Below, piece after piece: positions 1 through 64,000 of a stretch of 64,000 bases of DNA. The DNA is from Streptomyces sp. P3 (GTDB lineage Bacteria; Actinomycetota; Actinomycetes; Streptomycetales; Streptomycetaceae): NCBI RefSeq assembly GCF_003032475.1, contig NZ_CP028369.1:1426001-1490000 (forward strand), read 5' to 3'. Numbering within the stretch: position 1 is the stretch's first letter; each line of letters starts with the position of its first letter. Both the position numbers and the translations under genes were made by a program. The notes beneath the pieces are model-generated. The model worked only from the letters and a program-made list of their open reading frames with translations, was not told the DNA's origin and did no database searches.

Positions 1-140
1 TTGCGGGTGCGCACCTCGTGTGCGAGTCCGCCCAGCCACGCCAGGTCGTCCGACTCGTACAGCGCGACGCCGTCCTCACGGGTCAGCCGCTCACCGGCCC
101 TGACCTTCTCCTCCAGCTCGCGCTTGAGCCCGACGTCCAT
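1..140 (-). CDS. mqnE: Aminofutalosine synthase MqnE, N-terminal fragment (runs off the window)
   Basis: Only the first 46 codons are present, beginning at ATG 138-140; the rest lies left of the window. The N-terminus (MDVGLKRELEEKV, then ESDDLAWLGGLAHEVRTR) matches the start of actinobacterial MqnE. This radical-SAM enzyme joins 3-[(1-carboxyvinyl)oxy]benzoate to SAM to make aminofutalosine in the futalosine menaquinone pathway. The radical-SAM cysteines lie outside the window and cannot be checked. Nearby mqnP, mqnL and a UbiX-type gene on the same strand support the call. Confidence 0.85.
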   Translation of the reverse strand, partial: MDVGLKRELEEKVRAGERLTREDGVALYESDDLAWLGGLAHEVRTR

Positions 141-260
141 GCCCACACCTTTCACCGACGACCTACCGACGACTGCCGACGACTTCCCGCCGGTTCCCTG
201 CCGCCCGACTTCCCTGCCGGACCGGCTCCTGCCGACCCGACCCACCGTACGTCTTCGCGC

Positions 261-716
261 CTACACCTCTTCGGGCAGCTCCCCGACGCGGTTCTCCCAC
301 TTCGTCGACAGCACGATGGTGGTACGGGTCCGGGACACGCCCTTGGTCCCGCTGAGCCGGCGGATGATCTTCTCCAGACCGTCGACGTCCGTGGCCCGTA
401 CCTTGAGCATGAACGAGTCGTCGCCGGCGATGAACCAGCAGTCCTCGATCTCGCTCAGGTCCTTGAGCCGGGCCGCCACGTCCTCGTGGTCGGCGGCGTC
501 GGACAGCGAGATGCCGATGAGGGCGATGACGCCGAGACCGAGCTGGGCGGCGTTCACCGTGGCGCGGTAGCCCGTGATGACGCCGGCCGCCTCCAGCCGG
601 TTGATGCGGTCGGTGACACTGGGTCCCGACAGGCCGACGAGGCGTCCCAGCTCCGCGTACGAGGCCCGGCCGTTCTCCCGGAGGGCCTGGATGAGCTGCC
701 TGTCCACCGCGTCCAT
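261..716 (-). CDS. Lrp/AsnC-family transcriptional regulator
   Basis: A 151-residue protein of normal Lrp/AsnC length. An N-terminal winged helix (about residues 4-50, with GLSGPSVTDRINRLEAAGVI as the recognition region) is followed by a RAM/AsnC ligand-binding domain (about 65-145) containing the usual GDDSFMLKVRATD stretch. It would bind DNA as a dimer or octamer and respond to an amino acid or similar small ligand. It lies between mqnE and the UbiX/mqnP/mqnL genes on the same strand, so it may regulate menaquinone genes, but that is only inferred from position. The ATG at 716 opens directly on the helix-turn-helix domain, as is usual. Confidence 0.9.
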   Translation of the reverse strand: MDAVDRQLIQALRENGRASYAELGRLVGLSGPSVTDRINRLEAAGVITGYRATVNAAQLGLGVIALIGISLSDAADHEDVAARLKDLSEIEDCWFIAGDDSFMLKVRATDVDGLEKIIRRLSGTKGVSRTRTTIVLSTKWENRVGELPEEV

Positions 717-784
717 GCGAATCGAAGCCTTCCGATCAAGATTCCTGAAGAGATGAGAGGTACTGCGCCATGCTCAGATGGCGA

Positions 785-1471
785 TCATGAGGCCCGGGTT
801 CCGGCCGCGCCGCCCAGATCGCCGTCCCACCGGCGGTAGAGCCCGTGCGCGACCCCCGCCGCGTCGAGTACGCGCCCGGCGACGAAGTCGACCAGGTCCT
901 GGATGTGGGTGGCCCCCGCGTAGAAGGCGGGCGAGGCGGGCACGACGCTCGCGCCGGCGTCGTCCAGCGCCACCAGATGACGCAGTGTCTGCCCGTTGAG
1001 CGGGGTCTCGCGCACGGCGACGACGAGGGGCCGCCGCTCCTTGAGCGTGACGCTCGCGGCCCGCTGGAGAAGGTCCTTCGACAATCCGAGGGCGACCCCG
1101 GCGACGCAGGCCGTCGAGGCGGGCACGATCAGCATGCCCCTGACGGGATACGACCCCGAGGAGGGGCCGGCGGCGAGATCCCCCGCGCCCCAGTGCCGCA
1201 CCCGGTCGCCGCTGACGTCCACGTCGAACGCGCCCGGCTTGCCGTCGGCCCCGCGCGCGAGCCATTCCCGCAGGTCGTCCCGCCAGTGCGCGTCCCGGAA
1301 GGAGATCCCGGTCTCGTCGAGCAGGGTGAGCCGCGAGGCCCGGCTGACCACCAGGTCCACGCTCTCGCCCGCGGCGAGCAGCGCACGCAGCACAGCGGCG
1401 GCATAGGGCGTACCGGACGCCCCGGACACCCCCACGATCCAAGGCACGCGCTGCGTTTCTCCTGCGTTCAC
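785..1471 (-). CDS. ubiX: UbiX-family flavin prenyltransferase (menaquinone pathway)
   Basis: A flavoprotein-fold enzyme with the N-terminal FMN-binding signature GVSGASGTPYAAAVLRAL and the downstream stretch MLIVPASTACVAGVALGLSKDLLQRAASV typical of UbiX/Pad1 split over the active site. UbiX enzymes prenylate FMN to make the cofactor of UbiD-type decarboxylases, and the UbiD relative MqnL is encoded just upstream, so this protein very probably activates MqnL. The GTG at 1471 gives 228 residues; a second GTG eight codons later (VPWIVGVSG) is an equally good start. It lies 42 bp downstream of mqnP in the same direction, so it is likely the distal gene of mqnL-mqnP-ubiX. Confidence 0.9.
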   Translation of the reverse strand: MNAGETQRVPWIVGVSGASGTPYAAAVLRALLAAGESVDLVVSRASRLTLLDETGISFRDAHWRDDLREWLARGADGKPGAFDVDVSGDRVRHWGAGDLAAGPSSGSYPVRGMLIVPASTACVAGVALGLSKDLLQRAASVTLKERRPLVVAVRETPLNGQTLRHLVALDDAGASVVPASPAFYAGATHIQDLVDFVAGRVLDAAGVAHGLYRRWDGDLGGAAGTRAS

Positions 1472-1513
1472 ACCTTGAGCGTACCGGTGGGCGTGGAGGT
1501 CTTCAGGACCGGA

Positions 1514-2419
1514 CTACACCGTGAGCCCACGCACCATCAGGTCGGCGAGCGCGCAGACGAACAGGCTGATGCCGATGAACCCGTTCGTCGAGAAGAACGC
1601 CCTGTTCAGCCGGGACAGGTCGTGCGGGCGGACGATCGAGTGCTCGTACACGAACGCGCCGGCGACGATCAGCAGCCCCAGCCAGAAGAACGCGCCCGCG
1701 CCGGTGGCCAGCGCGTACCAGACGAGGAGCGCGGTCGTCACGGCGTGGCAGACGCGCGCGCCGCGGATGGCCGCCGGGACACCGTAGCGGGCCGGGACCG
1801 ACATGACGCCGGTCTCCCGGTCGGCCTCGACGTCCTGGCAGGCGTAGATCAGGTCGAAGCCGCCGATCCAGACGCCGACGGCGAGACCGAGGACGACCGC
1901 GTCCCAGGACCACTCGCCGGTGATCGCCAGCCAGCCGCCGATCGGCCCCATCGCCTGGGCCAGCCCCAGGATGGCCTGCGGGAAGTTCGTGAACCGCTTG
2001 CCGTAGGGGTAGACGACCATCGGGACGACCGCGATGGGGGCGAGCGCCAGGCAGAGCGGGTTGAGCATGGCCGCCGAGCCGAGGAAGACGGCGACGGCGA
2101 TCAGCGCGCCCGTCCACGCGTGCTTCACCGACATCGCGCCCGTCACCAGTTCGCGGTTCGCGGTGCGCGGGTTACGGGCGTCGATCTCGCGGTCGATGAT
2201 CCGGTTGACGGCCATGGCGAAGGTGCGCAGGCCCACCATGCAGACGGTGACCAGCAGCAGCCGGCCCCAGTGGATGTTGGCGTCCAGCTCGAACATCGCC
2301 GTCAGCGCGGCGATGTAGGCGAAGGGCAGCGCGAACACGGAGTGCTCGATCATCACCAGGCGCAGGAAGGCCTTCGTGCGCCCGGGCTGCTGCGGGAGCG
2401 CCGCGGAAGCTGAGCTCAC
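1514..2419 (-). CDS. mqnP: Menaquinone polyprenyltransferase MqnP (UbiA family)
   Basis: A 301-residue integral membrane prenyltransferase that attaches the polyprenyl tail to the dihydroxy-naphthoate-type precursor late in the futalosine pathway. The first aspartate motif of the UbiA family is visible in NRIIDREIDARN, and the second acidic site in DLIYACQDVEADRETG. Several hydrophobic helices run along the whole length. The start chosen is GTG 2417-2419, whose GTGA overlaps the TGA stop of mqnL, indicating translational coupling. The reading frame stays open upstream but only inside mqnL, so a longer protein is unlikely. Confidence 0.92.
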   Translation of the reverse strand: MSSASAALPQQPGRTKAFLRLVMIEHSVFALPFAYIAALTAMFELDANIHWGRLLLVTVCMVGLRTFAMAVNRIIDREIDARNPRTANRELVTGAMSVKHAWTGALIAVAVFLGSAAMLNPLCLALAPIAVVPMVVYPYGKRFTNFPQAILGLAQAMGPIGGWLAITGEWSWDAVVLGLAVGVWIGGFDLIYACQDVEADRETGVMSVPARYGVPAAIRGARVCHAVTTALLVWYALATGAGAFFWLGLLIVAGAFVYEHSIVRPHDLSRLNRAFFSTNGFIGISLFVCALADLMVRGLTV

Positions 2420-3873
2420 AGCCCGTACTCCTTCCAGCGGCGGTCGACCCTGGCCGCCGTCTCCGGGTCGGACACGACCATCTCGGGCCACCCGCCGTCG
2501 CGCGTGTACCCCTCCTCGGGCCATTTCCTCGTCGCGTCGATGCCCGCCTTGCCGCCCCAGAACTGCTGGTAGGAGGCGTGGTCGAGATGGTCGACCGGGC
2601 CCTCGACGAGCGACAGGTCGCGGGCGTAGTCGGTGTTGCCGAGCGCCCGCCAGGCGACCTCGTGCAGGTCGTGGACGTCGCAGTCGGCGTCGACGACCAC
2701 GATCAGTTTGGTCAGCGACATCATGTGCGCGCCCCAGACCGCGTGCATGACCTTCTGCGCGTGCTTGGGGTACTTCTTGTCGATCGAGACGATCGCGCAG
2801 TTGTGGAAGCCGCCGGCCTCGGGCAGGTGGTAGTCCACGATGTCCGGGACGATGATCTTGAGCAGGGGCAGGAAGAACCGCTCCGTGGCCCGCCCCAGGG
2901 GTCCGTCCTCGGTCGGCGGCCTGCCCACCACGATCGACTGCAGGAGCGGCCGCTTGCGCATCGTCACGCAGTCGATCGTCAGGGCGGGGAACGGCTCCTG
3001 CGGGGTGTAGAAGCCGGTGTGGTCGCCGAAGGGGCCCTCCGGCAGCATCTCGCCGGGCTCCAGCCAGCCCTCGATCACGACCTCCGCCTGCGCGGGCACC
3101 TGCAGCGGGACCGTCTTGCAGTCGACCATCTCGATCCGCTTGCCCGCGAGGAACCCGGCGAACAGGTACTCGTCGATGTCGCCGGGGAGCGGGGCGGTGG
3201 AGGCGTAGGTGACGGCGGGCGGACAGCCGAAGGCGATGGCGACGGGCAGCTTCTCGCCCTTGCGGGCAGCGACCTGGTAGTGGTTGCGGCTGTCCTTGTG
3301 GATCTGCCAGTGCATGCCGATCGTGCGCTTGTCGTGGCGCTGGAGGCGGTACAGGCCGAGGTTGCGGATGCCGCTCTCGGGGTCCTTGGTGTGGGTGAGG
3401 CCCAGGTTGAAGAAGGAGCCTCCGTCCTGCGGCCAGGTGAAGAGGGCGGGCAGCGCGTCGAGGTCGACGTCGTCGCCGTGCAGGACGACCTCCTGGACGG
3501 GCGCGTCCTGCGACTTCACCTTCTTCGGCGGCACGTGTGTCATCGCGCCGAGCTTCCCGAACGCCTCGCGCACGCCCACGAAACCCTGCGGCAGCTCCGG
3601 CCGCAGCAGGCCGCCGATCCTGTCGCTGATCTCCGCGTACGACTTCAGGCCGAGGGCCTTCAGCAGCCGCCGGTCGGTACCGAACACGTTCATCGCGAGG
3701 GGCATTCTGGAGCCCTTCACGTTCTCGAAGAGCAACGCGGGGCCGCCGGACTTCTGGACCCGGTCGACGATCTCCCCGACCTCCAGATACGGATCGACCT
3801 CGGCCTTGACGCGCTTGAGGTCACCTTCGCGTTCCAGTGCCCTGAGCAGGGAACGAAGATCGTCGTAAGCCAT
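2416..3873 (-). CDS. mqnL: Menaquinone biosynthesis decarboxylase MqnL (UbiD family)
   Basis: A 485-residue UbiD-family decarboxylase that uses prenylated FMN to remove the ring carboxylate after prenylation in menaquinone synthesis. Family features include the N-terminal YDDLRSLLRALEREGDLKR, the middle region with FGDHTGFYTPQEPFPA (contains the E/D catalytic set region), and the C-terminal VVVDADCDVHDLHEVAWRAL. The length is normal for UbiD. It begins at ATG 3873 and overlaps mqnP by 4 bases. Gene order mqnL-mqnP-ubiX puts decarboxylase, prenyltransferase and the cofactor-making enzyme in one transcription unit. Confidence 0.92.
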   Translation of the reverse strand: MAYDDLRSLLRALEREGDLKRVKAEVDPYLEVGEIVDRVQKSGGPALLFENVKGSRMPLAMNVFGTDRRLLKALGLKSYAEISDRIGGLLRPELPQGFVGVREAFGKLGAMTHVPPKKVKSQDAPVQEVVLHGDDVDLDALPALFTWPQDGGSFFNLGLTHTKDPESGIRNLGLYRLQRHDKRTIGMHWQIHKDSRNHYQVAARKGEKLPVAIAFGCPPAVTYASTAPLPGDIDEYLFAGFLAGKRIEMVDCKTVPLQVPAQAEVVIEGWLEPGEMLPEGPFGDHTGFYTPQEPFPALTIDCVTMRKRPLLQSIVVGRPPTEDGPLGRATERFFLPLLKIIVPDIVDYHLPEAGGFHNCAIVSIDKKYPKHAQKVMHAVWGAHMMSLTKLIVVVDADCDVHDLHEVAWRALGNTDYARDLSLVEGPVDHLDHASYQQFWGGKAGIDATRKWPEEGYTRDGGWPEMVVSDPETAARVDRRWKEYGL

Positions 3874-3912
3874 GTGTCCCAGTATCGCCGAGGCCCCCTC
3901 CGGGCCGACGCA

Positions 3913-4275
3913 TCACCCCCTGGCCCGCTCCACGTCCTGCTCGTGCCGCCGCAGCCCCACGCTCGCCGCGCCCGTGGCGTACAGCGCGCCGCCCGCCGTG
4001 GCGAGGGGCGTTGCCAGGAGCAGGGCGGTGACCGGCCGGGGCCAGTCACGTTCGGTGGCGCAGCGCGTGGTCTTCCAGAGACCGTTTTCGGACGCCTCGC
4101 GTTCCGCGACGGCGGGCGCGTCACACTCCGTGCCGCCCTCCGTCTCGTACGGCGAGAACATCTGCCAGGCCGCGTACACCCACAGTGCGGCCGCGATGCC
4201 GAGCAGGATGACCCCCAGGCCGCGACGATTCTCCGCGCGGCTGATGAAACGTTCCTCGACGAATGCCGGATGCAT
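3913..4275 (-). CDS. Small two-helix membrane protein of unknown function
   Basis: A 120-residue protein with two predicted transmembrane segments: GVILLGIAAALWVYAAW near residues 20-37 and ALLLATPLATAGGALYATG near 84-103. Between them is a loop with two cysteines (TECDAPAV and TTRCATE) that would sit outside if both termini are cytoplasmic. The start is ATG 4273-4275 because GGGGGAGGAACC lies directly in front. The frame continues upstream to 4353, but that extension lacks a binding site. No family recognised. It lies upstream of mqnL with 39 bp between and may be co-transcribed. Confidence 0.7.
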   Translation of the reverse strand: MHPAFVEERFISRAENRRGLGVILLGIAAALWVYAAWQMFSPYETEGGTECDAPAVAEREASENGLWKTTRCATERDWPRPVTALLLATPLATAGGALYATGAASVGLRRHEQDVERARG

Positions 4276-4422
4276 GGTTCCTCCCCCGTGTCGGCCGCCA
4301 CCGGGTCCGGGAGCTCCGGCAGCGGCGCAAGCCACCGGCAGCATTCTCCCCACCCGCTACCCTGGCCCGGTCACCGGGGCCACCCCACGCCCCGTCACCG
4401 TCTTCTGGGAGAGCCCGCCACC

Positions 4423-4833
4423 ATGCTCAGGTATCTGCCGTTCCTGCTGGTCCTGGCACTGTGGATCTACGCCTTCATCGACTGCCTGAACACCCCCGAG
4501 GAGGAGGTGCGCGGGCTGCCGAAGGTGATCTGGGTGATCATCATCCTGCTCTTCGGCGAGGTGCTCGTGGGCCCGATCGCCTGGCTGGTGGCCGGGAAGA
4601 CGCGGCACGCGCCGGCGGGCGGCTCCACACCGTCGCAGTGGCACCGCGGCCCCCGCACGGAGTTCGTCGCGCCGGACGACAACCCCGAGTTCCTCAAGTC
4701 CCTGAAGGACGGGAACAGCAAGGACGCGGACGACAAGGACGAGAAGCTCCTCAAGGACTGGGAGGCCGACCTGCGCCGCCGCGAGGACGAACTGAAGCGC
4801 CGCGAGTCGGGCGAGGAGCCCAAGGAAGGCTGA
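4423..4833 (+). CDS. PLD nuclease N-terminal (PLDc_N) domain membrane protein
   Basis: A 136-residue protein. Its first 65 residues have two transmembrane helices around the conserved IYAFIDCLNTPEEEVRGLPK loop and the KVIWVIIILLFGEVLVGPIAWLV helix, which is the PLDc_N pattern of actinobacterial small membrane proteins. The C-terminal half is a charged, probably coiled, cytoplasmic tail rich in Asp, Lys, Arg and Glu (about residues 85-136). Despite its name, this domain alone has no nuclease motif. It is divergent from the preceding minus-strand gene. Function unknown. Confidence 0.8.
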   Translation: MLRYLPFLLVLALWIYAFIDCLNTPEEEVRGLPKVIWVIIILLFGEVLVGPIAWLVAGKTRHAPAGGSTPSQWHRGPRTEFVAPDDNPEFLKSLKDGNSKDADDKDEKLLKDWEADLRRREDELKRRESGEEPKEG

Positions 4834-4848
4834 GCCGGACGGCCCCGG

Positions 4849-4896
4849 TCAGTCGGCGAGCATCTCGTCGTCCACGTCGACGACTGTCCGTGCCAT
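4849..4896 (-). pseudogene. VapB-type antitoxin remnant, 15 codons
   Basis: A good ribosome-binding site (GGAAGGACGC) precedes ATG 4894-4896, which opens the reading frame MARTVVDVDDEMLAD and then stops. The sequence closely resembles the first 15 residues of actinobacterial VapB-type antitoxins (usually M-A-R-T-V-I-D-L-D-D-E), which continue for another 50-60 residues with an Arc-like DNA-binding fold. No continuation or VapC toxin is visible in the 50 bases up to the neighbouring gene. I read it as the stump of a deleted toxin-antitoxin pair, though a short functional peptide cannot be excluded. Confidence 0.45.
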
Positions 4897-4948
4897 GCGT
4901 CCTTCCTGCGTCCTTCCCGGTTCGGCCGGTTCCCACGTCGTCCCGATA

Positions 4949-5161
4949 TCAAGAGCTTCGGAAGTCGATATCAGACGCGGACTCGACGAACGCGGCCCAG
5001 GCGCTCCGCGCGAGGACGATCACCGGGCCGTCGGGGTTCTTGCTGTCACGGACGGGGACGGCGGCGAGGAAATCGGGGCTGACTTCGATGCAGTCGCCGC
5101 CGTTTGCTCCGCTGTAGCTGCTCTTGATCCAGGTGACCGCGCTCGGTTCGGGCTGGCTCAT
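4949..5161 (-). CDS. DUF397 protein, partner of the adjacent DUF5753 regulator
   Basis: A 70-residue DUF397 protein with the standard pattern WIKSSYSGANGGDCIEV, then VRDSKNPDGPVIVL, then WAAFV. DUF397 proteins are usually paired with an Xre-type regulator carrying DUF5753, as in the whiJ and abaA loci of Streptomyces, where they take part in developmental control; the exact biochemical role is not settled. It begins at ATG 5161 inside the 3' end of the regulator gene, so translation is probably coupled. Confidence 0.9.
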   Translation of the reverse strand: MSQPEPSAVTWIKSSYSGANGGDCIEVSPDFLAAVPVRDSKNPDGPVIVLARSAWAAFVESASDIDFRSS

Positions 5162-5963
5162 GATGCTCGTACCCTTCCATCACGTCGCTGATCAGAGCGG
5201 CGGACTCGGAGGCTGACAGTGCGTCGGCCCTGAGCACATCATAGGTATGGCTGTGAGCCAGGAAGGCTGCCGGATCGTCGCTGAAGTGACCTCGATCCAG
5301 GGACTCGGAGTAGACCCACTCGTGTCCGTCGGGAAGCCTGATCAACGACAGCGAGGTGTCGGGCCGGTCGATTTCAGGGCGACCCAACGGGACCACCTGG
5401 ATACGGATGTTGGAGAGCGCTCCCACTCTCAGCAGATGCGCGCACTGCTCCCGCATGACCTCACGCCCTCCCACGACATGGCGCAGGCAGGTCTCGTCCA
5501 GCACCGCGAAGTAGTACGGTCCGCCCTCTTCGTAGAAGCGCTGCTGGCGGCTGAGCCGGGCCCTGACACGGTCCTCCACGTCGTCGGCTTGCGGAAGACG
5601 GCGTGCGAACAAGGCCTCCGCGTAGACAGGGGTTTGCAGCAGGCCGGGCATGACGTGCGTCTGATACGCCCGCAGGGAGACTGCCTCGGCGTCCATCCTC
5701 GCCCTGCGCTCGAACCAGTCCGGATGCTCCACCTGTGGATACCAGTCGACGCGGCCCCACAGCCGGGCCAGCGCCCCGCCGGTGCCGAGGACTTCGTCGC
5801 AGGTCTTCGCGAACGGCTCCTGGGGAACCCGCGTTCCCGCCTCCACCCGGGCCACCAGGGACCGGTCGCAGGGGATCGCCTTGGCCAGTCCGTCCTGCGT
5901 CAGCAGCGCCCCCTCGCGGAAGTGGCGCAGCAGCTCGCCGAACAGGGCGGCGTTGGTGGTCAC
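5046..5963 (-). CDS. Xre-family regulator with DUF5753 (abaA/whiJ type)
   Basis: A 305-residue protein. Residues about 8-60 form an Xre helix-turn-helix (LTQDGLAKAIPCDRSLVARVEAG), followed by the DUF5753 domain (about 85-260; the usual QTHVMPGLLQTPVYAEALF and IQVVPLG segments). The start is GTG 5963 with GGGGG upstream. Oddly, the frame runs 116 bases into the DUF397 gene, adding an Arg-rich tail after the normal end near MEGYE. In related loci the regulator stops at or a few bases into the DUF397 start. This suggests a lost stop codon or a small indel near 5165. Confidence 0.88.
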   Translation of the reverse strand: MTTNAALFGELLRHFREGALLTQDGLAKAIPCDRSLVARVEAGTRVPQEPFAKTCDEVLGTGGALARLWGRVDWYPQVEHPDWFERRARMDAEAVSLRAYQTHVMPGLLQTPVYAEALFARRLPQADDVEDRVRARLSRQQRFYEEGGPYYFAVLDETCLRHVVGGREVMREQCAHLLRVGALSNIRIQVVPLGRPEIDRPDTSLSLIRLPDGHEWVYSESLDRGHFSDDPAAFLAHSHTYDVLRADALSASESAALISDVMEGYEHHEPARTERGHLDQEQLQRSKRRRLHRSQPRFPRRRPRP

Positions 5964-6086
5964 GTGCGTCCCCCTCCGTGACAGGCGTCCGTTGGCACGC
6001 GTCGGGCATTGATACGCACCGTGCCCGCACGCGACGCTCGACACACCCAGAGTCACGAAGTCGGTACGGAGAGGGCACGGACGAGC

Positions 6087-6716
6087 ATGGCCGAAAGCAC
6101 CGAGAACCAGTTCGAAACGGGAACGGTCGTCTATGACCCCGCCTCGGACAGCGTGGGCGAGTACCAGGGCAAGGCGGGCCCGTACGCGCTGCTGCGCCCG
6201 GTCGGCGGCGGCCGGGAGTGGGAGGCCCGCCCGCAGTCGCTGCGCCCGGCCACCCCCGGCGAACGCCTCAGCGCGGGCGTCCGCGCGGCCAACTCCCGCT
6301 CGTTCCACGGCTCGCAGGAACCATCGGCCCCGGGCACCGACCCCGGCACCCGTCCCGGTCCCGCCCCCGTCCGCGACTGCGCGGCCTGCGACGATCTGGC
6401 AGCCCTGCGTGACGACGCCCGCGCCCGGCACGACGGCAGCGCCGAGACCGACGCGGACGTCCTGCTCCGCCGCCATCAACTCCGTTACCACGCGCCCCTG
6501 CTGGGGCTGCGGGACTCCGCCCTCGTACCGGACGCCTCCGCAGGGGCGGAGTACGAGACGGCCTGCACCGAGTGCCCCGCCGGGTCCGGGGCCCGGCGAC
6601 ACCCCGCCGACGTGGAGGCGTGGCGGCACGGGCACACCCGGGAGACCGGGCACGCCCGCTACCGCCGCACCGTCGCCGACTACGCGGTGTACGAGTCCCA
6701 GGTGTCCGTGCCCTGA
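6087..6716 (+). CDS. Two-part Streptomyces protein with C-terminal DUF7848-like zinc-ribbon region
   Basis: A 209-residue soluble protein. The N-terminal 70 residues (TGTVVYDPASDSVGEYQG, then GREWEARP) look like the small stand-alone Streptomyces proteins that often accompany Xre/DUF397 genes. A Pro/Gly-rich linker follows. The C-terminus has CTECPAGSG, then WRHGHTRETGHARYRR, the Cys/His spacing of DUF7848-like proteins, which may bind zinc. An additional CAAC pair (DCAACDDL) lies near residue 97. Joining these two modules in one protein is unusual. Start ATG 6087. Function unknown; the neighbourhood suggests regulation. Confidence 0.65.
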   Translation: MAESTENQFETGTVVYDPASDSVGEYQGKAGPYALLRPVGGGREWEARPQSLRPATPGERLSAGVRAANSRSFHGSQEPSAPGTDPGTRPGPAPVRDCAACDDLAALRDDARARHDGSAETDADVLLRRHQLRYHAPLLGLRDSALVPDASAGAEYETACTECPAGSGARRHPADVEAWRHGHTRETGHARYRRTVADYAVYESQVSVP

Positions 6717-6954
6717 GCGTCCAGGTGAAGGGAGGAGACGGCGGCGGTCGGCAGCATGACCAGCGCGGTGACGCCGCCCGTCTCGTCGGGACGCAACTGG
6801 ACGCGGAATCCGTACAGCGCGCAGATGCGACCCACCACGAACAGGCCCATACGCTGACAGGTGTCGGTGTCCGGGGCCGTCGGCACGTCGGCACGTCGGC
6901 CGGCCTCCCGTTGATGTCGGCGAGGCTCTCGGCGGAGAGGCCGAGTCCGCAGGT
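6680..6954 (-). pseudogene. Sensor histidine kinase remnant, frameshifted by an 8-bp duplication
   Basis: Read on the minus strand, 6951-6897 gives CGLGLSAESLADINGR and, in another frame, 6886-6683 gives MGLFVVGRICALYGFRVQLR followed by TGGVTALVMLP. Together these are the end of the ATPase domain of Streptomyces nitrate-sensor-type histidine kinases. The frames are separated by a perfect tandem duplication of an 8-mer (cggcacgt at 6881-6888 and 6889-6896). Removing one copy restores a single frame reading NGRPADVPTAPDTD. The rest of the kinase (sensor, dimerisation and N-box) is missing, so this is a decayed 3' fragment. Confidence 0.75.
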
Positions 6955-7008
6955 GGGAACAGGGCCCCACCGTGGGATGTGTGTTTCCGGCCGGAAACGG
7001 GACGCAGG

Positions 7009-8028
7009 TCAGCCGACGGTGATCGAGTCCAGCTTCTCGCGCAGGTAGACATGCGAGTCGACCGGCTCGTACGCCACCCTGCCGACCGGCGCGGGCACCG
7101 ACTCCACGAGCGTCCCCGGGGTGCACTCGCCGAAGTAGACGAGGGACATCAGCTCCTCGGATGGCTCGTCGGCCGGGGGCGGCAGGACCCGGTGCCGCCC
7201 GGAGCGCCATCGGTCGCCGGTCCAACGGGCCAGCAGATCACCGACGTTGACGGTGAAGGCGGCCGGGTCGAAGGGCGCGTCCTCCCAGCCGCCGGCGTCC
7301 GTCCAGACCTGGAGCCCGCCCTTGCCGACCTGCCGGTCGAGGATCGTGACGGTGCCGAAGTCGGTGTGCGGGCCGATGCGGAACTGACCGGGCTGCGGCT
7401 CGCCGACGACGTCGGTCCCCGGGTACCAGTTGATGTTGAAGCCGTAGGTGGGATGGTCCATGTGGCGGGAGAAGAAGTCCGGTTCGAGGCCGAGGGCCTC
7501 GCCGAGCAGGGACAGCAGTTCCTTCTCCAGGTCGGCCATCCGCTCCAGGTACTCCTCGCACAGCGCCCGGAGCTGCGGTGTCTGCGCGGGCCAGACGTTC
7601 GGCGCGTACCACTCGGCGTTGATCACCGGGTCGTCGAAGGGCTCACGGGTGGCGAAGGTCAGGGACTCCTTGAGGTCGGGGGGCGTCTCGGTGCCCTCCG
7701 CGTAGCCGTTGGCCTCTGCGCCGGGTCCCAGCCAGCCGCGGCCGCCGACCTTCGCCGCGTACGGCTGCTTCGCCTCGGCGGGAAGGGTGAAGAACGCGCG
7801 GGCTGCCTCCCGGACGCGGTGGCGCAGCACGGGGTCGACGCCGTGACCGGTGACCAGCAGGAAGCCCGCGGTCTGCAGGGCCTCGTCGACGGTGCGGGCG
7901 ATCGCGGCGCGGGTGCCGGGGTCGCCGTCCAGCCAGGGCCGCAGGTCGATGGTGGGGATGCGCGGACTCCGCCGTGCGGCGGGGCCGCTCAGGGAATCCC
8001 GCACCAAATCGCTCACTGAGTCATTCAC
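7009..8028 (-). CDS. 2-oxoglutarate/Fe(II)-dependent oxygenase, isopenicillin N synthase family
   Basis: A 339-residue protein of normal length for this family. The N-terminal DIOX_N part (IPTIDLRPWLDG and GFLLVTGHGV) precedes the double-stranded beta-helix core. The iron ligands are visible as H-x-D in IGPHTDFGTVT and the distal H in SGRHRVLPP. The 2-oxoglutarate-binding Arg pair is probably the same R-H-R region. The substrate is unknown; plant and bacterial relatives oxidise small molecules. The start is GTG 8028 (GTG 8016 is an alternative). The gene overlaps the deaminase gene by 8 bases, and the pair may act on a purine- or pyrimidine-type compound, but that is only inference. Confidence 0.88.
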   Translation of the reverse strand: MNDSVSDLVRDSLSGPAARRSPRIPTIDLRPWLDGDPGTRAAIARTVDEALQTAGFLLVTGHGVDPVLRHRVREAARAFFTLPAEAKQPYAAKVGGRGWLGPGAEANGYAEGTETPPDLKESLTFATREPFDDPVINAEWYAPNVWPAQTPQLRALCEEYLERMADLEKELLSLLGEALGLEPDFFSRHMDHPTYGFNINWYPGTDVVGEPQPGQFRIGPHTDFGTVTILDRQVGKGGLQVWTDAGGWEDAPFDPAAFTVNVGDLLARWTGDRWRSGRHRVLPPPADEPSEELMSLVYFGECTPGTLVESVPAPVGRVAYEPVDSHVYLREKLDSITVG

Positions 8029-8482
8029 CGATGTCCTCGTTCCACAGGGCCGGGTTCCTCTCGACGAAGTCGCGCATCATCGCGACGCACTCGGCGTCGT
8101 CCAGCAGCACGATCTGCACGCCGTGCTCCGCCAGCCAGTCGTGGCCGCCCCGGAAGGTCGTCGTCTCTCCGACGACCACCCGGGAGATGCCGAACTGGCG
8201 GACCAGACCGGAGCAGTACCAGCACGGGGAGAGGGTCGTCACCATCGTCGTGCCGCGGTACGACCGCTGCCGGCCCGCCGCGCGGAAGGCTGCCGTCTCG
8301 GCGTGCACGGAGGGGTCGTCGTCCTGGACGCGGCGGTTGTGGCCGCGGCCGAGAAGCGTGCCGTCCGGGCCGTACAGTGCCGCGCCGACGGGGATGCCGC
8401 CCTCGGCGAGTCCGGCCCGCGCCTCGGCGACGGCGGTGGCCAGCCAGGTCCGGGCGGTCGGCCGATCCAGAAGGTGATCCAT
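8021..8482 (-). CDS. Nucleoside/cytosine deaminase-family protein
   Basis: A 153-residue zinc-dependent deaminase. The zinc and catalytic motif HAE (SVHAETAAFRAAG, about residue 62) and the PCxxC motif (TLSPCWYCSGLV) are both intact. The sequence pattern is closest to cytosine or guanine deaminase-like small enzymes (GIPVGAALYGPDGTLLGRGHN). It likely removes an amino group from a free base or nucleoside in the cytoplasm, giving salvage intermediates. The start is ATG 8480-8482. Its stop overlaps the start of the oxygenase gene, so the two are co-translated. Confidence 0.9.
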   Translation of the reverse strand: MDHLLDRPTARTWLATAVAEARAGLAEGGIPVGAALYGPDGTLLGRGHNRRVQDDDPSVHAETAAFRAAGRQRSYRGTTMVTTLSPCWYCSGLVRQFGISRVVVGETTTFRGGHDWLAEHGVQIVLLDDAECVAMMRDFVERNPALWNEDIGE

Positions 8483-8640
8483 GCGCTCATGCTGCTGCGG
8501 CGGACGGCCGGGGGCAACGCCGCCACTCGAACGGGCGACCTCCGGGCCACCGGAACCTGCCCCACCGCACATCTCCGGCACCGTCGAGGCAACCCCGGAC
8601 CCCCGCGAGCCTCTCTCACCGTGCAAAGGGGGACCGCCGA

Positions 8641-9314
8641 TGAAGTTCGTGAGGAACCGGTACGCGCCCGTCGCGGCGCTGCTCGTCTGCTGCTGTCTGC
8701 CGGTGGCCGCCTGCGGCACGGAACGCCCGGGAACGCAGGCGGCAGGGGCCCAGTCCGCAGGGGGCTCGTCCGCGAGGGACGAGACGAGCGACGACGGCGA
8801 GGAGAACCTTCCCGACACCACTTCCGACGACCAGGGCTCCGGCCCCGACACCACCACCGACGACCAGGGCACCCTCCCGGACACCACCACCGACGACCAG
8901 GGCACCCTCCCGGACACCACTTCCGACGACCAGGGCACCCTTCCCGACACCACCACCGACGACCAGGGCGACGCCCCTCCCGTGGGCGACACGACGGACG
9001 ACGGCGGGAGCGTGCCGACGGAGGGTCCGCACCGCTGGTTCCCGATGCTCCGCGAGTTCCGCGCCTACCTCGCGTCGAGCGTCCCGAAGGCGGACGCCGC
9101 CGTCGCCGCCCATGTGACGGGCGTCCACGTCCGCGTGCCCGCGGGCCAGGTCCGCAGTGTGGCCGTCGTCCACGTCGACTACGGCGTGTGGGAGCAGGCG
9201 GGGGCCGACCGCACCGCCGAGGTCTTCGCCCGCTGGCGGCTGTCCGTGTACGGCGACCACGGCCATGTGCAGGTCCTCGGCCCGGGGAAGACCACCGCCG
9301 ACGCGGACTGGTGA
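8641..9314 (+). CDS. Lipoprotein with an 11-residue Asp/Thr-rich repeat stalk
   Basis: A 224-residue protein with a signal peptide ending in the lipobox PVAAC, so it is probably anchored to the outer face of the membrane. Residues about 57-111 are five tandem copies of the unit PDTT(S/T)DDQGTL, a very acidic low-complexity stalk. A globular C-terminal domain follows (about 130-224), containing VRSVAVVHVDYGVWEQAGADR, and is of no family I recognise. AAGGGGG stands just upstream of ATG 8641. The acidic repeats could bind divalent cations or act as a spacer across the wall; this is speculative. Confidence 0.75.
8811..8975 (+). repeat. Five tandem 33-bp coding repeats
   Basis: Five head-to-tail 33-bp units encode the 11-residue unit P-D-T-T-S/T-D-D-Q-G-T-L in the lipoprotein gene. 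The middle copies are nearly identical at DNA level and the first and last differ at their 3' ends. Such arrays change copy number by slippage, so length may vary among strains. Confidence 0.85.
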
Positions 9315-9474
9315 CCGACGGCGCGCAGACCGGCCCCGCCGCCGCGTGAGGCCCCCTGCGTGACCGGACGGGCACCACGCGATCTGGCGGATGTCCGTCA
9401 CGGCGGCCGCGACGAACGTCGGCCGCAGCCAGGGCCTGCGCCTCCGTACGAGAACCGGCCTTCGCCGCGTCGTC

Positions 9475-10614
9475 TCAGAAGGTGATGCCGGTAAGCGCGC
9501 CGAGGGTCTTCACCTCGGCGTAGGAGTGCTTGCCGGAGATGAAGATGTTGACGCCGTAGTAGTTGAACAGCCAGCAGCCGAAGGCGAGCAGCGCCAGGTA
9601 GGCGGCCTTGCGGCCCTTCCAGCCGGCGGTGGCGCGGGCGTGCAGGTAGCAGGCGTACGCGACCCAGGTGATGAACGACCAGGTCTCCTTGGGGTCCCAG
9701 CCCCAGTAGCGGCCCCACGCGTCGCCCGCCCAGATCGCGCCCGCGATGATCGTGAACGTCCACAGCGGGAAGACGGCGGCGTTCACGCGGTAGGCGAACT
9801 TGTCGAGGGAGGCGGAGGCGGGGAGCCGGTCCAGGACCGAGTTCGCGAACCTGCCCGGCTTGCCGCCGGTCGCGAGCTTGTTCTCGTAGGAGTCCTTGAA
9901 CAGGTACAGGATCGTGGCGACCGCGCCGACGTAGAACACCGCGCCGCAGAAGATCGCGGTGGAGACGTGGATGTACAGCCAGTACGAGTGCAGGGCGGGG
10001 ACCAGCTGGTCGCTCGCCGTGTAGAGGACCGTCACCGCGAGGCCGAGGTCCAGCAGGACCGTGGTGATCAGGAACAGGCCGAGCCAGCGCACGTTCTTCT
10101 TCAGCGCGAGCAGGCCGAGGTACACGCCGACGGCCACCGTGGAGAAGGTGATGTTGAACTCGTACATGTTGCCCCACGGCGCCCGCTGCACCGAGGCCGC
10201 ACGGGCGATCACGCCGCCCACCTCGACCAGGAAGGCGAGCACCGTGAGGGAGATGGCGATGCGGCCGTACATGTCGCCCTGCTCGTCGCCGCCGTGCGCG
10301 CCCGGCCCGTCGGGCACGTCACGCGCGCCGGCCGCGGAACGCACCACGACCTGCGGCCGCTCCAGGACGGCGGTGGAGCCGCCCTTCGTCACGGTGACGG
10401 CCGGCCCCTTCGCCTTCGTCTTCGCGCCCTGCTGGGCGGTGAGCGCGGCGGCGGTCCGGCCGACCTTGCTGCGGCTGCCGAGGAGCCATTCGGCGATGTA
10501 CGCGAAGAAGGCCAGGGTGTAGACGGCCATCGACGAGTAGATCAGCGTGTTGCTGATGCTCGCGAGATGTTCGTTGGTGGCGGCGGCCAACTCGGTCGCG
10601 GCGGCGAGAGTCAC
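9475..10614 (-). CDS. ccsB: Cytochrome c biogenesis protein CcsB/CcsA (ResC), System II
   Basis: A 379-residue multi-span membrane protein that, with ResB, exports haem and attaches it to apocytochrome c outside the membrane. The family signature WGRYWGWDPKETWSFITW (the tryptophan-rich haem-handling segment) lies about residue 300. Conserved histidines are present in SYWLYIHVSTAIF and YACYLHARATAG. An N-terminal helix (about 22-45) is followed by a long cytoplasmic linker. The GTG start at 10614 overlaps the resB stop (GTGA), so translation is coupled. It is the last gene of resA-ccdA-resB-ccsB. Confidence 0.93.
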   Translation of the reverse strand: MTLAAATELAAATNEHLASISNTLIYSSMAVYTLAFFAYIAEWLLGSRSKVGRTAAALTAQQGAKTKAKGPAVTVTKGGSTAVLERPQVVVRSAAGARDVPDGPGAHGGDEQGDMYGRIAISLTVLAFLVEVGGVIARAASVQRAPWGNMYEFNITFSTVAVGVYLGLLALKKNVRWLGLFLITTVLLDLGLAVTVLYTASDQLVPALHSYWLYIHVSTAIFCGAVFYVGAVATILYLFKDSYENKLATGGKPGRFANSVLDRLPASASLDKFAYRVNAAVFPLWTFTIIAGAIWAGDAWGRYWGWDPKETWSFITWVAYACYLHARATAGWKGRKAAYLALLAFGCWLFNYYGVNIFISGKHSYAEVKTLGALTGITF

Positions 10615-12341
10615 TGCTCAGCCCCTTTTTCGGCGGGTACGACATGGGGGTCGGTGGATTCGGGTGAGTCGTCCGCGGGGTCGGGCGCCCCGGGGGCCTG
10701 GTCGTACAGGGTCGCGGCGAGAGCGCCGAGCTCCTCGGGCACCTTGGCGGACTCGCTGCGGCCGAGGCCGGCCATCTCGACGACCGTCACCCCGTCGGCT
10801 CCCCGTACGGCCCGCACCCACACCCGGCGGCGCTGGATGAACAGGGAGGCGGCGAGCCCGAAGATCGCGGTGATCGCGCCGCCCAGCGCCCAGCCGCTGC
10901 CCGGCTGCTGGGTGACCTGGAAGTTGGCCCACTGGCGGGTGCCGTCGTAGGTGACCGTGCCCGCCCCACCGGGGAGGGTCATGGTCTCGCCGGGCTTGAG
11001 GTTCTCGCGCAGCTGCGCGTTCTTGGAGTCCTTGAAGCCCTTCATATGGGCCTTGTCGAGCTGGTACACGCTCTGCGGGATGCCCGAGTTGACGCCGAGG
11101 TAGCCGTGGTAGGGCGTCAGGTTCAGCACCGGGTTGCGCAGCGAGGGGAACGTGGAGGCGGTCTCGCTGCCCGGCGTGTACGTCGGCAGGAAGAACGCCG
11201 AGATGCCCAGCTGCTCGCTGACGCCCCGGGCGTTCCGGTAGCCGTCGAGGACCTTGATCACACCCGACGAGGTGACGTTGGAGTCGAGCGGCAGCAGCGG
11301 GACGGCGTCCTGGAAGACGATCTTGCCCTTGCCGTCGCGGACGGTGATCACCGGGGCGTAGCCGTGGGCGGTGAGGTAGACCTTCGAGTCGTCGATCTCC
11401 AGCGGGTGGTTGACCTTGACGACGGTCTTCTCGTCCTTGCCGTACGCGCCCACGCTGTAGGTGAGGGCGGCCTGGTAGGTGCGCGGGGTGCCGGTGTTGG
11501 GGCCCGACGTCTCGTAGGTGCCGGTGAACTTGTCCAGGGTGAAGCTGAACGGGTTCAGGTCGTCGGTGTCGAAGAGGTTGCCGGACTTGAAGTCGTCGTA
11601 GGAGATGAGGGTGTTGGAGAACCCTGCGCTGCCCTCGACGAGGAGCTTGTTGCCCTCGGACTTGAAGAGCTGGCCCCAGGCGAAGGCGACCAGCATGACG
11701 ATGAGGGCGATGTGGAAGGCGAGATTGCCGACCTCGCGCAGATAGCCCTTCTCCGCGGCGACGGCGTCCCCTGCCGGGTGGGCGCGGAAGCGGCGCTTGC
11801 GCAGGAGTGCCAGCGCGGCCTCGCGCACCTCTTCCGGCTCGGCCCGCGTACGCCAGGTCGTGTAGGCCGGCAGCCGGGTGAGGGTCCTCGGCGCCCCCGG
11901 CGGGCGGCCGCGCAGCTGGCCCACGAACTGCCAGGTGCGGGGCACGATGCAGCCGACGAGGGAGACGAACAGCAGGAGGTAGATCGCGGAGAACCACACC
12001 GAGCTGTAGACGTGGAAGAGGCCGAGCCGGTCGTAGACGACGGCGAGGCTCTCGTGGGCCCGGCGGAAGTCGGCGACCTTCGTCTCGTCGTTGCCGGACT
12101 GCGGGATCAGCGAGCCGGGGATCGCCCCGAGCGCGAGCAGCAGCAGAAGCAGCAGGGCGACCCGCATGGAGGTGAGCTGACGCCAGAACCAGCGGGCCCA
12201 GCCGACGACGCCCAGGCCGGGCATGTTCGCGAGCGAGTCCGCGGGCGCGGTCGACAGCTGGGAGCCGGCTGCGCCGAGGTCCTGCTCCTCGGCGGCGGCC
12301 GGCGTCTCACCGGGGCCGGCGTTGGCCGTGCTCTTGCTCAT
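10611..12341 (-). CDS. resB: Cytochrome c biogenesis protein ResB (Ccs1), System II
   Basis: A 576-residue ResB/Ccs1 protein. N-terminal helices (about 65-90 and 120-145), a third near LAFHIALIVMLVAFAWGQLF, then a large extracytoplasmic domain (about 230-490) and a final helix GGAITAIFGLAASLFIQRRRVWV. The histidine in the third helix (AFHIAL) is the kind of residue thought to contact haem. It forms the haem lyase with CcsB. It begins 3 bp after ccdA ends and overlaps ccsB by 4 bases, so the operon is tightly packed. Confidence 0.93.
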   Translation of the reverse strand: MSKSTANAGPGETPAAAEEQDLGAAGSQLSTAPADSLANMPGLGVVGWARWFWRQLTSMRVALLLLLLLALGAIPGSLIPQSGNDETKVADFRRAHESLAVVYDRLGLFHVYSSVWFSAIYLLLFVSLVGCIVPRTWQFVGQLRGRPPGAPRTLTRLPAYTTWRTRAEPEEVREAALALLRKRRFRAHPAGDAVAAEKGYLREVGNLAFHIALIVMLVAFAWGQLFKSEGNKLLVEGSAGFSNTLISYDDFKSGNLFDTDDLNPFSFTLDKFTGTYETSGPNTGTPRTYQAALTYSVGAYGKDEKTVVKVNHPLEIDDSKVYLTAHGYAPVITVRDGKGKIVFQDAVPLLPLDSNVTSSGVIKVLDGYRNARGVSEQLGISAFFLPTYTPGSETASTFPSLRNPVLNLTPYHGYLGVNSGIPQSVYQLDKAHMKGFKDSKNAQLRENLKPGETMTLPGGAGTVTYDGTRQWANFQVTQQPGSGWALGGAITAIFGLAASLFIQRRRVWVRAVRGADGVTVVEMAGLGRSESAKVPEELGALAATLYDQAPGAPDPADDSPESTDPHVVPAEKGAEQ

Positions 12342-12344
12342 GGA

Positions 12345-13118
12345 TCAGATCCCCACAGTGAAGCCGGCGGACCAGGACTGCATGTCCTGCACGATGCGGT
12401 CCCACGCACCGGTCAGCAGCAGCAGACCGGTCACGATCATCATGATGCCGCCCACGCGCATCACCCAGACGTAGTGGCGCTTGACCCAGCCGAAGGCGCC
12501 GAGCGCCTTGCGGAAGGCGACCGCGGCGAGCACGAACGGCACGCCGAGGCCGAGACAGTAGGCGACGGTCAGTATGGCACCGCGGCCCGCGCTCCCCTGC
12601 TGGGAGGAGAGGGCGATGACGGAGGCGAGGGTCGGACCGATGCAGGGGGTCCACCCGATGCCGAACAGCGCGCCGAGGAAGGGGGCGCCGACGAGCCCCG
12701 CGGCGGGCCTGCGGTGGAAGCGGAACTCCCGCTGCGTCATCCAGGGCATCAGGCCCATGAAGAAGACACCCATGAGGATCATGAGCACGCCCAGCACCTT
12801 GGACAGGACGCCCTGGTTCTCCTGGAGCGTCTGGCCGAAGTAGCCGAACAGGGCCCCGCCGGAGACGAACACGGCGGTGAAGCCGAGGACGAACAGGGAG
12901 GCGCCGGCGACCATCCGTCCCCGCCGGGCCTCGGCGAGGTCGGTACCGGTCACGCCGGTGACATAGGAGAGATAGCCCGGTACGAGCGGCAGGACGCAGG
13001 GCGAGAAGAAGGAGACGAGACCGCCGAGCAGGGCCAGCGGCAGGGCGAGCAGCAGGGCGCCGCTCATCACCGTCTGGTTGGGGTCGGTGGCGGCGGCGAA
13101 CGTGGTGAGCGCGCTCAC
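12345..13118 (-). CDS. ccdA: Thiol-disulfide transport membrane protein CcdA
   Basis: A 257-residue, six-helix CcdA/DsbD-core protein that carries reducing equivalents from cytoplasmic thioredoxin to ResA outside the membrane. The two redox cysteines are present in FFSPCVLPLVPGYLSYV and in GWTPCIGPTLASV. It starts at GTG 13118, one base after the resA stop, and is followed 3 bp later by resB. This arrangement is the standard System II set. Confidence 0.94.
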   Translation of the reverse strand: MSALTTFAAATDPNQTVMSGALLLALPLALLGGLVSFFSPCVLPLVPGYLSYVTGVTGTDLAEARRGRMVAGASLFVLGFTAVFVSGGALFGYFGQTLQENQGVLSKVLGVLMILMGVFFMGLMPWMTQREFRFHRRPAAGLVGAPFLGALFGIGWTPCIGPTLASVIALSSQQGSAGRGAILTVAYCLGLGVPFVLAAVAFRKALGAFGWVKRHYVWVMRVGGIMMIVTGLLLLTGAWDRIVQDMQSWSAGFTVGI

Positions 13119-13119
13119 G

Positions 13120-13722
13120 TCACTTCTCCGCGAGGATCGGGGCGATCATCTTGCGCAGCTTCTCCTCGCTGAGCGCCGCCAGCGAGCGGGCGGCGATCTT
13201 CCCCTCCCGGTCGACGACGAGCGTGGAGGGGATGGCCTGCGGGTTGAGCGTGCCCTTGCGGAAGCGGAGGATCAGCTTGCTGCTGGGGTCGTACAGGCTG
13301 GGGTAGGTGACGCCGTACTGCTCCTCGAAGGCGAGGGCGCTGCGCACCTGGGGGTCGGCGACGTTGATGCCGACGAACTGCACGCCCCTGCCCTGCAGGT
13401 CCTTGGAGACCTTCTCGAAGTTGGGCGCCTCGGCGCGGCACGGAGCACACCAGGAGCCCCACACGTTCAGGACGACGATCTTGCCCTTGAAGGACGCGAT
13501 GTCCAGCTGCTTGCCCGCGACGGTCTCACCCGACAGGTCGGGGACCTGCGCCCGCTGCCCCTTCTCGGCGGTGGAGATGCCGTCCTTGCCGAGGACGAAG
13601 TTGGTGCCGCCGCCCCCGCCCGAGGTGCCGCCGGAGCCGCAGGCGGACAGCAGCAACGCGGCGACGACGGCACCCGCGCCGAGGACTGCGGGGCGGCGCG
13701 GACGGATCCATGCGGCACTCAT
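13120..13722 (-). CDS. resA: Thioredoxin-like lipoprotein ResA/TlpA
   Basis: A 200-residue secreted thioredoxin-fold protein. The signal peptide ends in lipobox LLSAC (Cys28), so it is anchored outside the membrane. The redox motif is WCAPC (about residues 93-97, in WGSWCAPCRAEAPNF), and the cis-proline region is NPQAIPSTLVVDREG. It reduces the CXXCH cysteines of apocytochrome c before haem attachment, and is recharged by CcdA, encoded next. It is the first gene of the four-gene operon. Confidence 0.92.
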   Translation of the reverse strand: MSAAWIRPRRPAVLGAGAVVAALLLSACGSGGTSGGGGGTNFVLGKDGISTAEKGQRAQVPDLSGETVAGKQLDIASFKGKIVVLNVWGSWCAPCRAEAPNFEKVSKDLQGRGVQFVGINVADPQVRSALAFEEQYGVTYPSLYDPSSKLILRFRKGTLNPQAIPSTLVVDREGKIAARSLAALSEEKLRKMIAPILAEK

Positions 13723-13788
13723 GTGAAAAGTTTCGCATGCCCGTTCTGAGGATCTTGCGCACCCCCCTTGCGGGGAGAAACCCGCATC

Positions 13789-15120
13789 TCAGCCGGCAGA
13801 CGCGGAGCCGGTCGGCGACTTCGGGGCCGTAGGCGACTTCGGGGGCGCCGCCAGGAACGTCTTCCAGCCGCCGGCCGGCTGCTGGCCGACGTCGAGGGTG
13901 CGCAGCTTCTCGAGCACCTCGGGCTTCTGGACGTCGATCCAGTCCACGAACTGCCGGAAGGAGACGATGCGCACGTCCGCACCCTTCTCCTTCTCGCGCG
14001 CGATGTGCTTGAAGGCCTCCTCGACGGCGTCCATGTAGATGCCGCCGTTCCACTGCTCGAAGTGGTTGCCGACGAAGAAGGGCGCCCGGTTCGTCTCGAA
14101 TGCCCGCTTGAATCCCTGTATGTACGCCTGGGAGGACTGCTGTCGCCAGCCCGGGTAGTTGTGGGCGGGCGCCTTGGTCGAGTTGACCGACTGGTTGGCG
14201 AGCATGTTGTAGTCCATCGAGAGGACCTCGAAGCCGCGTCCCGGGAAAGGTATCTGCTGCAACGGCAGGTCCCAGAGCCCGCCCTTCTTCTTCGGCCACA
14301 CCTGACGGCCGCCCGGCGAGGAGGCGTCGTAACGCCAGCCGAGGGCACGGGCGGTGGGCAGCAGGTTGTCCTGACCGAGCAGACAGGGCGTGCGGCCGCC
14401 GACGAGTTCCTTGTCGTAGTCGAAGGGCAGCGCGGGCAGGTCGGTCCAGCCGGTGTTGGTCCGCCACTCCTTCACGAACTTCTTCGCCTGGTCTATCTCG
14501 CTGCGCCACTGCGCCGGCGTCCACTTGCCGACCGAGCCGTGGCCCTCGCCGCAGAAGTGACCGTTGAAGTGGGTGCCTATCTCGTGCCCCTCGAGCCAGG
14601 CGCGGCGGACGCCCGCGAGCGTCATCTTGACGTGCTCGTCGGTGAGATAGCCGATGTCGGAGGCGCCGCGGGGGTTGTTCGGCGGGTCGTAGAGCCGCTT
14701 CTTCGACTCGGGCAGCAGATACAGCCCGGAGAGGAAGAAGGTCATGCTCGCGCCGTGCGCCTTGGCGAGGTCGAGGAAGCGGTCGAAGAGTCCGTTGCCG
14801 ACCTCGCCCGCGCCGTCCCACGAGAAGACGACGAACTGCGGCGGCTCCTCGCCGGGCTGGAGCGGCACCGGCTTGGCCGGCTGGTGGGGCTGCTTGCCGG
14901 TGAAGGACGTGGAGCCGTCGCCGAGGGGGCGGGCGGCGGCCGTCGGACGGGGACTGCCGGAGCCGCCGTCCTTGGCGCCCTTCTTCGAACCACCGGCGGG
15001 GGAGGGGTCGTCCGAACTCGTGAGGCTGCCGCAGCCGGCCATTCCGGCCACGGCCGCGGCTCCGGCCCCGAGTCCGAGTGCTCCCCTTCGGGTGATCGTG
15101 CGCATGGCGTCCTCGTTCAT
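13789..15120 (-). CDS. Polysaccharide-deacetylase-like secreted lipoprotein
   Basis: A 443-residue protein with a Tat-like N-terminus (TRRGALGLGAG) running into a lipobox (AGMAGC), so it is probably an exported lipoprotein. The core resembles a NodB-type deacetylase: VVFSWDGAGEVG takes the place of the usual T-F-D-D, and EGHEIGTHFNGHFCGEG supplies histidines. Usual NodB proteins have two Asp in the first motif, whereas here it reads S-W-D-G, so metal binding may be altered. Length exceeds a bare NodB domain. Substrate unknown; a cell-wall glycan is the obvious guess. It is separate from resA by 66 bp. Confidence 0.65.
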   Translation of the reverse strand: MNEDAMRTITRRGALGLGAGAAAVAGMAGCGSLTSSDDPSPAGGSKKGAKDGGSGSPRPTAAARPLGDGSTSFTGKQPHQPAKPVPLQPGEEPPQFVVFSWDGAGEVGNGLFDRFLDLAKAHGASMTFFLSGLYLLPESKKRLYDPPNNPRGASDIGYLTDEHVKMTLAGVRRAWLEGHEIGTHFNGHFCGEGHGSVGKWTPAQWRSEIDQAKKFVKEWRTNTGWTDLPALPFDYDKELVGGRTPCLLGQDNLLPTARALGWRYDASSPGGRQVWPKKKGGLWDLPLQQIPFPGRGFEVLSMDYNMLANQSVNSTKAPAHNYPGWRQQSSQAYIQGFKRAFETNRAPFFVGNHFEQWNGGIYMDAVEEAFKHIAREKEKGADVRIVSFRQFVDWIDVQKPEVLEKLRTLDVGQQPAGGWKTFLAAPPKSPTAPKSPTGSASAG

Positions 15121-15267
15121 CAGATCCTCAGGTGGTCACCCATTCAGAGGACATGATGAACGACAAGGTTCCGCCCATAGTTCCGGATTCGGTAACAGAA
15201 GGGGGATTTCAGCCACGCGGCCGGGCCGGCGGAGTGGAGTGCCCGGCCGGACGGCCGTCATCACCCG

Positions 15268-15969
15268 TTATGCGCCGAAGGCCTTGCCCTTGCCCGGCAC
15301 CGGCTTGGCTCCGGCGCGCAGGTGCGCCGGCACCAGGTCGAGGGCCGGTTCGGTGTACCCGACCGACATGATCCGGTCGCCCTGGTACGTGAACGTCGTC
15401 AGCGAGGCCAGCGTGCACTGCCGCTTGCGCGGGTCGTGCCACAGCCGCCGCCGCTCGACGTAGGACCGCACGATCCAGATCGGCAGCTGATGACTGACCA
15501 GCACGGCCTCGTGCCCGCGGGCCGCGTCCTTCGCCGCGTCCAGTGCGCCCATCATCCGCACGACCTGGTCGACGTAGGGCTCGCCCCAGGACGGCTTGAA
15601 CGGGTTGACGAGGTGCTTCCAGTTCTCCGGCCGGCGCAGCGCCCCGTCCCCCACCCCGAACGTCTTGCCCTGGAAGACGTTCTCGGCCTCCAGCAGCCGC
15701 GCGTCGGAGGCCAGGTCGAGCCCGTGGGCCTTGGCGATGGGCGTCGCCGTCTCCTGCGCCCGCTCCAGCGGGGAGGCGACGACGTGGGTGACGTCGCGGG
15801 AGGCGAGGTGCTCGGCGACCCGGTCGGCCATCCGCCGGCCCAGCTCGGAGAGGTGGTAGCCGTCGAGGCGGCCGTAGAGCACGCCGTCGGGGTTGTGGAC
15901 CTCGCCGTGCCGCATGAGGTGGACGACGGTGATGTCCTGGGCGGCGCCGTTCTTCTCGAAGGTGCTCAT
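15268..15969 (-). CDS. Histidine phosphatase (phosphoglycerate mutase-like)
   Basis: A 233-residue histidine phosphatase. The catalytic motif LMRHGEVHNPDG is present near residue 19, with the second Arg/Glu region SPLERAQETATPIA and the distal His in VLVSHQLPIWIVRS. These enzymes dephosphorylate small phospho-compounds; true cofactor-dependent mutase activity cannot be inferred. The ATG at 15969 shares one base with the hemL stop (TGATG), so it is co-translated with hemL. Confidence 0.88.
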   Translation of the reverse strand: MSTFEKNGAAQDITVVHLMRHGEVHNPDGVLYGRLDGYHLSELGRRMADRVAEHLASRDVTHVVASPLERAQETATPIAKAHGLDLASDARLLEAENVFQGKTFGVGDGALRRPENWKHLVNPFKPSWGEPYVDQVVRMMGALDAAKDAARGHEAVLVSHQLPIWIVRSYVERRRLWHDPRKRQCTLASLTTFTYQGDRIMSVGYTEPALDLVPAHLRAGAKPVPGKGKAFGA

Positions 15970-17285
15970 CAGGCCGTGGCCTCCGCAGCCGCTCGGGCCG
16001 CCGCCGGGAGGGCGTCGGCGATTCTCTGGACGGCCGTGTCGTCGTGGGCCGTGGACACGAACCAGGACTCGAAGGACGACGGCGGCAGGTAGACGCCGTT
16101 CGCCAGCAACGAGTGGAAGAAGGCGGTGAAGCGGAACGACTCCTGCGCCTTGGCGTCCTCGTAGTCGCGGACGGGACGGTCCGTGAAGAAGACGGAGAAC
16201 ATGTTGGAGGCGCTCTGCAGGGTGTGCGCGACGCCTTCCTTGGTCAGCGCCTCCGACACCAGCGACTGGATCCGTGTGGAGACCTCGTTCACCTTGGCGT
16301 ACGCGGCGTCGTCGAGGAGCCGGAGCTGGGCCAGGCCGGCCGCGGTGGCGACCGGGTTCCCGGAGAGCGTGCCGGCCTGGTAGACGGGCCCGGCGGGCGC
16401 GAGGTGCTCCATGACGTCGGCCCGCCCGCCGAACGCCGCGGCCGGGAAGCCGCCGCCCATGACCTTGCCGAAGGTCATCAGGTCGGGCGTGACCCCGTCG
16501 ATCCCGAACCACCCGGAGCGGCTGGTGCGGAAGCCCGTCATCACCTCGTCGGAGACGAACAGCGCGCCGTTGGCCCGGCAGGCGTCCTTGAGCCCCTGGT
16601 TGAACCCGGGCAGCGGCGGCACGACGCCCATGTTCCCGGGCGAGGCCTCGGTGATCACGCAGGCGATCTCACCGGGATGCCGGTGGAAGGCCTCCTGCAC
16701 GGACTCCAGGTCGTTGTACGGCAGGACGATCGTGTCGCCGGCCTGCGCGCCGGTGACGCCGGGCGTGTCCGGCAGGGCGAAGGTGGCGACCCCGCTGCCC
16801 GCCGCCGCGAGGAGCGAGTCGACGTGCCCGTGGTAGCAGCCGGCGAACTTGATCACCTTGGTGCGCCGGGTGAAGCCGCGGGCGAGCCGGATGGCCGACA
16901 TGGTGGCCTCGGTGCCGCTGGACACCAGGCGCACCTGGTCGACGGGCGCCACCCGCGCCACGATCTCCTCGGCGAGCGCGACCTCGCCCTCACCGGGCGT
17001 GCCGAAGGAGGTGCCGCGGGTGACGGCCTCCTGCACGGCGGCGATCACCTCGGGGTGCGAGTGCCCGAGGATCATGGGCCCCCAGGAGCAGACCAGGTCG
17101 ACGTACTCCCGCCCGTCGGCGTCCGTCAGATACGGGCCGGTGCCGGACACCATGAACCGCGGCGTGCCGCCCACGGCGCGGAACGCGCGCACCGGCGAGT
17201 TCACGCCGCCCGGCGTGACCACGGACGCACGGTCGAACAGCGCCTGCGAGACGGGCGCATCGTATGAATAGGGCAGTTCGCTCAT
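15969..17285 (-). CDS. hemL: Glutamate-1-semialdehyde 2,1-aminomutase
   Basis: A 438-residue PLP enzyme that converts glutamate-1-semialdehyde to 5-aminolevulinate in the C5 haem pathway. The PLP lysine lies in [13 protein letters not shown], the [11 protein letters not shown] and [15 protein letters not shown] regions are the usual phosphate-binding and substrate segments, and EVMTGFR holds the conserved Asp/Glu. Start ATG 17283-17285 ([17 protein letters not shown]). The open frame continues upstream but with poor coding character. It works upstream of HemB, which is also in this window. Confidence 0.95.
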
Positions 17286-17879
17286 GACCTGCGACTTCTC
17301 CGACCTTCTCCGACTTGCTGGACTCCGGTTGCCAGTGACCTCCCAGGGTAGGCCAGCGGGGGCCGGGCCCCGCTGGCCATGCCCGCCGCGGCTGCTGCGG
17401 ACCCGGCCGGTGCCGCGGCCGCGGCTCCCTCCGCGGACCCGGCCATGGCGCACGCGGCTCCGCCGGCCGCTTCACCATCTGCGAAACTGAGTCGGAACGG
17501 GCCTGACAGACGTAGCTCTCACCGACCGTGTGTCGAGGGACTGCGAGTTTTCCTGCGGACAGGTGTTTCACCGCACGTTTCGGCGGGCGGCCGTGGGGGA
17601 GGTCACTGACACGATGATCGGGTTGCGCGGCGGTGCCGGCGCGTCCTAGAAAAGCAGTCGGGTGGAGATATGCATCGCGGTGGTGGACTGGGCGAGGGGA
17701 CTGACGACCTGGGTCCTCGACGTGCCCGGCGGGGAAGGCACCGGCGCAACGCGGAGGAAAGCGGCGAAGCACGACAGACACAGGCACAAGGCGCACCGGG
17801 TGAGTCCGAGCGGGTCGACCGACGGGTCGACCAGGTCGACCGACTCGAGGCGGGAAGCAGGAATGGTGGTCGGGTGGGG
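17286..17879. other. 594-bp stretch without a supported gene
   Basis: This lies between the divergent hemL (minus) and the plus-strand gene at 17880. A plus-strand frame from ATG 17670 runs in frame into that gene, but its third codon positions are far less GC-rich than those after 17880 and its ribosome-binding spacing is poor, so it reads as leader. A strong hairpin at 17351-17378 lies in the presumed hemL leader. Promoters for both genes should be here, but I see no convincing -35/-10 pair. Confidence 0.5.
17351..17378 (-). promoter_or_regulatory. 11-bp perfect hairpin in the hemL upstream region
   Basis: GGCCAGCGGGG at 17351-17361 pairs perfectly with CCCCGCTGGCC at 17368-17378 around a 6-nt loop. 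It is about 65 nt before the hemL ATG, so in the hemL mRNA it would be a 5' leader hairpin; without a T-run it is not a typical terminator. A regulatory role is possible but untested. Confidence 0.45.
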
Positions 17880-18311
17880 GTGACGTACAAGTACTTCGGC
17901 GCACCGGACGGCGCCACGGCGGCCCGCGTCCCGATCTCGATGCGCCCCGAGGAGCTCGGCGGCGACGAGCTCGGCATGAACGGCATGTTCACCAAGATCA
18001 AGCCGGAGACGATGGCCGCGATGGTCCTGACCGGCATCGAAGGCGTCCCGCTGCACAAGGTGCCCCCGCTGGAGCTGGTCGTCCTCCACCCCGACTACGC
18101 CGTCGTGAAGCTCCCCATGACCGTCGTCGACCCGCTGCGGGACATCGGCGAGGAAGCGGTGGGCGCGGCCGCCTTCATCTGGTCGACCGTCCCGGACCGC
18201 GGCGGCCCCCGGGACGCGTTCAACGTGTACCAACTGCTGCACGAGTGGCAGGACTTCTCGCACCGGCTGCACGAGGCCGGGCACCAGCCGTACTGCCTCG
18301 TATGGCCGTGA
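17880..18311 (+). CDS. Conserved hypothetical protein, 143 residues
   Basis: A soluble protein beginning at GTG 17880 (VTYKYFGAPDGAT), chosen because third-position GC becomes Streptomyces-like exactly here. There is no signal peptide or membrane helix. Features include RVPISMRPEELGGDELGMNG, a central LTGIEGVPLHKVPPLELVVLHPDYAVVKLPM beta-rich section, and a C-terminal NVYQLLHEWQDFSHRLHEAGH helix. No family with known function recognised. A GTGG/GGGG stretch just upstream could serve as binding site. Confidence 0.7.
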   Translation: MTYKYFGAPDGATAARVPISMRPEELGGDELGMNGMFTKIKPETMAAMVLTGIEGVPLHKVPPLELVVLHPDYAVVKLPMTVVDPLRDIGEEAVGAAAFIWSTVPDRGGPRDAFNVYQLLHEWQDFSHRLHEAGHQPYCLVWP

Positions 18312-18332
18312 GCCGGGGCTGAGCGCGGTGCG

Positions 18333-18353
18333 GGCGGGGCCCCCGGCCCCGCC
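18333..18353. terminator. GC-rich hairpin between convergent genes
   Basis: GGCGGGGCC (18333-18341) pairs with GGCCCCGCC (18345-18353) around a 3-nt loop. It lies 21 bp after the stop at 18311 and faces the 3' end of the glycosidase gene, a usual place for a Streptomyces terminator without a T-run. Confidence 0.55.
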
Positions 18354-18355
18354 TT

Positions 18356-18411
18356 CGTCACCTGACGCCCGTCACCTCACGCTCGTCGCCTGACATCCGT
18401 CACCTGACGCC
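18356..18411. repeat. 14-bp tandem repeat, four copies
   Basis: Four head-to-tail copies of cgtcacctgacgcc (copies 1 and 4 identical; copies 2 and 3 have 2 and 3 changes) sit between convergent genes. Each unit contains the small palindrome GTCA-CC-TGAC, so the array could form several short stems. Confidence 0.8.
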
Positions 18412-18425
18412 CGCTGCCGGGCCTC

Positions 18426-19799
18426 TCAACGCCGGGTCTGTCCGCCGGACACCGGGCCGGGCCACACGGCCGAGGCGTCGTCGCGGCCGGGGTCGGGCAG
18501 CCGGACCGGACGGACGGGGATCGTGCGGGTCCGCCCGTCCGAGACCGCCGTCCACGGGGCGGGGCGCCCCGCGTAGCACAGGGTGGTCAGGACGAAGACG
18601 TCGTCGGCGTAGACCTCGACGTACTCGCCGACCGTGAGGACGCGCAGCGCGGTGGCCGGCTCCGGCAGGACGGTCTCCCCCAGGATCGCGCCCTCGGGGC
18701 CGGTGACCCGAACGTTCTTGCCGTCGCAGCAGACCACCAGGGCGCAGCCGCCGTCGGCGTCGGTCCGCAGGGTGATCTCGACGCGGCCGCGGATGCCGAT
18801 GTCGCCGACCGCGTGCAGCGCCGGTTCCTCCGTCTCCTCGCCCAGCCAGCCGTCCAGACCCGGCCACCACTCCAGGCGGGGCGCCGAATCCTGCGGCAGG
18901 ACCAGGGACTTGGGCTGGGCGAGCATGCCGCGGCAGCGTTCCCCGGAGTCGGTGAGGCCGACACGGCGGGGGGTGGTGTGCAGGACGACCCGGGAGCCGT
19001 CGGGAGCGGCGATGACGCGCGGGGCGTAGGAGCCGGTCGGGCCGAGGGGACCGCGGCGGGTCCACGGACCGCGCAGCCTGGGTGCGGTCCACGCCTCGAA
19101 GCCGCGCGTGGCCCCGATGGAGCCGAGCAGCAGCCAACTGCCGTCGTCGAGGCGCTCCAGGACCGGGCACTCGAACTCGTCCACGTCACCGGGTGAGACG
19201 AGCGGCGGGTGGACCGTCCAGTGCTCCAGATCGTCCGAGGTCGCCCACGCCACACAGCCACCGGTCTCCACCGGGAGCGAGGCGTCCGCGGCGCACACGA
19301 CCATGAACCAGCCGTCCGTCTCGTCGTCGCGGACGACGAACGGGTCGCGCCAGCCCATGCGTTCGCCGGTGCGGTACCAGCGCGCGTCCGCCTCGACGAC
19401 CGGCCCCGTGCCGTGGCGCCGCCAGCCGGTGCCGTCGGTGCGGTCCGAGTACGCCAGCCCGACGGACTGCAGCGGCCAGCCGCCGGGGGTGAGACCGCGG
19501 ACGCCCGTGTAGAACATCGCCGTCGCACCGCGGTCACCACCGTGGCCGTGGCGGATCGGGTGCATGGTCCACACCGCCCGCTCGTCGAAGCGGCCGGGCA
19601 GACCGTTGCCGAAGGCGGCGCCCTCGGGCCGCCAGCCGACCAGGTCCGTGGAGGTGGCCCGCCCGTAGGAGGTCTCCATCCGCAGATGGTCGAACTCGGC
19701 CGTCCACGGCCCCTGCAGATGCAGCACCACATAGGTGCCGTCGTCGTCGCGGAGCAGGGCGAAGTCGTTCACGCAGAGGCCGGGCGGGGCGTATCGCAT
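18426..19799 (-). CDS. GH32-like glycoside hydrolase (beta-fructosidase clan)
   Basis: A 457-residue cytoplasmic protein (no signal peptide). The three acidic motifs of GH32-type five-bladed propellers can be matched: the nucleophile in LCVNDFALLRDD, the R-D-P in GWRDPFVVRDD (transition-state Asp) and the E-C in DEFECPVLERL (acid/base). The C-terminal third (about 330-430) is the beta-sandwich module. The first motif lacks the usual P-N-G after N-D, so the substrate may not be plain sucrose or fructan. ATG 19799 follows AGGAA. It is divergent from a LacI regulator, with the shared operator in between. Confidence 0.8.
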   Translation of the reverse strand: MRYAPPGLCVNDFALLRDDDGTYVVLHLQGPWTAEFDHLRMETSYGRATSTDLVGWRPEGAAFGNGLPGRFDERAVWTMHPIRHGHGGDRGATAMFYTGVRGLTPGGWPLQSVGLAYSDRTDGTGWRRHGTGPVVEADARWYRTGERMGWRDPFVVRDDETDGWFMVVCAADASLPVETGGCVAWATSDDLEHWTVHPPLVSPGDVDEFECPVLERLDDGSWLLLGSIGATRGFEAWTAPRLRGPWTRRGPLGPTGSYAPRVIAAPDGSRVVLHTTPRRVGLTDSGERCRGMLAQPKSLVLPQDSAPRLEWWPGLDGWLGEETEEPALHAVGDIGIRGRVEITLRTDADGGCALVVCCDGKNVRVTGPEGAILGETVLPEPATALRVLTVGEYVEVYADDVFVLTTLCYAGRPAPWTAVSDGRTRTIPVRPVRLPDPGRDDASAVWPGPVSGGQTRR

Positions 19800-19892
19800 G
19801 CACAGTTCCTGTCGGCTCGCAGCGCCCAAGCGTGTGCGCTGATCATCGATTCCTCAGGTCTCGCTTGGGAATCGGCCCAAGTAAAACTGAAC

Positions 19893-19904
19893 GCAAACGC
19901 TTGC
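19893..19904. promoter_or_regulatory. LacI-type operator between divergent sugar genes
   Basis: GCAAACGCTTGC is a near-perfect palindrome (10 of 12 positions symmetrical) with the central C-G step typical of LacI/GalR-family operators. It lies 94 bp upstream of the glycosidase start and 76 bp upstream of the lacI-type gene, well placed to repress both. Binding by the adjacent regulator is inferred. Confidence 0.75.
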
Positions 19905-19979
19905 GCAACAGCAAGGCCGGGTTTACGGTCACGACACCCACAGACCACACCGACGTGAAACCGACGGGAGAAAAGCGCT

Positions 19980-20999
19980 GTGACCGTCAGCATCACCGAT
20001 GTCGCCCGCGCCGCCGGAGTCTCGGCGTCCACCGTGTCCCGAGCCCTGCGCGGCCGGACGGGCGTCTCCGACGAGGTGCGCGCCCAGATCACCGCCGTCG
20101 CCGCACAGCTCGGGTACACGGCGTCCCGCTCGGCGTCCAGCCTGGCCAGCGGCCGCACCTTCACCATCGGGGTCGTCGTCCCGTACGTGGGCCGCTGGTT
20201 CTTCGGCACCGTGCTGGACGCCGCCGAGCACGTGTTCAGCGCCGCCGGATACGACGTCCTGCTGTACAACCTGGGCTCACCGGAGACCCGCAAGCGCTTC
20301 TTCACCAAGATGCCGGTCCGCAAGCGGGTGGACGCCGTGCTGTCGCTGCTCATCCCGGACGAGGAGGAGTCCGCCGCGCTGCGTTCCCTGGGAGTGCCGC
20401 TGGCCAGCACGGTCGGCGACGCCCGGCCCGGCTTCACCGTGGTCGGGATCGACGACCGCGCCGGCGCGGAGAGCGCCGTACGCCACCTGGCGAACCTCGG
20501 CCACCGCCGGATCGGCATGATCAGCGGAACCAGCGGCCCGCTGCACTGGACCACTCCCGTCGAACGCCGCCAGGCCTACCTGGACGTCCTGGCCGAATCC
20601 GGCATAGCGCACGACCCGGCCCTGGAAGCGGACGGCGACTACACCGTCGAGGGCGGTGAGCGGGCCATGACCGAGCTGCTGGCCGCCTCCCGGCCGCCGA
20701 CGGCCGTGTTCGCCCAGTCCGACGAGATGGCGATGGGCGCGCTCCGCGCCCTGCGGCGGCACCGGCTGAGAGTGCCGGACGACGTGTCCGTCATCGGCTT
20801 CGACGATCACGAACTGGCCGACGTGGTCGGGCTGACCACCGTCGCCCAGCCGGTCGCCGGCCAGGGCGCCGAGGCCGCCCGGCTCCTGCTGCGACAGCTC
20901 GACGAGCCGGACGCCGAGCCGCCGGGGCATGTACAGATGCCCATTCGCCTGGTCCTGCGCGAGACGACCGCACCACCGCGCCCGCGCGGACCCCAGTGA
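19980..20999 (+). CDS. LacI-family transcriptional regulator
   Basis: A 339-residue regulator of standard length. The N-terminal helix-turn-helix and hinge are clear (ITDVARAAGVSASTVSRALR then GYTASRSASSLASG), followed by a periplasmic-binding-protein-like sensor domain (about 62-335; GVVVPYVGRWFFG, VIGFDDHELADVVGLTTVAQP). It likely represses the divergent glycosidase and the downstream transporter, responding to a sugar. Start GTG 19980. Confidence 0.94.
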   Translation: MTVSITDVARAAGVSASTVSRALRGRTGVSDEVRAQITAVAAQLGYTASRSASSLASGRTFTIGVVVPYVGRWFFGTVLDAAEHVFSAAGYDVLLYNLGSPETRKRFFTKMPVRKRVDAVLSLLIPDEEESAALRSLGVPLASTVGDARPGFTVVGIDDRAGAESAVRHLANLGHRRIGMISGTSGPLHWTTPVERRQAYLDVLAESGIAHDPALEADGDYTVEGGERAMTELLAASRPPTAVFAQSDEMAMGALRALRRHRLRVPDDVSVIGFDDHELADVVGLTTVAQPVAGQGAEAARLLLRQLDEPDAEPPGHVQMPIRLVLRETTAPPRPRGPQ

Positions 21000-21135
21000 C
21001 CCCTCGACCGGCTCCCCGCCACGGCCGCCGGGCCCCCGAAGCCCCACGCACGGCCGGCGAAACCCGAGAGCCCCACTCCCCCACGCCGGAAAGCACCAGC
21101 ACCTCGAACCCTCGCACCGCACGGAGGCACGCACC

Positions 21136-22479
21136 ATGAGTCCGACCAGCAGAAGCCACCGCCGCACCGCCCGCACGGGCCTGGCGCTCGTCCTGCCCCT
21201 CGCGGCGCTGGCCGCCTGCGGCGGGGGCGGTGGCGCCGACACCTCCGCGGAGGCCGGCAGCGGCACGGGCACGATCAGCGTCTGGGCCCACCAGGGACAG
21301 AAGAGCGAGGACGCCGTACTGCAGAACGCGGTGAAGTCCTTCAACTCCTCCCAGGACAAGATCAAGGTCGAGCTGAAGCTGATCCCCGGCAACGACTACA
21401 CCAAGACCATCACCGCCACCGACGCCTCCCAGCTGCCGGACGTGATGGAGTTCGACGGCCCGACCATGGCGAACTTCGTCTACAACAAGAAGCTCACCGC
21501 GATCGACGACTACGTCTCCTCCCGGACCATGGCCAACGCCACCGCCGCCGCCAAGGCGCAGGGCGCGGTCGGCGGCAGGCACTACGGCCTGGGCATGTAC
21601 GACTCGGGCCTCGGCGTCTACGGCAACAAGAAGCTTCTCGACGCCGCCGGGGTGAAGTACCCGACGGGCCTGTCCGACGACTGGACGGCCGCCGAGTTCA
21701 CGGCCGCGCTCAAGACGCTCAAGGCCAAGGACTCCGACGGCAAGACCCTCGACCTCCAGGAGAACAACGGCTACGCCACCGAGTGGGGCACGTACGGCTT
21801 CGCCCCGGTCGTCTGGTCGGCCGGCGGCTCCCTGCTGAAGGGCGGCAAGGCCGAGGGCGCGCTCGACACCCCGGCCGTGGTCTCGGCCGTGAAGACGTTG
21901 CAGTCCTGGAAGCCGTACGTCGACCCCAACACGGACGGCAACGCCTTCGCCAAGGGCCGGGTGGCGCTGAGCTGGGTCGGCCACTGGATGTACCCCGCCT
22001 ACAGCCAGGCCCTCGGCGACGATCTCGTCGTCCTGCCGCTGCCCGACTTCGGCGAGGGCCCGAAGACCGGCCAGGGTTCCTGGGCCTGGGGCATCGGCGC
22101 CGACTCCAAGAACGGCAAGGCGGCCGGCGCCTTCCTCGACTACCTCCTCGACGACGCCAACGTCTCCGCGATGACGACGGCCAACGGCGCTCCGCCCGCG
22201 ACGAGGAGCGCGCTCGCCAAGAGCTCCCTCTACCGGCAGGGCGGCCCGCTCCAGCTCTTCGCCGACCAGCTCGCCAAGCCCTGCGGTGACACCGACATCA
22301 CCACCACCTGCGTCGCCGTGACCCGCCCCGTCACCGCCGGATACCCCACGGTCACCGCCAAGTTCAGCGAGGCGCTCAACTCCGTCTACGGCGGGGCCGA
22401 CCCGAAGAGCGCCCTGGAGAAGGCCGCCCGCGCCATCGACCAGGACTTCTCCGACAACGACGGTTACAAGATCCAGTAG
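21136..22479 (+). CDS. Sugar ABC transporter substrate-binding lipoprotein
   Basis: A 447-residue family-1 solute-binding protein. The signal peptide ends in the lipobox LAALAAC. The mature part carries typical features: ISVWAHQGQKSEDAV near the start, the QLPDVMEFDGPTMANF region and the C-terminal YPTVTAKFSEALNSVYGGADPKSALEKA. It would capture an oligosaccharide outside the cell and deliver it to the two permeases downstream. GGAGG stands ahead of ATG 21136. Its position beside the GH32-like enzyme suggests a fructose-containing sugar. Confidence 0.93.
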   Translation: MSPTSRSHRRTARTGLALVLPLAALAACGGGGGADTSAEAGSGTGTISVWAHQGQKSEDAVLQNAVKSFNSSQDKIKVELKLIPGNDYTKTITATDASQLPDVMEFDGPTMANFVYNKKLTAIDDYVSSRTMANATAAAKAQGAVGGRHYGLGMYDSGLGVYGNKKLLDAAGVKYPTGLSDDWTAAEFTAALKTLKAKDSDGKTLDLQENNGYATEWGTYGFAPVVWSAGGSLLKGGKAEGALDTPAVVSAVKTLQSWKPYVDPNTDGNAFAKGRVALSWVGHWMYPAYSQALGDDLVVLPLPDFGEGPKTGQGSWAWGIGADSKNGKAAGAFLDYLLDDANVSAMTTANGAPPATRSALAKSSLYRQGGPLQLFADQLAKPCGDTDITTTCVAVTRPVTAGYPTVTAKFSEALNSVYGGADPKSALEKAARAIDQDFSDNDGYKIQ

Positions 22480-22544
22480 GACGCGTCGGCCGGGGCGGGC
22501 GCGAGCAGGACGACGCGCCCGCCGCAGCCGGGAACAGGACCCCC

Positions 22545-23534
22545 GTGAAGACCGTGGAACCCGCGCACGCCGCGCCGTCCGGCACGGAAGAGAACCCGCC
22601 CATGACCGCCCTGCCGCCGACGCGTTCGGGCCCGAGGAACCGGGACTGGCTGCACGGACTGCTGATGTCCGCGCCCGCCGTCGCCGGGCTCGTCGCCTTC
22701 GTCGGCGTCCCGTTCGGCTACGCCGTCGTCCTCTCCTTCTACAACGTCCGCCTCGGCTCCCCGCTGGCGCCCAGGTTCTTCGGCCTGGAGCAGTACCGGA
22801 GGCTGTTCACCGACCCGGACCTGTCGGGCCCCTTCCTGCGGGCCCTGCTCAACAACCTGACCTTCGCCGTGGTCGTCGTCCCCCTGCAGACCGGCCTGGC
22901 GCTGGCGCTGGCGATCCTCCTCAACCGCAAGCTGAAGGCGATCGGCGTCTTCCGCTCCCTGTTCTTCCTACCGGTCGTGTTCCCCATGACGCTGGTCGCC
23001 GTGATCTGGCGGCTCATCCTCGCCCGCAGCGGTGACGGTCTGCTCAACTCGACGCTGAACGCGGTGAGTTTCGGCAACTGGGGCGCCTTCGACTGGCTCG
23101 GCGACGGAGCCACCGCGATGGCCTCGGTCATCGTGCTGTCCGTGTGGCAGGGCGTCGGCTTCCAGATGGTCATCCTGCTCGCCGGCCTCCAGCAGATCCC
23201 CGGCGAACTGTACGAGGCGGCCGAACTCGACCGTGCCTCGCGGTGGCAGCAGTTCCGGCACGTCACGCTGCCCGGCATCCGCGGCACCCTGGTCTTCGTC
23301 GCGATGCTCACCTCCGTGCTGTCGTTCCGCGTCTTCGACCAGGTCTACGTCCTCATCCACGGCGGCGGCCTCGACGAGGACGCCACCCGCACGGTCATGT
23401 ACCAGGCCGTCACCACCGCCTTCGACCAGAACAACATCGGCCGGGCGTCCGCGATCACCGTCGTCTTCTTCCTGATCGTCGTCGTCCTGACCCTCATCCA
23501 GCGCCGCGTCGTCCGGCCCGACAACGAGGACTGA
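22545..23534 (+). CDS. Sugar ABC transporter permease (MalF type)
   Basis: A 329-residue permease with about six transmembrane helices, beginning near LLMSAPAVAGLVAFVGVPFG. The cytoplasmic EAA loop, which docks the ATPase, reads EAAELDRASRWQQFRHVTLPGI (about residues 225-246). The start is GTG 22545; ATG 22602 (MTALPPTRSG) is an alternative that would still include every helix. The next permease begins 8 bp after this one ends. Confidence 0.92.
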   Translation: MKTVEPAHAAPSGTEENPPMTALPPTRSGPRNRDWLHGLLMSAPAVAGLVAFVGVPFGYAVVLSFYNVRLGSPLAPRFFGLEQYRRLFTDPDLSGPFLRALLNNLTFAVVVVPLQTGLALALAILLNRKLKAIGVFRSLFFLPVVFPMTLVAVIWRLILARSGDGLLNSTLNAVSFGNWGAFDWLGDGATAMASVIVLSVWQGVGFQMVILLAGLQQIPGELYEAAELDRASRWQQFRHVTLPGIRGTLVFVAMLTSVLSFRVFDQVYVLIHGGGLDEDATRTVMYQAVTTAFDQNNIGRASAITVVFFLIVVVLTLIQRRVVRPDNED

Positions 23535-23542
23535 CATCCGCC

Positions 23543-24385
23543 ATGGCCACGACCCGCGCCCCGCTGCGCCGTATCGCCGACTACACGGTCCTGACCGTGC
23601 TGGCCTTCCTCTTCGTGCTGCCCGTCCTCTATCTGCTCCTCGGCAGCCTCAAGCCCTCCGACGAGGTGCTGAACGGCCTGTCGGGCTTCCTCCCCACCCA
23701 TCTGTCCTTCGACAACTACGCGCACGTCCTCGACGCGCTGAACTCCGACAGCACCGGCTACTTCTGGCGCTTCATGGGCGTCTCGCTGCTGGTCGCGTTC
23801 GTGGTCGTGACCGGCGGTCTCTTCGTCAACTCGATGGCGGCGTACGGCATGTCACGGTTGAAGTGGCGCGGCCGGGAAGCGGTGTTCACGCTCGTCCTGC
23901 TGCTGATGCTGGTGCCCTTCGAGTCGGTGGCCGTGCCGCTCTTCTACCTGTTCAACGACCAGCGCAACACGCTCTACGTCCAGGCGGTACCGTTCGTCGC
24001 CAACGCCTTCTCGGTCTACCAGTTCCACACCTTCTTCCGGCAGATCCCGCCGAGCATCGAGGAGGCGGCCCGCCTGGACGGCGCGGGCCCCTGGCGCACG
24101 TTCTTCGCGATCGTCGTCCCGATGTCGAAGCCGGCGTTCGCCTCGGTCGCCATCCTCACCTTCCTCACCCAGTGGGGCTCGTTCCTGTGGCCGGTCCTGA
24201 TGGTCTCGGACCCCGCCCTGCGTCCCCTCCCCCTGGAGATGAGCGTCTTCCAGGGCCAGCAGCCCCCGGACTGGGGCCAGATCCTCGCCTTCGGCGTCCT
24301 CCTGGTCCTGCCCGTCCTGGTCGTCTTCGCGTTCTTCCAGCGCTGGTTCGTGCAGGGCGTCGCCAGCTCCGCGGTCAAGGGATGA
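23543..24385 (+). CDS. Sugar ABC transporter permease (MalG type)
   Basis: A 280-residue permease of MalG type. Six helices include TVLTVLAFLFVLPVLYLLLGS and ILAFGVLLVLPVLVVFAFFQRW. The EAA loop reads EAARLDGAGPWRTFFAIVVPMS (about residues 172-193). It is the last gene of the transporter set. No ATP-binding subunit follows. Streptomyces sugar importers of this family often use the shared ATPase MsiK encoded elsewhere. Confidence 0.92.
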   Translation: MATTRAPLRRIADYTVLTVLAFLFVLPVLYLLLGSLKPSDEVLNGLSGFLPTHLSFDNYAHVLDALNSDSTGYFWRFMGVSLLVAFVVVTGGLFVNSMAAYGMSRLKWRGREAVFTLVLLLMLVPFESVAVPLFYLFNDQRNTLYVQAVPFVANAFSVYQFHTFFRQIPPSIEEAARLDGAGPWRTFFAIVVPMSKPAFASVAILTFLTQWGSFLWPVLMVSDPALRPLPLEMSVFQGQQPPDWGQILAFGVLLVLPVLVVFAFFQRWFVQGVASSAVKG

Positions 24386-24490
24386 GCGCGGCCCGGCCGT
24401 GCGCCGCCCCCTCCGTACCGGTGTCGCCGGTATGCACGGTGCATGTCAGGATGACGACCTGACAGTCACTCATGGACGGAGCCCTGCGTC

Positions 24491-25309
24491 ATGTCCTCTG
24501 CCCTCGGCGGCGACGGCGGTCCCTCTCTGCGGATCGACACGAGCAAGCCGCACCCCGCCCGGATGTACGACTACTTCCTCGGCGGGAAGGACAACTACGA
24601 GGTCGACCAGAAGGCCGCCGAGCAGTTCATCAAGGCGGCGCCCGAAGTCCGGGTGGCCGTGCGGGCCAACCGGCGCTTCCTGCACCGCGCCGTCCGTCAT
24701 GTCGTCGCCGAGGGCGGCGTCCGGCAGATCCTCGACATCGGCACGGGTCTGCCGACCGAGCCCAACGTGCACCAGGTCGCGCGGGCCGTCGCACCCGGGA
24801 CGCGCGTCGCCTACGTCGACAACGACCCGATCGTCAGCACCCATTCGATGACCCTCGTGGACGACGCCGCCGACACCTCCGTCGTCCTGGCCGACCTGCG
24901 CGACCCCCGGACCGTCCTCGACCACCCCGACGTGCGCCGGGTGATCGACTTCGACCGGCCGGTTGCCCTGCTGCTGGTGGCCGTCCTGCACTTCGTCGCC
25001 GACGCGGAGGACCCGGAGGCCGTCGTCGCCGAACTCCGTGACGCGCTGCCCGTCGGCTCGTACCTGGTGCTGTCCCACGCGACGGGCGACCTCCACGAGG
25101 ACGGGCGCGAGGAGGCCGCCGCCGTCTACAAGGGCGCGACCGCCAGCATGAACCCCCGCGGCCACTCCCGCGTCCTGGACTTCTTCGGGGACTTCACCCT
25201 GCTCGACCCGGGCCTGGTCCTGGTCCCGCAGTGGCGTCCCGACGAGCCGCCCGCCCCGGACACCCCGCCCATCGGCATCTACGGCGGAGTGGCCCGCAAG
25301 GACCACTGA
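24491..25309 (+). CDS. DUF574/Methyltransf_19 SAM-dependent methyltransferase-like protein
   Basis: A 272-residue protein of the actinobacterial DUF574 family. The diagnostic ARMYDYFLGGKDNYEVDQ is present near residue 25, followed by the SAM-binding loop ILDIGTGLPTEPNVH and the acidic end of beta-2 (RVAYVDNDPIV). The family is expanded in Streptomyces; its substrate is unknown. It stands alone, with the large phosphatase convergent downstream. Confidence 0.88.
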   Translation: MSSALGGDGGPSLRIDTSKPHPARMYDYFLGGKDNYEVDQKAAEQFIKAAPEVRVAVRANRRFLHRAVRHVVAEGGVRQILDIGTGLPTEPNVHQVARAVAPGTRVAYVDNDPIVSTHSMTLVDDAADTSVVLADLRDPRTVLDHPDVRRVIDFDRPVALLLVAVLHFVADAEDPEAVVAELRDALPVGSYLVLSHATGDLHEDGREEAAAVYKGATASMNPRGHSRVLDFFGDFTLLDPGLVLVPQWRPDEPPAPDTPPIGIYGGVARKDH

Positions 25310-25431
25310 CCGGCCTCGGTCCCGCCCGCCCCACGGAGGTACGACCGCGGCGGGCGGCCACGGCGGGGCGACCGCGGCGGGGCGTCCACGGCGGCCGGGC
25401 TGCCGGGCTGTCGGCGGGGCGTCGGCCGGGC

Positions 25432-28128
25432 TCAGTTCCACTGGCCTTCGCCCTCCGGCCCCTCGATCTCCTGTTCCGCCCAGATCGTCTTGCCCCTGGC
25501 GCCCGGGCGGGCGCCCCAGCGCCGGGACAGCTGGGCGACCAGGAGCAGTCCGCGGCCGCCCTCGTCGTAGCTGTGGGCACGGCGCATGTGGGGCGCCGTG
25601 CCGCCGGAGTCGCTGACCTCGCAGATGAGGGTGCGGTCGTGGATGAGCCGCAACTGGACGGGCGGTTCGCCGTGCCGGATGGCGTTGGTGACCAGCTCGC
25701 TCACGATCAGCTCGGTGACGAAGGCGGCGTCGGCGAGCCCCCAGTCCGCCAGCCGGCCCACCGCCTTCTTCCGGGCGTCGGCGACCGCGGCCGGGTCGGC
25801 GTCCACGTCCCAGGTGGCGACGCGGGAGGCGTCCAGCACCCGGGTGCGGGCGAGGAGGAGCGCCACGTCGTCGGCGGGCATCCGGGGCAGCAGGCTGTCG
25901 AGGACCGCGTCGCACATGACGTCCAGGGAGGCCGCCGGGGCGGTCAGGGACCGGCACAGGCGGGCGGCGCCGTCGTCCACGTCGCTGTCGCGGGACCGGG
26001 AGGCGATGAGGCCGTCGGTGTAGAGGGCGAGCAGGCTGCCCTCGGGAAGCTCCGTCTCGAGCGCCTCGAAGGGCAGCCCGCCCAGGCCCAGCGGAGGCCC
26101 CGCGGGAAGCGGCAGCAGTTCCACCACGCCGTCCGGGCGCGCCACGGCGGGCAGCGGGTGCCCGGCCCTGGCCAGCGTGCAGCGGCGCGTCACCGGGTCG
26201 TACACGGCGTACAGGCAGGTCGCCCCGACGTCGCCCGCGTTCCCCTCGTCGCCGAGCGTGTCGGCCTCGGTGGCCAGCCGGCCCACCAGGTCGTCGAGGT
26301 GGGTGAGCAGTTCACCGGGGGGCAGGTCGATGTCGGCGAGGGTGCGCACGGCCGTGCGCAGCCGCCCCATGGTCGCCGAGGCGTGGATGCCGTGGCCCAC
26401 CACGTCGCCGACGACGAGCGCGACCCTGGCGCCGGACAGCGGGATCACGTCGAACCAGTCACCGCCCACCCCGGCCCGCGCGTCGGCCGGCAGATAGCGG
26501 GAGGCGATCTCCATCGCGGACTGCTCGGGCAGCCGCTGCGGCAGCAGGCTGCGCTGCAGGGTGACGGCCGTCCTGCGTTCGCGGGTGTAGCGCCAGGCGT
26601 TGTCGATGCACACCGCCGCCTTTGCCGCCAGCTCCTCGGCCAGCACGAGGTCGTCGTGCTGGAACGGTTCCGGGCGCCGGTGCCGGGCCAGGACGGCGAC
26701 GCCGAGCGCGGCGCCGCGCGCCGACAGGGGGACGGCGATCACCGAGTGGAAACCGAAGTCGCGGATGCGGGCCGTGCGCACCGGGTCCCCGGCGACCCAG
26801 GCGGGAAGGGCCGCCCGGGTCACCTGACGGCGGACGGCCCGTCCCGTGCGCAGGCTCTCGACCGGCGGCGAGCTCTCCGGGTACACGTCGACGTCGCCCG
26901 GCCGCAGGACCGCCTCGGGGACGCCCGGCAGCACCGACTGGTGGGCGACCCGGCGCAGCGGCAGGGGCCCGCCGGTCGTGGTCTCCTCCCGGCCCGCCTC
27001 GAACGAGGTCAGCAGGTCGACGCTGACGAAGTCGGCCAGGCCCGGCACCGCCACGTCGGCCAGCTCCTGGGCGGTCCGGGTCACGTCGAGGGTGCTGCCG
27101 ATCCGGGTGCTGGCCTCGGCGATCAGCTGGAGGCGCTGGCGGGCCCGGTGCTGCTCCGTCGTGTCGTGCCCGGTGGACGCCACGCCCAGGACCCGGCCGT
27201 CCGCGTCCTGCACCCGGTAGAGATCGACCGCCCAGGCGTGCTGCCGGCCCTCGCCGGGGGCCCGCGCCACGTTCTCCACGTGCTGCGGCTCGCCGGTCTC
27301 CAGCGTCCGCCGCATCAGCCGCTCGACGTCCCGCGCCGACGCCGTGGGCAGGACGTCGGTGATCCGCAGGCCGCGCAGATACTCCTCGCCCAGTCCGAGC
27401 GCGCGCTGTGCGGCCCGGTTGGACCGGCGGAAGCGCAGGTCCGTGTCGTGCACGGAGGTCGCGCAGCAGGGGGAGTCGAGGAATCCCCAGTGCATGAGCG
27501 CGTCCTCGTCGGCCCGGGGCCGGGGCGACGAGCCCGGCACCGCGCAGACCAGCAGCCAGTCCCGGGTGCCGTCGTCCCGGGTCCGGTGATGCGCGACGAC
27601 CCTGGCCTCGACGGGACGGCCGTCCCGATGCCGTACGACGAGCACCCCGTGCCACCGCGGCAGGTCGGCGAGGGCGAGCCCGGTGGTCGGGGAACCGGCG
27701 AGGAGCACGCCCGTGGGGGGCGCGTCGGTGGGAGGCGGGCCTGTGGCAGGCGGGCCGGGGAGGGGCGGTTCGGCCGTGGGCGGACCGGCCGGGGACGGTT
27801 CGCCGGGCGACGACTCGGTGGGCGGCGGGTCGGCCGGGGGTAGGCCGGTCGGGGGCGGGTCCGCCGAGGGTAGGTCACCGGACGGTGCCCCGGTCGATGG
27901 CGGGGCGGTGGAGGGCGAGACGCTCGAGGGCGGCCCGGTCGCGGGCGGGAGGTCCGGGGCGGGCGGGGTGTGGACCAGCAGGGTTGCGGCCGGGCGGCCG
28001 ACGACCTGCTCCGGGGTGTAGCCCAGCAGTCGTGCGGCGCCCGCGTTCCAGCCCGTGACGGCGCCCTGTTCGTCGACGGTGACCCGCGCGGTGAGCACCT
28101 CGCCGACGGCCTCCGATGCCTCGCTCAT
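25432..28128 (-). CDS. PAS-GAF-SpoIIE phosphatase with C-terminal anti-sigma-type ATPase
   Basis: A roughly 898-residue multidomain regulator. An N-terminal PAS-like unit (about 10-60, ARVTVDEQGAVTGWNAGAARLL), a Pro-rich stretch of repeated P-P-T/A units (about 70-135), further PAS units (to about 330), a GAF domain (about 350-500), the PP2C-type SpoIIE phosphatase (about 520-720, with GVGGDWFDVIPLSG and DGLIASRSRDSDVDDG), and a histidine-kinase-like ATPase domain (about 750-890, SELVTNAIRHGEPPVQ). It probably controls an anti-anti-sigma pathway through serine dephosphorylation and phosphorylation. Start ATG 28128 because AGGAGAG precedes it. Confidence 0.88.
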   Translation of the reverse strand: MSEASEAVGEVLTARVTVDEQGAVTGWNAGAARLLGYTPEQVVGRPAATLLVHTPPAPDLPPATGPPSSVSPSTAPPSTGAPSGDLPSADPPPTGLPPADPPPTESSPGEPSPAGPPTAEPPLPGPPATGPPPTDAPPTGVLLAGSPTTGLALADLPRWHGVLVVRHRDGRPVEARVVAHHRTRDDGTRDWLLVCAVPGSSPRPRADEDALMHWGFLDSPCCATSVHDTDLRFRRSNRAAQRALGLGEEYLRGLRITDVLPTASARDVERLMRRTLETGEPQHVENVARAPGEGRQHAWAVDLYRVQDADGRVLGVASTGHDTTEQHRARQRLQLIAEASTRIGSTLDVTRTAQELADVAVPGLADFVSVDLLTSFEAGREETTTGGPLPLRRVAHQSVLPGVPEAVLRPGDVDVYPESSPPVESLRTGRAVRRQVTRAALPAWVAGDPVRTARIRDFGFHSVIAVPLSARGAALGVAVLARHRRPEPFQHDDLVLAEELAAKAAVCIDNAWRYTRERRTAVTLQRSLLPQRLPEQSAMEIASRYLPADARAGVGGDWFDVIPLSGARVALVVGDVVGHGIHASATMGRLRTAVRTLADIDLPPGELLTHLDDLVGRLATEADTLGDEGNAGDVGATCLYAVYDPVTRRCTLARAGHPLPAVARPDGVVELLPLPAGPPLGLGGLPFEALETELPEGSLLALYTDGLIASRSRDSDVDDGAARLCRSLTAPAASLDVMCDAVLDSLLPRMPADDVALLLARTRVLDASRVATWDVDADPAAVADARKKAVGRLADWGLADAAFVTELIVSELVTNAIRHGEPPVQLRLIHDRTLICEVSDSGGTAPHMRRAHSYDEGGRGLLLVAQLSRRWGARPGARGKTIWAEQEIEGPEGEGQWN

Positions 28129-28271
28129 CTCACTCTCCTGCGGAATGCGCAACCGGTATCATTCCCTGGTAAATCCACAGATACACGGAATCACTCACAT
28201 TTCCGGGAGAACGCCGGGGCCGCCCGCCGTCGTCGGCCCCTCCCAGCGGCGGGCCGGGGGCGCCCCGGCGC

Positions 28272-29753
28272 TCACACCCCTTCCGGTGCTTCTTCCGCGC
28301 CCCGCCGCCCCTCCGGCAGGCTGCCGCCCACGGTGAAGCCGATCACCGAGCCGCCGCCCGCGCGCCGCGCGGCGAACGGCGCGCCGCCGTGGGCCAGCGC
28401 CACCTCCCGCACGATGGACAGGCCGAGGCCGGATCCGGGGCGGGAGCGGGCGTCGGCGGCGCGGTAGAAGCGGTCGAAGACGCGCGTGAGGTCCGCCTCG
28501 GCGATGCCGGGCCCGCGGTCGAGGACCTCGACGCGGACGACGCCCGGCCGGGCGGGCCCGGTGACGGCGATCTCGACGGGCGCGCGGCCGTCCCGGTCGA
28601 ACTTGGTGGCGTTCTCCACGAGGTTGGACACCGCCCGCTGGAGCATGCCCGGCCGCCCGTAGGAGCTGGTGTCACCGCGCGCCCTCAGCAGGATCTGCCG
28701 TCCGGTGCGGCGTCGGGCGAGGGCCGCCACCTCCTCGGCGAGGTCGGCGAGGTCCAGCTTGCGCGGCGGCTCGGCGTCGGACTGGCCGGCCGCGAGGTCG
28801 ACGAGCTCGTTGACCAGGTCGGTCAGCTCCCGGGCCTCCTGGCCGAGGTCCGCCACCAGCTCGTCGCGGATGTCCGGCGGCAGCTCGTCGATGCGGTGCA
28901 GCAGGGAGATGTTGGTCCGCAACGACGTCAGCGGCGTGCGCAGTTCGTGCCCCGCGTCCTGGACGAGCCGCCGCTGGTCCTCCTCCGACTGGGCGAGCCG
29001 GCCCAGCATGCGGTCGAACGCGCGGCCCAGCCGGCCCACCTCGTCGTGGCCGGTGACGGGCACCTGCACGCCGAGCCGCCGGGTGCGGGCGACGCTCTCG
29101 GCGGCGGTGGTGAGGATCACCAGGCGGTGCGTGATGCGCCGGGCCAGCCACCAGCCGAACAGCCCCGCGGCCGTCACGACCGCGGCCATCAGGATCAGCG
29201 TGCGCTGCTGGAGCGCCCGCAGCAGGTCCTCGGTGTCGCTGAACTCCTGCGCCACCTGGACCGCGCCCCGCCCGCCGCCGAGCGAGACGGTCGCGATGCG
29301 GTAGACGTCGCTGCCGACGTCGACGTCCTTGTGCTCGGCCATCCGCCCGGCGTCGGCGGCGCCCGCCACCGTGCGGTCGGCGGCCACCACCGGCAGACCG
29401 GGTGTGCCGGCGTCCACGACCCTCCCGTCCGGGCCGAGCACCTGCACGTCCGTGCGGGCCGGCCGCACGATGTCGTGCCCGGGCTCGGCCGAGGAGAAGT
29501 CCTCCGGCGCCATCCGCTGGTCGCGCACCTCGTCCCGCAGGTCCTGCACGACCTCGTCGAACACCGACTCCTGGTCGACCCGGACCAGCCGGGCGGCCGC
29601 CGAGTAGGACAGGACGCCGACGAGGACGGTGACGGCGGCGGTCACGGCCGCGAAGGACACCGCGAAGGTGGTGCGCAGCGACACCAGCTTCGGCCGCGGC
29701 CGGGACAGGAACGAGGGCAGCAGTCGGCGCAGCGTCGGGCGCTGACGGCTCAC
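28272..29753 (-). CDS. Two-component sensor histidine kinase (MprB/CseC-like)
   Basis: A 493-residue membrane kinase. Two transmembrane helices (about 28-50 and 185-205) enclose a roughly 130-residue extracytoplasmic sensor; a HAMP region, the HisKA site DAGHELRTPLTSLRTN, then the ATPase domain with the N-box NLVENATKFD, the G1 box DRGPGI and the G2 box GSGLGLSIV follow. The GTG start at 29753 lies 11 bp beyond the response-regulator stop, so it is co-transcribed with that gene, its likely partner. The signal is unknown. Confidence 0.93.
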   Translation of the reverse strand: MSRQRPTLRRLLPSFLSRPRPKLVSLRTTFAVSFAAVTAAVTVLVGVLSYSAAARLVRVDQESVFDEVVQDLRDEVRDQRMAPEDFSSAEPGHDIVRPARTDVQVLGPDGRVVDAGTPGLPVVAADRTVAGAADAGRMAEHKDVDVGSDVYRIATVSLGGGRGAVQVAQEFSDTEDLLRALQQRTLILMAAVVTAAGLFGWWLARRITHRLVILTTAAESVARTRRLGVQVPVTGHDEVGRLGRAFDRMLGRLAQSEEDQRRLVQDAGHELRTPLTSLRTNISLLHRIDELPPDIRDELVADLGQEARELTDLVNELVDLAAGQSDAEPPRKLDLADLAEEVAALARRRTGRQILLRARGDTSSYGRPGMLQRAVSNLVENATKFDRDGRAPVEIAVTGPARPGVVRVEVLDRGPGIAEADLTRVFDRFYRAADARSRPGSGLGLSIVREVALAHGGAPFAARRAGGGSVIGFTVGGSLPEGRRGAEEAPEGV

Positions 29754-29764
29754 CCGCGCGGCCC

Positions 29765-30478
29765 TCAGTCCTCGCGCAGCACGTAACCCACGCCGCGCAC
29801 GGTGTGGATCAGCTGCGGCGCGCCGGGCTGGTCGAGCTTGCGGCGCAGGTAGCCGACGTAGACGGCGAGGTTCTTGGAACCGGGGCCGAAGTCGTAGCCC
29901 CAGATGCGGTCGTAGATCGTGGAGTGGTCCAGGACGATCCCGGCGTTGCGCACCAGCAGTTCCAGCAGCTCGAACTCGGTGCGGGTGAGCTCCAGCTCCC
30001 GTCCGCCCCGCCAGGCCCGCCGCGCCTGCGGGTCCATGCGCAGCCCGGCCGCCTCCACGTGGCGCTCCGGCGTCGGCCTGGGAGCGTCGGGGACGGGCAC
30101 GACGGCGTCGGCGCCGGTCCGGCGCAGCAGCGCCCGCAGCCGGGCGAAGACCTCCTCGACGTCGAACGGCTTGACGACGTAGTCGTCGGCGCCCGCGTCC
30201 AGTCCGGCGATCCGGTCGGCGGTCTCCACCAGCGCGGTCAGCATCAGGACGGGTGTGCGGTCGCCCTCGGCGCGCAGCACCCGGCAGACCTGGAGTCCGT
30301 CGATCCCGGGCATCATCACGTCGAGGACGAGCACGTCCGGCGGGTTCCTGTGGGCCTGCGCCAGCGCCTCGACGCCGTCGGCGACCGCGGTGACCCGGTA
30401 GCCCTCCAGGGCCAGGGCGCGTTCCAGGGCGTTGCGGATGGCACGGTCGTCTTCGGCGAGCAGCACGGTGGGAGGCAC
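29765..30478 (-). CDS. OmpR-family response regulator
   Basis: A 237-residue regulator with an N-terminal receiver (acidic LAEDDRA, phospho-Asp in LVLDVMMPGIDG, Lys in VVKPFDVEEV) and a C-terminal winged helix (about 135-235, LTRTEFELLELLVRNAG, YVGYLRRKLDQPG, TVRGVGYVLRED). Start GTG 30478 opens directly on the receiver (VPPTVLLAEDD). The frame continues upstream with no domain content. It pairs with the sensor kinase 11 bp downstream. Confidence 0.94.
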   Translation of the reverse strand: MPPTVLLAEDDRAIRNALERALALEGYRVTAVADGVEALAQAHRNPPDVLVLDVMMPGIDGLQVCRVLRAEGDRTPVLMLTALVETADRIAGLDAGADDYVVKPFDVEEVFARLRALLRRTGADAVVPVPDAPRPTPERHVEAAGLRMDPQARRAWRGGRELELTRTEFELLELLVRNAGIVLDHSTIYDRIWGYDFGPGSKNLAVYVGYLRRKLDQPGAPQLIHTVRGVGYVLRED

Positions 30479-30610
30479 CCGCCCAGTCTGCCAAGGCCTC
30501 CGGCGGTTGGGCCGGGGGGAGGGTCGTACGGTCACCCTTCTTACTCGGCTCTCACCGTCCGGATGGGCGTGTCCGGGGGCTGCCGCCACCGGACCCCGCT
30601 TCGGCCCGAA

Positions 30611-30642
30611 CGGCCTCGCCCTCGAGCGCCGGACGGGCTGAA
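30611..30642. repeat. Streptomyces intergenic repeat (CGCCGGACGGGCTG type)
   Basis: The sequence gccctcgagcgccggacggg followed by ctga matches a short element scattered through intergenic DNA of many Streptomyces genomes, usually at 3' ends and often part of a stem. It lies in the 235-bp non-coding gap between the response regulator start and the FMN reductase stop. No other feature seen there. Confidence 0.5.
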
Positions 30643-30713
30643 GCGTCCCGACCCGGCACTCCCGGGTCGGCGCCGGGCCGGATTTCCCTGCCCGGCGCTC
30701 CGAGAGGCGGCGG

Positions 30714-31322
30714 TCACCGGGCGGCGAGTGCCGCCAGCCGGTCGGCGAAGGGCACCACCGTGACCTCGTCGCTGTCGGCCTTCGCCGGCCGGGACGACGG
30801 CGACAGCGCCGACAGGCCCGTCATCAGCGCGGTCAGCTCGCCCGCCGCGCGGTCGATCCGCTCCGGCAGACCCTGCGCGCCCCAGTCCTCCGAGGCCGCG
30901 TAGACGGCCGTCGGGACGACGACGGCGCGCAGGTAGGAGAAGAGCGGCCGCAGAGCGTGCTCCAGCACCAGCGAGTGGCGCGCGGAGCCGCCGGTGGCGG
31001 CGACCAGCACCGGCTTGCCGGCCATCGCGTCCGGGTCGAGCACGTCGAAGAAGGACTTGAACAGGCCGCTGTAGGACGCGGAGAACACCGGAGTGACGAC
31101 GATCAGTCCGTCCGCCGCCGTCACCGCCTCCAGCGCGGCCGCGAGCCGCCGTCCGGGGAAGCCGTTGGTGAGGTTGTGGGCGATCTCGACGGCCAGGTCG
31201 CGCAGCTCCACGACCTCGACGTCGACGGACGCGTGCCGTTGCACCGCCCCGGCGAGCCGGTCGGCCAGCAGCCGGGTGGACGACGGGACGCTCAGCCCCG
31301 CCGAGACCACGACGAGCCTCAT
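30714..31322 (-). CDS. LLM-partnered FMN reductase (CE1759 family)
   Basis: A 202-residue NADPH-dependent FMN reductase-fold protein. The flavodoxin-like fold begins with MRLVVVSAGLSVPSSTRLLADRL and has the FMN loop VTPVFSASYSGLFKSFFDV. The ATG at 31322 overlaps the stop of the LLM oxidoreductase (ATGA), matching the known pairing of CE1759 reductases with CE1758 LLM enzymes. It most likely supplies reduced FMN to that partner. Confidence 0.9.
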   Translation of the reverse strand: MRLVVVSAGLSVPSSTRLLADRLAGAVQRHASVDVEVVELRDLAVEIAHNLTNGFPGRRLAAALEAVTAADGLIVVTPVFSASYSGLFKSFFDVLDPDAMAGKPVLVAATGGSARHSLVLEHALRPLFSYLRAVVVPTAVYAASEDWGAQGLPERIDRAAGELTALMTGLSALSPSSRPAKADSDEVTVVPFADRLAALAAR

Positions 31323-32437
31323 GCCACGACCTCCTTCTCCGCCTTGCCCCCGTCGGCCCCGTCGTCCTGCTTCCGCGCGAGCAGCGACCCGTGGGTCGGC
31401 GCGTCCGGCACGTCGGCCGGACGGCCCTCGGCGAACTCCTTGCGCAGCACCGGCACGACCTCCTCGCCGAGCAGGTCGAGCTGCTCCAGCACCGTCTTCA
31501 GCGGCAGCCCGGCGTGATCCAGGAGGAACAGCTGACGCTGGTAGTCGCCCGCGTACTCGCGGAACTTCAGGGTCTTCTCGATGACCTGCTCGGGCGTGCC
31601 GACGGTGAGCGGGGTCTGGTCGGTGAAGTCCTCCAGGGACGGCCCGTGCCCGTAGACCGGGGCGTTGTCGAAGTACGGCCGGAACTCGCGCACCGCGTCC
31701 TGCGAGTTCCTCCGCATGAACACCTGGCCGCCCAGGCCGACGATGGCCTGCTCGGGCGTGCCGTGCCCGTAGTGCGCGTACCGGGCGCGGTAGAGCTCGA
31801 CCATCCGCCGGGTGTGGTCGGCGGGCCAGAAGATGTTGTTGTGGAAGAAGCCGTCTCCGTAGAACGCGGCCTGCTCGGCGATCTCGGGCGAGCGGATGGA
31901 GCCGTGCCAGACGAACGGCGGCACGTCGTCCAGCGGGCGGGGTGTGGAGGTGAAGCCCTGCAGCGCGGTGCGGAACTTCCCCTCCCAGTCGACGACGTCC
32001 TCGCGCCACAGCCTGCGCAGCAGGGCGTAGTTCTCGATGGCGAGGTTGATGCCCTCGCGGATGTCCTGCCCGAACCAGGGGTAGACCGGGCCGGTGTTGC
32101 CGCGCCCCATCATCAGGTCCACGCGCCCGTCGGCCAGGTGCTGGAGCATCGCGAAGTCCTCGGCGATCTTCACCGGGTCGTTCGTGGTGATGAGGGTGGT
32201 GGAGGTGGAGAGGACCAGCTTCTCCGTCCGCGCGGCGATGTAGCCGAGCATGGTGGTCGGGGACGAGGGCACGAACGGCGGGTTGTGGTGCTCGCCGGTC
32301 GCGAAGACGTCGAGGCCGACCTCCTCCGCCTTCAGCGCGATCGCCACCATGGCCTTGATCCGCTCGCGCTCGGTCGGCGTACGGCCCGTGGTGGGGTCCG
32401 GCGTGACATCGCCGACGCTGAAGATCCCGAACTGCAT
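31319..32437 (-). CDS. LLM-class flavin-dependent oxidoreductase (CE1758 family)
   Basis: A 372-residue luciferase-like monooxygenase. It begins MQFGIFSVGDVTPDPTTGR and has the bacterial-luciferase TIM-barrel pattern (FATGEHHNPPFVPSSPTTML, VDLMMGRGNTGPVYPWFG, VFMRRNSQDAVREF). It oxidises an unknown substrate with FMNH2 and oxygen, presumably supplied by the overlapping FMN reductase. Both are encoded as a two-gene operon. Confidence 0.91.
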   Translation of the reverse strand: MQFGIFSVGDVTPDPTTGRTPTERERIKAMVAIALKAEEVGLDVFATGEHHNPPFVPSSPTTMLGYIAARTEKLVLSTSTTLITTNDPVKIAEDFAMLQHLADGRVDLMMGRGNTGPVYPWFGQDIREGINLAIENYALLRRLWREDVVDWEGKFRTALQGFTSTPRPLDDVPPFVWHGSIRSPEIAEQAAFYGDGFFHNNIFWPADHTRRMVELYRARYAHYGHGTPEQAIVGLGGQVFMRRNSQDAVREFRPYFDNAPVYGHGPSLEDFTDQTPLTVGTPEQVIEKTLKFREYAGDYQRQLFLLDHAGLPLKTVLEQLDLLGEEVVPVLRKEFAEGRPADVPDAPTHGSLLARKQDDGADGGKAEKEVVA

Positions 32438-32573
32438 GGTCGCTCACCCTCCAGGTTGTTGACGCTTCAACTATACCCGGAGAACGGCGACCCGCCCATG
32501 GCTATTCCCCCGCCGCCGGCCCTGGCCACTGCCGGCGACCCGCCCCCGGCGTTCCCGGCCGCTCCCCCTCCGT

Positions 32574-33242
32574 TCACCCCTTCCAGTGCGGGTCGCGGCC
32601 GGTCCGCGCGAGCAGCCGTTCGAACGGCGACGCGCCCTCGGCCGCCGCCACCGCCTCGCCGAACACCCCCATCCGCCGGGCCGTCGGCTCCAGCACGGCG
32701 ACCGCCCCGGCCAGCTCCGCCACCACCGCCTCGTCGGCCTCCGGGAACTCCTGGCCGGTGGCCCGCGCCAGATCCCACACGTGCACGGTCAGATCCAGCA
32801 GCGCCATCGAGCCGACCAGCCGCGCCGGCATGTCCATCGCGCCCGTGGTGCCCTCCTCGGCGCCCGGCGCGGACCAGGCCGCCACCAGCAGGTCCGTCTC
32901 CGCCACCAGCCGCGCGCGCCAGTCCGGCCCCGCACCAACCCGGTCGGGGGCCTCCCCGAAGTCGGACGCCTCCTTCGCCGCCAGCCGCTGGAACTGGACG
33001 ACCACCTGGAACACATGGTTGACCAGGGCCTTCACGTCGTACTCCGCACAGGGCGTGGGGTCGGCCAGCGCCGCGTCCGGGATGCCCCGCAGCACCGGCC
33101 CGACCCGCTCGCGCGCCCTGCCGAGCAGGTCGCCGATACCGTACGCGCTCCCCCGGCCGTCACCGGAGCCGATACCGTCACCGCTGCCGAACCCGCGGTC
33201 GATGCCGCTGTCGTCGCCACTGCCGCTGTCGTCGATGTCCAT
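32574..33242 (-). CDS. TIGR03086-family metal-binding protein (DinB/mycothiol-isomerase-like)
   Basis: A 222-residue protein. The core (about 40-215) is a DinB-like four-helix bundle, with histidines in LVNHVFQVVVQFQR and LTVHVWDLARATGQ as likely metal ligands. TIGR03086 proteins resemble mycothiol-dependent maleylpyruvate isomerase N-terminal domains, but the reaction is unknown. The first 33 residues are a Gly/Ser/Asp-rich tail (DDSGSGDDSGIDRGFGSGDG) that may be disordered or may belong to an extended start. It is divergent from the AraC regulator with 63 bp between. Confidence 0.82.
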   Translation of the reverse strand: MDIDDSGSGDDSGIDRGFGSGDGIGSGDGRGSAYGIGDLLGRARERVGPVLRGIPDAALADPTPCAEYDVKALVNHVFQVVVQFQRLAAKEASDFGEAPDRVGAGPDWRARLVAETDLLVAAWSAPGAEEGTTGAMDMPARLVGSMALLDLTVHVWDLARATGQEFPEADEAVVAELAGAVAVLEPTARRMGVFGEAVAAAEGASPFERLLARTGRDPHWKG

Positions 33243-33305
33243 ACCTCGACCGTAGGGACACCCGACACCGCCCGTCTTGAAGAAACGCGACGTACGATCC
33301 GGTCC

Positions 33306-34127
33306 ATGGCCGCCCCCCGCCGCGACACCCGCGGGATCGTCGACCCGGCCGGGCTGCTGGCCCGCGTGCGGTTCCGCCGCCACCGGCCCGCCGAGCCGCT
33401 GCGCCGTCACGTCGAGACGTACTGGCTGATCGACTGGGACCTGCCCGAGCCGTACGCCTCCCACATCGTCCCGCACCCGTCCGTCAACCTCACCTTCCAG
33501 TGGGAGGAGGCCGACGGCCCGGCCTACGGCGAGCTGACCGGCGTCGCCCGCGGCCTCTACACCCGCAGGCTCACCGGCCGGGGACGGGTCTGCGGGGTGA
33601 AGTTCCGGCCCGGCGGCTTCCGCCCGTACGCCCCCGCGGAACCCGTCACGCACTGGACCGGCCGTGTCCTGCCCGCCCGGGACGTCTTCCCCCGGGCCGG
33701 CGGCGACACCCCCCGGACGGTGACCGGACCCGCCGACGACCTGGACCGGGTCGCCGCCCTCGACGCCTTCCTGCTCTCTCTCGACCCCGAGCCCGACCCG
33801 CGCGCCGACCAGGCCATGGACCTGGTCGAGCGGATCCGCGCCGACCGGACCGTGCGCCGTGTCGCCGACCTCGCCCACGCCGAGGGCCTCTCAGTACGGG
33901 CGCTGCAACGGCTCTTCGCCGCCTACGTCGGCGTCAGCCCGAAGTGGGCCATCCTCCGCCACCGCCTGCACGAGGCCCTGGAACTCGCCGGCACCCGGCA
34001 GGACCTCGACTGGGCCGGCCTCGCCGCCGACCTCGGCTACGCCGACCAGGCCCATCTGGCCCGCGACTTCACCACCACCGTCGGCCTCCCCCCGGCCGCC
34101 TACGCCCAGGCCGCCCGTACCCCATAG
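33306..34127 (+). CDS. AraC-family regulator with DUF6597 N-terminal domain
   Basis: A 273-residue regulator. The N-terminal part (about 25-150) carries the AraC-associated DUF6597 pattern (LRRHVETYWLIDWDLPEP, then VKFRPGGFRPY), and the C-terminal part (about 165-270) has two helix-turn-helix units (RVADLAHAEGLSVRALQRLF and AADLGYADQAHLARDFTTTV). It may regulate the divergent TIGR03086 gene. Start ATG 33306. Confidence 0.88.
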   Translation: MAAPRRDTRGIVDPAGLLARVRFRRHRPAEPLRRHVETYWLIDWDLPEPYASHIVPHPSVNLTFQWEEADGPAYGELTGVARGLYTRRLTGRGRVCGVKFRPGGFRPYAPAEPVTHWTGRVLPARDVFPRAGGDTPRTVTGPADDLDRVAALDAFLLSLDPEPDPRADQAMDLVERIRADRTVRRVADLAHAEGLSVRALQRLFAAYVGVSPKWAILRHRLHEALELAGTRQDLDWAGLAADLGYADQAHLARDFTTTVGLPPAAYAQAARTP

Positions 34128-34200
34128 CCCCGGGCCCGGCCGCGCGCCGTGGGCCCGGCCCGCACGCCGCAGCCGGTCGGCCGGTCGCCTGCTGGTTTTT
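34128..34200. terminator. Convergent gap with a T-run, probable terminator
   Basis: The 73-bp gap between the convergent stops at 34127 and 34201 is GC-rich with imperfect inverted sequence (cccgggcccggc / gggcccggcccg) and ends in a run of six T residues on the plus strand (34195-34200). This would suit termination of the AraC transcript. Confidence 0.4.
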
Positions 34201-35037
34201 TCAGGACGTCAGCGGCAGGGCGTCCATGTAGGCGTTGGACGGCTGGGGCGCCTTCGCCACGCTCCGGGCGTCCAGCGCGACCGCCGCCGACGCCGTGCCC
34301 AGCGTCCCGCCCGGATGCCAGGTCCCGGTGACGTTCACCCAGGTGTCCGCCTTCGGCGCGGCGGCGCCGTGGACCAGTACCTTCACCGACGACGCGTCCG
34401 CCGCACAGCAGCTGACGATGATCCGGGTCAGATACCAGCCGTTCCCGCCCGGGGCCGGCGTGACGAACCCCGTCATCACCACGGTCCGCTTCCCGACGGC
34501 CCGCGACCGGTCCTGCTGCACCCGCTGGGTGAAGTCGGTCAGCGTGATCGGCAGCGGCGAGGTGGCGGGCAGCGGGTCGAATCCGTCCTCCTCCACCGCC
34601 ACCGCCCTGGCCGGCTCACGCGAGGCGGTGTACGAACCGAGCGCGGGCGGGGCGTAGAACAGCAGGCTCAGCACCGGCAGGAACAGCAGCCACGCCACCC
34701 GCGGCACCCGGGAGTGATCGTGCCCGTGATCGTGCCCGTGCACGTCCTCGCCCCCGCCGCCGTCAGCCCGACGCCCATACCCAGGCCCCAGCCCCTGCCC
34801 CTGCCCGTGCCCGTGACGGTGCGCGTCCCCGCCCCCGTCCCCCCCGCCGCCCGGACGCCGTCCCCACGCCTCCGCCGCCGCCGACAGGCCCAGCGCCACC
34901 AGCACCGCTCCCGACGCGATCAGCAGCGGCCGCATGCCCGGCTTCACCAGGTTGAGGTACAGGTCGGTGAAGAGCGCCGCGTGCAGCAGCCCCAGGCCGC
35001 TGAGCACCAGCAACGCCGCTTGCGCGAACCGCCTCAC
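34201..35037 (-). CDS. TIGR03943 (DUF1980)-type permease-partner protein with His-rich loop
   Basis: A 278-residue protein that partners the adjacent permease. Hydrophobic helices at about 5-30, 38-58 and near 112-135 (VAWLLFLPVLSLLFY); between the second and third is a 50-residue loop rich in His, Gly and Asp (HRHGHGQGQGLG, HGHDHGHDHS). The C-terminal extracytoplasmic domain has CC in IIVSCCAADASSVKVLV. The GTG at 35037 overlaps the stop of the permease gene. The loop suggests zinc, nickel or cobalt binding; the function is inferred. Confidence 0.85.
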   Translation of the reverse strand: MRRFAQAALLVLSGLGLLHAALFTDLYLNLVKPGMRPLLIASGAVLVALGLSAAAEAWGRRPGGGGDGGGDAHRHGHGQGQGLGPGYGRRADGGGGEDVHGHDHGHDHSRVPRVAWLLFLPVLSLLFYAPPALGSYTASREPARAVAVEEDGFDPLPATSPLPITLTDFTQRVQQDRSRAVGKRTVVMTGFVTPAPGGNGWYLTRIIVSCCAADASSVKVLVHGAAAPKADTWVNVTGTWHPGGTLGTASAAVALDARSVAKAPQPSNAYMDALPLTS

Positions 35038-36062
35038 AGCAACACCCCTCCGATCACCGCGCTGCACACCACCGCGACCACCGCCGTGGCCGCCGAGAAC
35101 CGCACCGCGAAAGCCCGCCCGAACGTCCCCGCCTGCAACGCGATCAGCTTCAGGTCGACCATCGGCCCCACCACCATGAACGTCAGCCGCGCCACCGGCG
35201 AGAACCCGCTGAGCGACGCCGCCACGAACGCGTCGGCCTCACTGCACACCGCCAGCACGATCGCCAAGGCCGCCAGGAACAGCACCGACAGCCACGGCGA
35301 CCCCGCGAACGTGTCCAGCACCGCGCGCGGCACCGCCACGTTGAACGTCGCCGCCGCCATCGCCCCCACCACCAGAAAGCCCCCGGCGTGCAGGAAGTCG
35401 TGCTGGAAACCCTGCCGGAACTCCGAGAACCGGCTGTGTCCCGGCACATGTCCCGCCGGCCGGTCGGTCCGCGGCCGCAGCCACTCCTCCCGCCCCAGCC
35501 AGAGCCACAGCCAGCCCATCGCGGCGGCCGTCACCAACGAGGCCACCAGCCTCGCCAGCACCATCTCCGGGCGGCCCGGGAACGCCACCGCCGTCGCCGT
35601 CAGCACCACCGGGTTCACCGCCGGCGCCGACAGCAGGAACGCGAACGCCGCGGCCGGTGTCACCCCCCGCCCGATCAGACTGTTCGCCACCGGCACCGAC
35701 GCGCACTCGCACCCCGGCAGCACCACTCCCGCCGCCCCCGCCACCGGCACCGCCAGCGCGGGCCGCTTGGGCAGCACCCGCTGGAAGACACTCGCCGGCA
35801 CGAACGCGTTGATCGCCCCCGACAACGCCGTCCCCAACAGCAGGAACGGCAGCGCCTGCACGGTCACGGCCAGGCACACCGTCCGCCAGGCCTGCACCGC
35901 AGGCTCGTCCAGCGACCGCCCGACGACCACCAGCAGCAGACCCGGCACCACCGCCGCGCCCAGCAGCAACAGCGGCCAGCGCCGCGGCAGCCCACGCCCC
36001 GCGGGAGCGTCCGCCACGCCGTCGGCCACCGTGCCCAAGGGCCGTACGTCCGTCTCCTGCAT
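35034..36062 (-). CDS. UPF0718/DUF318 family permease
   Basis: A 342-residue integral membrane protein with about eight helices. Family features are GCECASVPVANSLIGRGV and LSAPAVNPVVLTATAVAF with the conserved GCEC cysteines (about residues 145-150). Members are proposed to move metal ions or small solutes; some are linked to zinc-regulated genes in other bacteria. It is overlapped by the TIGR03943-type gene (GTGA), the usual two-gene arrangement. No clear Zur box seen upstream. Confidence 0.85.
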   Translation of the reverse strand: MQETDVRPLGTVADGVADAPAGRGLPRRWPLLLLGAAVVPGLLLVVVGRSLDEPAVQAWRTVCLAVTVQALPFLLLGTALSGAINAFVPASVFQRVLPKRPALAVPVAGAAGVVLPGCECASVPVANSLIGRGVTPAAAFAFLLSAPAVNPVVLTATAVAFPGRPEMVLARLVASLVTAAAMGWLWLWLGREEWLRPRTDRPAGHVPGHSRFSEFRQGFQHDFLHAGGFLVVGAMAAATFNVAVPRAVLDTFAGSPWLSVLFLAALAIVLAVCSEADAFVAASLSGFSPVARLTFMVVGPMVDLKLIALQAGTFGRAFAVRFSAATAVVAVVCSAVIGGVLL

Positions 36063-36068
36063 CCCGCC

Positions 36069-36344
36069 CTACACCCGTCCTTCCCGCAACCGCACGGCCT
36101 GCCGCGCACCGAACTCCACCGTCCGCCGCAGGTGCCGCATGTGCCGCACGAGCAAAGCGAGTTCGGCGTCCGCGAGATCGTCGGTGAGCAGCATCCGGTC
36201 GCCGCCCGGCCGCTCGCGCATCCGCCCGGACGCCGCGATCCGCTCCGGCGCGGTCGCCTCGGGCACCCGCCTCCGGCCGGCCATGCACCGGCGGGAGACC
36301 ACGGACAGCCCGTCCAGCAGCCGCGACCGCAGGTTCTGGGACAT
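36069..36344 (-). CDS. Small Arg-rich hypothetical protein
   Basis: A 91-residue protein with many Arg residues and a probable helical segment (LTDDLADAELALLVRHMRHLRRTVEFG). ATG 36344 has AAGGGGAGCG just upstream. The stop is 6 bp before the permease start, so it is probably the first gene of that operon. No family recognised; a role linked to the permease is possible from position only. Confidence 0.6.
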   Translation of the reverse strand: MSQNLRSRLLDGLSVVSRRCMAGRRRVPEATAPERIAASGRMRERPGGDRMLLTDDLADAELALLVRHMRHLRRTVEFGARQAVRLREGRV

Positions 36345-36600
36345 CGCTCCCCTTCGCCGGCGCCCTCGTCGACGCCGTCCGCAGATCGTACGACGCACCG
36401 GTCCCACGATCCCCGGAAGAAGTACGGGTCCCCGGTCCCCAGCACCAGCACCAGCACCAGCCTGAGGTCATAGGAGCGGTTGCCGCCCCGTCGCGACGCC
36501 CGCCACCGGCACGGCCCCCCGGCCGGGCACACGTCCCGCCCGCCTATCCTGGCCGTAGCCCAGCCGCACCCAGCCCGCCACCCCGTCCGAGGAGCAGTCC

Positions 36601-37377
36601 ATGGCCGCCGCCGCACCGTCCACCGCCTCCCGCATCGCCGTCGTCACCGGTGCGAGCAGCGGAATCGGCGCCGCGACCGCCCGGGAGCTCGCCGCGGCCG
36701 GCTACCGCGTGGTCCTGACCGCCCGCCGCAAGGACCGCATCGAGGCGCTCGCCGAGGAGATCACCCGCTCGGGCGGCTCAGCGACGGCCTACCAGCTGGA
36801 CGTCACCGACCGCGCCGCCGTCGACGAGTTCGCCACCGCCTTCCGGACGATCGGTGTGCTCGTCAACAACGCCGGCGGCGCACTCGGCGCCGACCCCGTC
36901 GCCACCGGCGACCCCGCCGACTGGCGCACCATGTACGAGACGAACGTCCTCGGCACCCTGAACGTCACCCAGGCGCTCCTCCCCCAGCTCGTGGCGAGCG
37001 GCGACGGCACCGTGGTCGTGGTCTCCTCCACCGCCGGACTCGGCACGTACGAGGGCGGCGGGGGCTATGTCGCCGCCAAGCACGGCGCGCACGTCCTCGC
37101 CGAGACCCTCCGCCTGGAGATCGTCGGGCAGCCGGTCCGGGTCATCGAGATCGCCCCCGGCATGGTGAAGACCGACGAGTTCGCCCTGACCCGCTTCGGC
37201 GGCGACCAGGACAGGGCGGCCAAGGTCTACCAGGGCGTCGCCGAACCCCTCACCGCCTCCGACGTCGCCGAGACCATCGCCTGGGCGGTGACCCGCCCCA
37301 GCCACGTCAACGTCGACCTCCTCGTCCTGCGCCCCCGCGCCCAGGCCTCGAACACCAAGGTCCACCGCGAGCTGTGA
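36601..37377 (+). CDS. Short-chain dehydrogenase/reductase
   Basis: A 258-residue classical SDR. NAD(P)-binding TGASSGIGAATARELAAAG at about residue 17, NNAGG near 90, a catalytic Ser in VVVSSTAGLG, and YVAAK (about 157-161). RRKDRIE after beta-2 favours NADP. Relatives include broad-specificity alcohol/aldehyde oxidoreductases of the YdfG group. The substrate is unknown. Start ATG 36601. Confidence 0.93.
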   Translation: MAAAAPSTASRIAVVTGASSGIGAATARELAAAGYRVVLTARRKDRIEALAEEITRSGGSATAYQLDVTDRAAVDEFATAFRTIGVLVNNAGGALGADPVATGDPADWRTMYETNVLGTLNVTQALLPQLVASGDGTVVVVSSTAGLGTYEGGGGYVAAKHGAHVLAETLRLEIVGQPVRVIEIAPGMVKTDEFALTRFGGDQDRAAKVYQGVAEPLTASDVAETIAWAVTRPSHVNVDLLVLRPRAQASNTKVHREL

Positions 37378-37384
37378 GCCGGCC

Positions 37385-37414
37385 GCGGCGCCCCCCGTGC
37401 GCGGGGGGCGCCGC
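37385..37414. terminator. 12-bp-stem terminator between convergent genes
   Basis: GCGGCGCCCCCC (37385-37396) pairs with GGGGGGCGCCGC (37403-37414) around a 6-nt loop. It is 7 bp after the SDR stop and 9 bp before the convergent lipoprotein stop. Confidence 0.8.
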
Positions 37415-37423
37415 CTCACGCGG

Positions 37424-37729
37424 TCATGGACCCGTGCAGCCGGGATCGTCGACAATCACCGCGTTGGCCGGGATGACGACGACCTCGTCGTCGTCCTCGG
37501 CCTGCACGAACTTCGTCGTGGCATAACCCCGCCGGCCCTTCCCCACGCACTTCGTCGCAAGGTTCCCGAAGCCGTCCGGGAAGTTGTGGACCTCGGCCGG
37601 GGTGTCCTCCCCGGCCCGCCCGGCCACGGGGGCGTCGGCCTTGCCCCGCTCGTCGTAGTACTGCTGCGAGCACCCGCCGAGCAGCAGCGCGAGAGCGCAC
37701 GCGACACCGGCCGCCGTCAGCCGCCGCAC
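37424..37729 (-). CDS. Small lipoprotein, paralogue of its neighbour (second of two)
   Basis: A 101-residue lipoprotein with lipobox LLLGGC after a short signal sequence starting at GTG 37729. The mature part shares DERGKADAPVAGRAGEDTPAEV and FPDGFGNLATKCVGKG with the upstream gene, showing a tandem duplication. The C-terminus (FVQAEDDDEVVVIPANAVIVDDPGC) is close in function but not identical. The start lies inside the last 13 bases of the first gene. Function unknown. Confidence 0.75.
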   Translation of the reverse strand: MRRLTAAGVACALALLLGGCSQQYYDERGKADAPVAGRAGEDTPAEVHNFPDGFGNLATKCVGKGRRGYATTKFVQAEDDDEVVVIPANAVIVDDPGCTGP

Positions 37730-38007
37730 GTCTTGTCCTCGACGATCTGCACGTTGGACGGACCGGTCGCGTTGGTCGTCACGTACGCCCGGTACCCGTG
37801 TCCCACGCACTTCGTGGCCAGGTTCCCGAACCCGTCGGGCATGTTGAACACCTCGGCGGGCGTGTCGTCCCCCGCCTTCCCCTGCACCGGAGCGTCCCCC
37901 TTGCCCCGCTTGTCCTCGTACTCCTGGGAACAGCCGGCCAGCGTCCCGACGGCCAGCAGCACCAGCCCCGCGGCCCAGACCCCCGCACGCATCCGTTTGC
38001 GCTCCAT
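37717..38007 (-). CDS. Small lipoprotein, first of a tandem pair
   Basis: A 96-residue lipoprotein beginning MERKRMRAGVWAAGLVLL, with lipobox GTLAGC. The mature region, QEYEDKRGKGDAPVQGKAG and NMPDGFGNLATKCVGHGYRAYVTT, matches the next gene at most positions. Two conserved cysteines (ATKCVG and DKTCGG) may form a disulfide. The stop overlaps the second gene by 13 bases, so they are co-translated. No known family recognised. Confidence 0.75.
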   Translation of the reverse strand: MERKRMRAGVWAAGLVLLAVGTLAGCSQEYEDKRGKGDAPVQGKAGDDTPAEVFNMPDGFGNLATKCVGHGYRAYVTTNATGPSNVQIVEDKTCGG

Positions 38008-38145
38008 CGCAGAACCCCCGTCTTCCCGTGTCCCCGTGCCCCCGTAGGCCCCTGTGTCGCATCCCTGTTCGAGCAAGCTCGAAGATGCACGTGAAGACAC
38101 CACCGCACCCCGCCCCGGTTCCCACTCCGCCGTAAGGTCTGCCGC

Positions 38146-39402
38146 GTGGACCGACACATACCGTTCGAGACGCTGCACAACTTCCGCGACCTGGGCGGAT
38201 ACCGCACCGGAACCGGTCACCGGATCCGCCCGGGCCGCCTGTTCCGTGCGGACTCCCTCGGCAAACTCACCCCCGGCACCCGGGACTGGGACCGCTTCCT
38301 CGCCCTGGGCATCGGCACGGTGATCGACCTGCGGCATCCCGGGGAGATCGAGGCGCGGGGCCGCGTCCCCCGGCACGGCTCCTTCGTCTACCAGAACCTC
38401 AGCATCGAACACCGCCCCTACAACCAGGCGGCGCTGACCCCGGACCTCGACCCCGGCCCCTACCTCTGCGCCCGCTACATGGAGGTCGCCGAGGACGGCG
38501 TCAAGGAGATCGCGGCGGCACTGCGCCTGGTCGCCGAGGCGCGCGAGGGCGTGGTCTTCCACTGCGCCTCCGGCAAGGACCGCACCGGCCAGCTCGCCGC
38601 CCTGGTCCTCGCCCTCCTCGGCGTCCCGGACGAGACGATCATCGAGGACTTCAGCCTGACCGAACTGGCGACCCGGGCCCTGCTGGACGACTGGCGGGCC
38701 CGCAACGACGGCCGCTCCCCGGGCTGGCCGGCCTTCGGCCGCGCCCCCGAGGCGGCGATGCGGCTGTTCCTGGCGGCGCTGCGCGAGCGCCACGGCTCGG
38801 TGGAGGCGTATGTGACGCACGCCCTGGGCCTCGACGCGCAGACGCTGTCCGCCGCCCTGCGCGACCGGCTCCTGGAACCCCTCCCCACCGCCTGGCCGGA
38901 GCCGGTCCACCGCAGAGCCTCCCCCGAGGACGCCCCTGTCCTGGTCCGCCTGCGCGACACGGCCGCCCTGTGGCAACTGGCCCGCGGCATCCGGCAATGG
39001 CAGCCGGGCGAGAAGACCGAGGCCCACTTCCTCGACCGGATGCGCGAGGGCGAGGTCTGGCTGGCGCACACCGGCGCCGACCTCACCGGGGCCTACGAAC
39101 TCTGGTGGGACGACCCGGCGGCCTGGGGCCCGCGCCCGCCCGAGGCGGGATACGTCCACCGTCTGATGACGGCCCCCCACACCGCCCCGCCCGGCGCCGG
39201 CCGCAGGCTGCTGGCCCACGCCGAGTCCCGCATCACCGCCGCCGGACGCCCCTACGCCCGCCTCGACTGCCTCTCCGCCAACCCCCGCCTGCGGGCCTAC
39301 TACGAGGCGGCGGGCTACACGGTCGTGGGCGAACAGCGCGCGAAGGACGGCGGCTCGGGCAGCCCGTACGCGGTGACGCTGCTGGAGAAACGCCTCGGGT
39401 GA
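38146..39402 (+). CDS. Fusion of tyrosine phosphatase and GNAT acetyltransferase
   Basis: A 418-residue two-domain protein. Residues 1-250 are a bacterial tyrosine/dual-specificity phosphatase of the DUF-type family, with FRDLGGYRTGTGHRIRPGRLFR near the start and the CX5R-type signature HCASGKDRTGQ (about 138). Residues about 265-415 are a GNAT acetyltransferase (APPGAGRRLLAHAESRITAAG acetyl-CoA region, then LSANPRLRAYYEAAGYTVVGE). Both modules are complete by eye. Start GTG 38146. Substrates unknown. Confidence 0.88.
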   Translation: MDRHIPFETLHNFRDLGGYRTGTGHRIRPGRLFRADSLGKLTPGTRDWDRFLALGIGTVIDLRHPGEIEARGRVPRHGSFVYQNLSIEHRPYNQAALTPDLDPGPYLCARYMEVAEDGVKEIAAALRLVAEAREGVVFHCASGKDRTGQLAALVLALLGVPDETIIEDFSLTELATRALLDDWRARNDGRSPGWPAFGRAPEAAMRLFLAALRERHGSVEAYVTHALGLDAQTLSAALRDRLLEPLPTAWPEPVHRRASPEDAPVLVRLRDTAALWQLARGIRQWQPGEKTEAHFLDRMREGEVWLAHTGADLTGAYELWWDDPAAWGPRPPEAGYVHRLMTAPHTAPPGAGRRLLAHAESRITAAGRPYARLDCLSANPRLRAYYEAAGYTVVGEQRAKDGGSGSPYAVTLLEKRLG

Positions 39403-39406
39403 ACCC

Positions 39407-39442
39407 GTGGATGAGGCCCGCGTTCACGGGAGCCTCATCCAC
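39407..39442. terminator. Perfect 11-bp hairpin between convergent genes
   Basis: GTGGATGAGGC (39407-39417) pairs with GCCTCATCCAC (39432-39442) around a 14-nt loop, directly after the phosphatase stop (39402) and abutting the RtcB stop (39443). It should terminate both. Confidence 0.75.
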
Positions 39443-40636
39443 TCAGCCCTTCACACAGATGAACTGCTTCAGCTTGGCCACGACCTGCACGAGGTCCCGC
39501 TGCTGGTCGATGACCTGCTCGATCGGCTTGTAGGCGCCCGGAATCTCGTCCACGACGCCGGAGTCCTTGCGGCACTCCACGCCCCGCGTCTGCTCCTCCA
39601 GGTCCCTCGTCGAGAAGCGGCGCTTGGCCGCGGTCCGGCTCATGCGCCGACCCGCTCCGTGCGAGGCCGAGTTGAAGGCCTTGTCGTTGCCCAGGCCCTT
39701 CACGATGTACGAGCCCGTGCCCATCGAGCCCGGGATGATCCCGTACTCGCCCGCACCCGCCCGGATCGCGCCCTTGCGCGTGACCAGCAGGTCCATGCCC
39801 TCGTAGCGTTCCTCCGCCACGTAGTTGTGGTGGCAGGAGATCTCCTGCTCGAAGGTCGGCTTCGCCTTCTTGAACTCCCTGCGGACCACGTCCTTCAGGA
39901 GCGCCATCATGATCGTGCGGTTGTACTTCGCGTACTCCTGCGCCCAGTAGAGGTCGTTGCGGTAGGCCGCCATCTGCGGGGTGTCCGAGACGAAGACCGC
40001 GAGATCACGGTCGACCAGGCCCTGGTTGTGCGGGAGGTCCCGGGCCACGCCGATGTGGTGGTCCGCCAGTTCCTTGCCGATGTTGCGGGAACCGGAGTGC
40101 AGCATGAGCCAGACCACCCCGTCCTCACTCGTGCAAAGTTCAACGAAGTGATTGCCGGCGCCCAGCGTCCCCATCTGCCTGCCCGCCCGTTCGCGGCGGA
40201 ACCTCACCGTCTCCGCCACGCCGTCGAAGCGGCCCCAGAAGTCGTCCCAGCCACCGGCGGCCAGGCCGTGGAACTGCCCCGGATCCACGGGGTCGTCGTG
40301 CATCCCGCGCCCCACCGGAACGGCCTGCTCGATCTTCGAGCGCAGCCGGGACAGGTCCCCCGGCAGGTCGTTCGCCGTCAACGACGTCCTGACCGCCGAC
40401 ATCCCGCACCCGATGTCGACCCCCACCGCCGCCGGACAGACGGCCCCGCTCATGGCGATGACCGAGCCGACCGTCGCGCCCTTGCCGTAGTGGACGTCCG
40501 GCATGACCGCCAGACCCTTGATCCACGGCAGGGTGGCCACGTTGCGCAGCTGCTGCAGCGCGCCCTCCTCGACCGACGCCGGGTCGGTCCACATGCGGAT
40601 GGGCACTTTCGCGCCCGGCATTTCCACGTACGACAT
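39443..40636 (-). CDS. rtcB: RtcB-family RNA ligase
   Basis: A 397-residue RtcB-type 3'-phosphate RNA ligase. Metal-binding motifs include GVDIGCGMSAVR (the key Cys), GTLGAGNHFVEL and HSGSRNIG, and the guanylated His lies in SASHGAGRRMSRTAAKRRF. It ligates RNA 3'-phosphate to 5'-OH, using GTP and manganese; in bacteria a role in RNA repair or tRNA/rRNA maintenance is proposed. No archease or RtcR regulator is next to it. Start ATG 40636 (MSYVEMPGAKVPIRMW). Confidence 0.92.
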   Translation of the reverse strand: MSYVEMPGAKVPIRMWTDPASVEEGALQQLRNVATLPWIKGLAVMPDVHYGKGATVGSVIAMSGAVCPAAVGVDIGCGMSAVRTSLTANDLPGDLSRLRSKIEQAVPVGRGMHDDPVDPGQFHGLAAGGWDDFWGRFDGVAETVRFRRERAGRQMGTLGAGNHFVELCTSEDGVVWLMLHSGSRNIGKELADHHIGVARDLPHNQGLVDRDLAVFVSDTPQMAAYRNDLYWAQEYAKYNRTIMMALLKDVVRREFKKAKPTFEQEISCHHNYVAEERYEGMDLLVTRKGAIRAGAGEYGIIPGSMGTGSYIVKGLGNDKAFNSASHGAGRRMSRTAAKRRFSTRDLEEQTRGVECRKDSGVVDEIPGAYKPIEQVIDQQRDLVQVVAKLKQFICVKG

Positions 40637-40847
40637 ATCGCCTTCTTCCCCCCGGATGACCAACAAAAGCAGTGAGTCGCAAAACCGGTGCCAAGGTCGA
40701 CGAAAAGGGACGGCGGACCGGCATCCACGGTGGTGCTTGCGATACACATTGTCTGCAGGGACCGACCCCGCCCGGCAAGCGATTAACCAGCGGGGACGCG
40801 GGCCCGGAGACCGAACATCCCGAAGTGACCGTCGAGAGGAGCCGACC

Positions 40848-41711
40848 GTGCAGCGGAAGGCCTACGTACCAGGCGTCGTCGCGCTCCTCGCGGCGCTGCT
40901 GGCCGGCTGCACCGGCGGCTCGGACGACACCGGCTCGGACGACAAGTCCAACCCGGGCGAGGCCAACACCTCGGCGCCCGCCGCCCAGCCGGGCAGGTAC
41001 GCCACGCTGCCGGAGGCGTGCGGCGTGGTGAGCCGGGCCACGCTCGACTCCCTGCTTCCCGGCATCCAGCAGCTCACCGACCCGGCGCGACGCGAGACGG
41101 CCTACGCCGGCGAGGCGACACTGACCTACGACACGGACCGCAAGGTGGGGTGCCGTTGGAAGGTGGAGTCGGCGGACGCCACCGATCACCTCCTCGTCGA
41201 CTTCGAGCGGGTCGTCTCCTACGACAACGCGGTGAGCGACGACTCCCAGGCGGAGACCCTCTTCGCGGCGCAGGTGACGGCGGCCGACCTGCCGGCGCCC
41301 GCCGCGTCCGCCACGGCCGGTGTCTCCCCCTCCACGAGTGCCACGGGTTCCCCGGGCGCGGCAGCCTCGTCCTCGTCGCCGGCCGCCGCCTCCGGTTCTC
41401 CGTCCGCCTCCTCGCCGCCGGCCTCCGCTTCCGCGTCGGCCGCTGCCTCCTCGACGGTCGCGCCGGCCGATCTGCAGCCCCGGCTGCTGGACGACCTCGG
41501 CGACGAGGCGTTCGTCGACGACGCCCTCGGGAGTTCCGGTTCGACGGTCAAGCAGCGCACGGTGACTGTGGCGTTCCGCACGTCGAACGTCATTGTGACC
41601 ATCCAGTACGAGGAGCAGCCGGCGACCCTCGGAGTGACGCCGGACAGTGAGGACATGCAGGACAAGGCCCGGAAACTGGCCGCGCGGTTGGTCGACGCGT
41701 TGGCCGGCTGA
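40848..41711 (+). CDS. DUF3558-type lipoprotein with Ser/Ala/Pro linker
   Basis: A 287-residue lipoprotein (lipobox LLAGC) with a DUF3558 core: YATLPEACGVVSRATLDSLLPG near residue 55 and GCRWKVESAD around 105, then a very Ser/Ala/Pro-rich linker (about 150-205) and a terminal beta-rich part (VKQRTVTVAFRTSNVIVTIQYE). Start GTG 40848 after GAGAGGAG. It is the first of two related genes. DUF3558 proteins are surface-exposed; their role is unknown. Confidence 0.8.
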   Translation: MQRKAYVPGVVALLAALLAGCTGGSDDTGSDDKSNPGEANTSAPAAQPGRYATLPEACGVVSRATLDSLLPGIQQLTDPARRETAYAGEATLTYDTDRKVGCRWKVESADATDHLLVDFERVVSYDNAVSDDSQAETLFAAQVTAADLPAPAASATAGVSPSTSATGSPGAAASSSSPAAASGSPSASSPPASASASAAASSTVAPADLQPRLLDDLGDEAFVDDALGSSGSTVKQRTVTVAFRTSNVIVTIQYEEQPATLGVTPDSEDMQDKARKLAARLVDALAG

Positions 41712-41829
41712 CGCCGGTTCGGGGCGGTCTGTGCCCCGTCCGTGTAGCCCTCGAAGCGGAACCGCACAGAGTCCTCACCGCGTACCGTGGCCCCTCGGAC
41801 CCGATCCGACCGCAGGAACCACGAGCGTC

Positions 41830-42804
41830 ATGAGTGAAGGAACCATGCAGCGACGAGCCCAGCGAGACGGCCAGTTCAACCAGCGCGAGGAGCGTGACGA
41901 GCGAGCGAGGCGCACAGGAGGGCTGGGCCGCCTCCTGGCAGCCGCGGTCACCGTCCCGGTCATGCTGATCGCCGCGGGCTGCTCCTCGGACTCCGGCTCG
42001 GACGACGGCTCGAAGGACGCGGCCGCCGCCACCGGTTCCGCCGCCGACTCGGCCGCGAGCGCCGCGCCCAGCGTGCAGGCCGCGGCCTACCAGAAGCTGC
42101 CTCAGGCGTGCGCGGTGGTGTCGAAGAAGACGCTGACCGAGCTGGTGCCCAAGGGGGTCACCTCCGGCAAGGAGGGGACCACCGGGGACACCACGGACCG
42201 GGCGAGCTGTTCGTGGTCGAGCCTGGCCAACAACGGGGTGAAGGGTTCGCAGTTCCGCTGGCTGAACGTGTCGCTGCTGCGTTTCGAGTCGGACGCGACG
42301 ACCGGCGACGGCGAGTCGCAGGCGAAGACGTACTACGCGAAGCAGGTCAAGGACTCCCAGGCGGTGGCGGGCGCGACCAACGCGAAGTCGCAGCCGGTCG
42401 CGGGAACGGGCGACGAGGCGACGCTGGTGCGTTACGACCTGAAGAAGACCGAGGGCGCCTTCAAGCAGCAGACGGTGGTGGCGCGGGTGGAGAACGTCGT
42501 CGTCACGCTGGACTACAACGGGGCCGGCCTGGCGGGCGACAAGGCGCCGAGCGCGGACGCGCTGTCGGCGTCGGCGCAGAAGGCCGCGAAGGAGGCGGTG
42601 GCCTCGGTGCGGTCGGCCAACGGCGTGGGCGGCGGCGGGAGTTCGCAGGGTTCGTCGGCCGGTCCGGCCTCCCCGTCCCCGTCGAAGTCGTCCTCCGTCT
42701 CGCCGGGCCAGGGGGCCTCGCTGCCGTCGTCGACGACCCCGAAGGCGACGGCGTCCAAGGCGGCCGCGGCGGCTCCGAAGGCGACCGCCTCCGCGAAGAG
42801 CTGA
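41830..42804 (+). CDS. DUF3558-type lipoprotein
   Basis: A 324-residue relative of the previous gene. Signal and lipobox LIAAGC follow a positively charged lead; the core reads YQKLPQACAVVSKKTLTELVP and SCSWSSLANNG, then TVVARVENVVVTLDYNGAG. The C-terminal 60 residues are Ser/Pro/Lys/Ala-rich and probably disordered. ATG 41845, with GGAACC close in front, is an alternative start. It and the upstream gene look like a diverged duplication. Confidence 0.8.
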   Translation: MSEGTMQRRAQRDGQFNQREERDERARRTGGLGRLLAAAVTVPVMLIAAGCSSDSGSDDGSKDAAAATGSAADSAASAAPSVQAAAYQKLPQACAVVSKKTLTELVPKGVTSGKEGTTGDTTDRASCSWSSLANNGVKGSQFRWLNVSLLRFESDATTGDGESQAKTYYAKQVKDSQAVAGATNAKSQPVAGTGDEATLVRYDLKKTEGAFKQQTVVARVENVVVTLDYNGAGLAGDKAPSADALSASAQKAAKEAVASVRSANGVGGGGSSQGSSAGPASPSPSKSSSVSPGQGASLPSSTTPKATASKAAAAAPKATASAKS

Positions 42805-42880
42805 CGGTCCGGAAAGGCGTGCACCGCACACATGTGCCACCCTGTTGCGCGCAAGAACACGCAAGGGGAGGGGAGTACGG

Positions 42881-44212
42881 GTGGCCGCGCCAATACAGCT
42901 GACCCGGATGCACCGCGTTCTCATCGGCGTGGTCGTGACCGGCGCCGTGATCATCGCCGGCATCGGCTTCGCCGGTTCGTACGCGGCCGTCCGTGAGCTG
43001 GCCCTGGAGAAGGGCTTCGGGAACTTCTCGTATGTGTTCCCGATCGGCATCGACGCGGGTATCTGCGTCCTGCTGGCCCTGGATCTGCTGCTGACGTGGA
43101 TCCGCATTCCGTTCCCGTTGCTGCGGCAGACCGCGTGGCTGCTGACCGCGGCGACCATCGCGTTCAACGGTGCGGCGGCCTGGCCGGATCCGCTGGGCAC
43201 CGGCATGCACGCGGTGATCCCGATTCTGTTCGTGGTGTCGGTGGAGGCGGCCCGGCATGCGATCGGCCGGATCGCGGACATCACGGCGGACAAGCACATG
43301 GAGGGTGTGCGCATCACGCGCTGGCTGCTCTCTCCGGTGCCGACGTTCCTGCTGTGGCGTCGTATGAAGCTGTGGGAGCTGCGTTCCTACGACCAGGTGA
43401 TCAAGCTGGAGCAGGAACGTCTCGTCTACCAGGCCAGGCTGCGTTCGCGCTTCGGCCGCGCCTGGCGGCGCAAGGCGCCGGTGGAGTCGTTGATGCCGCT
43501 GCGGCTGGCCCGTTACGGCGTTCCGCTGGCGGAGACCGCTCCGGCGGGCCTGGCGGCGGCCGGGATAGAGCCCGCGCTGCTGCCTCCGATGCCGGCCCAG
43601 GCGCAGTCGCAGCAGCAGGCGCAGTCCCAGGCCCCCGCTCAGCTCCAGGGACCGGCGGCGCCGGTGTCCGCGCAGCATCCGCAGGAGTTGGCGGCGGGCT
43701 TTGGGCAACAGTCGCAGCCCCGGCAGGCGCGGCAGCCCTCCGGGCAGCCCGCGATGCCCGAGGAGGAGCAGAGCCCCTGGTTCCAGGCGATGCCGCACGA
43801 GGTCGCCTACCAGGGCGGTTACGACCCCACCTACGACCCCTCGGAGCAGTACGCCCAGTGGTACGAGGAGCAGCAGCAGGCGGAGCAGTACCAGGAGCAG
43901 TACCAGGAGGAGCCTCCTCTTCAGGAGCCGTCCCCGGAGGAGACGGGTTCCTTCCCGATCCCGGTGGGCCCCGGGCGCAGCCGTGAGCTGGGCGGGGGCG
44001 GTGGGACTCCGCTCGTCGAACCGGACGAGGAGGCGTACTACCAGGTCTTCAAGCAGTCGATAAGCAGCGGCGGCTACCCGACGCCGAGTCAGTTCAGCGA
44101 CGACGTGGAGGCGACGTACGGTGCTCCGCTGCTCGACGCCGAGGCCAAGCGCATGGTGATGCGCTTCCAGAACCGTCACGCGGCGGAACTCGAAGAGGAC
44201 CACATCGCCTAG
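42881..44212 (+). CDS. DUF2637 membrane protein with Gln/Pro-rich middle (SpdA/plasmid-spread-like)
   Basis: A 443-residue protein. The first 110 residues hold about four transmembrane helices (RVLIGVVVTGAVIIAGIGFAG, FGNFSYVFPIGIDAGICVLLALDL), the DUF2637 pattern known from spread proteins of Streptomyces plasmids and from chromosomal relatives. A basic region and a long disordered Gln/Pro/Glu-rich stretch (about 230-380) follow, then a conserved C-terminal helix domain (YPTPSQFSDDVEATYG). Start GTG 42881. Its function on the chromosome is not known. Confidence 0.83.
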   Translation: MAAPIQLTRMHRVLIGVVVTGAVIIAGIGFAGSYAAVRELALEKGFGNFSYVFPIGIDAGICVLLALDLLLTWIRIPFPLLRQTAWLLTAATIAFNGAAAWPDPLGTGMHAVIPILFVVSVEAARHAIGRIADITADKHMEGVRITRWLLSPVPTFLLWRRMKLWELRSYDQVIKLEQERLVYQARLRSRFGRAWRRKAPVESLMPLRLARYGVPLAETAPAGLAAAGIEPALLPPMPAQAQSQQQAQSQAPAQLQGPAAPVSAQHPQELAAGFGQQSQPRQARQPSGQPAMPEEEQSPWFQAMPHEVAYQGGYDPTYDPSEQYAQWYEEQQQAEQYQEQYQEEPPLQEPSPEETGSFPIPVGPGRSRELGGGGGTPLVEPDEEAYYQVFKQSISSGGYPTPSQFSDDVEATYGAPLLDAEAKRMVMRFQNRHAAELEEDHIA

Positions 44213-44310
44213 CCGGCAGCCGTGGCTGCGGGCCCGCCGGTTCGGCGTCCGGACGATGCGTCCGATCGGCGCGTCCGGTCGGTGACAGCGGGCACGACGG
44301 GGACGACGCG

Positions 44311-44344
44311 AGGGGGCGCCCGGTGCTGACACCGGGCGCTCCCT
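44311..44344. terminator. 15-bp-stem terminator between convergent genes
   Basis: agggggcgcccggtg (44311-44325) pairs with caccgggcgctccct (44330-44344) around a 4-nt loop, with one G-T wobble. It lies between the DUF2637 stop (44212) and the lysS stop (44384), a good place to end both transcripts. Confidence 0.85.
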
Positions 44345-44383
44345 CCGTCGTGCGGCCGGGCCGCTGACGTCGTCCTGCGGGGT

Positions 44384-46126
44384 CTACTCCCCGAGCAGGA
44401 CCCGTACCCGGTCCTGGCCGACGGCCAGCAGCAGGGTGGGCAGCCGGGGGCCGGTGTCGCGCCCGACCAGCAGGTGGTAGAGCAGGGCGAAGAACGTGCG
44501 CTGGGCGGTCTTGATCTCCGGCGGCAGTTCCTTGGGCGTGGCGTCTGCGGAGAAACCGGCCTGGACCTTGGGGACGCCGTAGACGAGGTGGGTGAGGCCG
44601 TCGAGGGACCAGTTGCCGGCGAGTCCGTCGAGGAGGAGCCGCAGGGACTGCTGCGAGGCCTCGTCGAGGGACTTGAGCAGTTCGGCGTCCGGCTCCTGAC
44701 GCACGACGGTGCGCTGGTCGGCGGGGACGTGGGTGTTGATCCAGGCCTCGGCCTTGTCGTACCGGGGCCGGGCCTCGTCCAGGGAGCCGAGCGGGTTGTC
44801 CGGGTCGAGCTCGCTCAGGATGCGCAGGGCCTGCTCCTGCTGGCCGGCGGTGATGTCGGCGACGGAGGCGAGGGTGCGGTAGGACAGCGGCCGCGGGGTG
44901 CGCGGCAGCTCGGCGCCGGCGGTCCGCACCGCACGGGCGTGCGCGGCGAGGTCGGCGGGCAGGGCGGAGCCGTCGGCAACCTTGCCGTCGAGCTTGTCCC
45001 ACTCGTCGTAGAGCCGCTGGATCTCCTGGTCGAAGGCGATCTTGAAGGACTGGTTGGGGCGGCGGCGGGCGTAGAGCCAGCGCAGGAGCTGCGGTTCCAT
45101 GATCTTCAGCGCGTCGCCGGGCGTGGGCACGCCGCCCTTGGACGAGGACATCTTCGCCATGCCGCTGATGCCGACGAAGGCGTACATGGGCCCGATGGGC
45201 TGCTTGCCGCCGAAGATGCCGACGATCTGGCCGCCGACCTGGAAGGAGGAGCCCGGGGAGGAGTGGTCGACGCCGGAGGGCTCGAAGACGACCCCCTCGT
45301 AGGCCCACCGCATCGGCCAGTCGACCTTCCAGACCAGCTTGCCGCGGTTGAACTCGTTGAGCCGGACGGTCTCCGAGAAGCCGCACGCGGTGCAGGCGTA
45401 GGTCAGTTCGGTGGTGTCGTCGTCGTACGAGGTGACGGTGGTGAGGTCCTTCTCGCAGTTGCCGCAGTAGGGCTTGTACGGGAAGTAGCCGGCGGTGCCG
45501 GAGGAGCCGTCGTCCTCGTCGGCCGCTCCGGAGCCCTCGGCGGCTTCCAGCTCGGCCTCGTCGAGGGGCTTCTGCTGCTGCTTCTTCGCCGGGGCCTTCT
45601 TGGTGCGGTACTGGTCGAGGATCGCGTCGATGTCGGCGCGGTGCCTGATCGCGTGCAGGATCTGCTCGCGGTAGACGCCCGAGGTGTACTGCTCGGTCTG
45701 GCTGATGCCGTCGAACTCGACGCCGAGTTCGGCGAGCGACGCCGTCATCGCGGCCTTGAAGTGCTCGGCCCAGTTCGGGTGGGACGAGCCGGGCGGGGCC
45801 GGGACGGAGGTCAGCGGCTTGCCGATGTGCTCGGCCCAGGAGTCGTCGACACCCGCGATGCCGGCCGGCACCTTGCGGTAGCGGTCGTAGTCGTCCCAGG
45901 AGATGAGATGGCGCACCTGGTGCCCGCGGCGGCGGATCTCGTCGGCGACGAGGTGCGGGGTCATGACCTCGCGGAGGTTGCCGAGGTGGATCGGGCCGGA
46001 GGGGGACAGCCCGGAGGCGACCACCACGGGTTTGCCGGGGGCCCGACGCTCCGACTCTTCGATGACCTCGTCCGCGAAACGGGAGACCCAGTCGGTGGTC
46101 TCGGTGCTCTGAGCCACGATCGGCAC
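44384..46126 (-). CDS. lysS: Lysyl-tRNA synthetase, class I
   Basis: A 580-residue class I LysRS, the archaeal-type enzyme kept by Streptomyces. The HIGH motif appears as [12 protein letters not shown] (about residue 42) and KMSKS as KMSSSKGG. A zinc-ribbon-like insert has CGNC and CTAC pairs (about 220-255), preceded by an acidic/Ser/Gly-rich stretch ([19 protein letters not shown]) that is long and variable. The C-terminal helix bundle (about 370-580) reads the anticodon. It is divergent from argS with a 204-bp gap. Confidence 0.95.
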
Positions 46127-46330
46127 GTCCTTCTTTCTCCGGGGCAGCCGGTACGGTCGACGGCTGGAGCCCCCATTCTCCCAGCTCCGCCCGCAACCGC
46201 GAAAACACCTTTACGAGACCGTGCCCCGGCCGCCGCCCCGGCCCCGCCGCCCGCGCCCGGAAATCCGCTTTGCCCCGCGTGGGATACTGGCGGCGTCTAC
46301 CGATCCCACGAGGAGAACGGCTCCCACCCC

Positions 46331-48100
46331 ATGACCTCGGTCACGTCGCTCACCGATCTCGTCCATCAGTGCCTCGCGAACGCTCTCTCGGCCACCCTGC
46401 CGGAGGCCGGTGCGGACCCGCTGCTGCGACGAAGCGACCGGGCCGACTTCCAGGCCAACGGCATTCTGGCGCTGGCCAAGAAGGCGAAGGTGAACCCGCG
46501 GGAGCTGGCGACGCAGGTCGTGGCGAACGTGGTGTCGGGTGAGGTGATCCGGGAGATCGAGGTCTCGGGCCCCGGCTTCCTCAACGTCACGGTCGCCGAC
46601 GAGGCGATCACGCGGAACCTGGCGGCGCGCTACGCCGACGACACCGCCCGCCTCGGCGTGCCGCACACGGCGCAGCCGGGCACGACGGTCATCGACTACG
46701 CCCAGCCCAACGTGGCCAAGGAGATGCACGTCGGGCACCTGCGGTCGGCGGTGATCGGCGACGCGGTGGTCCGGATCCTGGAGTTCACCGGCGAGACGGT
46801 CGTGCGCCGGCACCACATCGGCGACTGGGGAACCCAGTTCGGCATGCTCATCCAGTACCTGGACGAGCACCCGCACGAACTGGACCACAAGGACGCCGAG
46901 GTGAGCGGCGAGGAGGCGATGTCGAACCTCGACCGCCTCTACAAGTCGGCCCGTCGGCTCTTCGACTCCGACGAGGAGTTCAAGACGCGCGCCCGTCGCC
47001 GGGTCGTGGACCTCCAGGCGGGCGACCCGCACACGCTCGCGGCCTGGCAGAAGTTCGTCGACGAGTCCAAGATCTACTTCTTCTCCGTCTTCGAGAAGCT
47101 GGACATGGACATCCGCGACGAGGACATCGTCGGCGAGTCGGGCTACAACGACATGCTGCACGAGACCTGCCGTCTGCTGGAGGAGTCCGGCGTCGCGGTC
47201 CGCTCCGAGGGCGCGCTGTGCGTGTTCTTCGACGACGTCAAGGGCCCGGACGGCAACCCGGTGCCGCTGATCGTCCAGAAGTCCGACGGCGGCTTCGGCT
47301 ACGCGGCGACGGACCTGTCGGCGATCCGCGACCGGGTGTTCCAGCTGAAGGCGGACACGCTGCTGTACGTGGTGGACGCCCGTCAGTCGCTGCACTTCAG
47401 GATGGTGTTCGAGACGGCGCGCCGGGCCGGCTGGCTGGGCGGCGACGTGACGGCGCACCAGTTGGCCTTCGGCACGGTCCTCGGCAAGGACGGCAAGCCG
47501 TTCAAGACCCGTGAGGGCGAGACGGTGCGGCTGGTCGACCTGCTGGACGAGGCGGTCGACCGGGCGACGGCCGTGGTCGGCGAGAAGCGCGAGAAGGTCG
47601 GCCTGACGGACCGGGAGGTCGCGGAGAACGGCCGGTACGTGGGCATCGGGGCGGTGAAGTACGCCGACCTGTCGACGTCGGCGGTGCGGGACTACAAGTT
47701 CGACCTGGACCAGATGGTCTCGCTGAACGGCGACACGTCCGTGTACCTCCAGTACGCGTACGCCCGTATCCAGTCGATCCTGCGCAGGGCGGGCGAGGCC
47801 AGGCCCGCCGCCCATCCGGAGCTGGCGCTCGCCCCTGCGGAGCGGGCGCTGGGTCTGCACCTGGACCGGTTCGGGGAGACGGTCGCGGAGGTCGCGGAGG
47901 CGTACGAGCCGCACAAGCTCGCCGCGTACCTGTACCAGCTGGCCTCGCTGCTGACGACGTTCTACGACCAGTGCCACGTGCTGTCGCCCGACAACGCGCC
48001 GGAGGTCGTGGAGAACCGTCTGTTCCTCGTGGATCTCACCGCCCGCACCCTGCACCGGGGGATGGCGCTGCTGGGCATCCGGACGCCCGAGCGGCTCTGA
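46331..48100 (+). CDS. argS: Arginyl-tRNA synthetase
   Basis: A 589-residue class I ArgRS of normal length. The N-terminal Add-1 domain (about 1-110) precedes the catalytic region with the HIGH-equivalent [15 protein letters not shown] (about 135). The second signature is the family's degenerate KMSK-type loop (about 390, [18 protein letters not shown] region). A helical anticodon-binding domain ends the protein ([18 protein letters not shown]). AGGAG stands 15 bp before ATG 46331. Divergent from lysS. Confidence 0.96.
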
Positions 48101-48114
48101 GACGACGGACGTAC

Positions 48115-48161
48115 ACGACCGCGGCCCGCTCTCCCCATACCGGGAGGCGGGCCGCGGTCGT
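48115..48161 (+). terminator. argS terminator, 15-bp stem
   Basis: ACGACCGCGGCCCGC (48115-48129) pairs with GCGGGCCGCGGTCGT (48147-48161), 15 bp after the argS stop. The 17-nt loop has its own short stem. No T-run, as is usual in Streptomyces. Confidence 0.85.
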
Positions 48162-48328
48162 CGCCGTCGGCAGGGCTTCCGCCCGGCCGAAGCCATGAGA
48201 ACAAGCCCCGGCAGCCGGACAGAACAACGGGAGGACAACCCAGCAGGACGTCAGTCGGTGCCCGAGCCACGACCACCGGAACCTGCGTACCACTATCAAT
48301 GTCAGTGCCTGCCCGTACAGTCGCCGGC

Positions 48329-49114
48329 ATGGCGACTCTTCCCAATCCGCTGCCGGGGCTCGCGTCCGATCCGAGCGGGCGCTCCCTCGGGCTGCAGCTC
48401 CCCCCTGGGAGACTGATCGACGCGACCGACGAGGGTCCGTGGCACGAGCCGTTGCTGTGGCATGCGCAGCGGTCGGCCGCGCCGGGCAACTGGACCGCGC
48501 TCGGGGCGCGTTCGGCGCGGGCGGGGCTGCTGCCGGTGCTGGTCGACCTGGGCGGCTCCCAAGGCGGCCCGGAGGAATGGGAGTTGGCGCCCGGGGAGAT
48601 GTCGTACCCGGGCGACCACGACGCGGAGGACGTGCTCGTGGAGTTCTGGGAGGAGTGCGCGGCCGACGGCGAGGAGTGGCCGGGCCTGGCCGGCGGCCTC
48701 ACCCTCGCCTCCGATCCGGACGTGCGCGCCGCGCAGGTCGCCGACGCGCTGGCCGGCGAGGGCGGTTCCCTCTTCGCGGCTCCCCATCTCGCCCTGGTGC
48801 CGGCGCGTCGCAGCGCGGACGTCCCCGCGGCGCTCGGCTGGACGGGCCCGGCCAACCACGAGAACGACACCGCTCGGCTCTGCGCGGTGCTGCGCTCGTG
48901 GGAGGACCGCTTCGGCATACGGGTCGTCGGGCTCGGCTTCGACGTGCTCGTGCTCTCGGTGGCCGCGCCGCCCGCCACGTCCGCGGAGGCGGCGGCGGTG
49001 GCCGCCGAGCACTTCGCGTTCTGCCCGGACAACGTCCTGCAGGGCGAGGGAGACCCGGCCTCCTACGCGGAGCGGCTCATCGGCGAGCACGCCTGGTCCT
49101 TCTGGTGGGACTGA
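48329..49114 (+). CDS. DUF4253 domain protein
   Basis: A 261-residue soluble protein. The C-terminal 110 residues match DUF4253 (LVPARRSADVPAALGWTGP, LRSWEDRFGIRVVGLGFDVLVLSVA, EHFAFCPDNV, YAERLIGEHAWSFWWD). The N-terminal part is variable. It has no membrane segment. Start ATG 48329. Role unknown; DUF4253 proteins are common and often found alone. Confidence 0.86.
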   Translation: MATLPNPLPGLASDPSGRSLGLQLPPGRLIDATDEGPWHEPLLWHAQRSAAPGNWTALGARSARAGLLPVLVDLGGSQGGPEEWELAPGEMSYPGDHDAEDVLVEFWEECAADGEEWPGLAGGLTLASDPDVRAAQVADALAGEGGSLFAAPHLALVPARRSADVPAALGWTGPANHENDTARLCAVLRSWEDRFGIRVVGLGFDVLVLSVAAPPATSAEAAAVAAEHFAFCPDNVLQGEGDPASYAERLIGEHAWSFWWD

Positions 49115-49159
49115 CGGCCCAGCCCCACCGCCTTCCCGCCCGCCCTCGCCCGCAAGGTC

Positions 49160-49187
49160 CGCCAGGCCCTCCCGCAGAGGCCTGGCG
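49160..49187. terminator. 9-bp hairpin at the end of the DUF4253 gene
   Basis: CGCCAGGCC (49160-49168) pairs with GGCCTGGCG (49179-49187) around a 10-nt loop, between the DUF4253 stop and the aminotransferase remnant. Confidence 0.6.
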
Positions 49188-49316
49188 TCACCCCTTGAGC
49201 CCGCGTTCCAGCCTGCGCAGCCCCTCCGCGATCTCCTGCGGCGTCTGCGTCACGAAGCACAGGCGCAGTGTCGAGCGGTCGGCGTCGCCGGCGTAGAAGG
49301 GGGCGCCGGGCACATG
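49188..49316 (-). pseudogene. PLP aminotransferase 3' remnant
   Basis: Read on the minus strand, 49316-49188 gives HVPGAPFYAGDADRSTLRLC, then FVTQTPQEIAEGLRRLERGL and a stop. This is the C-terminus of the aminotransferases related to 2-aminoadipate transaminase/MocR type proteins (PGAPFYAG, S-T-L-R-L). Upstream of about 49320 there is no matching sequence and no start in frame with the rest of the enzyme, so only about 42 codons survive. Confidence 0.65.
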
Positions 49317-49481
49317 TGTCCGCGGCCGGTGGCCACGGCCGGTCCCGCAGGCGGTCGGGCGTCCCACGCGCCGTCCCGTCCGGGCGGCGTTTACGCAGGC
49401 AGGACGCCGTGGGACTGTTCCGGCGTCCCGAATCGGGCCACGGAGGTGGAAGGCGCGAGCCGTACGGCACAGGCTTGCCCC

Positions 49482-49697
49482 ATGTCCCATCGCCCCGCTT
49501 CCCCCACCCGGCGTCGTGTCCGTCTGCTCGCCGTCACGCTCACCGCCGCCGCGGCGCTCGCCCTCACCGCGTGCCGCGACGGCGAGGGCCTGCGCGACGA
49601 GGGCCCGTCCAGCTCCAGCACCGGCTCCGGCCCGACGGCCGGCTCCGGTCACGGCACTAGCGCAGTTTCCGGGCCGCCTCGGTGGCCCAGTAGGTGA
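49482..49697 (+). CDS. Very small lipoprotein
   Basis: A 71-residue protein: a Tat/Sec-type basic lead, hydrophobic core ([14 protein letters not shown]) and lipobox ALTAC, followed by a Ser/Gly-rich tail with no folded domain. Its last 41 bases overlap the 3' end of hemB on the other strand. It could be a real anchored peptide or the start of a longer lipoprotein truncated when its neighbour was rearranged. The following frame carries no recognised domain. Confidence 0.5.
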
Positions 49698-50649
49698 GGA
49701 TGTTGCGGGCGCCCGCCCGCTTGATCCCGGTCAGCGTCTCCAGGATCGCCCGGTCGCGGTCGATCCACCCCTTCTCGGCGGCGGCCTCGATCATCGAGTA
49801 CTCGCCGGAGATCTGGTACGCGACGACCGGCACGTCCACGGCGTCGGCGACCCGGGCGAGGATGTCCAGGTAGGGCCCGGCCGGCTTGACCATGACCATG
49901 TCCGCGCCCTCCTCCAGGTCGAGGGCGAGCTCGCGCATCGACTCGCGGAGGTTGGCCGGGTCCTGCTGGTAGGTCTTGCGGTCGCCCCGCAGCGAGGAGC
50001 CGACGGCCTCCCGGAAGGGCCCGTAGAAGGCGGACGCGTACTTGGCGGTGTAGGCGAGGATCGACACGTCCTCCCGCCCGATCTGGTCGAGCGCGTCGCG
50101 GACGACCCCGATCTGCCCGTCCATCATCCCGCTGGGCCCCACCACGTGGGCGCCGGCGTCGGCCTGCACCTGCGCCATCTCCGCGTACCGCTCGAGGGTG
50201 GCGTCGTTGTCGACGCGCCCCTGCTCGTCCAGCACGCCGCAGTGCCCGTGGTCGGTCGTCTCGTCCAGGCACAGGTCGGACATGACGAGCAGGTCGTCCC
50301 CCACCTCGGCGCGGACGTCCCGCAGGGCGAGCTGCAGGATCCCGTCCGGGTCGGTCCCCGGCGTCCCGAGGGCGTCCTTCTTGGACTCCTCCGGCACCCC
50401 GAACAGCATGATCCCTGAGATCCCCGCCTCGACGGCCTCCAGCGCGGCCTTCTTCAGACTGTCCCGCGTGTGCTGAACGACCCCCGGCATCGCCGTGATC
50501 GGCACCGGCTCGCTCACGCCTTCCCGCACGAACGCGGGCAGGATGAAGTCGGCCGGATGCAACCGGGTCTCCGCGACCATGCGCCGCATGACGGGAGTGG
50601 TGCGCAGCCGCCGGGGCCGCGACCCGGGAAAGGATCCGTACTTCGTCAT
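49657..50649 (-). CDS. hemB: Porphobilinogen synthase (5-aminolevulinate dehydratase)
   Basis: A 330-residue TIM-barrel enzyme that joins two 5-aminolevulinates to porphobilinogen. Catalytic lysines lie in [14 protein letters not shown] and [13 protein letters not shown]. The metal loop reads [15 protein letters not shown]: relative to zinc enzymes (C-x-C-...-C) the middle Cys is replaced by Asp, giving a mixed site, whereas magnesium-type enzymes lose all three. It starts at ATG 50649. hemD-type sequence lies 12.9 kb away on the same strand instead of next door. Confidence 0.95.
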
Positions 50650-50704
50650 GCGCCCTACGCTACGCCCGGCCCGGCAGCCCCTTTGCCGACGCCCCGTCGG
50701 CCCC

Positions 50705-51019
50705 TCACCGGTCCTCTCCGCCCTGTACGAGACACAGGTCGGCCTCGCGGGCGAACTCACCCACCTCGAAGGCCGCGTCACGCCAGTTGACGCACAGGTC
50801 CAACAGCCGGTCGGTGTCCTGGGACCAGGGCGGAGTCTGACAGGGCACGGTGGGGAACAGCACGGCCGAGGCGAGCCGCACCGCCGCCAGGGCGGCGCCG
50901 GCATGGGGTTCCACGCCGGTCTCGGCGCCCTCCTGCTTCAGGGTCTCGAGGTGGTCGGCCGCTTCGAGCAGGGCTCGGTACACGCGTGCGTAGGCGGAGT
51001 GGGTCGTGTCGTCGGGCAT
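50705..51019 (-). CDS. Small helical hypothetical protein
   Basis: A 104-residue, mostly helical protein ([40 protein letters not shown]). No signal peptide or metal motif. ATG 51019. It is 55 bp upstream of hemB and 56 bp downstream of the HTH gene, all on the minus strand, so may be transcribed with either. Function unknown; similar short proteins accompany regulators in Streptomyces. Confidence 0.65.
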
Positions 51020-51075
51020 GGGCTGCTTCCTCGGAAGTGGTGGGTTCAGGCGGGAGGTCCCGCGTCGGCGGGGGC

Positions 51076-52131
51076 TCAGACAGGGCGGACCGGCGGCCCA
51101 TGGGAGGCTGCCGCTCTGCGCGCACGGCAGTCCCGACAGCATTTGTCGGGCACCGACTCCCGGAAGACCCGCGTACAGCCGCCCTCACAGTCCGTCCAGA
51201 GATCCAGCCAGGGGGCCGGCGGGATCGGCACGGAGGCGGTCGGCGGGGTACCGGAAAGCTCTGCAGACGGCGGAAGCGCGGGCAGAGGCGGGGGGAGGCC
51301 TTCCCGGAGCCGGTGGGCGAGGAACCCCGCTGGAGACTTCAGAAGGGCGGGAACGTCGGCGGTCACGGCGTGGATCACGGCGGCCCGGGAGGCCCCGTTG
51401 CCGAACCAGGCGACGACGGCGGGGGTGAGGCGTTCCACGTCCCTCTGGGAAAGCGTGAAGCGGTCGTCGGCGCGGCGCAGGCCCGCGAGCAGGGCGAAGG
51501 CCTTGTCGCGGTGCTCGCTGCTGGACGGTCGCTGGTCAAAGGGTTCGAAGGCGTCGAACGGTTCGGACGACGGCGTCGGAGCCTCTTCGGGGACGGTGTC
51601 GCCTGCCGCCTCGACCTCTACGGCTTCCGCGACCACGACCGGCGAAGCCGGGACCACGGCCGCGACCGGAGTGACGCGGTCGGCGACTGCGGCGGGAGCG
51701 ACCGGCTCCTCCCGTACCGCGACCGGCTCCTCCCGTACCGCGGTCGCCTCCGCCCGGCCCCGGGTGAGCGCCGGGGCGTTGTGCGCGTACGTCCGCGTGA
51801 CGAAACGGCCTCCGCCCGCGCGCTCGCGCACCCGTTCCAGATAGCCGTGTGCCTCCAACTCCCGCAGTCCGAAGGCGATGCGGTCCCGCCCTTCGGGGAA
51901 GCGGTCGGCGAGGCTGCGGATGTCGACGGGGGCGCCCTGCGGCAGCGACAGGATGTGCGTGGCCAGCCCGATCGCGGTCAGCGACAACGCCCGGTGCTGG
52001 GCGAGGTGGTTGCCGATGATCGTGTAGTGACTCGACTGGTACGCACGTACGTGGGTGACACCAGAGCGGGTGGCACTGAGCCGAACGCCCGGTGCCGGGC
52101 ACGGGGCAGCGATAGGCTTCGTAGCAGCCAT
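51076..52131 (-). CDS. Helix-turn-helix protein with Cys-rich C-terminus
   Basis: A 351-residue protein. Residues about 30-105 form a winged helix (LSLTAIGLATHILSLPQGA, then RSLADRFPEGRDRIAFGLRELEAHGYLERV) of the type seen in replication- and conjugation-linked and free regulators of Streptomyces. The middle (110-200) is Pro/Val/Ala/Glu-rich. The C-terminus has CEGGCTRVF and DKCCRDCRARR, a likely zinc-binding end. Start ATG 52131. Target genes unknown. It lies in the insert between hemB and hemD. Confidence 0.75.
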   Translation of the reverse strand: MAATKPIAAPCPAPGVRLSATRSGVTHVRAYQSSHYTIIGNHLAQHRALSLTAIGLATHILSLPQGAPVDIRSLADRFPEGRDRIAFGLRELEAHGYLERVRERAGGGRFVTRTYAHNAPALTRGRAEATAVREEPVAVREEPVAPAAVADRVTPVAAVVPASPVVVAEAVEVEAAGDTVPEEAPTPSSEPFDAFEPFDQRPSSSEHRDKAFALLAGLRRADDRFTLSQRDVERLTPAVVAWFGNGASRAAVIHAVTADVPALLKSPAGFLAHRLREGLPPPLPALPPSAELSGTPPTASVPIPPAPWLDLWTDCEGGCTRVFRESVPDKCCRDCRARRAAASHGPPVRPV

Positions 52132-52406
52132 GGGGAAGACTTGCTCTCTTCCTGGATGGTCAGGCCCTCGCACTGGGATTGCAGTCCCGGCGGGGGCCGA
52201 TGCATGTGTGGGGTCGTACGAGCCGAGCGTGCACGGCGCGAGGACGCGTACGCCAGCCACATCGGCCCGTTTCACCCACCCGAGTGACAAACACGGGGTT
52301 TGGTTTGGTTGGAAGGGTTTTTTCCCCGGTTTCTTTCGTCTTTTACCGCCCGCAGCACCGGCCTTCACCCCACCGGGTCCCGTGTTTCCGGGCTCCGGTA
52401 CGGAGT
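52132..52406. other. 275-bp AT-richer gap upstream of the HTH gene
   Basis: Between the HTH start (52131) and the stop of the ATPase gene (52407). It includes a T-rich stretch (about 52285-52345) with ggtttggtttggttgg and a run of six T, unlike the GC-rich neighbours; this may be the promoter/terminator region. No complete gene is visible. Confidence 0.45.
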
Positions 52407-52850
52407 TCACCGGCATAGCGGGGAATCCAGCTCCGCCCACACGGTCTTGCACGGAACCGGCCCGCATCGCACACCCCACCGGTCGGCCAGTTCCTCGACG
52501 AGCAACAGCCCGTAACCGGACTCCGCAGGGCCGTCGGTGTCCGCTCGCGCCGGGGCGGGCAGGTGATCACCCCGGGTGTCGGCGACCTCGACGCGCAACG
52601 TCCCGGACGCGGTGACGGAGAGCGTGAGGCGGAAGCTGCGACCGGGAACGCGGCCGTGCAGGACGGCGTTCGCCGCGAGTTCGGCGACGACGAGACGGGC
52701 CGGGTCCACCGGCAGCCCCCAGGAGCACAGTTGCTCGGCGGCCAGCAGACGGGCGAGACGGGCGCCACGCCGGGTGGCGGAGAGCGGCACCGAGAACTGG
52801 TGGAGCTGGGCACGCACAGTTTGTCGATTCACGTCACTCAGCGTGTCCAT
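52407..52850 (-). CDS. RsbW-like ATP-binding protein (anti-sigma-type kinase domain)
   Basis: A 147-residue HATPase_c_2 protein. The N-box reads VAELAANAVLHGR and the G-boxes VADTRGDHLP and GYGLLLVEELADRWG, so it has an intact ATP fold as in anti-sigma serine kinases. ATG 52850. It is divergent from the Xre/DUF5753 gene by 142 bp, the arrangement of abaA/whiJ-like loci, where this protein, the regulator and DUF397 occur together. Partner sigma factor unknown. Confidence 0.85.
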   Translation of the reverse strand: MDTLSDVNRQTVRAQLHQFSVPLSATRRGARLARLLAAEQLCSWGLPVDPARLVVAELAANAVLHGRVPGRSFRLTLSVTASGTLRVEVADTRGDHLPAPARADTDGPAESGYGLLLVEELADRWGVRCGPVPCKTVWAELDSPLCR

Positions 52851-52992
52851 GCGTGCGTAACCTGTGAAGCAGGGGGGACCGTGCGGACGGTGTCTGTCCG
52901 TGTGGCGTCCGGTTCCGTCCGGGGTGTCCGGGGTGACGGGCGTGGGGCATCCGGGGTTGAACCGAAAAGGGCCCGGCGGGAGGACGGCGGAC

Positions 52993-53829
52993 ATGAACGA
53001 CTGGGACGCGGGACCGGAGGACGACGAGGAGGCAGGGGCCGTCATCAGGGCCGTCCAGCGGCAGCTGAAGCTGTGGCGGGAGTCGGCCGGCCTCACCCAG
53101 GCCGAGTTCGGCGCGGCCATCGGGTACGGCGAGGAGCAGGTCTCGTCCGTGGAACGGGGACGCCGTATCCCCCGCCCCGAGTACCTGGACCGCGCGGACG
53201 AGGCCTTGTCGGCGGGCGGCAGGATCACGGCACTGAAGGAGGACCTGGCGGAGGTCCGGTACCCGAAGAAGGTCCGGGACCTGAAGAAGCTGGAGGCGGA
53301 CGCGGTCGAGCTGTGCGCTTACAACAACTCGGTGATTCATGGGTTGTTGCAGACGGAAGAGTACGTGCGTGCGTCGGTCGCCACCCGACGACCTCCGTTC
53401 GCAGAAGAGGAGTTCGAGCAGCGCGTGGTAGCACGCTTGGCCCGCCAGGACATCCTGACCGAGACCACTCCACTGCGCCTCTTCAACTTCGTCCAATGCG
53501 AGTCGACGCTCCGTCGCCCCATCGGTGGCAGGATGGTGATGCGAAGGCAGCTCGAACGCTTGCTGGAAGTAGGGCAGTTGAGGAATGTAGACCTGCAAGT
53601 CCTGCCCCTTGACCGCGAGGACAACGCCGGACTGGCAGGCTCGTTCAGGCTGCTGCGGCTACGAGATGGCAACACGGTCGGTCACAACGAAGTCCAGCTC
53701 GTCAGCCGCGTGATCACTGATCCCAGGGAAGTCCAAGTGCTGGACATTCGCTATGGGACCATCCGGGCGCAGGCTCTCACCCCCCGGGAGTCGCTGACCT
53801 TCATCGAGAAAGTGCTGGGAGAGACATGA
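52993..53829 (+). CDS. Xre-family regulator with DUF5753
   Basis: A 278-residue protein: Xre helix-turn-helix at about 20-75 (LTQAEFGAAIGYGEEQVSSVERG) and DUF5753 at about 100-270 (LCAYNNSVIHGLLQTEEYVRAS, VDLQVLPLDREDNAGL). ATG 52993 follows GGAGGA. The stop overlaps the DUF397 start by 4 bases, which is the normal form, unlike the other copy at 5 kb. Third-position G+C is somewhat lower than neighbours after about 53320. It is likely the regulator of this locus. Confidence 0.9.
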   Translation: MNDWDAGPEDDEEAGAVIRAVQRQLKLWRESAGLTQAEFGAAIGYGEEQVSSVERGRRIPRPEYLDRADEALSAGGRITALKEDLAEVRYPKKVRDLKKLEADAVELCAYNNSVIHGLLQTEEYVRASVATRRPPFAEEEFEQRVVARLARQDILTETTPLRLFNFVQCESTLRRPIGGRMVMRRQLERLLEVGQLRNVDLQVLPLDREDNAGLAGSFRLLRLRDGNTVGHNEVQLVSRVITDPREVQVLDIRYGTIRAQALTPRESLTFIEKVLGET

Positions 53830-54032
53830 TGCACAAGCCCTCAAGGGAAGACGCCACGGCTCCCGAGTGGATAAAGAGCAGCTACAGCACACCTGACGGT
53901 CCCGACTGCGTTGAGGTCGCCGCCGCTCCCGCGACCATCCTTATCCGCGACTCCAAGAGCCCGGATGGCCCCCGCCTCTCCCTCGCCCCCACCACCTGGG
54001 CGGCCTTCCTGCCGTTCGTAACCGACCACTGA
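53826..54032 (+). CDS. DUF397 protein
   Basis: A 68-residue DUF397 protein (WIKSSYSTPDGPDCVEV, then IRDSKSPDGPRLSL, WAAFL). It begins at ATG 53826, overlapping the regulator stop, and is therefore co-translated with it. It ends facing the hsdR stop (54091) with a 58-bp gap. Confidence 0.9.
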   Translation: MMHKPSREDATAPEWIKSSYSTPDGPDCVEVAAAPATILIRDSKSPDGPRLSLAPTTWAAFLPFVTDH

Positions 54033-54090
54033 CGTCACCACTGGCCGGGCTCCCGCAACGACCGCCCCGGACGGGTGCCCGGCCGGACGT

Positions 54091-57000
54091 TCAGGCGAGG
54101 CTCTCCGCCATCTCTTCCGCCTGCTTCAGGACGCGCTCGATCGCCGCGGGCTGCTTGTCCGGCGGGTAGCCGTGCTTGCGCAGCAGGCGAAGCACCCGGG
54201 CCATGATCTTGTCCCGGGCCTGCTCCTTCACCTTCCAGTCGACCGTGACGTCCTTCCGTATCTGCTCGTACAGCTCGTGCGCGATCTTCGCAAGGAGGGT
54301 GTCCTCCATCTCCTCCACCGCCGACGGATCGGCGGCGAGCGCGTCGTAGAAGGCGAGTTCGTCCTCTGTCAGTCCGAGCTTCATCGCCCGGCCGCGGTCG
54401 GCGGACACCTCACGGGCCAGGTTGACCAGGAACTCCATGAACTCGGCCGCGGTCAGCAGGCCGTTGGTGTACCGGTTCATGGCGGCCTTCATCTTCTTGG
54501 TGAAGGTCTCCTGCCGGGTGAGGTTGTTCGGGTGGGCGTCCTTGATCTCCTTCACCAGCGCGCGCCGGAGTGCCGCGATGGCGAGGTTGGGGTGCCTGCT
54601 CGCCTTCAGGTCGTTCAGCACCCGGTCGTCCAGGTGGGACAGGTCGGGCTTGGTGAGGCCGGCCGCGTCGTAGATGTCCACCACGCCCTCGGCGGCGACG
54701 ACGGACTCGTTGAGCTGAGCGATGAGGAGGCGTACGTCGGCGGCCGTGGCCAGCCCCTGCTCCTCCTTCTCGTCCATGGCGTACTTCTCGCGCGAGGTGC
54801 GCACGGCCTCGAAGAAGCGGATGTCGGGAAGCAGGTCCTGCACCCGCTCGTCGGTGGGGCAGAGGGAGAAGGCCTGCTGCAACAGGTTGGCGTGGTACAT
54901 GAACCGCTGCCTGCGAGTGGCCTTCTCGGGCTCCAGCTCGCGCTCGGGAGCGATCAGGAACTCCAGAACCTCCGTCAGCGCCTCCCGGTAGGCGCTCGGG
55001 CCGCCCGCGTCGCGGATCTCGCGCCAGGGGCAGCCGTACAGGAGTTCGTCGATGCGCTGATGGTTCTCGCGCACGAGTTGGACTGCCTGACGGAGATCCG
55101 CGCCGAGCATGGGGTTCTCCTGGTCCCGCTCGGAGTACTCGGCCAGGGCCTCCTTGATCTCCCGGATAACGCCCTGGAAATCGACGACCAGACCCGACGG
55201 CTTGCCCGGCCAGGTGCGGTTGACCCGGGCGATGGCCTGCATCAGGGCCGCGCCACGCATGCGCTTGTCCAGGTAGAGGGTGTGCAGGGGCGGGGCGTCG
55301 AAACCGGTCAGCCAGAGGGACTGGACGATGACGAGTTCCAGCACGTCGTCCGCGTCGGTGACCCGCTTCTGGATGTTCTTCAGCTGGGTCGGTGTGCGGA
55401 CGTAGTCGGCGACCTCCGGAAGGTCCCTCGCGGCATTGCCGGTGAACACGACCCGGATGCGACCGGTGTCGTCGGTGAGGAGGTGAGACTCAGGGTCCTT
55501 TACCCCCGCCCACTCGGGACGACGCCGGATGATCGCCTCGAAGAGACGCGCGGCGATGACCCGTGACGCGCAGACCACCATGCCCTTGCCAGGATGACCG
55601 GTGAGTTTGATCATCTCCGAGCGGCGCGCGTCCCAGTGTTGGAGAATCGTTCCGGCCAGCTCCTCGATGCGCGGCCGGGCGCCGATCAGGCTCTCGTACT
55701 CCCCGAACTGCCGACGGGCCTTGCGCTGCTCCTCCTCCGACAGCCCCTCTATCAGCCCTTCCGCGCGAGCGTCGAGGTCGTCGAGGTCGACATCGGCCGG
55801 GAGGTCGACGCGGACGAGATGCGGCTCGTAGTAGACGGGAACGGTCGCTTCGTCGTCGACGGCCTGGGTGAGGTCGTAGGTGTGGATGTTCTCGCCGAAG
55901 ACGCCCCGGGTGCTGCCGACGCCGTTCTCGATGGGGGTGCCGGTGAACGCGATGAACGTGGCGTTCGGCAGCGCGTCGCGGAGGTTGCGGGCGTAGCCGT
56001 CGATGAAGTCGTAGTGGCTGCGGTGCGCCTCGTCGACGACGACGATCACGTCACGACGCGGGGAGATGAGCGGGTGCCGGACACCCGCGTCCTTCTCCTC
56101 GTGGGTGAGGCGGAACTTCTGCAGCGTCGTGAAGATGACGCTGCCGTTGGCTTCCGGCCGCTGAAGCAGTCGGCGTAGCTGCCCTGTGCCGTCGGCTCTC
56201 TCCGGAGGGCCGGTGATCTTCTCCAGGGTGCGGCTGGCGGCGAAGGTGTCGTAGAGCTGGGTGTCGAGGTCGATGCGGTCGGTGAGGAGGACGAAGGTCG
56301 GGTTGGACAGCTCAGGCGTCCGCGCCGCCTTGCCGACGTAGAACAGCATCTCCTCGCTCTTGCCGGCGCCCTGGGTGTGCCAGACGACACCGGCCCGGCC
56401 GTCGGTGGCAACGGCGGACTCCGTCGCGCGCACGGCCGCGTTGACGGCGATGTACTGATGCGCCTTGGCGAGCTTGACCGTGTCGACCGCACCGGATTCC
56501 GGGGCCGAGTAGGAAAGGAAATTGGCGACGAGGTCGAGGAAACGGACAGGCTCGAAGGCCCCGTACAGCATCCGCTCCAGGGCACGCCCGTCCTGCCGCT
56601 CGTCCTTGCGGAGCAAGACGTCGTTCTCGTCGGCGTGCCAGGGGGCCATGTGCTGCCAGGGCGTGAAGGGAGTGCCCAGGCGGGCGGTGAGCCCGTCGGA
56701 GACGAGAGCGAGAAGGAGTGTGGCGAAGGTGCCGGTGTCCTTCAGCTCGCGCCGGTAGCCCTGGACCTGGTCGTAGGCCGTGCGGGCGCTGTCGTTGCTG
56801 TCGGCCTTCTTCAGCTCGATGACGGCGAGGGGCAGACCGTTGACGTACAGCACGATGTCGAAGACGAAGGTCCGGTTCTTCGTACTGCGCACCCGCACCT
56901 GGGAGGCGGCGACGAGATCGTTGCCGTGGGGGTCGGTGAAGTCGACGGGACGGATGCGGGCGTGCCGCTGCTCACCGGTGACGGGGTCGTCGTAGGGCAC

Positions 57001-57327
57001 GCTGACGCCGTCCGTGAGCCGTTCGTAGAACCGGTGGTTCTCACGAAGGTCGTTCCGGGTGTGCCAGCGCAACAACTCGTTGGCGGCGTCGTCAGCGACA
57101 TGCTCGGGCAGGCGTGGGTGACGGTTGCGGATCGCCTTGAGCAGGCGGGGCCGCAGGACCAGGTCGTCCCAGTCGGCCCGCACCCCGTGCGCAGGCCCCA
57201 ATTCCGGCCCAGGGATGTGCTGCCACCCGTACTCGGCAAGTATGTCGAGCGCGTGCAACTCCAACTCGGCCTCGGTGAGCCGGTCCATCGGCGGCTCACC
57301 AGGCACATGATCGGCGGCTGCGGTCAT
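54091..57327 (-). CDS. hsdR: Type I restriction enzyme, R subunit
   Basis: A 1078-residue HsdR of normal length. The N-terminal nuclease domain has FDIVLYVNGLPLAVIELKK, the PD-ExK pattern (about residues 165-185). The translocase follows: Walker A-like GAGKSEEML (about 310), DEAHRSH (DEAH box), and later helicase motifs FTGTPI and LWLTGFDAP, DKRMRGAALMQAIARVNRTW. The C-terminal helical region (after about 800) binds HsdM. It cuts and translocates unmethylated DNA. ATG 57327 overlaps the hsdS stop by 4 bases. Confidence 0.95.
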   Translation of the reverse strand: MTAAADHVPGEPPMDRLTEAELELHALDILAEYGWQHIPGPELGPAHGVRADWDDLVLRPRLLKAIRNRHPRLPEHVADDAANELLRWHTRNDLRENHRFYERLTDGVSVPYDDPVTGEQRHARIRPVDFTDPHGNDLVAASQVRVRSTKNRTFVFDIVLYVNGLPLAVIELKKADSNDSARTAYDQVQGYRRELKDTGTFATLLLALVSDGLTARLGTPFTPWQHMAPWHADENDVLLRKDERQDGRALERMLYGAFEPVRFLDLVANFLSYSAPESGAVDTVKLAKAHQYIAVNAAVRATESAVATDGRAGVVWHTQGAGKSEEMLFYVGKAARTPELSNPTFVLLTDRIDLDTQLYDTFAASRTLEKITGPPERADGTGQLRRLLQRPEANGSVIFTTLQKFRLTHEEKDAGVRHPLISPRRDVIVVVDEAHRSHYDFIDGYARNLRDALPNATFIAFTGTPIENGVGSTRGVFGENIHTYDLTQAVDDEATVPVYYEPHLVRVDLPADVDLDDLDARAEGLIEGLSEEEQRKARRQFGEYESLIGARPRIEELAGTILQHWDARRSEMIKLTGHPGKGMVVCASRVIAARLFEAIIRRRPEWAGVKDPESHLLTDDTGRIRVVFTGNAARDLPEVADYVRTPTQLKNIQKRVTDADDVLELVIVQSLWLTGFDAPPLHTLYLDKRMRGAALMQAIARVNRTWPGKPSGLVVDFQGVIREIKEALAEYSERDQENPMLGADLRQAVQLVRENHQRIDELLYGCPWREIRDAGGPSAYREALTEVLEFLIAPERELEPEKATRRQRFMYHANLLQQAFSLCPTDERVQDLLPDIRFFEAVRTSREKYAMDEKEEQGLATAADVRLLIAQLNESVVAAEGVVDIYDAAGLTKPDLSHLDDRVLNDLKASRHPNLAIAALRRALVKEIKDAHPNNLTRQETFTKKMKAAMNRYTNGLLTAAEFMEFLVNLAREVSADRGRAMKLGLTEDELAFYDALAADPSAVEEMEDTLLAKIAHELYEQIRKDVTVDWKVKEQARDKIMARVLRLLRKHGYPPDKQPAAIERVLKQAEEMAESLA

Positions 57328-58481
57328 ACGACCTCCTCAACGGCACGAACGGCGTCTCGCACCCGGAGCTTCCCGGAGAGGAGCTGGGGAAGAAGGGTGT
57401 CCCGGAGTTCGGCGAGGGTGCGGTTCTCGTGTGTCGCGGCAACAGCACGGTCGAGCAACGCTCCCACGCGTGCAGCGAACTCGATTGCCGACCGGCCCTG
57501 CGGAAGGCGCACGCGAAGACTCGCGACCCGCTCGGTGACCAGGCGCCCTGTGCCGTGTCCAGCGAGATCGACCATTGCCAGGATGTTGGCCGTCTGCGCC
57601 TTGATCGCCAAAAAGAGCGAGGCCGGGTCGATGTCCGGATGAGGGATGAGCGCCTTACAGTCCTGCCCGAACGCGACTTCTCGCTGCGCGACTCCGACCC
57701 TGAACTCCGAAGTCAAACTCATCCCACGGACCACAAAAAGAACAGTCCCCTTCGGCACCAGCCGTGTTCCGTTCCGCGCACCCACGCTGGTCACGCACCG
57801 CTCGGACTCGTAGAGCCAAGGCGTCTTGAGACTGGCCGCAGAAATCCAGGGAATGTCTCCTCCCCAGTAACTGGGCTCGCTGGTCTTGGGAGTACCCCCG
57901 GAAAGCCACTTCGCGGTCTCACTCAACGCGACCTCGACCCAACCATCGGGCTCGACGGATTCACGCTCGTAAATAGAGCCCGCCAATTCCAAGACCGTAT
58001 CCGCAAGCTGCTCATTGAGTGCAATCTTGCCATCCAGGGCACGCAGGAGGTCGGTCGCCGCATCTTGAGTCCGCCGGTCTGGCACGACGAGTTGGATGGA
58101 ATTAAGAGCCGCCTGCGTCAATTTCGGTTGAGTTGAACCAGAGAGATATCCCGAAATGTCCATATTCGCCAGGAGGTAACTCAGGAAACGGCTATCTACC
58201 GTCTCATCCCCCTGCAGAACATGAGCATGATTGTTCACCCAAAATTTTCCCGACGCCATAAAGGCGATTGGCGTTTTCCTGGTGCGCAGATTCTCCCCAT
58301 CCTCTGCCACGAGTAGGTACTCGCCGTCGAAGAGGTAGTTGTCTACATGGTCAACGACTCCTGATGCCCCGTAGTAGGGGTAAGGACCAGAGACTCGATC
58401 CTGCGCTTTTACCGGAGCGCGTCGAAAGTCAAAACTTCTGGTAACTTCACCAAGCCTCACCTTGCGCCACTCCCCCATCAC
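57324..58481 (-). CDS. hsdS: Type I restriction enzyme, S (specificity) subunit
   Basis: A 385-residue HsdS. Two target-recognition domains (about 1-150 and 190-330), separated by conserved helices (LLRALDGKIALNEQLADTVLEL and AVAATHENRTLAELRDTLLPQLLSGKL). The start GTG 58481 overlaps the hsdM stop (ATG 58478 is an alternative). The part at 57.9-58.4 kb is much AT-richer than its neighbours (58201-58260 is 29/60 G+C), a sign that this recognition domain came from elsewhere. It sets the methylation and cutting sequence. Confidence 0.93.
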   Translation of the reverse strand: MMGEWRKVRLGEVTRSFDFRRAPVKAQDRVSGPYPYYGASGVVDHVDNYLFDGEYLLVAEDGENLRTRKTPIAFMASGKFWVNNHAHVLQGDETVDSRFLSYLLANMDISGYLSGSTQPKLTQAALNSIQLVVPDRRTQDAATDLLRALDGKIALNEQLADTVLELAGSIYERESVEPDGWVEVALSETAKWLSGGTPKTSEPSYWGGDIPWISAASLKTPWLYESERCVTSVGARNGTRLVPKGTVLFVVRGMSLTSEFRVGVAQREVAFGQDCKALIPHPDIDPASLFLAIKAQTANILAMVDLAGHGTGRLVTERVASLRVRLPQGRSAIEFAARVGALLDRAVAATHENRTLAELRDTLLPQLLSGKLRVRDAVRAVEEVV

Positions 58482-60091
58482 ACCCTCCCCAACTGCTCGT
58501 CCACAACCTTCGCCAACCGCTCCGACTCAGCGAACTGCTCCCGCAGCAGCGCCGTCAGCCGGGCGATCTTCTCCTCGACCGGCTCCGCATCCGGATCGAC
58601 CTCGACTTCAGCCGATCCGACATACCGCCCCGGCGTCAGCACGAAGTCGTGCTCGGCGATGGCCCCCAGCGGAGCGCTCACGCAGAAGCCCGGCACGTCC
58701 TCGTAAGGCCGGCCGCTCTCCACCCCTCGCCACGCCCGAACCGTGTCACCGATGCGCCCGACGATCTCCTCCTCCGTCAGCACCCGCAGCGTCCGGTTCT
58801 CCATCTCCCCGAACTCACGCGCGTCGATGAACAGCACCTCGCCCTTGCGCTCCGGTGCCCACCCCGAGTGCCGTCCCTTGCCCTCCGCGAGGAACCACAG
58901 GCAGGCCGGGATCTGTGTGGACCGGAACAGCTGGCCCGGCAGGGCGATCATGCAGGCGACCAGGTCGTCCTCGACCATCGCGCGCCGGATGTCACCCTCG
59001 CCGGACTGCTTGCTGCTCATCGAGCCGTTGGCAAGGACGACGCCCGCGCGTCCGCCCGGCGCCAGCTTGCTGATCATGTGCTGGAGCCAGGCGTAGTTCG
59101 CGTTGCCGACGGGCGGGGTGCCGTACACCCACCGCTTGTCCATGCCGAGCAACTCGCCGCCCCAGTCGGAGATGTTGAAGGGCGGGTTGGCCATGACCAC
59201 GTCCGCCTTCAGCTCCGGATGCTGGTCGTTGCGGAACGTATCGGCGGGCTCGTCGCCCAGCTTGGCCTCGACGCCGTGGATGGCGAGGTTCATGTGGGCC
59301 AGCTGCCAGGTGGTCTGGTTGAGTTCCTGGCCGTAGACGCCGACGTTCAGCGGGTTGCCGCCATGGGTCTCGATGAACTTCTCCGCCTGGACGAACATGC
59401 CGCCCGAACCGCACGCTGGGTCGTACACCCGCTCGCCCTGCTTCGGTTCCAAAACCTCGACGAGCAGCTTCACCACACTCTCCGGGGTGAAGTACTCGCC
59501 GCCCTTGCGGCCCTCCTTGAGGGCGAACTCCGCGAGGAAGTACTCGTAGACCTCGCCCATGATGTCGCGCGCGCCCCGGCGTTTGCCGTCCTCGCCGAGC
59601 TGCTCCTGGAAGACCAGCCGGTCCAGCAGCTTCACCAGGCCGGCCAGGCGCTCACTGTCGACGCGTCCGCTGTTGTAGATCTTCGGCAGGGTCCGGTTCA
59701 GTGACGGGTTGAACTTCTCGATGGCGCGCATCGCCGCGTCGATGGTCTCGCCGACGCTCTGGCCCTCGACCGTGCCCTTCGCCCGCTCCAGGACGCTCTC
59801 CCAGCGCGCGGTGGGCGGCACGTAGAAGATCCCGGAGCCGGTGTACTCGCGGCGCTCCTCAAGCGTGGCGAGGAGATCGGCCTCGCTCCAACCGCCCTCC
59901 TCCCGCAGCTCGGCCTCCAGCTGCGCCCTCTTCTCGGCCATGGCGGCGGAGACGTACTTAAGGAAGACCAGGCCCAGCACGAAGTGCTTGTACTCGGCGG
60001 CGTCCAGGCTGCCGCGCAGCTTGTCAGCCGACGCCCACAGCACCTTTTTCATGGCCGGGGGCTCGGTCGTCTTCTTCATGCGTGGCGGCAC
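58478..60091 (-). CDS. hsdM: Type I restriction enzyme, M (methyltransferase) subunit
   Basis: A roughly 537-residue HsdM. The N-terminal bundle ([25 protein letters not shown]) is followed by the methylase core: SAM motif [10 protein letters not shown] (about 265), and catalytic NPPF in [17 protein letters not shown]. It adds a methyl group to the adenine N6 of its target. The start is set at GTG 60091 (VPPRMKK), which has GAGG five bases ahead; ATG 60079 or 60052 are possible. It overlaps hsdS. Confidence 0.94.
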
Positions 60092-60183
60092 CAGTGCCTC
60101 GTTTCCTTCTCGTTCGCGTGTTCTCGTCGTACGCCGTGACGGCGGAGGAACGGACGTGTGTCGCCCGTCGCCCCCGCCGATGC

Positions 60184-62370
60184 TCAGGTACCGCCGGTTC
60201 TGCGCCGCAGCGCGACATCCCCGTCGGCGACCCCGGCCGCCAGCCGCAGGGCCAGGTTGTCCAGCGCCTGCAGTTGGCGCCTGACCTGCGCTCGCTGCCG
60301 GTCCGTCTCGCTCAGGATGCTCTCCAGTTCGGCGACCTCCTCGGGCGGCAGCTCCGGCACGTCCATGTCCCGCACGCTCACCCTCCGCACCAGGGAGCCG
60401 CTGCTGCGCTGCTGGTTGCGCGGGGCGGCGAGCAGCTGAGCCAGCGGCTGGGGGCGCATCCACAGCTCCTCGGAGCGGGCCTCTCCCGCCAGGAACGGAC
60501 GGTACGCGGCGATCCGCAGCCCCTGAACCGGTGCCAGCAGAACGCATCCGCCCGCATCGTCGACGTGTGTACGGATGCCGTGCTCGGTCAGCAGGAAGAC
60601 ATCGCCGCGCTCGGTGACCACCGCCTGCGGATACTGCGCCAGGTCCTCCAGCGCGATCCGCCTCTTGCCGAACGGCAGCGCGCCGAGCATCTCCTCCCGG
60701 CCGACGACCGGCAGTCCGGCGTCCCCGATGTCCGCCTCGCGGATCCGGTGACCGGCCAGCAACCTGAGCTGGCCGCCCTTCAGGTGCTCCCCGACTTTGC
60801 GGTGCGCCAACCTTGCGTCCGGCTGCCGTCTGGCGACGCCGAGATCGCCTATCCAGTCCTTGAGCCGGGGCAGTGCGACGGCGGCCTCTCGGCGGGCGTC
60901 CAGGGTCGCCGAGAAGTGGTCCAGGCCCTGCTCCTTCGCGGCGAGCCGATGCGCGGGCAGGACCGAGCGGCCGTCCAGGAGGGATGCCGCTCGCGGCCCC
61001 GTGTCCCACACGGGAAAGAACCCGGCCTCCTCGTCCACCGGTGAGCGCCCTGCGACCAGTACCTCGGCCACGTACCCGACCCACTCCCCGCCGACCCGAC
61101 GGGCGATGCGGTCGGCGTCGACCAGCAGCACGTCGCCCGGTTCCTCCTGCGAGGATTCCTCCTGCGACGCCACGCCACGCAGTACCAGCAGTGCGTGCTC
61201 CGCGCCCGTACGGAACGGGTGGATGCGGCGCGGCAGTTGGACGACAGCGGACACCGCACCACCGCTCAGCAACTGCTCCCGCATCCGCATACTCGGCGTC
61301 GGCGCCGTGACGCGAGGCCGGCTCAGCGTCCACGACGGCACGACGACATAGCCCCGTCCGCCCGGCTTCAGCCGCCGTACGGCCTCCAGCGCCCAGCCGA
61401 GCGGCCCGTCCTCGTCGGACTCCCGCTCACCGGAGGCGTAGGGGGGATCGGCGAGGACCAGATCCGCGGACGGCATGCCCCAGGGGCGGTCCGGATCGAG
61501 GTCGAACTCCCGCTGCTCCCACGGCCGCAGGGTGTCCAGGTCCCCTGGGCGGGCGCATACGTCCACGGCGGTGCAGTAGTGGGCGAACAGCCGGTACAGC
61601 AGCAGCTTGGCGCGCAAGGGGTCGGACTCCACCGCCACGATGTCACCGCGGCCGCCGATGTCGTCCCGGACGAACAGCAGCTCACCGGTCCCCGCACACA
61701 GGTTGATCACCGACGGCTGGCCGGGGCCCGCGGTCAGCACCCCGGACGGGCCGACCAGGCGGCTGATCAGCCCGGCGAGCGTCGGCGGTGTCGTGTCCGT
61801 CGTCAGGTCCGATTCCAGCCGCTCGGCCAGTCCTAGCACGGTGTCGGCGGCGACGCCGGGCGAGCCGAGTTCCTCGATGAGCTCGCGGACGGCACGGGCC
61901 ACACGGGGATCGGCGTTCTCCGCGTCTTCCACCAGTTGTTCGGGGAGAGCTTCCCGGTACCAGTCGCCGCCCTCACCCGCCATGGCACACACCGCGAGCG
62001 CGTCGACGATGAGCCGGTTCGCGGAGCCCAGTTCGTGGCGCAGCGCGACCAGCCCGCGCAGTCGCAGTCCTCGCCGGAACCGGTCGCCGTAGGTCGGGAC
62101 GGTGTCGTCCTCGTCCGGCTCCGCGTCCGGGATCGGGCGCAGGTCCAGCCAGGACGCCACCTCCTCGGCGTCGAAGAGAGGCCTGCTGTCGCTGCCCGCC
62201 ACGGGATCGGGGAACGGCGCGCGCCGGTCACGGCCCGCTTCCAGGACGTCCTTGGCGAACCGGCGTCGCCAGTTGCTGACCGTAGGCCGGCCGACCTCGG
62301 CGAGCTCCTTGATCTCCCCGAGGGAGACCAGTGCCGACCCGTCCGCCACGCCGGTTACCTGCGCCGCCAT
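60184..62370 (-). CDS. N6-adenine DNA methylase with N-terminal HTH and C-terminal specificity-like region
   Basis: A 728-residue protein. The N-terminus has a DNA-binding unit (SLGEIKELAEVGRPTVSNWRRRFAKD, about 10-45) and DAEEVASWL. The central methylase core has the SAM motif INLCAGTGELLFV (about 230) and the catalytic DPPY (LADPPYASG, about 320). The C-terminal 250 residues resemble the target-recognition and helix pattern of HsdS (PPEEVAELESILSETDRQRAQVRRQL). A single protein could thus choose and methylate its site. Start ATG 62370 because GGGAGCGGAG precedes; GTG 62424 is an alternative. No restriction domain found within it. Confidence 0.8.
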   Translation of the reverse strand: MAAQVTGVADGSALVSLGEIKELAEVGRPTVSNWRRRFAKDVLEAGRDRRAPFPDPVAGSDSRPLFDAEEVASWLDLRPIPDAEPDEDDTVPTYGDRFRRGLRLRGLVALRHELGSANRLIVDALAVCAMAGEGGDWYREALPEQLVEDAENADPRVARAVRELIEELGSPGVAADTVLGLAERLESDLTTDTTPPTLAGLISRLVGPSGVLTAGPGQPSVINLCAGTGELLFVRDDIGGRGDIVAVESDPLRAKLLLYRLFAHYCTAVDVCARPGDLDTLRPWEQREFDLDPDRPWGMPSADLVLADPPYASGERESDEDGPLGWALEAVRRLKPGGRGYVVVPSWTLSRPRVTAPTPSMRMREQLLSGGAVSAVVQLPRRIHPFRTGAEHALLVLRGVASQEESSQEEPGDVLLVDADRIARRVGGEWVGYVAEVLVAGRSPVDEEAGFFPVWDTGPRAASLLDGRSVLPAHRLAAKEQGLDHFSATLDARREAAVALPRLKDWIGDLGVARRQPDARLAHRKVGEHLKGGQLRLLAGHRIREADIGDAGLPVVGREEMLGALPFGKRRIALEDLAQYPQAVVTERGDVFLLTEHGIRTHVDDAGGCVLLAPVQGLRIAAYRPFLAGEARSEELWMRPQPLAQLLAAPRNQQRSSGSLVRRVSVRDMDVPELPPEEVAELESILSETDRQRAQVRRQLQALDNLALRLAAGVADGDVALRRRTGGT

Positions 62371-62428
62371 CTCCGCTCCCACTCGTTCTCGATCGTCCTT
62401 TCCGGCAACCGCCGCCGGCGTCACGAGC

Positions 62429-63127
62429 TCACAGCCGCATCGGCTCCTCGCCGGAGAGCACCGCGTTCCTGCGCGCCAGCACGTCAGGCACCTGGCCGTA
62501 CTTCTCGTGCCGGTCGGCCATCTCCGGTGAGACGTGCCGCATCAACGTCAGCGCGGTCTCCAGGTCCCGCTGCAGATGCCGCTGGAAGACGGACTCATGG
62601 TGCGCGATGCGGTTCCGCAGCGTGAGCATGAACTGGAACTTGGTGTACAGGTCGTCCCGACCACCGCGGTGCTCCAGGAACACATGACGGAGTGAAGAGT
62701 TCCAGTACTTCATCTCGTAGTTGTCACGGCCACCACGCCCGAGCAGGCTGACCCAGAACCCGAAGGAAAGCTGCGCGACGATGTCGCACGGACCGAACGG
62801 GCGGTACGGTCGCCTGCCCTCCAAGGTCTCGCGCGCCCCGTCCAGCATGTCCAGCCCCTTGTGGTTGGGCCGAGCCTTCGGAACGTCCCACCACGCCTCT
62901 TGACCGTGCTTGCCCACGAGCTGACGGTGGAGCCGGTTGCGCAGGCTCACCTCAAGGTCGCGCAGGGGGCTCTGCAGAGCGCGGGCCACCTCCGAGTCCC
63001 AGGCGTACAGCCGCAGTGCGCGCCTACGGTCACCTCCGCACTTGTGCAGGAACGGCTGGAACCGCTCCTGAGAGATGGCCGCGATTAACCCGTCGTCCTC
63101 GTTCGCCCCACGATCACTCAGCGTCAT
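62429..63127 (-). CDS. Abi-family (Abi_2/AbiD-AbiF-like) HEPN protein
   Basis: A 232-residue Abi_2-family protein. The HEPN ribonuclease motif R-N-x3-H is seen in LRNRIAHHESV (about residues 169-179), and the N-terminal SLRNRLHRQLV is a second R-N-x3-x set. Such proteins cleave RNA and stop growth after phage attack. Start ATG 63127, with AAAGGA six bases ahead. Codon 14 is TTA (63086-63088), the only one I noticed in the insert. The protein is the first gene of the defence operon, 4 bp from the methylase frame. Confidence 0.85.
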   Translation of the reverse strand: MTLSDRGANEDDGLIAAISQERFQPFLHKCGGDRRRALRLYAWDSEVARALQSPLRDLEVSLRNRLHRQLVGKHGQEAWWDVPKARPNHKGLDMLDGARETLEGRRPYRPFGPCDIVAQLSFGFWVSLLGRGGRDNYEMKYWNSSLRHVFLEHRGGRDDLYTKFQFMLTLRNRIAHHESVFQRHLQRDLETALTLMRHVSPEMADRHEKYGQVPDVLARRNAVLSGEEPMRL

Positions 63128-63327
63128 CACGCGTCCTTTCGCCCGTGACCCGCCCGTGGTAGGGTCTGTCGAGTAAGCCTTGGATCACTGTCACTGCATC
63201 GCATACAGCCCTTGGCAGTGCTTGGTTGTGGCCCCCGAGTCCGCCCGCCCAGTTCAGGCGGACTCGGGGGCACAGCTGCCTCTGAGGCAGGGCGGCTCGG
63301 AGTCCGCATCGCATCGACCGGCCCCCA
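63128..63327 (-). ncRNA. Structured leader / candidate ncRNA of the Abi operon
   Basis: About 200 nt between the predicted start of transcription (near 63327) and the Abi ATG, no open frame. Three stems can be read on the minus strand: a 15-bp perfect stem (63271-63257 with 63245-63231, loop 11), a 5-bp stem (63290-63276) and a 6-bp stem (63220-63215 with 63197-63192). GCGGACTC at 63307-63300 copies part of the long stem's 3' arm, so it can pair with the 5' arm instead. Abi_2/abiF-linked RNA motifs are known; whether this is one was not tested. Confidence 0.5.
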
Positions 63328-63333
63328 CTAATC

Positions 63334-63362
63334 ACAGTAGTAGTCGCGGGATCCCAGGTCAA
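63334..63362 (-). promoter_or_regulatory. Promoter of the Abi/methylase/hsd operon
   Basis: On the minus strand, TTGACC at 63362-63357 (-35) is followed after exactly 17 bp by TACTGT at 63339-63334 (-10), an almost ideal vegetative (HrdB-type) promoter. The predicted start is near 63327, after the terminator that ends the hemD unit and before the structured leader. Confidence 0.7.
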
Positions 63363-63436
63363 CGTTTTACAGATACCTACTTGTGAGAAGCACCCTTCTC
63401 AGAAGGAGCTGGCGTTCAAGTACACCAGTGAAAACA

Positions 63437-63477
63437 CGTGCGCCCTGCCTCTCCAGCGCGGAGAGGCAGGGCGCACG
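63437..63477. terminator. 17-bp perfect-stem terminator after the hemD unit
   Basis: C plus GTGCGCCCTGCCTCTC (63437-63453) pairs perfectly with GAGAGGCAGGGCGCAC plus G (63461-63477) around a 7-nt loop. It stands 30 bp downstream of the hemD-type stop (63508) and separates that operon from the Abi promoter. Confidence 0.9.
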
Positions 63478-63507
63478 GCCTGTCTGGACAGCGAACGGCG
63501 CAAGCAG

Positions 63508-64000
63508 CTACGTGGCCCGCCGCCTGCGCGCCCCCGGCCGCCGCTCGCTCGGGCGGCTGACCGGGTCGCCGGCCTCCTGGGCCGCCGCGCGCCGGCGCAG
63601 GCCGAAGTCGGCCAGCGCCTCGGCGAGCTTGTGCACCGACGGCTCGGGAGCCATCACGTCGACCCTCAGCCCGTGCTCCTCGGCCGTCTTGGCGGTCGCC
63701 GGGCCGATGCACGCGATGACGGTGACGTTGTGCGGCTTGCCCGCGATACCCACCAGGTTGCGCACGGTGGACGACGACGTGAAGAGCACGGCGTCGAAAC
63801 CGCCGCCCTTGATCGCCTCGCGTGTCTCCGCCGGCGGCGGAGAGGCCCGCACGGTCCGGTAGGCGGTGACGTCGTCGACCTCCCAGCCCAGCTCGATGAG
63901 CCCGGCCACCAGGGTCTCGGTGGCGATGTCGGCGCGCGGCAGGAACACCCGGTCGATCGGGTCGAAGACCGGGTCGTAGGGCGGCCAGTCCTCGAGGAGC
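63508..64000 (-). CDS. hemD: Uroporphyrinogen-III synthase (HemD-type, C-terminal part; runs off the window)
   Basis: The last 163 codons of a gene that continues right of the window. The sequence matches the C-terminal half of HemD: VFLPRADIATETLVAGLIELGWEVDDVTAYRTV, DAVLFTSSSTVRNLVGIAG and ACIGPATAKTAEEHGLRVDV. It closes hydroxymethylbilane to uroporphyrinogen III. In Streptomyces it is commonly fused to an N-terminal uroporphyrinogen-III methyltransferase; that part is not visible here. The tail after about 63580 is Arg-rich. Its stop is followed by a strong terminator. Confidence 0.9.
   Translation of the reverse strand, partial: LLEDWPPYDPVFDPIDRVFLPRADIATETLVAGLIELGWEVDDVTAYRTVRASPPPAETREAIKGGGFDAVLFTSSSTVRNLVGIAGKPHNVTVIACIGPATAKTAEEHGLRVDVMAPEPSVHKLAEALADFGLRRRAAAQEAGDPVSRPSERRPGARRRRAT

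Follow-up and report, generated by a model that had tools for sequence, protein, structure and literature searches.

The Abi gene of the 64,000-nt stretch of Streptomyces sp. P3 DNA analysed here (the window) is preceded by a structured RNA core that lies directly upstream of, and on the same strand as, Abi_2/AbiF-type genes in both the window and its relatives, which is the position that an abiF RNA takes. We consider it likely that this leader is an AbiF-type RNA antitoxin, including the mechanism and methylase coupling outlined below; a conserved structured RNA 5' of a toxin gene is the arrangement expected of an AbiF-type (type III-like) toxin-antitoxin system. An AbiF toxin with an RNA antitoxin is a known kind of system, and as far as the literature was searched, the RNA family, its actinobacterial range, and its coupling to a methylase and an operator are undescribed: titles and abstracts, with few subscription papers covered, held nothing on an Abi-linked RNA core in Actinobacteria.

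Table 1. Features of the Abi leader and its operon (positions in the window).
Feature	Position	Strand	Remarks
Palindromic operator TGAGAA-N6-TTCTCA	63384..63401	.	5' of promoter
Promoter-like pair TTGACC-17-TACTGT	63334..63362	-	TTGACC conserved in L025 and L026
H1, optional 5' hairpin with perfect 15-bp stem	63231..63271	-	
Conserved RNA core (models R1, R2)	63154..63230	-	Homologue alignments, model searches
Abi, AbiF-like HEPN protein	62429..63127	-	232 aa, ATG at 63127; alternative GTG at 63130
Gene 2 (MT2)	60184..62424	-	746 aa; N-terminal helix-turn-helix-like segment and N6-adenine methyltransferase domain; Pfam N6_Mtase
HsdM, type I modification subunit	58478..60079	-	Pfam HsdM_N and N6_Mtase
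HsdS, type I specificity subunit	57324..58481	-	Pfam Methylase_S, two stretches
HsdR, type I restriction subunit	54091..57327	-	Pfam HSDR_N, SWI2_SNF2 and others

The Abi gene lies inside a restriction-modification (R-M) operon, with a second methylase, HsdM, HsdS, and HsdR downstream, all on the minus strand (Table 1). The original prediction was right that a structured RNA accompanies the Abi/HEPN gene much as abiF RNAs do, and this RNA covaries in homologues; the complete type I R-M system downstream of the leader was absent from it, as were the most conserved element (63230-63154) and the operator (63401-63384). The gene 5' of the leader (63508-64000, minus strand) resembles the end of what we take to be a uroporphyrinogen-III synthase, and a strong terminator-like hairpin (63437-63477) was seen by eye after it.

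The core is common to the upstream regions of the Abi homologues. In the window it comprises the helices P1 (63216-63210/63183-63177), P2 (63208-63205/63191-63188), and P3 (63203-63201/63197-63195), followed 3' of P1 by UUAC (63176-63173) and then UACCACGG (63161-63154); the parts conserved outside the hairpin are this UUAC and, 3'-terminally, UANCACGG. A -10-like reading of UANCACGG, made by eye, was dropped because it has no -35 partner. In a first MAFFT alignment of 19 cores, made after setting aside seven Streptomyces loci (L017-L023) as the most distant, 88.6% of the cells of the P1-P2-P3 hairpin were paired, against 33-44% in slid controls, and 20 two-sided changes were counted against 9.0 in shuffles (0/500 as good), all of these figures taking in the optional helix P0. 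The shuffles were beaten neither by the number of pairs with two-sided changes in these 19 cores (5 vs 3.9; 146/500) nor by further pair types (11 vs 14.0; 500/500). Alignment A3, whose 58 distinct sequences were fitted to the model and are hence biased towards it, held 50 two-sided changes against 18.2 in shuffles (0/500) and 27 in the best slid control; P1 was 92.6% paired with two-sided changes at all seven pairs, and further pair types were not above shuffles (469/500). P0 (CYGUG with CACGG) was 69.9% paired with two-sided changes at three of its four pairs, and is unformed in the window lineage. In that lineage two A-A mismatches interrupt P1 and the free RNA has its minimum in a fold other than the consensus, with several folds competing (a comparison that leaves out the consensus placement of L079), which makes the case for the window's own copy weaker.

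Matches to the Abi protein were found in 23 of 199 Streptomyces genomes, its own included (24 places), the close relatives at 85-87% identity being those of S. griseoluteus (L025) and Streptomyces sp. RB17 (L026). Of 392 Streptomyces genomes, 31 matched model R1, at 32 places, 17 of which were in the training set; Abi lay directly 3' of 29 of the 32 (28 of 31 fetched regions plus G197) and downstream of 12 of the 15 non-training matches. A search of 345 genomes drawn from the class gave 27 places in 25 genomes, two already counted, with Abi downstream at 16 of the 25 new places (one an Abi fragment), bringing the pooled non-training matches with Abi downstream to 28 of 40. Conversely, when 296 genomes of the class were searched with a protein profile, 38 proved to have Abi, and in a reciprocal test of 30 of the resulting loci, 12 of them from the R2 training set, an R2 match lay 4-65 nt upstream of the Abi match and on its strand in 24 (counting L216, at only E 0.5 and with a better-scoring match 1.4 kb away), lay on the opposite strand in three, and was missing in three; outside the training set, 12 of 18 loci matched. 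The seven distant Streptomyces loci, which lie outside both models, yielded five rightly placed R2 matches (E up to 0.0011), the other two giving E 0.73 (L020) and no match (L019). Four of five plasmid relatives, taken from 693 records with an Abi match, carry a match directly upstream on the Abi strand (Ancylobacter, 3.8e-10; Agrobacterium, 1.5e-8), the match in the Mycolicibacterium plasmid being on the opposite strand. Among 42 viral-contig loci searched of 56 fetched, seven matched at E up to 10, all on the Abi strand and just upstream of Abi, with only L178 strong (3.7e-6). At loci with a trustworthy start call, 1-70 nt separate the end of the core from the start codon; this leaves out L026, L068, L077, L078, L086, L095, L097, L099, L123, and L128, where the choice of start codon was poor, and L097-L103, whose distances do not run from an RNA.

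Several observations lie beside this pattern. L090, L128, and L068 carry the core with Abi absent, fragmentary, or disrupted by a frameshift. Two Abi-less cores (L094:4001-4078 and L096:14001-14078, the latter on the minus strand) are each convergent with homologous NERD-domain genes, L094 appearing by eye to hold two tandem copies, the second just downstream. That the RNA might serve NERD-domain genes generally was rejected, since only these two among 30 NERD loci were positive, a third match at E 0.91 being taken as noise. L226 has a further R2 match (1341-1414, minus strand; E 0.01), which the coordinates place some 76 nt 5' of another Abi gene next to the first (G498:C2:786141-786803). The viral-contig Abi relatives L148, L152, L155, L157, L159, and L188 show a similar plan by eye, often a 5' hairpin followed by a core-like hairpin on which the models are weak or silent; these distant leaders may represent further RNA subfamilies.

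The window protein scored 23.7 bits against Pfam Abi_2 (PF07751), below the gathering cut-off of 25.6, and the family was matched by 12 of 27 aligned relatives (E up to 0.001). In PADLOC, its likeness to PD-T4-5 (E 1.5e-9) and AbiD (9e-6) is one of weak family matches. The HEPN motif RN-x3-H is invariant in the Abi alignment, and the predicted fold matches PbAbiF (8vz6) at 13% sequence identity, a match that came from fold comparison only, PDB sequence searches with Abi having returned no relative. With this predicted fold and RN-x3-H, the protein has the features of an AbiF-type toxin.

It had also been suggested, as one of two possibilities, that the leader is an abiF RNA; it is not the Rfam abiF RNA by the searches made. 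With RF03085 (gathering cut-off 37 bits), no abiF match was obtained at E up to 10 in 60000-64000, where all 12 Rfam matches fell below cut-off (among them mir-6644, E 0.12, and PK-repBA, E 0.5, on H1), nor in the homologue loci searched in sets of 16, 9, 18, and 19; 0 of 14 genomes had one over cut-off, and none over or near cut-off lay 5' of the tested Abi genes. Sub-threshold abiF hits in two genomes were far from Abi genes, one being inside scr4677. No Rfam family exceeded its cut-off at the leader in the window or the homologue loci scanned, the only matches to do so elsewhere being an unrelated tRNA (L178), SAM-IV (L231), and scr4677 (L036). The core resembles RF03085 in being a short hairpin 5' of Abi_2 genes with a basal stem and a 3'-heavy internal loop, as judged from a partial consensus, but differs in its loop, CAAAUC in RF03085 as against GCAGAGGC and UUAC in the window-type core.

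Upstream of the core, the promoter-like pair noted originally is indeed present on the minus strand (TTGACC at 63362-63357 and TACTGT at 63339-63334), with a predicted transcript start near 63327. Across the 12 loci of the same architecture, a permissive scan without a chance control gave clear promoter pairs (-35 TTGACC, TGGACA, or TTCACA) in eight and weak pairs only in L076, L079, L092, and L093. The perfect 15-bp stem (63271-63257/63245-63231) was likewise confirmed as part of the MFE fold, the 200-nt leader folding with a z of -2.03 (6/200 shuffles equally good), above most shuffles and not strikingly so. This stem is variable and optional: a strong hairpin (z at most -2) occupies the H1 place in 24 of 46 loci (22/30 Streptomyces and 2/16 others), compared with 4 of 46 for a control region some 300 nt farther 5', and its sequence differs between loci with the pairing kept. 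The leader was also said to hold no open frame, yet a 66-codon ATG frame crosses it and runs past the Abi start; in neither L025 nor L026 is the peptide conserved. The frame is thus probably non-coding, and a leader peptide was rejected.

Twelve loci, the window included, share architecture A (RNA, Abi, HTH/N6-methylase, HsdM), with matches to HsdS and HsdR in all except L074, the HsdR stretch of L025 and L026 reaching the end of the locus. Architecture B consists of RNA, Abi, an HTH/N6-methylase of ~560 aa, and a short S-like gene, without an HsdR match in scans reaching up to 9 kb, and at L088 and L089 the R-M genes are arranged in other ways. The N-terminus and methylase part of gene 2 have counterparts in gene 2 of architecture B (aligned at 27% identity, E 3e-12), the helix-turn-helix being a by-eye reading. 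Architecture B often lies between a 191-aa gene upstream and 145- and 321-aa genes downstream, presumably FABP-like, Fur, and YgfZ, and L071-L073, L075, L077, L078, L080, and similar loci apparently represent one chromosomal site, which suggests vertical inheritance. A methylase-type gene occurs within 9 kb in 29 of 30 Streptomyces loci, in 8 of 16 other RNA-plus-Abi loci (including one Abi fragment and one locus with only 602 nt of contig left), and in none of the seven most distant Streptomyces Abi loci (one with about 1 kb to scan). By these counts, the RNA is the more constant partner. The operator TGAGAA-N6-TTCTCA has a single exact copy in the 9.85-Mb genome and is found in 12/12 architecture-A loci (ending in G in L093) and 0/53 other loci scanned, eleven other Streptomyces loci carrying GGGGTTAACA in its place. 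As the operator changes along with gene 2, gene 2 may bind it, and 63384-63401 is a candidate binding site of the HTH-methylase.

The closest parallels come from recent work on AbiF. According to a review, PbAbiF has AbiFr for its antitoxin and trims this RNA itself, and AbiF stands at the root of Cas13 (PMC12737573). In comparison with this AbiF-AbiFr pair (PbAbiF and ncRNA, 8vz6; Zilberzwige-Tal et al., Cell 2025), the window Abi is 13% identical, its RNA is unmatched by Rfam abiF, and its locus adds an HTH/methylase with a type I R-M operon and an optional 5' hairpin. In Clostridioides difficile, the RNA encoded ahead of an AbiF gene binds the toxin directly and so neutralises it, both in cis and in trans (PMC12373285). 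AbiFCd-RCd22 shares with the window an RNA 5' of an Abi_2/AbiF gene, a hairpin motif, and the HEPN R and H; RCd22 differs in carrying a pair of abiF motifs and a Rho-independent terminator (PMC12373285), whereas the window leader has a single core with another sequence, and no terminator of that kind was seen there. Unlike classical type III systems of the ToxIN kind, there is one R1 match in the window genome and leader, and no tandem repeats. Such systems also have a terminator between RNA and toxin; in the window, no U-tract hairpin was seen by eye between 63154 and 63128. Taken together, the C. difficile RNA, AbiFr, the paper on HEPN genes in R-M operons, and the match to 8vz6 make an RNA antitoxin the best reading on grounds of homology and conservation, and by analogy the RNA probably neutralises the Abi toxin.

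From the conservation and covariation of the core, the gene order, the HEPN motif, the AbiF-like predicted fold, and the distribution of the operator, we infer the following course for transcription, binding, neutralisation, processing, and trigger. Transcription from ~63327 would run through the optional 5' hairpin, the core, Abi, and the methylase/R-M operon. As with PbAbiF and the C. difficile AbiF, the core hairpin would bind the AbiF-like HEPN dimer and block its RNase site, and the RNA would probably be set free by the toxin trimming its own leader. Once this short-lived RNA runs short during infection, or host transcription stops, the HEPN RNase would be freed to cut cellular RNA, leading to growth arrest. 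In Streptomyces the module almost invariably comes with a gene for an HTH/N6-adenine methyltransferase or some other methylase, in the window together with the complete type I R-M system, and the HTH protein would probably set its transcription through the operator.

Other explanations share some of this evidence. The core could be a cis-acting leader only, binding Abi or another factor within its own mRNA for translational or transcriptional feedback with no antitoxin in trans. Its closeness to the start codon, the competing folds of the window lineage, and the termination by which RCd22 also acts in cis (PMC12373285) speak for this, but cores persist without an intact Abi gene and the closest studied relatives act in trans too, and we regard it as unlikely. 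Less probable still is a PrrC-like lock, in which R-M subunits hold the HEPN RNase inactive until phage anti-restriction frees it and the RNA is secondary. Anantharaman et al. (2013) list Abi2/AbiF/AbiD in R-M operons and propose such a lock for HEPN genes there (PMC3710099); the window shares this PrrC-EcoprrI logic in having an Abi2/AbiF/AbiD-type gene inside an R-M operon, and the frequency of methylase-type genes within 9 kb is in keeping with it. What separates the window's family from these lock systems is the conserved RNA partner, found also where no methylase was detected (L091, L135, L137, L141, and L143-L145); the lack of an HsdR match in the up to 9 kb scanned at architecture-B loci and the greater constancy of the RNA weigh the same way.

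A guide-like RNA, whose core anchors a variable 5' part that steers the HEPN RNase to its targets as in Cas13, draws on the place of AbiF at the Cas13 root (PMC12737573) and on H1 varying in sequence yet staying paired; we deem it very improbable, as the variable part is double-stranded, is missing or weak at 14 of the 16 loci from outside Streptomyces, and no spacer-like array was seen. Least credible is the infection-sensing attenuator that the original prediction offered as an alternative, with its decoy at 63300-63307. The 8-base repeat GCGGACTC does exist there, but it is missing from all six relatives compared (L025, L026, L085, L087, L092, and L093), so that a riboswitch or attenuator with decoy pairing was rejected; nor was a U-tract terminator seen by eye. 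Homology, position, and fold favour an AbiFr-like RNA antitoxin over such an attenuator.

The AbiFr-like antitoxin reading can be extended, tentatively and with the chances rather against it, to a two-lock module of Actinobacteria in which the RNA holds the AbiF toxin and the HTH N6-methyltransferase, at a clade-specific operator, doses the RNA. If this were true, loss or sequestration of the methylase, for instance by a phage anti-restriction factor, would shift the RNA:toxin ratio and fire the toxin. Cas13 is proposed to descend from AbiF toxins with RNA antitoxins, but no RNA examined in this analysis was matched by Rfam abiF. A second family of such RNAs, found mainly in Actinobacteria and provided with a usable covariance model, widens the known range of AbiF RNAs. 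Through the core, untyped Abi genes can be recognised as toxins probably held by an RNA, and the window offers a testable case of an RNA-controlled HEPN toxin built into a DNA-modification operon.
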